A stretch of DNA of 38,111 nt from assembly GCA_947489135.1 (NCBI GenBank), contig CANLCU010000006.1, forward strand, positions 1 to 38,111, read 5' to 3'. The notes under the pieces are model-generated. The model did no database searches and had not been told where the DNA came from. It worked only from the letters and a program-made list of their open reading frames with translations. The stretch is from Micrococcales bacterium (GTDB lineage: Bacteria; Actinomycetota; Actinomycetes; Actinomycetales; Microbacteriaceae). Below are positions 1-38,111 of this stretch, in pieces; the first letter of the stretch is position 1, and each line of letters begins with the position of its first letter. The position numbers were made by a program, and so were the translations under genes.

Positions 1-247
1 GCATCTCTAGCAACGATGGTTACTACATCGTGCTCAACTGATAGGAAGCCATCAGCTGCTGTTGCCTTGATGCTTTCGCCAGTTGGCAGTGTGATGCGAA
101 CATCACCTGAAGCCAAGATTGCAAGCATAGGTTCGTGTCCTGGTAGAAGACCAATCTCACCTTCAACAGTCTTAGCGATAACCATCTTGGCATCCCCTGA
201 CCATACAGCTCGGTCAGCAGCTACTAGTTCAACACGAAGAGTCTTCA

Positions 248-248
<1 letters not shown>
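1..248 (-). CDS. atpC: ATP synthase F1 epsilon subunit (5' part only, runs off the window)
   Basis: Epsilon subunit of the F1 sector, part of the central stalk and an inhibitor of ATP hydrolysis. The visible 82 codons start MKTLRVELVAADRAVWSGDA and contain GEIGLLPGHEPML, the conserved core of the N-terminal beta-sandwich domain. The C-terminal helical part lies beyond position 1. The ATG overlaps the atpD stop by one base (TAATG), so translation is probably coupled to atpD. It is the last gene of the ATP synthase operon. Truncation here is due only to the window edge. Confidence 0.93.
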
Positions 249-1693
<1,445 letters not shown>

Positions 1694-1701
1694 CTATCTT
1701 T

Positions 1702-2610
1702 CTATTCTTTGTCGCTGGTGTCGACAAGTGCGTCGGCACCACCAACGATTTCGGAAATCTGTTGGGTAATTTCTGACTGTCGAGCAGAGTTGCTCAACCT
1801 TGTGTAGTTCTTGATTAACTTGTCAGCGTTTTCAGTAGCTGACTTCATTGCTTTTTGTCTTGCTGCGTGCTCTGCTGCAGCTGACTGCAACATTGCGTTG
1901 AAAATACGTGATTCGATGTAAACAGGAAGCAGAGCATCTAGAACCTTTGATGCATCTGGCTCAAATTCGTATAGTGGGAAGATTTCGTTCTCTTCTGGCT
2001 TTGACACACCTTCAACGATTTCTAGAGGAAGCAAACGAACAACCTGTGGTTCCTGGCTGATCATCGAAACGAACTTGTTGTATACCAAGTGAATTTCGTC
2101 TACTCCACCGTCTTCGTAACCTAGGTTGAAGGCGTCGACAACTGCATTAGAAATCTCTTCTGCTGTTGTGAATACTGGAAGATCTGTTCCACCGGTCCAG
2201 CTACGAATAGCAGCACGCTTGCGGAATGAGAAGAAACCAACTGACTTACGACCAACTAGGTAGTAGACAACATCCTTACCCTGGTCCTTTAGAAGCTGAG
2301 TTAGTTGCTCAGATTCCTTTAGAACGTTAGTTGAGAATGCACCTGCTAGACCACGGTCGCTGGTGAAGATAACAACAGCTGATCTGCGAATCTCTTTAGG
2401 CTCAGTAGTTAGCGGGTGATCGATGTTAGAGAAGGTAGCAACAGCTGACACGGCACGAGTAATTGCTCGAGAATATGGGTTAGCTGCAGTCAAACGCTGT
2501 TGTGCTTTGTAGATGCGTGAGGCTGAAATCAACTCCATGGCTCGAGTAATCTTCTTGGTCGTCTGAGCAGATTTAATCTTCTGCCTATAGACCCGAAGTT
2601 GCGCTCCCAT
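1702..2610 (-). CDS. atpG: ATP synthase F1 gamma subunit
   Basis: Gamma subunit, the rotating central shaft of F1; 302 residues. The N-terminal helix [20 protein letters not shown] followed by [11 protein letters not shown], and the C-terminal helix [19 protein letters not shown] with [15 protein letters not shown], are the two family signatures that form the coiled-coil shaft. The start at 2610 is supported by an AAAGGA site about 7 bases upstream. It lies between atpA (41-base gap) and atpD (14-base gap) in the standard operon order. Confidence 0.97.
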
Positions 2611-2651
2611 GTCTTTGTCCTTTACTTTCTCTTGAAATCAAAAACGCCTAA

Positions 2652-4289
2652 TTAGCGCTTCTGCTTCACAATCTTCTCTTGGTCAACTTCTTCTTCATCA
2701 ATAGCAGCAACAGACTCGTTACCTACTGATGAAAGAGGCTTACCAACACCGGTTAGGAAGCTCTTCTTGAACTTCACTACGTCTGCTTCTAGAGCTGCAA
2801 CAGTGTCATCCTTTAGATCGCTTGTCTCGCGGATGGTTGTTAGAACCTGTGAGTTACGACGAAGGTAGTCAAGCAATTCGCTTTCGAATCTCAAGATGTC
2901 CTCTACTGGAACTTCATCAAGCTTGCCTGTGGTACCAGCCCAGATAGAAACTGTTTGTTCTTCAACTGGGTATGGAGAGTACTGAGGCTGCTTTAGAAGC
3001 TGCATTAGACGTGCACCACGAGCAAGTTGCTGACGTGAAGCAGCATCTAGGTCGCTTGCGAACATCGCGAATGCTTCTAGGGAACGGTACTGAGCTAGTT
3101 CTAGCTTTAATGTTCCAGAAACCTTCTTGATTCCCTTAACCTGAGCAGCACCACCAACACGAGAAACAGAGATACCTACGTCAATAGCTGGTCTCTGGTT
3201 AGCGTTGAACAAGTCTGACTGCAAGAAGATCTGACCATCGGTAATAGAAATTACGTTGGTTGGAATGTATGCAGAAACGTCATTTGCCTTGGTCTCAATG
3301 ATTGGAAGTCCAGTCATAGAACCGGCACCTAGTTCATCGTTCAACTTTGCACAACGCTCTAGTAGACGTGAGTGTAAGTAGAAAACGTCACCAGGGTATG
3401 CTTCACGGCCTGGTGGACGACGAAGCAATAGGGAAATCGAACGGTAAGCCTCAGCCTGCTTTGATAGGTCATCAAAAATGATCAGAACGTGCTTGCCGTC
3501 ATACATCCAGTGCTGACCAATAGCAGAACCGGTGTATGGAGCTAGGTACTTGAAACCAGCTGGGTCAGATGCAGGAGAAGCAACGATTGTTGTGTACTCC
3601 ATTGCTCCAGCAGCTTCTAGAGCTCCCTTTACAGATGCAATTGTTGAACCCTTTTGACCAACAGCAACATAGATACAACGAACCTGCTTTGTTGGATCTC
3701 CTGATTCCCAGTTAGCCTTCTGGTTGATGATTGCGTCAATCGCAATAGCAGTCTTACCAGTCTGACGGTCACCAATGATTAGCTGGCGCTGTCCACGACC
3801 GATAGGAATCATCGCGTCAATCGCCTTGATGCCTGTTTGTAGAGGCTCGTGAACTGACTTACGAGCCATAACACCAGGAGCCTGAAGCTCTAGAGCACGA
3901 CGAGCAGAAGACTTGATTTCTCCCTTGCCATCGATTGGCTCACCTACTGGGTTTACAACTCGACCTAGGAAGTCATCGCCTACTGGAACAGAAAGAATCT
4001 CACCTGTACGCTCAACCTTCATACCTTCAACGATGTGAGTGAACTCACCAAGGATGATCACACCGATCTCACGCTCGTCTAGATTCTGAGCTAGACCCAA
4101 AGTGCCGTCTTCGAACTTTAGAAGTTCGTTAGCCATCACACTAGGCAAGCCTTCAACGTGAGCAATACCGTCACCGGCATCGATTACGTGACCAATCTCG
4201 GTACGGCTAGCTTGAGCTGGCTCGTAAGACTTAGCAAAGTCCTTCAGCGCGTCGCGAATCTCATTCGGACTGATGCTTAGATCTGCCAT
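2652..4289 (-). CDS. atpA: ATP synthase F1 alpha subunit
   Basis: Non-catalytic nucleotide-binding alpha subunit of F1, 545 residues. The P-loop GDRQTGKT is at about residues 173-180, preceded by [19 protein letters not shown]; the family's [20 protein letters not shown] block follows. The C-terminus carries a charged tail ([14 protein letters not shown]), common in actinobacterial alpha subunits, which run longer than the E. coli protein. GAGG lies about 7 bases before the ATG. Gaps are 23 bases to atpH upstream and 41 bases to atpG downstream. Confidence 0.98.
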
Positions 4290-4312
4290 CTTGTTCCTCT
4301 ACTTCTGAAGCG

Positions 4313-5140
4313 TTAGCTTCGGTTGATGCTGCTGGAGGCCTTTACCAACTGCAGCTTTAGGTTTTGCAGACGGGTGCTTACGCTTCCGTCGATTATTTCA
4401 CCAGCAATTTGAACTACCATTCCACCGATAATCGAAGGATCGATTTCGATGTTCAGGCTAACTTGCTGACCATAAGTACCAGCCAAGGTTGAACGTAAAC
4501 GTTCAACTTGGCTTTGTTCTAGTTCTTTAGAAACTGTGACTGTTGCAACTAGTGAATCTCCGTATGCAGCAATCTGCTTAGCAAACTGGTCAATCACAAT
4601 GGCAACTCGACGACCACGAGCTGAACCAACAGCCTGGTTGACTAGAGCCAAAGTAACTGCGTTTGCCTTTGAGCCAATAAGTGCCTTGACCAAAGCAAGC
4701 TTTGTTTCATTAGGTGCACTCTTGTTGCTCAAAGCAAACTGCAGATCTCTGTCGCTTGCTACTACCTGCTGGAAGCTAAATAGCTCGCTCTGGACATCCT
4801 CCAAAACGTTAGTCTTCGAAGCAGAAGCCGCTGATGCGTGAACACCAAGTTGCTCAAGAACAATGACTAGGTCCATGCTTCTAGAGAATCTAAGAGCACA
4901 AACTTTCTTCACAAACTCGATTGTGTTTGCGTTGACCTTTGTGTTGAATACGCGCTCGATGAGTGCGTTCTTTGCATCGCTCGCAGTGGAAGTATCTGAG
5001 AGGATGCCACGCAACTGGGTACTACCCGAGATTGCATCGGCAACTACAAAGAGGTCTGTCGCAAATGCCAAGTCTGACCCAAGGTAGGCAGATGCATCTG
5101 CTTTAGCTTGAGCTAGTGCTTGACGAGTTGAGGAGGCCAT
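4313..5140 (-). CDS. atpH: ATP synthase delta subunit (OSCP)
   Basis: Delta subunit of the peripheral stalk, which joins F1 to the b subunits. At 275 residues it is longer than the roughly 180-residue E. coli protein but normal for actinobacteria. The C-terminal segment IDPSIIGGMVVQIAGEIIDG followed by SVSTRLQNLKLQL is the OSCP/delta signature. The N-terminal part is helical and Ala-rich. The ATG overlaps the atpF stop by one base (TAATG). It is not fused to a b-type domain as in mycobacteria, since a separate atpF lies immediately upstream. Confidence 0.95.
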   Translation of the reverse strand: MASSTRQALAQAKADASAYLGSDLAFATDLFVVADAISGSTQLRGILSDTSTASDAKNALIERVFNTKVNANTIEFVKKVCALRFSRSMDLVIVLEQLGVHASAASASKTNVLEDVQSELFSFQQVVASDRDLQFALSNKSAPNETKLALVKALIGSKANAVTLALVNQAVGSARGRRVAIVIDQFAKQIAAYGDSLVATVTVSKELEQSQVERLRSTLAGTYGQQVSLNIEIDPSIIGGMVVQIAGEIIDGSVSTRLQNLKLQLVKASSSINRS

Positions 5141-5688
5141 TAGTTCTTCTTGCTGTCTTTCTCTAGATCTGAAAGGAAGCCTGAGACGATGCTCGAGGCG
5201 TTCTTGTCTTCTTTGAGGTTCTGAGCCACTACAGATGAAGCTAAGTCAAGAGCTAGTGCTCCAACTTCAGCACGCAATGAAATGATTGCGGACTGACGTT
5301 CTGCTTCGATCTGCTTCTTAGCTGTCTCTGTCATACGAGCTGCTTCTAGTGAAGCCTGCTCCTTCAGTTCAGCAAGAATTGCTGCACCCTCGGCTCTTGC
5401 AGATTCACGAATCTGTGCTGCTTCGGCACGTGCCTCAGCCTGCTCAGCTTCAATGTTTGCAGTCTTTGCCGCAGCTTCAGCCTGAGCCTTCTCCGCTTGA
5501 GCTAGACGACCTTCGATCGCCTCAGTTCTTGCATCGATGTTCTTTTTGAAGTTTGGCAAAACCTTAAGCCAGAAGAAGACCAACAGAATCGCGAAAACGA
5601 CTGCAGACCAAACAATGTCAGCTACCGCAGGTATGAGTGGGTTAGCTGACACCGTTGGCATCAATAGTTCGTGAATTCCAATAGTCAT
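5140..5688 (-). CDS. atpF: ATP synthase Fo b subunit
   Basis: Subunit b of the peripheral stalk, 182 residues. There is one N-terminal membrane segment at about residues 25-45 (DIVWSAVVFAILLVFFWLKV), then a long charged Ala/Glu/Lys-rich helix expected to dimerise as a right-handed coiled coil. An AAGG site lies about 9 bases before the ATG. It follows atpE after 10 bases and overlaps atpH by one base. The order E-F-H is standard. Confidence 0.95.
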   Translation of the reverse strand: MTIGIHELLMPTVSANPLIPAVADIVWSAVVFAILLVFFWLKVLPNFKKNIDARTEAIEGRLAQAEKAQAEAAAKTANIEAEQAEARAEAAQIRESARAEGAAILAELKEQASLEAARMTETAKKQIEAERQSAIISLRAEVGALALDLASSVVAQNLKEDKNASSIVSGFLSDLEKDSKKN

Positions 5689-5698
5689 TTATGAAACC

Positions 5699-5980
<282 letters not shown>

Positions 5981-6008
5981 CTAACGGTTTGTTAGCCCAG
6001 TTTTGTTC

Positions 6009-6839
6009 CTAGTGTTCATCTGCTAACGACAGCTGAATGTAAACAGTTGTCAACAGGGTGAATACGTATGCCTGCAAGAATGCCACCAAGATCTCAAAGA
6101 GAGTGAAGACAAACCCGAAGGTAAATGTTCCTACTCCGAAGAACTTGAAGAATCCATCGGAGTATAAGAAAAAGTAATGTGTTGCGGTGAAACAGAGAAC
6201 CAAAAGCAGGTGTCCTGCGATCATGTTCATCATCAAACGAAGAGCCAAAGTAACTGGTCTAAGAATGAAAGTTGAGAGGAACTCGATAGGAGTTACCAGT
6301 GCGTAGAAGGCTTTTGGAACACCAGCTGGGAATAGAGCGTTCTTGAAGAACTTCATGCCGTGACGCTTTACACCTGCATAGATGAAGGTTACGTAGGCAA
6401 CTCCAGCCAAAAGCATTGGTAGACCAATTACAGAGGTTCCAGCAATGTTTAGCCCAGGAATAATACCTGTGATGTTCATACCTAGAACAATGAAGAAGAT
6501 TGTGGTTAGCAGAGGTAGGAATCTATCTCCGTCTTTTTCACCAAGCTGTTCGTGAGCGATTGACTTTCTAACGAAGTTTAGAGAAATCTCACCCATCATC
6601 TGGAATCTGCCAGGAACAAACTGTCCGGTAGCGGTACTCTTGCGGAACTTACTTGTCCAAAGAGTGAAAACAACGATTAGAAGAGTCATAACCAATAGAC
6701 GAATCAACATGATTCGGTTGATCTCAAATGGAGTTCCTGCAAACGCGATTACCTGAGGGTAAAACTCTTCAATGGTTGGCGCCTGAAAGTCGCCTTCACC
6801 CGCGGTGTAAGGTCTAAATCCTGCGCTAAGCAGTGACAA
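6009..6839 (-). CDS. atpB: ATP synthase Fo a subunit
   Basis: Subunit a, the stator channel protein that loads protons onto the c ring; 276 residues from the TTG at 6839. The functional Arg lies in ILRPVTLALRLMMNMIAGHL (the RL.MNM.AGH block), and the C-terminal helix LEILVAFLQAYVFTLLTTVY is also typical. Several membrane helices are obvious. The start is uncertain. No ATG or GTG occurs near the N-terminus, and the first internal ATG falls inside the first helix. TTG 6839 has no ribosome site at normal distance, whereas an in-frame CTG at 6854 sits 6 bases after a clean AGGAG, giving a protein five residues longer. Confidence 0.96.
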   Translation of the reverse strand: MSLLSAGFRPYTAGEGDFQAPTIEEFYPQVIAFAGTPFEINRIMLIRLLVMTLLIVVFTLWTSKFRKSTATGQFVPGRFQMMGEISLNFVRKSIAHEQLGEKDGDRFLPLLTTIFFIVLGMNITGIIPGLNIAGTSVIGLPMLLAGVAYVTFIYAGVKRHGMKFFKNALFPAGVPKAFYALVTPIEFLSTFILRPVTLALRLMMNMIAGHLLLVLCFTATHYFFLYSDGFFKFFGVGTFTFGFVFTLFEILVAFLQAYVFTLLTTVYIQLSLADEH

Positions 6840-6860
6840 CTTTTCAGTGAACAGCTTTAA

Positions 6861-6865
6861 CTCCT
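6861..6865 (-). promoter_or_regulatory. AGGAG ribosome binding site pointing to a CTG start for atpB
   Basis: On the minus strand AGGAG is followed by six bases (TTAAAG) and then CTG at 6854-6852, in frame with atpB and five codons before the TTG at 6839. The distance from AGGAG to that TTG is 21 bases, too far for normal initiation. The reading frame stays open back to a TAG about 14 codons upstream of the TTG, with no ATG, GTG or TTG between. Confidence 0.5.
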
Positions 6866-7005
6866 GTTTCGGGGCAGGCCATGCCTAACCTTGCGGCGAT
6901 TTACAGTGGGTACCGCTTCGACTGGAGCAAGCGATACTCAAATCGTATCAGCATCTGAAGAGCCAAAAACCGCTTATTGAGCCAAATTTTCGGCAATTTT
7001 AAGGA
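6866..7005. other. Intergenic space between the atpI-like gene and atpB
   Basis: One of the two largest gaps inside the argS-to-atpC cluster. It holds a short inverted repeat GATAC-7-GTATC (6933-6949) and a direct repeat GAGCCAAA at 6960-6967 and 6979-6986. I see no convincing -35/-10 pair or terminator. A promoter for the atpB-atpC part of the operon would be expected here by position only. Confidence 0.35.
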
Positions 7006-7416
7006 TTAGGCCGAAGGAGCAATTCTGGCTTTGGTTACCACTATTGTGTCCAAAACCAGCCCTCCAATGACGGCTGCTACAACTACGAAAAAGACCACAG
7101 GTCTGGCACTCAGAGTTAGCCATTCTGCTCTGTCTAGGAATCTGAAAAGGACTAGGAAAAGGAGTACTTTGACTAGCCAGCCTCCCAGAACCACTCCTAG
7201 GAAACCACCTAGGTTCAACTTTGATCCAAACAAAAGGCTCAGAACTGTCAGCGCTGTGAAGGCAAAGGCTGCCGCTCCCCCAGCTAAGGCTGCTAATAGC
7301 CCTGAAGTCCCAGCGACTAGAAAACCTATGACTGAACCAAGCACGGTTATGCCAACTACCAGTAGTGAACCTAATTTCAGGACTCTGGTCATTACAGACT
7401 TTAGATCATCAAACAT
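7006..7416 (-). CDS. Small four-helix membrane protein at the head of the atp operon (AtpI-like)
   Basis: 136 residues with about four hydrophobic segments: roughly 15-34, 38-63, 70-92 and 105-128. Its position just before atpB, between a wecA-like gene and the ATP synthase genes, is where actinobacteria carry an AtpI/'ATP synthase protein I' homologue that assists c-ring assembly or cation supply. The sequence is too hydrophobic and plain for me to recognise a diagnostic motif, so the family call rests on size, topology and position. The start overlaps the end of the wecA-like gene by 8 bases, suggesting coupled translation. Confidence 0.75.
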   Translation of the reverse strand: MFDDLKSVMTRVLKLGSLLVVGITVLGSVIGFLVAGTSGLLAALAGGAAAFAFTALTVLSLLFGSKLNLGGFLGVVLGGWLVKVLLFLVLFRFLDRAEWLTLSARPVVFFVVVAAVIGGLVLDTIVVTKARIAPSA

Positions 7417-8527
7417 TGGCTAGCTTCTTTCTTGATCGGAATCTCATGATTGCAGGCCACAGCGTATACAAAAGTGAAAGAGAGATTGAACTCACTGCAA
7501 ATGTGGCTACCCAGACAAAGTCGGTTAGGAACAGAAGTAGACAGCTAACTGAAACCGATGCACTCCAGAAGTAGAAGACCAAGACGGAACCAACATGTCC
7601 GTGACCGAAGTCCTGAAGTTTGTGGTGAAGGTGCAGACGATCTGCAGCAAAAGGTGACTTACCTGCAGCCAAACGTCTGACTACTGCCAATGCAAAGTCC
7701 AATAGCGGTAACAGCAAAATTGAAATAGGAAGAATCAAAGGTAGAACCGCTGGAACCAGGTCATCTCGCTTCAAAGAAGCAGGGTCAATCTGACCTGTGA
7801 CTGTCAAAGCTGATGCTGTCATAAGAAGGCCTAGAAGAAGAGCTCCACCATCACCCATGAAGATCTTTGCTGTATGCCAGTTATGTGGCAAGAAGCCAAC
7901 ACACATACCAATCACAATGGCTGAGATGACTGTTGCCAAGTTGAAGTAGTTAGTAGGTGAAATCTGTTGAGCAAGTAGATAAGAGTAGACAAAGAAGACA
8001 ACTGTGCCAATAAGGACCACTCCAGCTACCAAACCATCAAGTCCATCAATAAAGTTGACCGCATTCATCACTAGAACAGCCAGGAACACAGTAACTACGA
8101 AAGAAACACCAAACGAACCAACAGTTATTCCAAAGATTGGCAGTGAAACAATCTGAACTCCATTCCAAGCCAGAACACCAGCTGCTAGGAACTGCCCCGC
8201 TAACTTGATAGTCCAGTCAAGATCGAATAGGTCATCCAAGAATCCAATAGCCATAACAACCAGTGCTGCTAAGGAAATAGCAATGATTGGCCCCGGATCG
8301 GCAAACACCACTTCAAACCAGCCAATGGGGGCTGCTATCGATACCGAGACTACAAAACCAATAAACATCGCCAAGCCACCGATACGCGGGGTTGGCTTTG
8401 AATGCATATCTCTGGTTCTGATGGCCTTTGGATAAATGTTGTATTTATCAGCAAATTTTCTAACTACAAAAGTAGCTAGGTAGGTGACCACCCCGGCTAT
8501 AGCCATGAGAAGGAGATACGCGCGCAC
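7409..8527 (-). CDS. wecA: WecA/TagO-type polyprenyl-phosphate sugar-1-phosphate transferase
   Basis: MraY/WecA-family integral membrane enzyme, 372 residues with about ten to eleven helices. It transfers a sugar 1-phosphate (usually GlcNAc-1-P) from a UDP-sugar to undecaprenyl or decaprenyl phosphate, the first lipid-linked step of cell wall glycopolymer synthesis. Family motifs are visible: the N-terminal loop DMHSKPTPRIGG, the Asp-rich NFIDGLDGLVAG, the FMGDGGALLLG block, and HLHHKLQD with its His pair. It is not MraY itself, which would sit in a mur cluster. The start is GTG at 8527, overlapping the tsaC stop (TAGTG). The exact sugar substrate cannot be read from the sequence. Confidence 0.9.
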   Translation of the reverse strand: MRAYLLLMAIAGVVTYLATFVVRKFADKYNIYPKAIRTRDMHSKPTPRIGGLAMFIGFVVSVSIAAPIGWFEVVFADPGPIIAISLAALVVMAIGFLDDLFDLDWTIKLAGQFLAAGVLAWNGVQIVSLPIFGITVGSFGVSFVVTVFLAVLVMNAVNFIDGLDGLVAGVVLIGTVVFFVYSYLLAQQISPTNYFNLATVISAIVIGMCVGFLPHNWHTAKIFMGDGGALLLGLLMTASALTVTGQIDPASLKRDDLVPAVLPLILPISILLLPLLDFALAVVRRLAAGKSPFAADRLHLHHKLQDFGHGHVGSVLVFYFWSASVSVSCLLLFLTDFVWVATFAVSSISLSLLYTLWPAIMRFRSRKKLANV

Positions 8528-9222
8528 TAGCCCGCACTAACTTCAAGCAAATCTCCAACTACAGATCTAATCTTTGCTTCCGCTAGTGCTCCACGTCTAA
8601 CAATCTTGATTAGTCCTGTTGTGCTGACATTGCCTTCAGAGTCGTAAGTATCAACCAACTGAGTTAGATCAAGAATTGTTGATGCTTCACCCTTAGGACT
8701 TGGTCCACCATCTAGAAACACCTGAACTGAACTCTCAAGATATCCGTGAGCCTGAGCACAGGTAGTAGCTGCTGGTTCACCAGTTAGGTTTGCTGATGAA
8801 ACAGCAAGAGGTCCAGTTTCTTCAATAAGAGCTAAAGCAATCTTGTGATCTGGAACTCTAAGAGCAACTGTTCCTTTGGTCTCCCCTAGATCCCATGAGA
8901 GAGATGGCTGAGCCTTAAGAATTAGAGTCAATGCTCCTGGCCAAAACGTTTCAGCAAGTTTGATTGCAGCATCAGGAAGTGTTTCAACTAAGGCACGAGC
9001 CATGTTCAAGTTTGCAATTAGAACAGGAGGAGGAGACTGTCTTCCTCTTCCCTTTGCATCAAGAAGAGCTTGAACTGCTTCAGGCGAGAATGCATTAGCG
9101 GCAATTCCATAAACGGTATCTGTTGGAATAACAGCAAGTTCGTTTCTCCCGAGAGAAACCTTGGCTAGACGCATACCGGTTAGTAATTCAGTATCGACTG
9201 AGCAGTCAAACACATTCTTCAT
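8527..9222 (-). CDS. tsaC: L-threonylcarbamoyladenylate synthase (YrdC/Sua5 family)
   Basis: Makes threonylcarbamoyl-AMP from threonine, bicarbonate and ATP, the first step of the t6A37 modification in ANN-decoding tRNAs. The YrdC signatures are IPTDTVYGIAANAF, AKGRGRQSPPPVLIANL, TVALRVPDHKIAL and PLAVSSANLTGEPA. I chose the ATG at 9222 (231 residues, starting MKNVFDCS): it aligns with the short leader of other actinobacterial members and has a GGTGG about 5 bases upstream. A GTG at 9231 would add three residues. The gene sits 13 bases after prmC and ends in a TAGTG overlap with the wecA-like gene. Confidence 0.94.
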   Translation of the reverse strand: MKNVFDCSVDTELLTGMRLAKVSLGRNELAVIPTDTVYGIAANAFSPEAVQALLDAKGRGRQSPPPVLIANLNMARALVETLPDAAIKLAETFWPGALTLILKAQPSLSWDLGETKGTVALRVPDHKIALALIEETGPLAVSSANLTGEPAATTCAQAHGYLESSVQVFLDGGPSPKGEASTILDLTQLVDTYDSEGNVSTTGLIKIVRRGALAEAKIRSVVGDLLEVSAG

Positions 9223-9235
9223 AACAACCACCCGC

Positions 9236-10087
9236 CTACCTAATCGCTGAGGTCGCTCTGTCGCGACCTGATAAATCCTTATGGGTTCTGGCTTGACGCC
9301 AACCTAAACTCAATATTAGTTCTCTAATGGCATCACCTTGCATGTCAGCGTGCTCAATGACTAATGCTCCGCCTTCTCTCAGCAATCTCTTAGCCGAAGC
9401 CTCAACTTTGCGAACTAGGTCCAGCCCGTCTTCTCCCCCATAAAGAGCTAGAGCTGGGTCATGCAGATGAACCTCAGGATAGATAGGGATCATGGCATCA
9501 GGAATGTATGGAGGGTTAGAAACCAGAACGTCCACCTGACCATTTAGTTCAGGAAAGGCATCAGCTAGATCACCTTGAACCAAGGTTGCATCTGGTGCAT
9601 ATCTTTCAAAGTTTGCTCTGGTGTATTTCAGGGCATCTTCGCTGAGTTCAACTGCATAGACCTTGGCATGAGGAACCTCGTGAGCAATAGAAAGCGCAAT
9701 TGCTCCAGAGCCTGTTGCTAGGTCAACTGCTACTGGGCTCTCATTAGGAACTGCTCTAAGCGCATCAATGGCAATCTGGGTGACAACTTCAGTTTCAAAT
9801 CTAGGTACGAAGACTCCAGGCCCTACTTTGAGTTCTAGTTGCCTGAAGTGAGCAACACCGGTTAGGTGTTGCAGAGGAAAACGTTCTGCTCTTTTGTCAA
9901 CGAGTTTCTGGAATTGAAGTTCAGCATCCGAATCTAGTTCTTCACCAGTGATTGCTTTTACTTGAAGTTCACCTCTTGATAAACCAAGCACGAAACCTAG
10001 AAGTATTTCTGCATCGGCTTGAAATGATTCAATGCCTGCTTTTTCAAACTTTGCAGATGCCGCTTCAATAGCAGCAGATAGCTTCAT
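9236..10087 (-). CDS. prmC: Release factor glutamine methyltransferase
   Basis: SAM-dependent enzyme that methylates the Gln of the GGQ motif in peptide release factors; 283 residues. The helical N-terminal domain is followed by the motif VFVPRFETE (about 92-100), the SAM-binding DLATGSGAIALS (122-133) and the catalytic NPPY (191-194). The ATG overlaps the prfA stop (TAATG), so enzyme and substrate are made from one message, the usual arrangement. Confidence 0.97.
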   Translation of the reverse strand: MKLSAAIEAASAKFEKAGIESFQADAEILLGFVLGLSRGELQVKAITGEELDSDAELQFQKLVDKRAERFPLQHLTGVAHFRQLELKVGPGVFVPRFETEVVTQIAIDALRAVPNESPVAVDLATGSGAIALSIAHEVPHAKVYAVELSEDALKYTRANFERYAPDATLVQGDLADAFPELNGQVDVLVSNPPYIPDAMIPIYPEVHLHDPALALYGGEDGLDLVRKVEASAKRLLREGGALVIEHADMQGDAIRELILSLGWRQARTHKDLSGRDRATSAIR

Positions 10088-11166
10088 TACTCGTTCTCAC
10101 CGAGAGCAGCCAGTCTTGCTTCTTCATCAGCTTGAATAGCCGACTGAATAACAGGCTCTAGTGCTCCATCCATAACCTGATCAAGGTTGTATGACTTGTA
10201 GCCAGTGCGGTGATCAGCAATACGGTTCTCTGGGAAGTTATAGGTTCTGATTCGCTCGCTACGGTCAACGCTTTTAACCTGAGACTTTCTTGCAGCACTT
10301 AGTTCTGCTTCAAGAGCTTCTTGCTGAGCTGCTAGTAGACGCGCTCTAAGAACACGCATAGCTGCTTCACGGTTTTGTAGCTGAGACTTTTCGTTCTGCA
10401 TCGAAACTACGATTCCGGTTGGAATGTGGGTTAGACGAACAGCAGAGTCTGTTGTGTTAACTGACTGACCACCAGGACCTGAAGATCTGAACACATCAAC
10501 GCGAATTTCATTCGCAGCAATTTCAAGTTCTTCAGGAGCATCTACTTCAGGGAAGACTAGAACACCAGCTGCTGAAGTGTGAATTCTGCCCTGCGTTTCA
10601 GTTACTGGAACACGCTGAACTCTGTGAACACCACCTTCATACTTCAGGTGAGCCCATACTCCTTCAGCAGGGTCTGATGACTTGCCTTTGATAGCAATCT
10701 GAACATCTTTGTATCCGCCAAGATCTGATTCGTTCTTATCTAGGATTTCTGTCTTCCAGCCCTTGCTGTTTGCATACTGGATATACATTCTGAAAAGATC
10801 TGCTGCGAATAGTGCAGACTCAGCTCCACCTTCACCAGCCTTGATTTCCATGATGACATCGCGACCATCATCAGGGTCTCTAGGAATTAGTAGACGACGT
10901 AGCTTCTCAGTTCCTTCATGCAGGGACTCTTCCAAAGCAGGAACTTCAGCTGCGAAGCTTTCATCTTCCTTAGCCATGTCTTTAGCCGCATCTAGATCTG
11001 CCTGCAATGAATTAACAGCATGGTAGGCAGAAACGATTGCATTTAGCTCGGCGTACCTGCGGTTAAGTTTCTTTGCTAGAACTGGATTGGCGTGGACTGA
11101 GGCCTCTGAAAGTTGGCTTTGCAACTCTGCATGTTCAGCCAGTAAAGCCTGGACTGAAGATAACAT
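10087..11166 (-). CDS. prfA: Peptide chain release factor 1
   Basis: RF1 recognises UAA and UAG and triggers peptidyl-tRNA hydrolysis; 359 residues, the family length. The codon-recognition tripeptide PVT is at about 187-189, which identifies RF1 rather than RF2. The catalytic loop [20 protein letters not shown] has GGQ at about 232-234. The N-terminal helical region has the usual ExxAxxL pattern. The ATG overlaps the rho stop by one base and the stop overlaps the prmC ATG by one base. Confidence 0.98.
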
Positions 11167-12740
11167 TATTCGCTTTCAGATCCGCTTGCTACAGGCATAG
11201 ACTTCTGAACCATCATTAGGAACTCAACGTTGCTCTTAGTTTCCTTTAGACGGTTTAGAACAAGCTCAAGTGCCTGCTGCTGTTCAAGACCAGCAAGTGC
11301 ACGACGAAGCTTCCAAACAATCTTGGTCTCATCAGGGCTCATCAACATTTCTTCACGACGAGTACCAGATGCGTTCACATCAACTGCAGGGAAGATTCTC
11401 TTGTCCGCAAGTGAGCGTGAAAGACGAAGTTCCATGTTTCCAGTTCCCTTGAACTCTTCGAAGATAACTTCATCCATCTTCGAACCAGTCTCAACCAGAG
11501 CTGTTGCAAGGATGGTTAGTGATCCACCATCTTCAATGTTTCTAGCAGCACCAAAGAAACGCTTTGGTGGGTATAGAGCTGATGAGTCAACACCACCGGA
11601 AAGAATACGACCAGATGCCGGAGCACTTAGGTTGTATGCGCGACCAAGACGTGTGATTGAGTCAAGCAACACAACAACGTCGTGGCCCATCTCAACTAGA
11701 CGCTTCGCTCTTTCGATTGCAAGTTCTGCAACAGTTGTGTGATCTTCTGCTGGACGGTCAAAAGTAGAAGCAATAACTTCACCCTTAACGGTTCTCTGCA
11801 TGTCTGTAACTTCTTCTGGACGCTCATCAACTAGAACAACCATTAGGTGAACCTCTGGGTTGTTTACAGCAATTGAGTTAGCAATTGCCTGAAGAACCAA
11901 AGTCTTACCAGCCTTAGGTGGTGAAACAATAAGTCCACGCTGACCCTTACCAATAGGAGCTACAAGGTCAATGATTCTTGTTGATAGCTTGTTTGGCTCA
12001 GTCTCTAGACGCAGACGAGTCTGTGGGTATAGAGGAGTTAGCTTGCCGAATTCAACACGGTTAGCAGCTTCTTCTGGAGTCTGTCCGTTTACTGTGTCAA
12101 CACGAACAATTGCATTGAACTTAGTTCTTGAAGGTGAATCACCTTCACGTGGCTGACGGATAGCACCAACAACAGCGTCACCCTTACGAAGTGAATACTT
12201 CTTAACCTGACCAAGTGATACGTAAACATCGTTTGGACCAGCTAGGTAACCGGTAGTACGAACGAATGCGTAGTTATCCAGGATGTCCAAGATACCTGCT
12301 ACAGGTACTAATACATCATCTGGAGAGATCTCGGTGTCAACTTCGTCACGCTCGTTGTTACGACGTGGTCCACGGTCACGGAAACGATCGTTTCCACCAT
12401 TGCGGTTACGGTTGCGATTACGGTTACGGTTCTGACCCTGACGATCGTTTCTTTCAGAACGCTCTGGACGTTCGCCATCGAATTCTCCACGAGCTGGACG
12501 CTCAGAAGAAGATTCTTGTGAACCTTCAGCCTTAGGAGCTGATTCGCTTGGAGCAGCTGAACGGTTACGAGTTCTTGTGTTTGAACGCTCTGGAGCCGCT
12601 TCTGGCGCAGCAGCAGGTGCAGCATCTTCACTCTTACGAGAACGGGTTGGCTTCTTAGCTTCAACCGGTGCGTCGGTTGCAGGAACTGCAGTTACGCGAC
12701 GAGATCTCTTTGGAGAATTTTCTTTTTGGACTTCATCCAT
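11166..12740 (-). CDS. rho: Transcription termination factor Rho with a basic low-complexity N-terminal extension
   Basis: Hexameric RNA helicase for factor-dependent termination, 524 residues. About residues 1-138 are disordered, rich in Arg, Asn, Glu, Ala and Ser, with an RN repeat at 104-114. The OB-fold RNA-binding domain follows from about 140 ([18 protein letters not shown]). The RecA-like motor has Walker A SPPKAGKT (273-280), the Walker B region [16 protein letters not shown], and the R-loop segment [20 protein letters not shown]. Long disordered inserts are normal in actinobacterial Rho, but the usual N-terminal three-helix Rho_N subdomain is not visible. An in-frame TAA lies 9 codons upstream of the ATG, so the frame cannot be extended to recover it. 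Confidence 0.97.
12402..12431 (-). repeat. Five-unit hexamer repeat inside rho encoding an Arg-Asn run
   Basis: Five head-to-tail copies of a 6-base unit (plus-strand form ACGGTT with variants GCGGTT and GCGATT) encode alternating Asn-Arg in the disordered part of Rho. The copies vary at synonymous positions, so the protein pattern is kept although the DNA has drifted. Such tracts can change length by slippage without breaking the frame. Confidence 0.85.
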
Positions 12741-12856
12741 GTTTGTATGACTCTTTCTTAGTTAGCAATCGGTTTCTTATTTGAGGTGGATTGCTTGGTG
12801 CACGACCCTTGTCATGCTCGAACCGTAAGTTTTTACGGGATTTGGATTTTGGAAAG

Positions 12857-13810
12857 CTATTTATTAGCCCCAAGATTTGTGTACGTTGCAACAGTAGCAC
12901 CTTTGAAGTCAACAGCCAACATTAAAGGGCTCCAAGTTGGGAACTTCTCAGCTGCCAGGCTAGCTGCAGCCAGTCTTTGAGCGGGATCTGAGGCCAAAAC
13001 CAAGACCGATGGCCCTGCCCCTGAAACAACAGCAGCATGCCCTGCATCTCGCAAAGCAGTGATTAGAGCATCAGTTTCAGGCATTGCTTTGGCCCGGTAA
13101 GCCTGGTGCAATCTGTCCTCTGTGGCCGCTAGAAGAAGCTCTGGGCTCTGGGTAAGAGCTGCAATCAGTAGCGCTGAACGAGAAACGTTGAAGACAGCAT
13201 CATCGTGAGGAACTGAATCTGGTTGCAGAGATCTAGCTAGTTCTGTGGACATCTTGTTCTTAGGAACTAGAACTAGAGGAGAAACACCTCTGTGGACAAA
13301 GAGCTTCTTGTGCTTAGGTCCAGTCTCATCCTGCCAAGCAATAGTTAGTCCACCGAATAGTGCTGGAGCAACATTGTCTGGGTGACCTTCAAGCTTTGTT
13401 GCAATTTCCAAAAGCTGGCCAGGGGTAATTTCAACAATTCCTTCAAGCAACCCTTTGGCAGCCATAATTCCAGCTACCACTGCTGCTCCTGAAGATCCCA
13501 TTCCTCTACCGTGAGGAATAAAGTTATGAGCTCGAAGTCTTAGTCCTGGAAGTGGCTGTCTCATGTATTGGAATGTGTAAGCAATAGCTTTCACAACTAG
13601 ATTTTCATCTCCAGTTGCAACTTCACCTTGGCCTTCACCAATAACTTCTACCTGTGCATCAAGAGCGTCAACCGCTTGAACTTCAAGTTCATCGTAAAAA
13701 GATAGAGCCATACCTAAAGTGTCAAAACCAGGACCTAGGTTTGCTGTTGTTGCTGGAACTTTGACAACTACTTTTCTACCCAGCATGGCGTTGGCTTGAT
13801 CTAAACGCAT
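12857..13810 (-). CDS. thrB: Homoserine kinase
   Basis: GHMP-family kinase that phosphorylates homoserine with ATP, the penultimate step of threonine synthesis; 317 residues. The N-terminal VPATTANLGPGFDTLGMAL and the ATP-binding PHGRGMGSSGAAVVAGI are the GHMP motifs; GAGPSVLVLA near the C-terminus is motif 3. The ATG overlaps the thrC stop (TAATG). It is the last gene of the argS-lysA-hom-thrC-thrB set; 116 bases separate it from rho. Confidence 0.97.
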   Translation of the reverse strand: MRLDQANAMLGRKVVVKVPATTANLGPGFDTLGMALSFYDELEVQAVDALDAQVEVIGEGQGEVATGDENLVVKAIAYTFQYMRQPLPGLRLRAHNFIPHGRGMGSSGAAVVAGIMAAKGLLEGIVEITPGQLLEIATKLEGHPDNVAPALFGGLTIAWQDETGPKHKKLFVHRGVSPLVLVPKNKMSTELARSLQPDSVPHDDAVFNVSRSALLIAALTQSPELLLAATEDRLHQAYRAKAMPETDALITALRDAGHAAVVSGAGPSVLVLASDPAQRLAAASLAAEKFPTWSPLMLAVDFKGATVATYTNLGANK

Positions 13811-14889
13811 TAGTTTTTATCCAATCCAAGAAGTTCTGCAACTTCACTGGTTTCTTTAGAACAAGAAACTGGAGAAATGTCTTGACCGTTCGCATCTTTC
13901 AATGCCCAGCCAACATCCTTTAGACCGTGACCGGTAACAGTGACAACAATCTTTGCTCCACTTGGTACTTTGCCAAGCTTTGAGTTTTTGAATAGACCAG
14001 CAGCACCGGTGGCTGATGAGGGTTCTACGAATACGCCAACTTCATTAGATAGGAATCGGTGCATCCACAAAATCTCTTCATCGCTAACAGCACCAAACTC
14101 TCCCCTGCTGCAATCTTGAGCACTAAGCGCTAGATCCCAAGAAGCTGGGTTTCCAATTCGGATAGCGGTAGCAATAGTTTCTGGATTATCAATCGGGTGT
14201 CCAGCAACGAAAGGAGCTGATCCTTCTGCTTGGAATCCCCACATCACAGGAACACCCTTGATGGTTCCAGCATTGAATTCTTCTAGATAACCCTTGAAAT
14301 AAGCACTGTAGTTTCCAGCGTTACCTACAGGCAAGACATGGAAGTCAGGTGCGAAACCTAGGGTTTCAACTACTTCAAAGCTTGCTGTCTTCTGACCTTC
14401 AATACGATCTGGGTTCACTGAGTTCACCAAGTGCACTGCATAGTTTTCGCTCAGTTCACGAGCGAGCACTAGACAGTCATCGAAGTTTCCTCTGACCTGC
14501 AAGATTTCTGCCTTATGAGCAACAGCCTGAGCAAGCTTGCCCATGGTGATCTTTCCCTCAGGGATAAGAACTACAGATTTGATGCCCGCAGCAGCAGCAT
14601 ATGCAGCAGCACTGGCAGAAGTGTTTCCTGTAGAAGCACAGATAACAGCCTTAGCTCCATGGTGAACAGCCTTGGTAACAGCCATGGTCATACCACGGTC
14701 TTTGAATGAACCAGTTGGGTTCATTCCTTCAACCTTTAGCCAAACTTCAGAAGCACCAACTAGTTTGGCTAGAGCAGGGGCAGCTACAAGAGGTGTGCCT
14801 CCCTCACCCAAAGTAATTACCTTGGTGCCTTGTTCAATATCTAGTCGATCGAAGTACTCGTTGATTACTCCACGCCATTGATGGGCCAT
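13810..14889 (-). CDS. thrC: Threonine synthase
   Basis: PLP enzyme (fold type II) converting O-phosphohomoserine to threonine; 359 residues. The PLP lysine is in GSFKDRGMTMAV (K63). ICASTGNTSASAAAYAAAAG binds the cofactor phosphate side, and the C-terminal VVTVTGHGLKD is also typical. This is the short actinobacterial class, without the long N-terminal domain of the E. coli enzyme. It starts 2 bases after the hom stop and overlaps thrB by one base. Confidence 0.97.
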   Translation of the reverse strand: MAHQWRGVINEYFDRLDIEQGTKVITLGEGGTPLVAAPALAKLVGASEVWLKVEGMNPTGSFKDRGMTMAVTKAVHHGAKAVICASTGNTSASAAAYAAAAGIKSVVLIPEGKITMGKLAQAVAHKAEILQVRGNFDDCLVLARELSENYAVHLVNSVNPDRIEGQKTASFEVVETLGFAPDFHVLPVGNAGNYSAYFKGYLEEFNAGTIKGVPVMWGFQAEGSAPFVAGHPIDNPETIATAIRIGNPASWDLALSAQDCSRGEFGAVSDEEILWMHRFLSNEVGVFVEPSSATGAAGLFKNSKLGKVPSGAKIVVTVTGHGLKDVGWALKDANGQDISPVSCSKETSEVAELLGLDKN

Positions 14890-14891
14890 GT

Positions 14892-16208
14892 TTATACTCC
14901 TTCAACTCTGATAACAGAGGTGATTTGTTCAACGGCAGCACTGGCGTCGAGTTCACTTACTACAGCAGCTAGTGATTTATCACTAGCCTCATGAGTTCCA
15001 ATTTCCAACCAAGCAGTTGTTTCAGCCTGAATCATCTTTGAAGACTGCTCAACTGTTTCGATAGAAACATTGTGGTTGGCAAAAATGTTTGCAATAGATG
15101 CCAGCACACCTGCTTGGTCAGTTACTTCAAGAGTGATTTGGTATCTAGTCTTGATTCTGCTGATTGGCAATACTTCTAGTTCAGCGTGCACGGAGTCAGC
15201 TAGACCTGGACCACCAGCGACATGTCGCTTCGCAGCCGATACTAGATCACCCATCACTGCAGATGCAGTTTGAATTCCGCCAGCACCAGCACCATAGAAC
15301 ATGAGACTTCCAGCTGCTTCTGCTTCAACGAATACAGCGTTGAAAGCACCGCGAACTGCAGCTAGTGGATGCTCAAGTGGGACCATGGCTGGATAGACGC
15401 GAACTGAAATACCTTCTTCAGGGTGTTCTGCATCTGCTGAAATCTTTTCGCAGATAGCTAGCAATTTGATTACATAACCATCTCGCTTAGCAGCTGCCAT
15501 TTGAGATTGGGTAACTTTTGTAATTCCTTCTCGGTAAACCTTCTCGAGAGGAACTTCGGTATGGAAAGCAAGAGATGCCAAGATTGCAGCTTTTTGAGCT
15601 GCGTCATATCCTTCAACATCCAAAACTGGATCTGCTTCTAGATAGCCAAGCTTGGTTGCCTCTTTCATAGCTTCTTCAAGAGTTGAACCAGTTGAATCCA
15701 TGCGGTCAAGAATGAAGTTGGTTGAACCATTAACGATTCCCATGATTCGCTTGACTTTATCTCCTGCTAAAGATTCACGAAGTGGTCTAATGATTGGAAT
15801 TGCGCCAGCAACAGCTGCTTCGAAGTAGAGCTGAGCGCCTACTTGCTCAGCAACCTCAAACAACTCTGTTCCATGGGTTGCAAGCAGTGCCTTGTTAGCG
15901 GTAATGACATCGCTTCCTGAATTCAATGCAGCAAGGATATAGGTACGAGCTGGCTCAATGCCACCCATAACCTCAATAACAATGTCGGCACCAAGAATTA
16001 GCTGATCAGCTTCGGTAGTAATAAGTTCTTGAGGAATACCGTAGTTTCTGGCTGCTCTCTTGTCTCTAACCAGAACTCCAGCTAGCTGAAGTTCTGCCCC
16101 AACACGAGCAGCTAACTCGTCTTTGTTCTCAATAATCAGCCTTGCCACCTGTGAGCCAACAGAGCCTGCGCCTAAAAGGGCAACTCTTAGCGGACGATAT
16201 TCAATCAT
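14892..16208 (-). CDS. hom: Homoserine dehydrogenase
   Basis: Reduces aspartate semialdehyde to homoserine with NAD(P)H, the branch point away from lysine; 438 residues. The Rossmann loop GAGSVGSQVA is at about 13-22. GSDVITANKALLATHG and the substrate motif GIVNGSTNFILDRM are family markers. A C-terminal ACT domain from about residue 355 (RYQITLEVTDQAGVLASIAN) suggests threonine feedback inhibition, as known for the Gram-positive enzymes. It overlaps lysA by 4 bases (ATGA). Confidence 0.97.
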   Translation of the reverse strand: MIEYRPLRVALLGAGSVGSQVARLIIENKDELAARVGAELQLAGVLVRDKRAARNYGIPQELITTEADQLILGADIVIEVMGGIEPARTYILAALNSGSDVITANKALLATHGTELFEVAEQVGAQLYFEAAVAGAIPIIRPLRESLAGDKVKRIMGIVNGSTNFILDRMDSTGSTLEEAMKEATKLGYLEADPVLDVEGYDAAQKAAILASLAFHTEVPLEKVYREGITKVTQSQMAAAKRDGYVIKLLAICEKISADAEHPEEGISVRVYPAMVPLEHPLAAVRGAFNAVFVEAEAAGSLMFYGAGAGGIQTASAVMGDLVSAAKRHVAGGPGLADSVHAELEVLPISRIKTRYQITLEVTDQAGVLASIANIFANHNVSIETVEQSSKMIQAETTAWLEIGTHEASDKSLAAVVSELDASAAVEQITSVIRVEGV

Positions 16209-17599
16209 CGTGACACCTTCACATCTCTTGAAAGCAGGTCTTCTTCTGTTTCAGCTCTAACTATTACATCAACCTTGCCATCTGAAACAGCAACAACTGC
16301 TGCTCTAGCCAAATAGTTGTAGTTGCTGGCTAGCGAGAAGCAGTAGGCACCTGTGGTAGCAACAGCAAGAAGATCGTTCGGAGCAACATCTTCTGGAAGG
16401 TACGCATTCTTAACTACGATGTCCCCTGATTCACAGTGCTTACCAACAACACGAGAAAGAGCTGGCTGAGAATCTGATTCTCTTGAAGCAAGCGTGACGC
16501 TGTAGTCAGCACCGTAGAGAGCAGGTCTAGCGTTATCGCTCATACCGCCATCGATGCTTACATACTTTCTAACAAGTGCATCTTCACCCACTAGAACATC
16601 TTTAGTAGTTCCTACGTTGTAGAGAGTGATTCCAGCTGGACCAACAATTACTCGACCTGGTTCATAAGCAAGAACTGGAATTGGAATTCCAAACTTCTTA
16701 CACTCATGAGCAACTGCATCAGTGATTGCCTTGGCAACTTCTTCAATAGCCAGAGGTGAATCAGCAGGAGTGTATGCAACACCGAATCCTCCACCTAGGT
16801 TCATTTCAGGAACTGGCCCACCCTTTAGAAGTTCTGCTTGAAGAGCAACAAGTCTCTTAGCTGCTTCAACAAAGCCTTCAACGGCAAAGATCTGAGAGCC
16901 GATGTGTGAATGAAGACCTAAGAACTGGAGGTGCTTGTGTGAACGAATCTTCTCAACAAGTGTTGGCACATCTGCCATAGCAATACCGAACTTCTGATCT
17001 TCACGAGCAGTAGCTAGGTATTCGTGAGTGTGTGCGTGCACACCGCTGTTCACTCGAAGTCTCACTGGTTGAATTCGGTCTTGAGCTCCAGCAGCAGATG
17101 CAATTCTTTCAATCTCAATGTCGCTGTCAATAACAATTACGCCAATACCCGCAGCAACAGCACGACCTATTTCGCTGTGCGACTTGTTGTTGCCATGAAG
17201 ACCAATTCTCTTCGCATCAATACCGCCAGCTAACGCAACTGCAAGTTCTCCACCAGATGAAACATCAACATTCATGCCAAGTTGGTCAACCCAGCGAATT
17301 ACTTCGGTTGAAAGGAAAGCCTTACTCGCATAGTAAATCTTTGCTGAAGTGCCGTGCTTTTCAGCTTCTTTAGAGAAGGCCTTGATGATTTGTTTTGCTC
17401 TATCAAAGAACTCTGTTTTGTCTAAGACATAAAGCGGTGAACCAAACTCAGCAACTAGATCGCCAACAGCGTTTCCACCGATAGACACATGTCCATCTGA
17501 TTCACGCTTGAAACTCTTTGGCCATATGCCAGCCTGGATGGCGTTGACATCTTTTGGCACTTCTAGCCAAGACGGAGCTAACTGGTTATCATTCATCAC
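16205..17599 (-). CDS. lysA: Diaminopimelate decarboxylase
   Basis: PLP-dependent decarboxylase making L-lysine from meso-diaminopimelate; 464 residues. The PLP lysine is in [11 protein letters not shown] (K93). HIGSQIF and [12 protein letters not shown] bind cofactor, and the catalytic Cys lies in GKHCESGDI. Start choice: GTG 17599 gives a 4-base overlap with the argS stop (GTGA), while the next codon, ATG 17596, gives a TGATG overlap. Both keep translational coupling. Its place beside hom/thrC/thrB puts both branches from aspartate semialdehyde in one unit. Confidence 0.97.
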
Positions 17600-19260
17600 A
17601 TACGCTCCGGTGCACTAACGCCAAGAACCTTTAGGCCATTAGCTAGAACAACAGATGCTGCGTTGTTTAGCCAAAGTCTGGTTCTGTGGACTGATTCAAC
17701 TTCATTTCCTGAAAGTGGAGTAACTCTACATGCGTCATACCAGCGGTGATATGCACCGGCTACTTCCTCTAGATAACGGGCAACCAGGTGAGGTGCACGC
17801 TCTGTAGAGGAGTGAGCCATTACTGCTGGGAAGCGAGCAAGGGCAGCTAGAAGGTTTGATTCACTCTCGTGAGTTAGAAGACTTGGATCAAACTCGCTGT
17901 CATCAACGCTTAGTGACTGAGCGTTATTGGCAACCTGCTTGGTTCTTGCATGAGCGTACTGGACATAGAAGACAGGGTTGTCATTTGTCTTCTTAGATAG
18001 TTGATCGAGGTCGATATCCACCATTGAGTTGATTGATGATCTAGTCAATGCGTATCTAGCAGCATCCACACCAACTGCATCAACCAAATCTTCCATGGTT
18101 ACTACTGTTCCTGCACGCTTAGACATACGCACTGGTTCACCATCTTGAACTAGGTTTACTAGCTGACCAATAAGAATCTCTAGATTCACTCCAGGCTCAT
18201 CGCCGAAGGCGGCACACATAGCCATCATTCTCTGCACATAGCCGTGGTGATCTGCTCCAAGCATGTAGATTGCCTGATCAAAGCCACGTTCACGCTTATC
18301 TAGATAGTAGGCTAGGTCTCCTGCGATATAGGCTGCTTCACCATCACTCTTGATAACCACACGATCTCTATCATCACCGAATGTTGTTGAACGAAGCCAG
18401 ACAGCACCATCTTGGTCATAGATGTGACCTAGGTCTCTGAGTCTCTCGATAGCTTTCTGAACAGCACCTTGCTCGTAAAGAGAATTCTCATGGAAGAACA
18501 CATCGAAGTGAACGCCAAACTTTTCTAGAGATTCACGAATCTCACCAAACATCAAATCAACACCAGCTGCTCTAAATGTTTCTTTAGCTTCCTCTTCCGG
18601 AAGAGTAGTTGCATTTGGGTGAAGTTCTAAAACTGCCTTTGCAATCTGGTTGATGTATTCACCCGCATAACCATCTTCAGGCGCATCTTCTGATCTAGCT
18701 GCAGCCAGAAGTGATCTAGCAAATCGATCAATCTGGGCACCATGGTCGTTGAAGTAATACTCACGAGTTACTTTTGCACCCTGTGCTTCAAAGATTCTGG
18801 CTAGTGAATCTCCTACTGCTGCCCAACGTGTTCCACCAATATGGATAGGTCCTGTTGGGTTAGCTGAAACAAACTCTAGGTTCATCTTGATTCCAGAAAG
18901 CAAAGTCCCCGCTCCATAGGAATCTCCAGCCTGAACAATCTGCTTAGCAAGTTCTCCAGCAGCTGCTGCACTAAGAGTGATGTTGATAAATCCAGGGCCA
19001 GCAATGTCAACCTTTGAAATACCAGAAACACTTTCTAGTTCTTTGGCTAGCAGGGTTGCTAATTCTCTTGGGTTTGAACCCAACTTCACACCCCACTGCA
19101 TGGCAACGTTAGTTGCCCAATCCCCATGATCTCTGTTCTTTGGTCTTTCAACCACAACTTCAGAAGGCAGATCAATAACAGCCAACTTGCCTTGGGTCTG
19201 CAAAGAGCCCAAGATAGCAAGAATGTGACTGGATAGATCTGCAGGGGTCACGTAATGCAC
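17596..19260 (-). CDS. argS: Arginyl-tRNA synthetase
   Basis: Class I synthetase charging tRNA-Arg; 554 residues. The HIGH-type motif is [10 protein letters not shown] (about 138-146) and the KMSKS-type motif is [11 protein letters not shown]. The Arg-tRNA N-terminal domain (first about 85 residues) and the C-terminal DALR anticodon-binding domain ([18 protein letters not shown] onward) are both present. The start is GTG at 19260; the nearby in-frame GTG four codons later is less likely. It is the first gene of the minus-strand cluster and is divergent from a tRNA-Arg gene. Confidence 0.97.
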
Positions 19261-19405
19261 CTTTACTTTGGGGAATGAATTGATTGGGTTTCAAGGCCAC
19301 AACGCCTTCACCGGTAATCCCCTAAGTCTACCAAAGTGCCTAGCGAGGCCATAAGTGGCTCTGCCTCTTTAGATTAGGCGGCTGGTAGTCTGGGCTTATC
19401 GCCTA
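19261..19405. promoter_or_regulatory. Divergent control region between argS and tRNA-Arg
   Basis: These 145 bases must hold the promoter for the argS-led cluster (minus) and for tRNA-Arg/dedA (plus). I can only point to weak TANNNT boxes (plus strand TAGTCT at 19386-19391; minus strand TAGACT near 19326), without good -35 partners. There is no T-box-like leader before argS. Confidence 0.4.
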
Positions 19406-19477
19406 GCCCCCATAGCTCAGGGGATAGAGCACCGCCCTCCGGAGGCGGGAGCGCAGGTTCGATTCCTGCTGGGGGCA
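19406..19477 (+). tRNA. tRNA-Arg, anticodon CCG
   Basis: A full cloverleaf can be drawn: acceptor GCCCCCA/TGGGGGC, D stem GCTC/GAGC, anticodon stem CCGCC/GGCGG with loop CTCCGGA (anticodon CCG at 19439-19441, reading CGG), and T stem GCAGG/CCTGC with loop TTCGATT. The discriminator is A at 19477. The CCA end is not encoded, so it must be added enzymatically. It is divergent from argS and one base ahead of dedA. Confidence 0.96.
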
Positions 19478-19478
19478 C

Positions 19479-20123
19479 ATGAATATAAACGACATATTGC
19501 ACTTAGACCTTCAAGGCATCTTGAGAGATCTTGGCCCTTTGGCCATGGTCATCGTATGCCTCATCATCATCGCTGAAACAGGGCTATTGGTAGGTTTCTT
19601 CCTGCCTGGCGACTCCCTGCTCTTCACTGTTGGACTGATGATTGGAACTGACCTGCTAGACGTTCCTATCTGGTTAGCCTGCATGCTGATTTCAGCATCA
19701 GCCATAGTTGGAGATCAACTTGGCTACTTCATTGGAAGAAAAGCAGGTCCTGCCGTCTTCAAGCGACCTAATTCAAGATTCTTTAGCCAGAAGAATGCTG
19801 ATAGAGCTCAACAGTTCTTTGTTAAGCACGGAGCTAAGGCAGTTATCTTTGCTCACTATGTTCCAATTCTTCGAACATTCGTGCCAGTGGCAGCTGGTGT
19901 TGGCAAGATGCAGTATTCCTATTACCTGAGAAACAACTTGATTGGAGCGATTAGCTGGGGCATCATCGTTCCCCTGATTGGTTTCTTCTTAGGTCAAATC
20001 CCGTTCGTTAGAGACAACGTGATTTTAGTGACAGTAACTTTGGTAGCTATTTCTTTGATTCCCGTAGTTCTTGAGGTAATCAAGGCTCGTAGAAGAAACT
20101 CAGGATCTAAAGAAACTAATTAG
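19479..20123 (+). CDS. DedA-family membrane protein
   Basis: DedA/VTT-family inner membrane protein, 214 residues. Members are linked to undecaprenyl-phosphate and phospholipid translocation and to envelope homeostasis. Visible markers are AETGLLVGFFLPGDSLLFT (about 32-50), GYFIGRKAGP and the motif FVKHGAKAVIFAHYVPILRT followed by FVPVAAGVGKM. C-terminal hydrophobic helices end in a basic tail. The ATG lies one base after the tRNA-Arg discriminator, so its only upstream purine tract is the GGGGG of the tRNA acceptor stem. The next Met (residue 23) would remove part of the first helix. Its 3' end overlaps rdgB convergently by 24 bases. Confidence 0.93.
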   Translation: MNINDILHLDLQGILRDLGPLAMVIVCLIIIAETGLLVGFFLPGDSLLFTVGLMIGTDLLDVPIWLACMLISASAIVGDQLGYFIGRKAGPAVFKRPNSRFFSQKNADRAQQFFVKHGAKAVIFAHYVPILRTFVPVAAGVGKMQYSYYLRNNLIGAISWGIIVPLIGFFLGQIPFVRDNVILVTVTLVAISLIPVVLEVIKARRRNSGSKETN

Positions 20124-20666
20124 TCCACTCAGAGCTTGCGCTCTGTGGCTCAGTGCATTCTTGATCTCTGGTTCAAGTTCAGCTGCTGTCTGATCAAAAC
20201 CTTCTGGGATAAATACAGGATCATAACCGTGACCATTAGTGCCACGCTCTTCAGTTGAAATGCTTCCTGGCCAAACTCCAGTGAAAGTAGTTTCACCTTC
20301 ATCGGTTACCAATGCAATCGTGCAAACAAATGATGCTGCTCTGTGCTCAGCATGAATGTCTTTTAGTTGAGCTAGTAGCAACCTTCTATTTGCAACATTG
20401 TCTTTTGTGCCTGACCAGATTGCAGTAAAGATTCCAGGAGAACCACCAAGTATCTCAACAGCTAAACCAGAGTCATCAGCAATTGCTGGAAGACCGGTGT
20501 GCTTGTGAGCGGCTCTAGCTTTGATTAGAGCATTCTCTAGAAAACTAATTCCATCTTCTATAGGTTCAGGTCCGTCATAACCAACTAGGTCTAAACCAAC
20601 TGGTTCCAAGATTGCTTTGAGCTCTTGAACCTTGCCTTGGTTATGGGTAGCTAAAACTAGCTGCAT
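20100..20666 (-). CDS. rdgB: Non-canonical purine NTP pyrophosphatase (dITP/XTP)
   Basis: RdgB/HAM1-type enzyme that hydrolyses dITP, ITP and XTP to monophosphates, keeping deaminated purines out of nucleic acids; 188 residues. LVLATHNQGKVQELKAIL is the N-terminal substrate-binding signature. ADDSGLAVEILGGSPGIFTA carries the catalytic/metal Asp pair, GYDPVFIPEG follows, and SHRAQAL closes the base pocket. It follows rph after a 2-base gap, the conserved murI-rph-rdgB order. Its last 24 bases overlap the end of dedA on the other strand. Confidence 0.97.
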   Translation of the reverse strand: MQLVLATHNQGKVQELKAILEPVGLDLVGYDGPEPIEDGISFLENALIKARAAHKHTGLPAIADDSGLAVEILGGSPGIFTAIWSGTKDNVANRRLLLAQLKDIHAEHRAASFVCTIALVTDEGETTFTGVWPGSISTEERGTNGHGYDPVFIPEGFDQTAAELEPEIKNALSHRAQALSGLISFFRS

Positions 20667-20668
20667 GC

Positions 20669-21397
20669 TTAGTTCTGTTCCAAGCTTGATTGCTGGATTG
20701 AAGTTAGTTCTTTAGTTCCAAGCAAAGCCAAATCTAGAAGAGCGTTTAATTCATCTCTATCGAATGCAACGCCTTCTGCGGTTCCTTGAACTTCAACAAA
20801 CTTTCCGCTGCCTGTTACAACAACGTTCATGTCTGTTTCGGCTCTGACGTCTTCTGTATAAGCAAGATCTAGCATCGGTGTTCCATCGATTATGCCCACA
20901 GAGATAGCAGCTATAGAGTCAACGATTACCTTGTTCTTAGCAGGGATGTGGCCATGCTCAATTCCATAGTTAACTGCATCTACCAGAGCAACATATGCTC
21001 CAGTGATAGCAGCAGTTCTAGTTCCACCATCAGCTTGCAAAACATCACAGTCAATAACAATGGTGTTCTCCCCTAGTGCCTTAAAGTCAACTGCTGCTCT
21101 TAGTGCTCTACCAATTAGACGAGAAATCTCGTGGGTTCGACCACCAATTTTGCCTCTAACAGATTCACGATCATTTCTGTCATGGGTTGCACGTGGCAGC
21201 ATTGCATACTCAGCTGTTACCCAACCCTCGCCCTTGCCAACTTTCCAACGAGGAACTCCAGGAGTGAAAGATGCGGTGCAGAGAACTTTGGTTGAACCAA
21301 ATGATATTAGTGCTGAGCCTTCAGCGTGCTCGCTCCAGTTACGCTCAATAGTTACTTTGCGTAATTGATCTGCACTGCGGCCATCTACTCTGCTCAT
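20669..21397 (-). CDS. rph: Ribonuclease PH
   Basis: Phosphorolytic 3'-5' exoribonuclease that trims tRNA 3' ends; 242 residues from the chosen start. The N-terminal [17 protein letters not shown], the [18 protein letters not shown] segment and [17 protein letters not shown] are family blocks; [11 protein letters not shown] and [10 protein letters not shown] follow. I chose ATG 21397 because AAGGA lies about 6 bases upstream and the protein then starts as the family does (MSRVDGR). An ATG at 21430 would add 11 residues unlike the family and overlap murI. Because the tRNA-Arg gene here lacks an encoded CCA, trimming followed by CCA addition is relevant in this organism. Confidence 0.96.
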
Positions 21398-21413
21398 TTG
21401 TTTTCCTTGTTTG

Positions 21414-22217
21414 TTATTGAATCTGTTCAACGTTTTGAACTTCTGGACCTAAGAACCTTCTGGCAAGAACTGCAAAACTCTTTGCGTCTCCAGTTGCCTG
21501 GAATCTAAGTTCTGGTTTAGTGCTTGCGGTTCTTAGAAGATTATGAGCAACCAAGGTGCGGTAAACATCCTTGGCAGTTTCCTCAGCACTGGAAACTAGT
21601 GTCACGTTATCTCCCATGACATAAGACAAAGCTCCGGTTAGAAGTGGATAGTGTGTGCAACCTAGTACAAGAGTGTCCACCTCTGCATTCTTTATCTCCT
21701 GCAAATAGGTTTCAGCCAAAGCAATTACTTCAGGACCAGAAGTGACTCCTCGTTCTACATAGTCAACAAATTCTGGGCAAGCAGCACTTACAAGCTCAAA
21801 TTCAACAGCAGCTGCAAAAGCATCGTCATAAGCCCTAGAGGTGATGGTGGCTGTGGTTCCAATAACGCCAACCTTGCCATTACGAGTAGAGGCAACTGCT
21901 CTTCTAACTGCAGGTTGAATAACTTCAACGACAGGAATTCCGCGACCTTCGGTGTATCTCTCCCTAGCATCACGAAGCACTGCAGCTGATGCAGTATTAC
22001 AAGCAATAACGAGTAACTTCACTCCCTCATCAACCAGACGGTCCATAACATCAAGGGCAAGAGTTCTTACCTCTTGAATTGTTTTGGTGCCATAAGGGGT
22101 GTTTAGAGTGTCACCTAGGTAAATCACTGACTCGTTAGGGAGCTGATCGATAATTGCTCGGGCTACGGTTAGACCACCGACGCCTGAGTCAAAGATACCT
22201 ATAGGTGCATTGTTCAC
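21414..22217 (-). CDS. murI: Glutamate racemase
   Basis: Cofactor-independent racemase supplying D-glutamate for peptidoglycan; 267 residues. The N-terminal [18 protein letters not shown] holds the first catalytic Asp region. The two catalytic cysteines are in [12 protein letters not shown] (C73) and [11 protein letters not shown] (C187), and [10 protein letters not shown] closes the protein. The start is GTG at 22217. There is no Shine-Dalgarno site; a TAGACT box ends 6 bases upstream, suggesting a leaderless message. It is followed by rph and rdgB. Confidence 0.97.
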
Positions 22218-22223
22218 GGGTTT

Positions 22224-22229
22224 AGTCTA
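22224..22229 (-). promoter_or_regulatory. Candidate -10 box (TAGACT) for leaderless murI
   Basis: TAGACT is followed by six bases (AAACCC) and the GTG start of murI, the spacing expected if transcription starts at the G of the start codon. No TTGACA-like -35 is evident. Confidence 0.4.
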
Positions 22230-22240
22230 TTGGCGAAAGA

Positions 22241-22510
22241 TTATTCGTCGCCTGAGCCCTTACCATCTTCGTTTTTCTTCATTTCTTCATAAATCTCTTT
22301 GCACTCAGGGCAAACAGGGAATTTCTCTGGGTCACGATTAGGAATCCAGACTTTTCCGCATAGGGCAACCACAGGGTTACCCATAACAGCAGACTCGACT
22401 ACTTTGTCTTTTCTTACGTAGTGAGAGTATCTCTCGTGATCTCCTGGCTCAATGTTTTGAGTCTGTGGATCTATCGATACGGAAGGCTTGTTGATAGTTT
22501 GCTGTTCCAT
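22241..22510 (-). CDS. DUF3039 family protein (small, putative metal-binding)
   Basis: Actinobacterial conserved protein of unknown function, 89 residues. The C-terminal half carries ALCGKVWIPNRDPEKFPVCP followed by ECKEIYEEM, with one Cys plus a CxxC that look like a zinc site with the nearby His. The N-terminal half contains PGDHERYSHYVRKDKVVES, also typical of the family. An AAAGGT site lies 6 bases before the ATG. It lies between the malic enzyme gene and murI on the same strand, a neighbourhood I associate with DUF3039 in other actinobacteria. Confidence 0.85.
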   Translation of the reverse strand: MEQQTINKPSVSIDPQTQNIEPGDHERYSHYVRKDKVVESAVMGNPVVALCGKVWIPNRDPEKFPVCPECKEIYEEMKKNEDGKGSGDE

Positions 22511-22518
22511 TTATACCT

Positions 22519-23910
22519 TTACTGCTTAGAGGCTAAGCGAACCGCATCAGCAACTCTTTGAGTTACATCAGCGTGGAAAACACTAGGAACAATATACGAT
22601 GCATTCAACTCATCAGGTTCAACGCATGTTGCAAGCGCTTCAGCTGCTGCTAACAGCATCTTTTCTGTGATGATGTTTGCTCCGGCATCAAGCAATCCTC
22701 TAAAGAAACCAGGGAATGCTAGAACGTTATTGATCTGGTTAGCAAAGTCACTTCTACCTGTTGCAACAACCGCAGCGTACTTAGCTGCCTGAGCTGGATC
22801 AATCTCAGGGTTTGGATTAGCTAAAGCAAAAACAATCGAGTCTTTTGCCATCTTCTGGATGTCTTCAGCTGTAAGTAGGTTTCCTGCAGAAACTCCGATG
22901 AACACATCTGCTCCAACAATTGCTTCTTGAAGAGTTCCTTGTTGTTGTTCAAGGTTAGTGTTCTCAGAAATCCAGGCTAAAGAAGTACCGGCTTGAATAT
23001 CTTTTCTGCTCTTGTGAATAATTCCCTTTTGGTCGGCAACTGTTGAATGCTTCAACCCTGCTGCAAATAGCAGCTTCAGAACTGCTGTTCCAGCAGCTCC
23101 TGCACCGCTCATCACCAGACGAACATCACCGATGTCTTTACCGACAACCTTCAGTGCATTTCTTAAAGCCGCTAAACAAACAATGGCAGTTCCATGCTGA
23201 TCATCGTGGAATACAGGAATGTCGAGTTCCGCACGAAGACGTTCTTCAATTTCAAAACATCTAGGAGCAGAAATGTCTTCTAGGTTGATTCCAGCAAATA
23301 CAGGAGCAATGGCCTTAACTGTTCTAACAATTTCCTCAAGGTCTTGAGTGTCCAAACAAATAGGGAAAGCATCGATGTTTGCAAAGCGCTTGAATAGAGC
23401 TGCCTTACCTTCCATAACTGGAAGTGCTGCGAGAGGCCCGATGTTGCCAAGACCTAGAACAGCGGAACCGTCAGTGACAACCGCAATGGTGTTTCTCTTG
23501 ATGGTTAGTCTTCTGGCATCTGATGGATCATTCACGATTGCTTCACAAATGCGAGCTACCCCTGGGGTATAGATAAGTGAAAGGTCATCACGGTTACGGA
23601 TTGGAAGCTTTGACTCAATGGTCAGCTTTCCGCCTAGGTGGGCCAAGAAGGTTCGGTCAGACACTTTACCGACAACTACGCCATCAACTTGCTTTAGTTT
23701 CTCTACAATTTGCTCAGCATGCTCGGAGTTAGTGCAGGCACAGGTGAGGTCAATTCGAACTCGTTCTGCATCAGAGTGGTTCACATCCACAGCAGTGACC
23801 GAACCACCTGCTCGTTCGATGATCGAAGTTAGTTCACTAACCGCGGTGTTTTTGGCAGGTGCTTCCAAGCGGATAGTAATTGAGTACTGAACAGATGGCA
23901 TCGTTGACAT
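22519..23910 (-). CDS. NAD(P)-dependent malic enzyme with N-terminal ACT domain
   Basis: Oxidatively decarboxylates malate to pyruvate; up to 463 residues. Residues about 5-85 form an ACT-like regulatory domain ([19 protein letters not shown] onward), after which the catalytic part starts at [20 protein letters not shown]. Metal and substrate blocks include [36 protein letters not shown] and [13 protein letters not shown]. The NAD-binding loop is [16 protein letters not shown]. Start: ATG 23910 has AAAGG almost touching it, whereas ATG 23901 (fourth codon) has that site about 10 bases upstream and fits better. A CAGACT box 6 bases before 23910 would also allow a leaderless start there. Cofactor preference is not readable. 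Confidence 0.94.
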
Positions 23911-23949
23911 ACCTTTAGTCTGCCAGAACTACCTGCAGATGACTAACTC

Positions 23950-25176
23950 TTACTTGATTGTTGACGCGTCGCCTAGAGTCACTTCGATAGTGATTTCGCT
24001 ACCTTCGCGAATAGCTTTCAAGCTAACTTTGGCAAATGCTTGGTTTGATCTAATTGCCGCGGTGAGGGTTTTTGCAGTGTCTATTGTCTTTCCATCACAC
24101 TCAACAATGACATCACCAACCTTTAGGCCAGCCGCTTCGGCTGCCCCACCAGGGGATAGCTTCTCAATTTGAGCACCAACACTGAAAGATCCTGCGGACT
24201 CAGAGAACTTCGCATCACTGACAATTGCACCTAGCAAACCGTGGCTTACTTTTCCTGTTTCAATAATTGCTTCTGAAACACGCTTGGCAACATTTGAAGG
24301 AATTGCGAAACCCACACCGATGTTTCCAACTTCACTTGAAGTTTGAGCTGAGCTTGCAATAGCTACGTTAATTCCAATTAGCTGTCCTTTGTCATTAACT
24401 AGAGCACCGCCAGAGTTACCTGGGTTAATAGCAGCGTCTGTCTGAATCACATCAAGGTTCACTGGTGGAACGTTGCCTTGGTTTTGCCATAGCTGAAGGC
24501 TTGAACCACCATCGTCAGGTGCAGAAGCAGATTCAACTGAAATGGTTCTGTTCAGTGCTGAGATAACTCCTGAAGTTACGGTGGCGTCATAACCAAGAGG
24601 TGCTCCGATGGCGACTGCGAAGTCGCCAACATTCACATTAGAGCTGTCAGCAAATTCAATAGGACTAAACCCTGCGCCGGTGGCCTTGATTACAGCCAAG
24701 TCATTGGTTGGGTCTGTGCCAACAATTGTTGCTCTGAAAATCTTGCCTGCAGAAGTTTTGATTTCAATTTTTACGCCATCAGTTTGCCCATTCATAGTGA
24801 CAACGTGAGCGTTAGTAAGAATGTATCCATCAGTAGTTAGAACAACTCCTGATCCAGTTCCTGCAGAGGTCTTTGATGATGCTGAAATAGTTACTACCGA
24901 AGGCAGTCCTTTAGCAGCTGCTGCTGAAACCCAGTTGACACTGCTTGGGTTGTTGATAACAACATTCTGAGTTGAAGAGATAAATGGCAAAGAACCTGTA
25001 GCTCCATAAGCTCCGAGGTAAGCACCAACAATAGAAGCGATGCTTGCTAGCAACACCACGACCAAGGTGGTCGGTGCTTTGCGATTTACTGGAGCGGTGG
25101 TGCCAACATTCTGATCTGGCAGTTTCAGAGAATCTCCTAGAAACTGAGTATTAAAGTGACGCTTGTCATCAGTCAT
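23950..25176 (-). CDS. HtrA/DegP-type membrane-anchored serine protease with PDZ domain
   Basis: Trypsin-fold envelope quality-control protease, 408 residues. A basic cytoplasmic leader is followed by one membrane anchor at about 36-58. The catalytic triad is H124 (in TNAHVV), D159 (TNDLAVIK) and S255 (NPGNSGGALV). A single PDZ domain occupies about 315-400 (GGAAEAAGLKVGDVIVECDG). All triad residues are present, so it should be active outside the membrane. GAGGAG lies about 7 bases before the ATG, and a possible promoter sits about 55 bases upstream. The next gene downstream, the malic enzyme gene, is 39 bases away. Confidence 0.95.
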   Translation of the reverse strand: MTDDKRHFNTQFLGDSLKLPDQNVGTTAPVNRKAPTTLVVVLLASIASIVGAYLGAYGATGSLPFISSTQNVVINNPSSVNWVSAAAAKGLPSVVTISASSKTSAGTGSGVVLTTDGYILTNAHVVTMNGQTDGVKIEIKTSAGKIFRATIVGTDPTNDLAVIKATGAGFSPIEFADSSNVNVGDFAVAIGAPLGYDATVTSGVISALNRTISVESASAPDDGGSSLQLWQNQGNVPPVNLDVIQTDAAINPGNSGGALVNDKGQLIGINVAIASSAQTSSEVGNIGVGFAIPSNVAKRVSEAIIETGKVSHGLLGAIVSDAKFSESAGSFSVGAQIEKLSPGGAAEAAGLKVGDVIVECDGKTIDTAKTLTAAIRSNQAFAKVSLKAIREGSEITIEVTLGDASTIK

Positions 25177-25231
25177 TCCAGACTCCTCTATCTATGCCCT
25201 CGGTCTCCTACTTTATGCAGGGAACTAGATA

Positions 25232-25237
25232 ATTGTA
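25232..25237 (-). promoter_or_regulatory. Candidate -10 box (TACAAT) for the htrA-like gene
   Basis: TACAAT on the minus strand lies about 55 bases before the ATG, in the 89-base gap behind the secreted-protein gene. It matches the -10 consensus at five of six positions. The -35 region is only T-rich. The resulting leader would contain the GAGGAG ribosome site. Confidence 0.4.
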
Positions 25238-25265
25238 TGAACAACGCCTGATAAAAAACTGAAAG

Positions 25266-26078
25266 TTAGCATCTCCAAGCTGTTGAGCCCGATAGACAAG
25301 GCTGATTAACAAGACGAGGAGGATCTTTGAGTATCTCAGGCACAGCTGCCGAATCTACTTGAAAGCTCAAAGGGCTGGCAACTAATCCAATATTTGGTTT
25401 CACTTGTGTCCAAGGAGTAACTCCGGTGAAGGAATACTCAATTGAATACCAAACCGAAAGTGAAACTTGAGCGCTTCCTCTCACTGTTGGAACGAAAGTC
25501 CAAGAAGATAGATTACTTGTAATTGGCTTTAGCCCTCCTTGGAGAACCTGCCATGAAAATCGCACTGGCCTAAATCTAATTTGAGCCGGAAGAGTAAGTA
25601 TCTTAGTTTTGATTGTCTCTGGCTTAGCGGAGGAGCTAAAACTCACTTTTGTTCCAACTTCAATGTTCTTTGAAGGCTTTAGGAATATTCTCGGAACCTG
25701 GGGCCGGAAAGACCGAAGAGCTGAGGAGAGCTTACTTTGGCTAGGTTTGCCTACATTCACAATTGCAACGGCTTGGTTAGGTGGATACAAACTCCAACAG
25801 CCCACATGCCCACTGGTCAATAGCCCATAGGTGAGATCTAAGTTCAACCCATTTGGATAAACCAAGCACTTTGGGGAATTGTTTGAACTACTTCCCAAAA
25901 CCAAACTCAAGGAACCGTTTGACCCTTTGATGAAAGTGGCATTTGAAACACAAAGGTTCAATTGAGTCGAGTCACTTATCGCCCCAATAGTTGTGGTCAC
26001 AAAGCTGAAGGCTGCTGGGCAGCTAGGAGCGGAGGCAAAGCTAGCGGTTGAAAGTAGGAGGCTAGCAAGAATGAGCAT
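25266..26078 (-). CDS. Unidentified secreted protein with six cysteines
   Basis: 270 residues; I do not recognise the family. Residues 1-17 form a short hydrophobic signal-like segment ending ASA, though without the basic n-region usual in signal peptides. An in-frame TGA directly precedes the ATG, so the frame cannot start earlier. The mature part has six Cys (20, 43, 71, 94, 261, 270), suggesting disulfides outside the cell. The C-terminal half is beta-rich with segments like FRPVRFSWQVLQGG, SSWTFVPTVRGSAQVSLSVW and YSIEYSFTG that resemble PKD/Ig-like strands. A TAGGCT box ends 6 bases before the ATG and there is no ribosome site. It lies between the tRNA-fMet terminator and the htrA-like gene. 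Confidence 0.7.
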   Translation of the reverse strand: MLILASLLLSTASFASAPSCPAAFSFVTTTIGAISDSTQLNLCVSNATFIKGSNGSLSLVLGSSSNNSPKCLVYPNGLNLDLTYGLLTSGHVGCWSLYPPNQAVAIVNVGKPSQSKLSSALRSFRPQVPRIFLKPSKNIEVGTKVSFSSSAKPETIKTKILTLPAQIRFRPVRFSWQVLQGGLKPITSNLSSWTFVPTVRGSAQVSLSVWYSIEYSFTGVTPWTQVKPNIGLVASPLSFQVDSAAVPEILKDPPRLVNQPCLSGSTAWRC

Positions 26079-26084
26079 TCAAGG

Positions 26085-26090
26085 AGCCTA
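26085..26090 (-). promoter_or_regulatory. Candidate -10 box (TAGGCT) for a leaderless secreted-protein gene
   Basis: TAGGCT, six bases (CCTTGA), then ATG at 26078. The same hexamer precedes the PDZ-Lon gene at 30240-30245. There is no SD and no clear -35. The position between a strong terminator and the gene fits a promoter. Confidence 0.4.
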
Positions 26091-26125
26091 CAAAGTTCGT
26101 TGAAAGATGTTGAAAGTTATGAACA

Positions 26126-26160
26126 TAAAGAAAGGGTCCCAACTAATGTTGGGACCCTTT
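26126..26160 (-). terminator. Rho-independent terminator of tRNA-fMet
   Basis: A perfect 13-base-pair stem (26131-26143 with 26148-26160) with a TAAT/ATTA loop, followed on the minus strand by TTTCTTTATG. It begins 7 bases beyond the tRNA-fMet 3' end. The other strand reads CCCTTTTACTTTT after the stem, so the element could work in both directions. It is the only strong intrinsic terminator I found in the window. Confidence 0.93.
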
Positions 26161-26166
26161 TACTTT

Positions 26167-26243
26167 TGGTTGCGGAGGCAGGATTTGAACCTACGACCTC
26201 CGGGTTATGAGCCCGGCGAGCTACCGAACTGCTCCACCCCGCG
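26167..26243 (-). tRNA. Initiator tRNA-fMet, anticodon CAT
   Basis: A 77-base cloverleaf with acceptor CGCGGGG/CTCCGCA, anticodon stem CCGGG/CCCGG with loop CTCATAA, T arm GTAGGTTCAAATCCTGC, and an encoded CCA end. The C1:A72 mismatch and three consecutive G:C pairs at the base of the anticodon stem are the initiator hallmarks. It begins 30 bases after the UPF0182 stop, so readthrough from that gene may contribute to its transcription. A weak 6-bp hairpin (26258-26276) spans that stop codon. Confidence 0.96.
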
Positions 26244-26273
26244 GCGAAGTTTCAGCATAACACAAACTAAGTG

Positions 26274-29132
26274 TTACTTACTAGCCTCCAAAGCTGCAGC
26301 AATCGCAGCCTTTAGACGAGCATCAGCCTTGCCGTATGCGGTCCAGTCTCCAGCCTTCATTGCCTCATCTTTATCGATCATTGCTTGACGAGCGTTTTCT
26401 AGAGCTGTTGCTAACTGCTGTGCAGCAGTTTGACCAGGATCAACCGGTGGAATTACTCCCCCGCCAGATCCACCACTACCGGTGAAGAGAGCATTCAAAG
26501 CGGAATCTAGGTTGTCTTCGAATGCGATCTTGTCACCGAAGGCAACTAGAACTTTCTTTAGAAGTGGGAATGATGTTTCTCCAGTTGACTGAATGTAAAC
26601 CGGCTGAACATAAAGTAGTCCACCACCGATAGGAAGAGTCAATAGGTTACCGTTTAGAACCTTGGTCGAACCTTGTCTCAGAATGTTTAGAAGTTTTGAA
26701 ACTTCGCTATCTGAGTTGAAGTTGTTTTGAACCTGACCAGGACCCGGAACAATTGTCGTCCTCGGAAGAGTCAATAGTCGGAGCTTTCCGTAGTGCTCGG
26801 AAACTACTCCATCCTTATCTCCCGCATCCGAATCGGCTACGAGATATCCAGTTAGTACGTTTCGGCTTGCATCACCAGTTGATTTAGGGATGAAGGTTGA
26901 GTAAATCGAGAATGACGGACTTTCCTGGGTAGGAACCTGAAGAGTCAAGTAGTAAGGAGGCTGCAATGAACCTGTTCCCTGACCCTGATCAACTGGATCA
27001 TTAGGAGTCATCCAAGCGTCCTGCTGGGAGTAGAAAGCTCCAGCGTCAGCAACGTGATACTGACCTAGAATTCCACGCTGCATCTTGAAGAGATCTGCAG
27101 GGTATCTAATGTGTGAAAGAAGAGAGCCTGACATTTCAGAAACTGGCTTGACGGTGTTTGGGAAAACTTTCATCCAGGTCTTCAAGATTGGATCCTTGTC
27201 ATCCCATGCGTAAAGCTTCACTGAACCGTCATAGGCATCAACTGTTGCCTTCACAGAGTTTCGGATGTAGTTGATTGCTCCACGCCTAATGGGAGCAGTG
27301 GTTGAGCTGTCCGCAATTGTGCTGTCAAAGTTTTCAGCTCTTGAGTATGGGTAGTTTGCTGATGTGGTGTAACCATCAACGATCCAAACAACCTTGCCCT
27401 CAACGATTGCTGGGTAGATGTCGTTGTCCAGTGTTAGGTATGGAGCTACCTGAGCAACACGCTCTCTAGGGTTTCTGTTGTAAAGAATCTGAGAAGAATT
27501 GCTAACTGCATCAGACAAAAGAATCTGCTCGCTCTGGAACTTCAAAGAGTAAGACAAACGCTTGAAGATGTCATCTAGCTTTGGTCCACCATTACCCTTG
27601 AAAGTTGTCATAGTCTGCTGGTCTGTTGAAGCACTATCTTCACCTGCAGGATAGTCAAGTTCCTTGTCTGCTGCTCCATCTGGAGCACCAACGATTGAGT
27701 AAAGAGGTGAGCTCTCGCCAAAGTAAATGCGAGGTTCGTAATCTCCTAGAAGTCCCTTTGAAGGAATACCTGATTGTAAGAAAACTGGCTGGCCATCAAC
27801 TGAACGCTGGTTTCCATAGGCTGCAACCATTCCATAACCGTGAGTGAAAACAACTACGTTGTTGTACCAAGACTGTGAAGAACCAAGTCCAGACTGGTTC
27901 AGTTCACGAACTGCAAGAACAGTGTCTTGAACTTTTCCATTGATCTTGTAGCGATCAACATCTAGGTGATTCTGGAAACCGTAGTACTGGCGATACTGCT
28001 CTAGTTGCTTGAATGAAGAGCTAACCAGGTTTGGATCGAGAATTCTGATCTGTGCAGCTGTCTGAGCATCCTTCTTTAGAGCATCAGCTGTTGCTGTGGT
28101 CTTAGCGTCATACTCGACGGTCTGAACTTTATCCAAGCCATAGGCAGTTCTAGTTGCTTCAATGTTGCGTTGGATGTATTCAGCCTCTAGGGTTCTTTCG
28201 TTTGGAACTACCTGGAATGTCTGAACGATGCCAGGCCACACTCCACCAAGAACAACAGCAAGAACCAGCATGAGAGAAGTACCTAGGATTGCCAGTCTCC
28301 ACTTAGCGATTACAGCAACCGCTAGATAAATGATGGCAACTATAAAAGCAATTGCAGTAAGAATCTGTGCAGCAGGAATGCTTGCATTTACGTCAGAGTA
28401 AGTAGCTCCAGTGAATAGACCTGCAGAGCTTGTAAGAGTTTCATACTGTCCCAACCAAATAGTTGCCCCAAGTAGAGTCATGAAAACGGCAGCCAAAACT
28501 GAAATCTGAACACGGGCAGTCTTTGAGAAAGATGACTGCTTGCCGTTGAACTTAATTCCTCCATAAACCAAGTGGAACAATATCACTGGGATTAGAGCTA
28601 GGAAGGTGACCACCATTAGGTAAGAAACCAACAGGATATAGAAAGGAAGATCAAATAGATAGAAGCTCACGTCCATGTTGAACTGTGGGTCTGTTACACC
28701 TGATGCGGTGCTGTTCAAGAAAAGAACGACGGACTGCCAATCAGAACTCTGCGAAGAGCCAACAAAGATTCCGATAGCAATTGGAACAATCAACAGAAGT
28801 CTCTTGCGAAGACGATCTAGAACTTGTCGGTACTCAGAAAGGTCTCTTCCAAAGAAGTCATTGCCAGTTACATAAATAGGTCTCAATCTCCAGGCCAGGT
28901 AAATGTTGACCCAGACCACCACTGCAGCAAATATCGCAGTTACAGCAAACACACCTACTTGAGCCCAGATCTGTGTAGTGAACACAGATAGGAAGCCAAG
29001 CTGATCGAACCACAAAACATCTGTGTAGACACTTGATCCGCTTACTAGAGCAATTGCCAAGACTGCGATAATTCCAACTGATATTGCTAGAGGCGCTCGC
29101 TTGCGAAGCTCTGCTGCATTTATCTGACTCAT
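26274..29132 (-). CDS. UPF0182 family large membrane protein
   Basis: Conserved protein of unknown function, 952 residues, the family's usual size. About seven membrane helices occupy the N-terminal third (roughly 14-34, 55-77, 109-130, 162-190, 206-228, 253-275 and 282-305). The remainder is a large domain, probably extracytoplasmic, with VPNERTLEAEYIQRNIEATR and FTHGYGMVAAYG, both family blocks. A Gly/Pro linker (GGSGGGVIPPVDPGQ) precedes a short charged helical tail. The ATG overlaps the stop of the PDZ-Lon gene by 4 bases (ATGA), so the two are probably translated together. The same pair is adjacent in mycobacteria (Rv3193c/Rv3194c, from memory). Confidence 0.95.
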   Translation of the reverse strand: MSQINAAELRKRAPLAISVGIIAVLAIALVSGSSVYTDVLWFDQLGFLSVFTTQIWAQVGVFAVTAIFAAVVVWVNIYLAWRLRPIYVTGNDFFGRDLSEYRQVLDRLRKRLLLIVPIAIGIFVGSSQSSDWQSVVLFLNSTASGVTDPQFNMDVSFYLFDLPFYILLVSYLMVVTFLALIPVILFHLVYGGIKFNGKQSSFSKTARVQISVLAAVFMTLLGATIWLGQYETLTSSAGLFTGATYSDVNASIPAAQILTAIAFIVAIIYLAVAVIAKWRLAILGTSLMLVLAVVLGGVWPGIVQTFQVVPNERTLEAEYIQRNIEATRTAYGLDKVQTVEYDAKTTATADALKKDAQTAAQIRILDPNLVSSSFKQLEQYRQYYGFQNHLDVDRYKINGKVQDTVLAVRELNQSGLGSSQSWYNNVVVFTHGYGMVAAYGNQRSVDGQPVFLQSGIPSKGLLGDYEPRIYFGESSPLYSIVGAPDGAADKELDYPAGEDSASTDQQTMTTFKGNGGPKLDDIFKRLSYSLKFQSEQILLSDAVSNSSQILYNRNPRERVAQVAPYLTLDNDIYPAIVEGKVVWIVDGYTTSANYPYSRAENFDSTIADSSTTAPIRRGAINYIRNSVKATVDAYDGSVKLYAWDDKDPILKTWMKVFPNTVKPVSEMSGSLLSHIRYPADLFKMQRGILGQYHVADAGAFYSQQDAWMTPNDPVDQGQGTGSLQPPYYLTLQVPTQESPSFSIYSTFIPKSTGDASRNVLTGYLVADSDAGDKDGVVSEHYGKLRLLTLPRTTIVPGPGQVQNNFNSDSEVSKLLNILRQGSTKVLNGNLLTLPIGGGLLYVQPVYIQSTGETSFPLLKKVLVAFGDKIAFEDNLDSALNALFTGSGGSGGGVIPPVDPGQTAAQQLATALENARQAMIDKDEAMKAGDWTAYGKADARLKAAIAAALEASK

Positions 29133-30232
29133 TGATTTTCCTTAGCTGTTGTTTGTTTTGTGCAAGATGGAAGCTGGTCAATGCCCTTGTTGCTGGCAAT
29201 GGCCTCTACTGCCTTTAGTGAATCCTGAATTGTTGAAACCTTTATAACTGTAAGTCCATCAGGAATGTTTCCAATGACCTGCTCACAGTTTTCGCTAGGG
29301 GCTAAGAACCACTCAACTCCAGCTCTTTGTGCCCCATACATCTTTTGCTTGACTCCACCAATTGGCCCAATCTGACCATCCGGGGTAATCGTTCCTGTTC
29401 CAGCAATTCTCTTGCCACCGGTTAGTTCACCAGGGGTCAATTTGTCATAGATTGCCAATGCGAGAATCTGTCCTGCACTTGGTCCTCCTACGTTGCCAAC
29501 TTTGACATCAATAGGGAATGGAAAAGTTGGCACAGTCTGAACGTAAATACCCATGCGCCATTTGTTTTCAATAAGTCTTGGCAGAACACTTAGTGAGAGC
29601 TGCTTACCATCTCTAATCACTTCAAGCTCAACTGGTCTTTCACCTTTAGTTTCAGCTACAAGTTTCTGCACTTGAGTTAACCCTGTTGCCTTTTCGCCTT
29701 GGATAGAAACAAGAGTGTCAGCTGCTTTCAGAATTCCTCCAGCAGGACCCTTCTTTTCAACCATGGTGACTTTAATCACTGCAGTGTATGGAATGTCCAA
29801 AAGATTGAGTGCTGCAGCTTTTGCATTGGCTTGAGAATCCAACATCATCATGTCTGCCTCATCGTTGAGTCTCTTATCGTCCCAACCCTCAGGGTAAATA
29901 TCTGTGATCTTCACGACAGTCAAAGCAGTATCCAACTGAGCAAGACCAACTTCAAGCCAAGAAGCTCCCTTAGTTGAATTACCTCTCATAGTTACGGTGA
30001 GCATATCTAAATCCCCTGAAACTGGATAGGTCTTTTGCTCAGAAATTGAAATCATCGGCTCACCGTTTATCTCTGACAGCAAGTTATAGACAGGCCCTGG
30101 TTGCTCAACCAAATAAGGGGTCGGGGCCACGACTAGAAAGAGCCCGCCACCGACAATTGCGGCTGTGGTGAGCCAACTAAATAGTCTCCCCAATGGGACT
30201 CTTCTCCGAGGTTTTACATCATTAGACATCAT
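29129..30232 (-). CDS. PDZ-domain Lon-like serine protease (YlbL family)
   Basis: Membrane-anchored Lon-fold protease, 367 residues. One anchor lies at about 17-37, followed by the family segment YLVEQPGPVYNLL. A PDZ domain lies at about 150-200 (GPAGGILKAADTLVSIQGEK). The Lon proteolytic domain has the Ser of the dyad in VGGPSAGQILALAI and the Lys in GPIGGVKQKMYGAQ; both are present, so it should be active. The B. subtilis homologue YlbL degrades the cell-division inhibitor YneA. ATG 30232 and ATG 30229 are consecutive; the first is taken. A TAGGCT box ends 7 bases upstream, with no SD. Confidence 0.95.
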   Translation of the reverse strand: MMSNDVKPRRRVPLGRLFSWLTTAAIVGGGLFLVVAPTPYLVEQPGPVYNLLSEINGEPMISISEQKTYPVSGDLDMLTVTMRGNSTKGASWLEVGLAQLDTALTVVKITDIYPEGWDDKRLNDEADMMMLDSQANAKAAALNLLDIPYTAVIKVTMVEKKGPAGGILKAADTLVSIQGEKATGLTQVQKLVAETKGERPVELEVIRDGKQLSLSVLPRLIENKWRMGIYVQTVPTFPFPIDVKVGNVGGPSAGQILALAIYDKLTPGELTGGKRIAGTGTITPDGQIGPIGGVKQKMYGAQRAGVEWFLAPSENCEQVIGNIPDGLTVIKVSTIQDSLKAVEAIASNKGIDQLPSCTKQTTAKENQ

Positions 30233-30239
30233 TATGTTC

Positions 30240-30245
30240 AGCCTA
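30240..30245 (-). promoter_or_regulatory. Candidate -10 box (TAGGCT) for the PDZ-Lon/UPF0182 operon
   Basis: TAGGCT, seven bases (GAACATA), then the ATG at 30232, consistent with a leaderless or nearly leaderless message. It is identical to the hexamer before the secreted-protein gene. The -35 region is unconvincing. Confidence 0.35.
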
Positions 30246-30356
30246 AACGAGCCCTCAGACTGACAGAGCCATCTTGAGGAAGTTCTAGGCTTTCAGGCCC
30301 CACACAGCAACGCTTATGGCGAACAAGGCCCAAGTTGACTAGAGGGATATGGAGTT

Positions 30357-30386
30357 TTGAGAGAAATTGCGTTTAGCGTTGATACT
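30357..30386 (+). promoter_or_regulatory. Candidate promoter for the DUF2342 gene
   Basis: TTGAGA (30357-30362) and GATACT (30381-30386) are 18 bases apart, on the plus strand just before the DUF2342 ATG at 30397. An AGAGG ribosome site overlaps the expected start of the message. This is a by-eye match. Confidence 0.35.
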
Positions 30387-30396
30387 AAGAGGACAC

Positions 30397-31725
30397 ATGA
30401 GCGAAGACAATCAAAACGGACTACCTGACCCAGAAGAACTAAGACGTATCTGGGAAGAGATGCTTAGCCAAGGGTTTGACCCAGAGGCTCTAGCTCAGGC
30501 TGCTGGTTTTGATGGCACACCTGAGTCCCTGCAAAAACTCTTCTCCAATATTCAAGGTGCTTTTCTAATTCCTAATCCCCCATCAGAAGGATCCGGAGTT
30601 AATTGGCAAGCTGCTGCTCAAGGAGCTAAAGAGCTAGCCAAGGTTGGTGCAACAGCTGTTGATGACAAAGGTCGAAAAGAACTAAATGAGGCAATTGGTA
30701 TAGCCAACCTTTGGCTCAACGAGGCAACCAGCATCTCAGAAGTAATTCTTGAACCCAAACTTCTTAGCCGAACCCTGTGGGTAGATGATGCACTTCCTCT
30801 TTTCAAACTTCTAGCAGAGCCAGTAGCTGATCGAATGAACAGATCTCTTGGCGAAGCTATCCAAGAGCAACTTCCTGAAGAACTTCAAGAATCCCTCAAA
30901 GGTGCAAGTGAGATCATGAGATCTGCTGGAGCCATGATGTTTGCTATGCAACTGGGTCAAGCTCTAGGCCAGCTATCAAAAGAAGCACTAACTGGTACCG
31001 AAATTGGCTTACCTATTTATATTGACCAGAGACCAGCTTTTGTAATTCAAAACTTGCAAGAGTTCATCGCGACCCTAGAACTTGGAAATGATAAAGACCA
31101 GGCATACATCTATCTCGTTCTTAGAGAACTTGCCCACACAAGATTATTCAAGCACTCACGTTGGCTAAGAGAAAAAGTAGTTGCCCAAATTCGTGAATAC
31201 GCAGCAGGTATTACTTTTGACACAAGTCGCATGCAAGAAATTAGCGAGGACTTTGATCCACAAAACCCAGCTGAACTGCAAGCAGCATTGGAGTCAGGAG
31301 CATTCTTGGCCTCAAGATCTCCAAGTCAACAATCCGCTCTAGACAGCATTGAAACAAACCTTGCTCTTATTGAAGGCTGGGTTGATGCGGTAACTAGTGA
31401 AGCTGCAAAGCGTTTGCCTAAGGCAGATGCAATTAGAGAAGCAGTAAGAAGAAGACGTGCAACCGGTGGTCCAGCTGAAAGCACATTCCAGACATTAGTG
31501 GGGCTTGAACTAAGACCTAAGCGCATTAGAGAAGCCACCGCTTTATGGCAACTAATCGGTGAAGCGTTAGGAAATCAAAAACGTGATGAACTATGGGATC
31601 ACCCAGACTTCCTGCCAACAGCTGAAGATATTGATAACCCAGATAAGTACGTTGCAAGAATTAAAGCTGACTTAGGTATTCCAGATGCAATGGATCAAGC
31701 ACTGAGAGATTTACTCGGCGAATAG
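30397..31725 (+). CDS. DUF2342 zincin-like protein with altered HExxH motif
   Basis: Actinobacterial DUF2342 protein, often annotated 'zinc-dependent metalloprotease' or 'putative hydrolase'; 442 residues from ATG 30397. That start has AGAGG 4 bases upstream; a TTG ten codons earlier is less likely. The N-terminus is PDPEELRRIWEEMLSQGFDP. The expected zinc-binding helix reads YLVLRELAHTRLFKHSRWLR, so the first metal-binding His of HExxH is Arg (R243, RELAH) while the Glu and second His remain. This may be the norm for one DUF2342 subfamily. It is followed 49 bases later by the ThiF-like gene and is divergent from the PDZ-Lon gene. Protease activity should not be assumed. Confidence 0.88.
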   Translation: MSEDNQNGLPDPEELRRIWEEMLSQGFDPEALAQAAGFDGTPESLQKLFSNIQGAFLIPNPPSEGSGVNWQAAAQGAKELAKVGATAVDDKGRKELNEAIGIANLWLNEATSISEVILEPKLLSRTLWVDDALPLFKLLAEPVADRMNRSLGEAIQEQLPEELQESLKGASEIMRSAGAMMFAMQLGQALGQLSKEALTGTEIGLPIYIDQRPAFVIQNLQEFIATLELGNDKDQAYIYLVLRELAHTRLFKHSRWLREKVVAQIREYAAGITFDTSRMQEISEDFDPQNPAELQAALESGAFLASRSPSQQSALDSIETNLALIEGWVDAVTSEAAKRLPKADAIREAVRRRRATGGPAESTFQTLVGLELRPKRIREATALWQLIGEALGNQKRDELWDHPDFLPTAEDIDNPDKYVARIKADLGIPDAMDQALRDLLGE

Positions 31726-31774
31726 CTGTTGAGAACAAGAGCAGTGTCTAAAGAATTTAGGCAGACTGTAGAAC

Positions 31775-32839
31775 GTGTTTCATCGAATCAACAAAGCCCA
31801 GCCTTCAGTTTGGCGTGACCCAAACACAATTCAGATTGGCTTAGGCAACACAAGTGTCTCTATCTCAGAGTTATCACTTGCTCAACAACAGATAATTGCA
31901 GCCCTCTATAGCGGAGTGGTTGATGGTCAACAAGACGTTCTAGATGAAACCTTCAAGGCTGAGTCAGGAACCACTCAATCGCTCATTGAAAAACTCTCCC
32001 CTGTTATAGAAAGTGAAGGCTCAACAAGTAACAGCTTTGGGGCCTGGCAAGAGATAGCCTTTGCAGAACTAGCTAGAGCTGCTTTGGACTATGAGGTAAA
32101 TCCTGAAATGGTTTTAGCTGAAAGATGGCAAAGAGTTGTCCATATTGATCAATTAGATAAAAGTGGCTCACTATTAGCTAAAGGGCTACTGGCCAGCGGA
32201 GTTGGCAAAGTAGTAACCCATGACGATGGCAAGGTTCTAAGAACAGATCTAGGTGAACTAGGTTTCAAATCTGAAGACTTGGGAAAATCACGTCTTGAAA
32301 CTTTGAAACAGGATTTAGTGAAGCTCTCACTTGTTAAAGACGTCAGTGAAAGATTTATTGACCTGAACTACAAACCCAGCAAAGACTTAGTAATTTCCTT
32401 TGCCATCACAGTCGGTCACCTGGCAACAAGACCCGTCTCCTACCTGCGTTGGCTAAACAGAGATGTTCCTCACCTCAACATAAATTTTGATTTGTATGAA
32501 GCACAAATTAGTCCGATTGTATTTCCTGGAGTAACTCCATGCCTCAACTGTCTTACTGAATCTAACGTTGATGAAGACCCTGCTTGGCCTGCACTTGCTT
32601 CCCAACTGATTGATCTACCCAGAACGAGAGATGACAGTTCAGCCCTACTTGCAACAACAGGATTGGCTTTGAGAGTGATTCTTCGACAGCTTGATCAATC
32701 GGCTGGATTTTCTTTGTCTAAAGATGAAGATAACAAGTTTCAAGATGGCTATCTCATTGATTATGCAACCGGTGATGTTTCTAGAACTAAATACAGTTTT
32801 CATAAACTCTGCAACTGCAGAATCTTAGATCAGGTCTAG
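31775..32839 (+). CDS. ThiF/E1-like protein of the 'TOMM leader-binding/cyclodehydratase' type, function unknown
   Basis: 354 residues, GTG start at 31775 with no clear ribosome site. The best family mark is PGVTPCLNCLTESNVDEDPA followed by WPALASQL, matching the CxxC-DxDPAWP block of ThiF-like proteins annotated as cyclodehydratase or TOMM leader-binding. The Cys are C256 and C259; a second pair is C346/C348 in KLCNCRIL. The stretch where an E1 enzyme has its GxGxxG ATP loop reads IDQLDKSGSLLAKGLLASGV, so adenylation is doubtful. No YcaO or precursor-peptide gene is nearby. Mycobacteria carry a similar gene in the same place next to DUF2342 (Rv3195/Rv3196, from memory). Its end overlaps the uvrD2-like gene convergently by 15 bases. 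Confidence 0.75.
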   Translation: MFHRINKAQPSVWRDPNTIQIGLGNTSVSISELSLAQQQIIAALYSGVVDGQQDVLDETFKAESGTTQSLIEKLSPVIESEGSTSNSFGAWQEIAFAELARAALDYEVNPEMVLAERWQRVVHIDQLDKSGSLLAKGLLASGVGKVVTHDDGKVLRTDLGELGFKSEDLGKSRLETLKQDLVKLSLVKDVSERFIDLNYKPSKDLVISFAITVGHLATRPVSYLRWLNRDVPHLNINFDLYEAQISPIVFPGVTPCLNCLTESNVDEDPAWPALASQLIDLPRTRDDSSALLATTGLALRVILRQLDQSAGFSLSKDEDNKFQDGYLIDYATGDVSRTKYSFHKLCNCRILDQV

Positions 32840-34495
32840 GTATCTGCTTCTAGTCCGCTGCCTGTCATCAGCACCGTCTTTGTTAGCCCAAGTAATGAAA
32901 AGCAAATCCTTGGCTCGGGTAACCCCAACATAGAAAAGACGTTGCTCTTCTGAAATCTGTAGTTCAGTCTTGGCATAACTTATTGGCATGTAACCTTCAA
33001 CCGCACCAATGATAAATACCGCTTTGTATTCAAGACCCTTAGCTGCGTGAATGGTACTCAAGGTAATTGATTCTCTAGTTGGTTCATGTTGAGATCTTTG
33101 GCGTTCTTCTAATTCATTAGCGAAGGTTTGAATTGTTGCCTCTTGACCAAGCTCATCAGCAATCTGAACCAAAGAGTTAAGCGCTTCCCATTCCTCCAAT
33201 GCTCTTCCTGAGACATTAGGTGCGATGCTCTGCCAACCAAGGCTTCTAGCTATTGCTGAAACAGTTTCGTAGAGGGCTTTACCTGTTGGGTTAGCAGCTT
33301 CTGCTCTAACCATTCGAACAGCAGACATAATCTCTGGTCTACTGAAATAGCGTTGGCCTCCCCTGACCTGATACTCGACACCCGCTCTACTCAAAGCATT
33401 TTCAATATGTTCAGATTGAGCATTGATTCGATATAGAACTGCTATCTGGCTTGCCTTCATTCCAGAAGAAAGCAGATCCTTGATTTTGTTAGCAACAAAA
33501 TCACATTCCTTCTCTCTATCTTGGAACTCTAGAACCTGCGGTTCTATTCCTCTTGGTCTAATTGCTTCTAGAGGTTCAAACTTTTGATTTCCTCTCACCC
33601 TGTTTGCTACCCCAATGATTTCTGGAGTGGAACGGTAGTTCTTGGTTAGCTCAATTACATTCGCCCCTGGATACCTTGAGTCAAAGTTCTCTAGGAATGA
33701 TGCATTAGCTCCGCTGAAGGAATAGATAGTTTGGTTAGGGTCACCAACAACACATAGGTCGCTTCTATCGCCTAGCCAGGTATCTAGAAGTTCCTGCTGC
33801 AACTTAGAAATATCTTGATACTCATCAACCGTGAAGAAGCGATACTGCTGGTGAACATGTGCGAGTGCTCTAGGTTCAGATTTCAGCATGCCCGTGCACA
33901 GAAGTAAGACATCTTCCCAGTCGATCTGCTTGGCTTTTACTTTCGCATCTTCATAAGCAACCTGAATCTCATAAGAGCGAATGGGGGCAAGCCCTTGAAT
34001 TACAGGCCTAGTTGAAATGACATCTAGGTACTCCTCGAGGCTAAGCATTGAATACTTTCGCCATTCAATCTCAGATGCGATATCTCTAATTGTGTTTGCA
34101 TCTAAACGAATCTTTAGAGCTTCGCCTGCTTTGCCAATGGCTTTTGACTTGGAGTCAAGAACCCTAGGAGCTTCAATACCGAAGAAGTCTCGCCAAAAGT
34201 ATTCAAGTTGAGACAAGGCAGCAGCGTGAAATGTTTTGGCATTTACTGAGTGAACACCTAAACCTCGAAGTCTTGCTCTGAGTTCACCTGCTGCTCGGTT
34301 CGTATAAGTCAGAGCCATTACGCGATTCTCAGAGAAATCTCCACGCAAAATTCCATAGGCAATTCGATGTGTGATTGTTCTGGTCTTTCCAGTTCCCGCT
34401 CCAGCCAGAATCACGGTTGGTCCTATGAGTGATTGAGCGGCTTCACGTTGCTCTTCATCAAGAGCATTGAGGATGTCTTCTGCTTCGTACTGCAT
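32825..34495 (-). CDS. uvrD2: UvrD/Rep-type superfamily 1 DNA helicase (UvrD2-like, short form)
   Basis: 3'-5' DNA helicase of superfamily 1A, 556 residues. Walker A is AGAGTGKT (31-38), the Walker B region FTVDEYQDIS, then VVGDPNQTIYSFSGAN (motif III), LTKNYRST (IV), LSTIHAAKGLEYKAVFI (V) and FYVGVTRAKDLL (VI). Position beside nudC and the DUF2342 gene identifies it with actinobacterial UvrD2. The protein stops about 25 residues after motif VI, so the HRDC domain and Cys-rich C-terminal region known from mycobacterial UvrD2 are absent. The start lies 2 bases after the nudC stop. Activity cannot be judged from this alone. Confidence 0.93.
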   Translation of the reverse strand: MQYEAEDILNALDEEQREAAQSLIGPTVILAGAGTGKTRTITHRIAYGILRGDFSENRVMALTYTNRAAGELRARLRGLGVHSVNAKTFHAAALSQLEYFWRDFFGIEAPRVLDSKSKAIGKAGEALKIRLDANTIRDIASEIEWRKYSMLSLEEYLDVISTRPVIQGLAPIRSYEIQVAYEDAKVKAKQIDWEDVLLLCTGMLKSEPRALAHVHQQYRFFTVDEYQDISKLQQELLDTWLGDRSDLCVVGDPNQTIYSFSGANASFLENFDSRYPGANVIELTKNYRSTPEIIGVANRVRGNQKFEPLEAIRPRGIEPQVLEFQDREKECDFVANKIKDLLSSGMKASQIAVLYRINAQSEHIENALSRAGVEYQVRGGQRYFSRPEIMSAVRMVRAEAANPTGKALYETVSAIARSLGWQSIAPNVSGRALEEWEALNSLVQIADELGQEATIQTFANELEERQRSQHEPTRESITLSTIHAAKGLEYKAVFIIGAVEGYMPISYAKTELQISEEQRLFYVGVTRAKDLLFITWANKDGADDRQRTRSRYLDLI

Positions 34496-34497
34496 AG

Positions 34498-35442
34498 CTA
34501 CCTGCTGAGTTCTGTAGCTGAAATGATTTCTTCACCCATCCAGTGTTCAATGAGTGATCGCGCAATTGAGATCTTTGAAGGTAGCAAGATGCTTGCTGCT
34601 TCCGCTTTTAGTTCTTCTCTTGAGAACCAGCGAAGCTTAGCGATTTCAATTCCATCAGGTCTGATGCTTTCAGGACCATTACTTGGATCTAGTTTTGCTG
34701 TGAAGCCAAGCATCAGTGAATAAGGGTAAGGCCAAGATTGGCTTGCAAGGTAAACAGGGTTAGTAACAAGTAACCCTGACTCTTCTAACATCTCTCTAAC
34801 TACTGCTGCTTCTAAAGATTCCGCCGCTTCAACAAAGCCTGCCAAAATAGACCAGCGGTTTTGCTCCCAACTTCCTTGGGTGCCAAGAAGAATGCGGTCT
34901 TGATCATCTGTGATGCAGACAATCACAGCTGCATCTGTTCTAGGAAATAGTTCTCTATCTTCAGAAACACAAAGCCTTGACCAACCACCCTGTTGCATAA
35001 CTGTTATTGCTCCACATGCAGGACAGTGCTGATGGGTTTCATGCCAGTTATGAATAGCTAGGGCTTGAGTAAACAGTGCTGCATCTCTTGGGTGTAATCC
35101 AGCACCACTTCTTCTAAGTTCATGCCACTTAGATTCGTCAGGCTCTATAGCTTTGGCAGCGTTATCGCTTAGAACTGAAAGTACAATTGCTGTGCCAATC
35201 TTTTGATCCCCTAGTTCAACAGTTGTTCTACCTAGGTAAACCCTGTATTTGCCAGCGGTAGCTTGCTCAGTTGTAAGAAGTCTTAGATGACCATCACGAA
35301 TCAGGGTCTTACCTTTATAAAGAACAATGATTCGGGTCTCTGGTTCAAGCCACAGTTTGTCAAAGAGCTCAGCATCATCCCGTGCTTCGGCATCGCGGTT
35401 AAGTACCGCTTGGGCCATTGGCAAAACTAAAGGGATGCTCAT
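34498..35442 (-). CDS. nudC: NAD(+) diphosphatase / NADH pyrophosphatase
   Basis: Nudix hydrolase that cleaves NAD(H) to NMN(H) and AMP; the E. coli homologue also removes NAD caps from RNA. 314 residues. The Nudix box is GFVEAAESLEAAVVREMLEE followed by SGLL. The NudC signature after the box reads SQSWPYPYSLMLGF (classically SQPWPFPxS). The zinc region has CPAC and one later Cys (RLCVSED), so only three Cys, as in some actinobacterial members. FPRTDAAVIV precedes the catalytic domain. It is co-directional with the uvrD2-like gene and divergent from the phosphotransferase gene. Confidence 0.94.
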   Translation of the reverse strand: MSIPLVLPMAQAVLNRDAEARDDAELFDKLWLEPETRIIVLYKGKTLIRDGHLRLLTTEQATAGKYRVYLGRTTVELGDQKIGTAIVLSVLSDNAAKAIEPDESKWHELRRSGAGLHPRDAALFTQALAIHNWHETHQHCPACGAITVMQQGGWSRLCVSEDRELFPRTDAAVIVCITDDQDRILLGTQGSWEQNRWSILAGFVEAAESLEAAVVREMLEESGLLVTNPVYLASQSWPYPYSLMLGFTAKLDPSNGPESIRPDGIEIAKLRWFSREELKAEAASILLPSKISIARSLIEHWMGEEIISATELSR

Positions 35443-35504
35443 GATTCTTTCTTTATGTTCGATGTCTAGTGCGTGGCGATAACAGGGGTTATCGAAGTTT
35501 TTGT

Positions 35505-35510
35505 CTAACC
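35505..35510 (+). promoter_or_regulatory. Candidate -10 box (TAACCT) for the phosphotransferase-like gene
   Basis: TAACCT is followed by eight bases and the ATG at 35519, with no ribosome site, as for a leaderless message. A TTG at 35501 would put this box inside the coding region, which is one reason the ATG is preferred. Confidence 0.3.
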
Positions 35511-35518
35511 TAAAAACT

Positions 35519-36613
35519 ATGGGTAAACCTTCCTTGATTTTAGCGGCGTTAGCAGCCGATGCTCTGCCTGGTCTTCATTTCGTTCAAGTTCAGAACCTGA
35601 CTAGAGATGATGCGGCGGTAGCCGTTGAACTATTGACCACAGACGATGGTCGCCTAATCCTTCTGAAATCCCCATTGGACTCACTAGCCAACACTGATCT
35701 GGGCACAGAGATTAGAGCACTTCAGGTGCTTAAGAACGTTTCACTGCCTTTTGGCATCTCTTCATACCTAGGCAAAACCTCTCCAAAGGCAATCAGAAAC
35801 GCACTTGCTTTTGAATACGTTCCAGGTGCTCCAGCTGATTTATCTCGATTGAGATTGGATGATGGGCTAGTTAGCTCTATCGGCCAGGCTATTTCCGCTA
35901 TTCACTCAATCCCTGCTTCCCTAGTTGCTGATGCTGGTCTACCTGAGTATGAACCTGCTGAGCGAGTGAGAACTCTTGTTGCTGAATTTGATAGAGCGAT
36001 GGATACCGGCAAGGTTCACCCTGATCTACTTGAGCGTTGGCAGACTGCTCTATTTGATGTGAACTTGTTCAAATATCGCCCAACCGTTATTCATGGCTTC
36101 CTAAAGAGTGACTTCCTTCTAGCCGAAGGAGATCAGGTTGTTGGCGTTATTGAATGGGGTCAGCTATCTATTGACGATCCTGCTATTGACCTAGCCTTCT
36201 TCTACAACGAAGCATCTGAAGAAACGGCTGAAGCACTGGTTCTTGCTTATGAGGGCTCAACTAAGGCAGATAGAAACCTAAGACAAAGAGCACAGCTTCA
36301 CTACGAGCTAACCCATGCCACCTTCCTTCTTGAAGCCTTGGCTCGAGGAGACGAAGAGGAGATTGAAGAAGCTATTTCAACAATCACCTGGCTGCACGAA
36401 AGGCTAATTGCTGGGGAGCTTCCTTCCCTAAAGCCAACTGATTTCAACACCAGCTCTCCTGAGGTCATTGTGCCAATCTCCCAGGCTGCATCTTTCACCG
36501 CTCCTGTGACCATCGTCAGCGAGTCAATTGAAATAGTTGACCTAGCGGAGGCCAGCCCTGTGGCAACAACTCAAGAGTCAGAGCCTAAAAAGGACGAAGA
36601 CGAAGTTTTCTAG
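35519..36613 (+). CDS. Aminoglycoside/macrolide phosphotransferase-fold protein, probably catalytically dead
   Basis: APH-fold (choline/aminoglycoside kinase-like) protein, 364 residues. The fold shows as DDGRLILLKSPLDSLA (Lys of the N-lobe), ALAFEYVPGAPADLSRL (hinge) and VIHGFLKSDFLLAEGDQVVG, then VIEWGQLSIDDPAIDLAFFY. The catalytic loop HGDxxxxN is replaced by HGFLKSDF (residues 192-199): both the catalytic Asp and the metal Asn are Phe. The metal Asp of the IDWG motif is Glu (E212). A pseudokinase is the simplest reading. A Ser/Val/Glu-rich tail from about 300 is probably disordered. A phosphotransferase gene next to nudC is conserved in Microbacteriaceae, so this is a core gene, not an acquired resistance gene. 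Confidence 0.85.
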   Translation: MGKPSLILAALAADALPGLHFVQVQNLTRDDAAVAVELLTTDDGRLILLKSPLDSLANTDLGTEIRALQVLKNVSLPFGISSYLGKTSPKAIRNALAFEYVPGAPADLSRLRLDDGLVSSIGQAISAIHSIPASLVADAGLPEYEPAERVRTLVAEFDRAMDTGKVHPDLLERWQTALFDVNLFKYRPTVIHGFLKSDFLLAEGDQVVGVIEWGQLSIDDPAIDLAFFYNEASEETAEALVLAYEGSTKADRNLRQRAQLHYELTHATFLLEALARGDEEEIEEAISTITWLHERLIAGELPSLKPTDFNTSSPEVIVPISQAASFTAPVTIVSESIEIVDLAEASPVATTQESEPKKDEDEVF

Positions 36614-36617
36614 AAGG

Positions 36618-36664
36618 TTCTTTTCTTTCCCTAGGTGCAGGTAATCTAGGGAGTAAGAAAAGAA
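36618..36664 (+). repeat. Long imperfect inverted repeat before the DUF3107 gene
   Basis: The arms are 36618-36634 and 36646-36664, with an 11-base loop. CCCTAG/CTAGGG pair perfectly; after one more pair and a 2-base bulge (36653-36654), ten further pairs join TTCTTTTCTT to AAGAAAAGAA. It fills the 60 bases between the phosphotransferase stop and the DUF3107 ATG. No T-run follows on the plus strand, so it is not a classic terminator for the gene upstream. The right arm abuts the purine-rich ribosome site of DUF3107, and a TAATCT box (36642-36647) lies in the loop. Confidence 0.75.
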
Positions 36665-36673
36665 AGAAGCGTC

Positions 36674-36898
36674 ATGGAAATCAGAATCGGTCTACAAAAC
36701 ACCGCTCGTGAACTGTCCTTTGAATCAAAGCAAAGTGCAGGAGAAATCGAGAAGAGCGTTGAAACTGCTCTTAGTTCTGGTGCAAAGCAACTAAAGCTAA
36801 CCGATGAAAAAGGTCGAGTCTTTATTGTTCCTGTTGACGCTCTTGCCTACGTCGAGATCGGTGCTGAAGAAGCCCGAAGAGTTGGATTTATTGCCTAA
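36674..36898 (+). CDS. DUF3107 family small protein
   Basis: Conserved actinobacterial protein of unknown function, 74 residues, with no membrane segment. It reads as a compact alpha/beta domain: MEIRIGLQNTARELSFESKQ, then SAGEIEKSVETAL, a strand KQLKLTDEKGRVFIVPVDAL and the conserved YVEIGAEEARRVGF end. Mycobacteria carry the homologue Rv3208A (TB9.4) near the MiaE-like and rhlE genes (from memory), as here. A purine tract AAAGAAAGAAG precedes the ATG. Its stop overlaps the next ATG (TAATG). Confidence 0.9.
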   Translation: MEIRIGLQNTARELSFESKQSAGEIEKSVETALSSGAKQLKLTDEKGRVFIVPVDALAYVEIGAEEARRVGFIA

Positions 36899-37170
36899 TG
36901 GAAATTGCATTCATTCTTATTTACGGTTCAATACTTGGACTGATGGCCCCTTACATCATCTCTGGCAGCGAAAACTATGGAGTACTACTTCCGCCAGCCC
37001 TTGCACTTATCTACGGTTACTTTGTATGGGCAGTGTTCACCTGGGTTGGACTTAGCTACAACGAGTTCTGGATCTGGGCAATCACAATGCTGGGTATGCC
37101 GGTTGTGATGATTGTTGGAATTCGTATTATTCGCCACAGAAGGTTAGCTAAAGAAACCGTAACCGTTTAG
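36898..37170 (+). CDS. Small three-helix membrane protein, unknown function
   Basis: 90 residues with three hydrophobic segments at about 3-22, 27-51 and 57-78, and a basic C-terminal tail (RIIRHRRLAKE) that should lie in the cytoplasm. I do not recognise a family. The start overlaps the DUF3107 stop (TAATG), so the two are probably translated together. It ends 4 bases before the convergent MiaE-like gene. No signal peptide or catalytic motif is visible. Confidence 0.75.
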   Translation: MEIAFILIYGSILGLMAPYIISGSENYGVLLPPALALIYGYFVWAVFTWVGLSYNEFWIWAITMLGMPVVMIVGIRIIRHRRLAKETVTV

Positions 37171-37174
37171 GTTT

Positions 37175-37951
37175 TTAGGCAGCTAAACCAATAGCTTCCA
37201 TGCGGAGACCATGTGCTCCAGTTAGTTCAGAAATAAGTGGCTCAAGTTTTGCATAAGCTGCCAAGTTAACCTGGTTCTCTTCTTCAACACTTAGCTTTGT
37301 GGTCTTAGTGACGTGAGCAAGTTTGCGGTTGTCAAAAGCTGCTCTTAGTTCTAGAAGAACATCACCCATCAGTCTTCTTCCCCATAGGGCAAGACGGTGG
37401 CCTAATACAGGATCTGCCTGAATAGATTCATTCAAAACTCTCTTTGCAAACTTTTCAAAAGTTTTATCCTTCAAAGCCTTCTCGACTTCAGCCTGAAGAT
37501 CATCATCCAAACCAGATGCAAGACGCGAATAGAAATCATCAAGGAGACCTGAAGTTAGATAAACCTTGATAACTACCTCATACCAATCAAGACCGCTGGT
37601 GTTTGAGTGAAAGACAGCAATACGTTCCTTGAACGGATTCATCTCAGCAGCAGGATCTGCTCCTAGTTCAACTAGTTTCTTTGAAAGTTGACGATACTTA
37701 TCAAAACTCTTTGCTGTTGCTTCACTTAGTTCTGCTTTGTATTGGGTGTTAGGTGAATACTTCAATGCAGCAGTCAAGATTTCAAAGTTAGCTAGCTGAA
37801 GGTAAGCCAATTGACCTAGGAAGGCCTTTGGTTCTGGTGTGTATGGCTTTAGGTTGATCGCCTTGGTGTTTCTAGCAACCTTCTCCTCAGTGCGAGGAGC
37901 GACAGTAAGTTGCTTGGCAACCTTACGTAGACGCTTAAACCATTCGAACAC
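37175..37951 (-). CDS. Ferritin-like fold protein of the MiaE_2 type
   Basis: 258 residues, mostly helical. The core looks like the actinobacterial ferritin-fold family distantly related to the tRNA hydroxylase MiaE: AFLGQLAYLQLANFEILTAA (helix 1), KYRQLSKKLVELGADP (helix 2), GLDWYEVVIKVYLTSGLLDD (helix 3) and DPVLGHRLALWGRRLMGDVL (helix 4). Glu residues in helices 1 and 3 could be iron ligands, but I cannot confirm a full di-iron set. tRNA hydroxylation is not established for this subfamily. The start is GTG at 37951 with no ribosome site; a TAAGAT box ends 6 bases upstream. It is convergent with the small membrane protein gene and divergent from the DEAD-box gene, as in mycobacteria (Rv3210c/Rv3211, from memory). 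Confidence 0.82.
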   Translation of the reverse strand: MFEWFKRLRKVAKQLTVAPRTEEKVARNTKAINLKPYTPEPKAFLGQLAYLQLANFEILTAALKYSPNTQYKAELSEATAKSFDKYRQLSKKLVELGADPAAEMNPFKERIAVFHSNTSGLDWYEVVIKVYLTSGLLDDFYSRLASGLDDDLQAEVEKALKDKTFEKFAKRVLNESIQADPVLGHRLALWGRRLMGDVLLELRAAFDNRKLAHVTKTTKLSVEEENQVNLAAYAKLEPLISELTGAHGLRMEAIGLAA

Positions 37952-37957
37952 CGAACC

Positions 37958-37963
37958 ATCTTA
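37958..37963 (-). promoter_or_regulatory. Candidate -10 box (TAAGAT) for the leaderless MiaE-like gene
   Basis: TAAGAT, six bases (GGTTCG), then GTG at 37951. There is no ribosome site and no clear -35. The spacing equals that seen before murI and the secreted-protein gene. Confidence 0.4.
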
Positions 37964-38016
37964 ACCTGCCAAATAGATGGTTAGACTTGCCTAGATAAGA
38001 CAGGCGGCCAAAACTA

Positions 38017-38111
38017 TTGGATTTTAGCGAATTAGGCATCGATTCAGACATCGTTGCTGCCCTTGCCTCAAAAGGCATAACCCAGCCATTCCCTATTCAG
38101 GAGCAGGCTAT
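38017..38111 (+). CDS. DEAD-box RNA helicase (RhlE type), 5' end only
   Basis: The visible 31 codons read DFSELGIDSDIVAALASKGI followed by TQPFPIQEQA, the F-x(17)-GI-PFPIQ Q-motif that opens DEAD-box helicases and recognises adenine. The frame is closed by a TAA at 37996-37998, and the only usable start after it is TTG at 38017, with a weak AGGCGG upstream. The rest of the gene lies beyond the window. Its position next to the MiaE-like gene matches mycobacterial rhlE. Confidence 0.85.
   Translation, partial: MDFSELGIDSDIVAALASKGITQPFPIQEQA

Follow-up and report, generated by a model that had tools for sequence, protein, structure and literature searches.

Excision of tRNA-Arg(CCG) may leave an exactly leaderless dedA mRNA in a bacterium: a candidate counterpart of mitochondrial tRNA punctuation

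Based on the comparison of one tRNA/protein-gene junction, located in a window of 38,111 nucleotides (the whole stretch of DNA analysed here), with its counterparts in related genomes, we consider it probable that the excision of tRNA-Arg(CCG) makes an exactly leaderless dedA mRNA, which would be the equivalent, in a bacterium, of the tRNA punctuation known from mitochondria. The host of this junction is a freshwater actinobacterium. In the mechanism that we propose, the tRNA and dedA would form one transcription unit (with the promoter upstream of the tRNA) and the maturing tRNA would be cut just after C74, the base that follows the discriminator, by an endonuclease that is not RNase Z. The CCA-adding enzyme would complete the tRNA, and the other cleavage product would be a dedA mRNA that begins directly with its start codon, to be translated by the leaderless route that is widely used in actinobacteria. 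The features on which this proposal rests are given below in window coordinates.

19386 to 19391, plus strand: putative extended -10 element, TAGTCT preceded by TGG (TG at 19383-19384); it or a close variant recurs in most relatives
19406 to 19477, plus strand: tRNA-Arg(CCG), on which ARAGORN and Rfam agree
19470 to 19476, plus strand: 3' strand of the tRNA acceptor stem, TGGGGGC, which includes GGGGG
19478 to 19478, plus strand: tRNA position C74, with the proposed cut directly 3' of it
19479 to 20123, plus strand: dedA, 214 amino acids, DedA/VTT family, with a putative leaderless start at A19479

The anticodon CCG of the tRNA occupies 19439-19441 and its discriminator is A19477, which gives the order TGGGGGC-A-C-ATG, with the single base C19478 between the discriminator and the dedA ATG at 19479; ARAGORN and Rfam thus bear out the arrangement described in the first-pass annotation of this DNA. 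The interior of the tRNA holds no in-frame start upstream of this ATG, and a scan of the interval between the tRNA and dedA predicted neither a second promoter (sigma-70-like) nor a terminator. The dedA product matches the VTT domain PF09335 (E=2.5e-17, 63.9 bits vs a gathering score of 33.9) and resembles the DedA family, scoring 175.5 bits against NF008102, under the cut-off of 236; in the family model search, none of the UptA-specific models was matched. Since argS lies upstream in divergent orientation (17596-19260, minus strand) and an rdgB-like ORF converges from downstream, overlapping the 3' end of dedA by 24 nt, dedA is the sole coding gene able to follow the tRNA on the plus strand. 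Beyond the rdgB-like ORF (region 20100-21430), a minus-strand ORF at 20669-21430 looks, by sequence recognition, like RNase PH, which is a tRNA 3' trimming enzyme.

A comparison of the junction among relatives, which the first-pass annotation had advised, showed the spacing to be exact in most of the genomes compared, the majority of which are drafts or MAGs. In a first homologue set, formed by 31 loci where tRNA-Arg(CCG) adjoins dedA, the start codon lies exactly one base past the discriminator in 27, with dedA identity going down to ~48%. A scan of the genus (67 genomes) was then made with the 3' end of tRNA-Arg(CCG) as query, leaving free the discriminator and everything beyond it, and 49 junctions were scored. 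All 49 carry a C after the discriminator, and the dedA start directly follows this C in 45 of them (30 ATG and 15 GTG), a count that overstates the number of events, since the members of the genus share ancestry. The exceptions are one junction at a contig end, without dedA, and three (G019, G028 and G006) where dedA has a leader of 23-24 nt with a TTAGGAG or ACAGGAG Shine-Dalgarno (SD) sequence; L049 is a fourth leadered dedA (42 nt leader, AATAGGAG). The dedA spacers after C74 are, in this way, either 0 or at least 23 nt long, with AGGAG in every longer one. In L048 (G006:C1:419015-419182), a second copy of the final 23 bases of the tRNA-Arg(CCG) region lies ~86 bp downstream, before a dedA with its own AGGAG; the repeat resembles an attachment-site scar or a partial duplication.

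Among the abutting dedA sequences, the first two positions of the codons are conserved and, from codon 2 onward, the variation falls mainly on the third, so the ATG at 19479 is read as the true start. Met23, which had been put forward earlier as an alternative start, was rejected: it is missing in several relatives (L003, L029-L032), and the N-terminus is conserved from codon 2. Judging from these comparisons, the exact one-base spacing between the tRNA and dedA is not chance. Outside the genus, tRNA-Arg(CCG) is often found beside argS without dedA and with an identical acceptor sequence, so the dedA neighbourhood is derived. The dedA of Agrococcus comes after tRNA-Leu(TAG), with a longer gap and with AGGAG present, which is the same contrast as that seen within the genus.

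The base between the discriminator and the start codon is common to all the tRNA genes of G017, a complete genome of the same genus (1,338,021 bases) in which tRNA-Arg(CCG) is single copy. With position 74 assigned for each tRNA by acceptor pairing, C74 is present in 40/40 tRNA genes of this genome, and the full CCA is encoded in only 14; the tRNA-Gln ends of the family, among the matches listed, also carry C74. That C74 is conserved while the next two bases are free suggests that it stays with the tRNA, and the two counts together suggest a genus-wide tRNA 3' cut after C74. Cuts at this place have been mapped in the published transcriptomes of two other actinobacteria. In P. acnes, tRNA cuts within CCA always fall between the Cs and no obvious tRNase Z was found (PMC3848588), and in S. 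coelicolor most CCA-encoding tRNAs are cut between the Cs (PMC4681348). The mapped cuts are those of CCA-encoding tRNAs; where CCA is not encoded, the authors go no further than to suggest that the same enzyme might be at work. A cut after C74 in our genus would make the mRNA start exactly at the AUG or GUG (5'-AUG at dedA).

The first-pass annotation had considered excision by RNase Z, which would leave dedA almost leaderless. Its leaderless product is retained in our reading, and would become exactly leaderless with a cut after C74, as mapped in P. acnes and S. coelicolor; the enzyme, on the other hand, is probably another one. No RNase Z above the TIGR02651 cut-off (293 bits) was found in six genus genomes (G000, G006, G017, G149, G261 and G306, three of them, G006, G017 and G149, being 99% complete), although a very divergent enzyme could escape this search. 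The best matches scored 17-21 bits: the one in G017 belongs to the RNase J family, the N-terminal sequence of two others begins in a similar way, and one in G006 is an unrelated 734-aa ORF. RNase Z was rejected as the processing enzyme on these grounds, and another nuclease is implied for the tRNA 3' cut.

The same observations bear on an alternative position for the cut. RNase Z usually cuts just past the discriminator (PMC10673834), and a cut at this classical site would give a dedA mRNA with a 1-nt leader (C-AUG) and near-leaderless translation, in a size range (leaders of 5 nt or less) that a transcriptome study counts as leaderless (PMC6448022). Nevertheless, no RNase Z was found above the family cut-off in the six genomes, a cut before C74 does not explain why C74 is universal in the absence of an encoded CCA, and the between-C cuts mapped in P. 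acnes and S. coelicolor lie one base further on. Additionally, neither the dedA scan nor the tRNA-Gln/glmU scan (described below) showed a spacer of 1-12 nt after C74. We regard a cut after the discriminator as unlikely.

A further possibility, which we consider highly improbable, dispenses with the cut altogether: the uncut precursor would be translated using the GGGGG of the acceptor stem as SD, with tRNA folding repressing dedA and unfolding permitting its translation. This motif is directly upstream of dedA and, as we infer, could pair with the CCUCC of 16S rRNA (one G-U included). It is, however, only 3 nt away from the ATG, under the 4-12 nt spacing that covers >90% of the genes in C. 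glutamicum (PMC3890552), and it is buried in the predicted 7-bp acceptor stem (in the predicted fold, this stem is formed, GGGGG is paired and the dedA start codon is unpaired). No accessible SD exists 4-12 nt upstream of dedA, the acceptor-stem GGGGG at 3 nt being the only candidate. Moreover, most relatives have GGGG only (TAGGGGC in 34/49 tRNA-Arg(CCG) 3' ends), and TGGGGGC is ordinary tRNA sequence, found as acceptor strand in other genera without dedA downstream; as the acceptor sequence is identical there, GGGGG is not selected as a ribosome site, and the idea of an evolved SD was rejected. The earlier suggestion of an SD hidden in the acceptor stem is therefore weak, given the 3-nt spacing, the presence of GGGGG elsewhere without dedA, and the restriction of AGGAG to loci in which a gap lies between the tRNA and dedA.

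Cleavage of a common precursor, as we propose, requires that dedA be transcribed with the tRNA. TAGTCT is the sole promoter-like element for the tRNA-dedA unit (predicted start at ~19398), and TGG-TAGTCT, or a close variant, lies ~14 nt upstream of the tRNA in most relatives. A generic sigma-70 scan found no promoter at this unit; G017 shows a strong TANNNT consensus for the -10 element, and we take TGG-TAGTCT as a reasonable putative promoter for the whole unit. At a suitable distance in the 3' arm of the tRNA, TANNNT is present in none of the 28 distinct dedA junctions, so dedA depends on the tRNA transcript and is not leaderless by transcription. A separate promoter with its start site after 19477, named in the first-pass annotation as one of the findings that would speak against its reading, is likewise not predicted.

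Leaderless expression itself is likely to be common in the genus. In mycobacteria, leaderless initiation requires an ATG or GTG at the 5' end of the mRNA, and this codon suffices (PMC4633059). In G017, where start codons were assigned crudely, TANNNT ending 6-7 nt upstream of starts is strongly enriched: it ends 6 nt upstream in 6.1% of the candidate starts vs 0.26% of internal ATG/GTG and, when counted by gene, the signal occurs within 5-8 nt in 22% vs 3% of controls, which suggests that ~20% of G017 genes are transcribed leaderless. That such a proportion of genes appears to be expressed in this way lends some plausibility to the alternative in which dedA transcription starts exactly at its ATG, from a promoter within the tRNA gene (ordinary leaderless transcription). 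But TANNNT is lacking at any suitable distance across the 28 junctions, and the constraints on the tRNA leave scant room for a promoter, so a promoter inside the tRNA was rejected and we give this alternative very little credence.

The abutment of C74 and RTG is not restricted to dedA, since it recurs with other genes in other Micrococcales (family and order scans), including in genomes of 3-5 Mb outside the genus. The essential cell-wall gene glmU directly follows C74 of tRNA-Gln(TTG) in several genera (L144, L192-L200), aroQ follows that of tRNA-Ser(TGA) (L143), and a DUF1684 protein directly follows a tRNA C74 as well (L146). A DedA-like ORF comes directly after C74 of tRNA-Leu(TAG) (L187, G135), so that dedA seems to have come to abut a different tRNA independently in this case. 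Two cases occur in two species each: a hexapeptide protein (best match gamma carbonic anhydrase) after tRNA-Arg(TCT) (L068, L069), and a response regulator with an ANTAR domain after tRNA-Leu(CAA) (L141, L142). By sequence inspection, a DLW-39-like small protein (L188), a helicase-like protein (L189) and an aldo/keto-reductase-like protein (L190) are also at C74 junctions; doubtful zero-spacing ORFs (L148, L149, L152, L202) were left out. Within G017, 1/40 tRNA genes abuts an ORF start at C74.

Most of these cases come from fixed-spacing patterns, and show recurrence, not preference. A preference for zero spacing is indicated by the tRNA-Gln scan of the family, in which the spacing was left free: six genomes have zero spacing (four with glmU and two with other ORFs) and, for the other tRNA-Gln/glmU pairs, the shortest visible leader is 13 nt, with SD-like motifs in most of them (the glmU starts of G120, G195, G064 and G185 were placed by eye, giving leaders of ~21-30 nt). 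Patterns with RTG shifted by one or by two bases gave many matches which, among the matches listed, are mostly either short frames running into terminator hairpins or the TG that comes after an encoded CCA (by eye). As coding frames in these shifted scans were judged by eye, the spacing argument rests on the free-spacing dedA and tRNA-Gln scans.

That the abutment reflects genome compaction only, with dedA translated by some leader-independent mechanism or from a start further downstream, and with no role for tRNA processing, is scarcely credible: the genomes are small (0.8-1.6 Mb across the genus) and the 3' end of dedA also overlaps rdgB, but the start codon, C74 and codons 2 onward are conserved with exact spacing in 45/49, Met23 is not conserved, an SD is gained where dedA is separated from the tRNA, and the junction recurs in the 3-5 Mb genomes.

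The reading that we favour, in which tRNA excision yields the leaderless dedA mRNA, has to accommodate a difficulty: an mRNA beginning with a 5'-monophosphate should be exposed to RNase J, an enzyme present in the genus. That tRNA processing regulates dedA, with whatever benefit, is speculation, and a link with lipid-carrier physiology would be hypothetical. Because cells mature their tRNAs constitutively and cannot do without it, one would most simply expect a coupling of supply and not a switch. A more general proposal, namely that actinobacteria without RNase Z cut after C74 and that the 3' ends of tRNA genes have repeatedly acquired directly adjoining genes, resulting in recurrent punctuation with the mRNA yield tied to the maturation of one tRNA, seems to us evenly balanced between right and wrong. 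If the excision reading is true, tRNA processing is, alongside transcription, a way in which leaderless mRNAs can be made in bacteria, and in some species essential genes like glmU would depend on it. The exact 0-nt spacing would then be a natural assay for the cut site of the nuclease, and annotators would gain a simple start-site rule beside tRNAs. Additionally, C74 in 40/40 tRNA genes, together with the lack of a detectable RNase Z in the genomes searched, is genomic support for a further actinobacterial tRNA 3' endonuclease.

The closest known system is the tRNA punctuation of animal mitochondrial transcripts, reportedly described by Ojala, Montoya and Attardi in 1981. In both, an ORF abuts a tRNA with virtually no spacer (45/49 in our genus), and tRNA excision would set the mRNA 5' end and lead to leaderless translation (predicted here from sequence). 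Unlike the mitochondrial case, the junction is in a bacterial chromosome, at about one per genome (1/40 tRNAs in G017) instead of at most genes, the cut at dedA is probably after C74 and not made by RNase Z, and GUG starts are common. With the leaderless mRNAs of actinobacteria (PMC4633059, PMC3848588, PMC3890552), dedA shares the lineage, the pair of start codons, with RTG at the predicted mRNA 5' end, and the lack of an SD; however, those mRNAs owe their 5' ends to transcription that begins at the start codon, whereas dedA has no such promoter and its end would have to come from processing. C74 being kept on the tRNA (a prediction here) and the failure to detect an RNase Z in this genus both have parallels, the former in the between-C cleavage of P. 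acnes and S. coelicolor (PMC3848588, PMC4681348) and the latter in P. acnes (PMC3848588), although the portions of these reports drawn on here present the cleavage only as unusual tRNA processing and mention no consequence for a downstream mRNA. C. glutamicum has eight tRNAs cotranscribed with coding genes (PMC3890552), like the single transcript that we propose, but in those cotranscripts a leader with a ribosome site can intervene, and there is none between tRNA-Arg(CCG) and dedA. In the open-access literature we found no description of tRNA excision making a leaderless mRNA in bacteria. The tRNA punctuation, the actinobacterial leaderless mRNAs and the cleavage after C74 are already known separately; what appears to be new is their combination, in which a bacterial mRNA would be made leaderless by tRNA excision, at a spacing that is exactly conserved.
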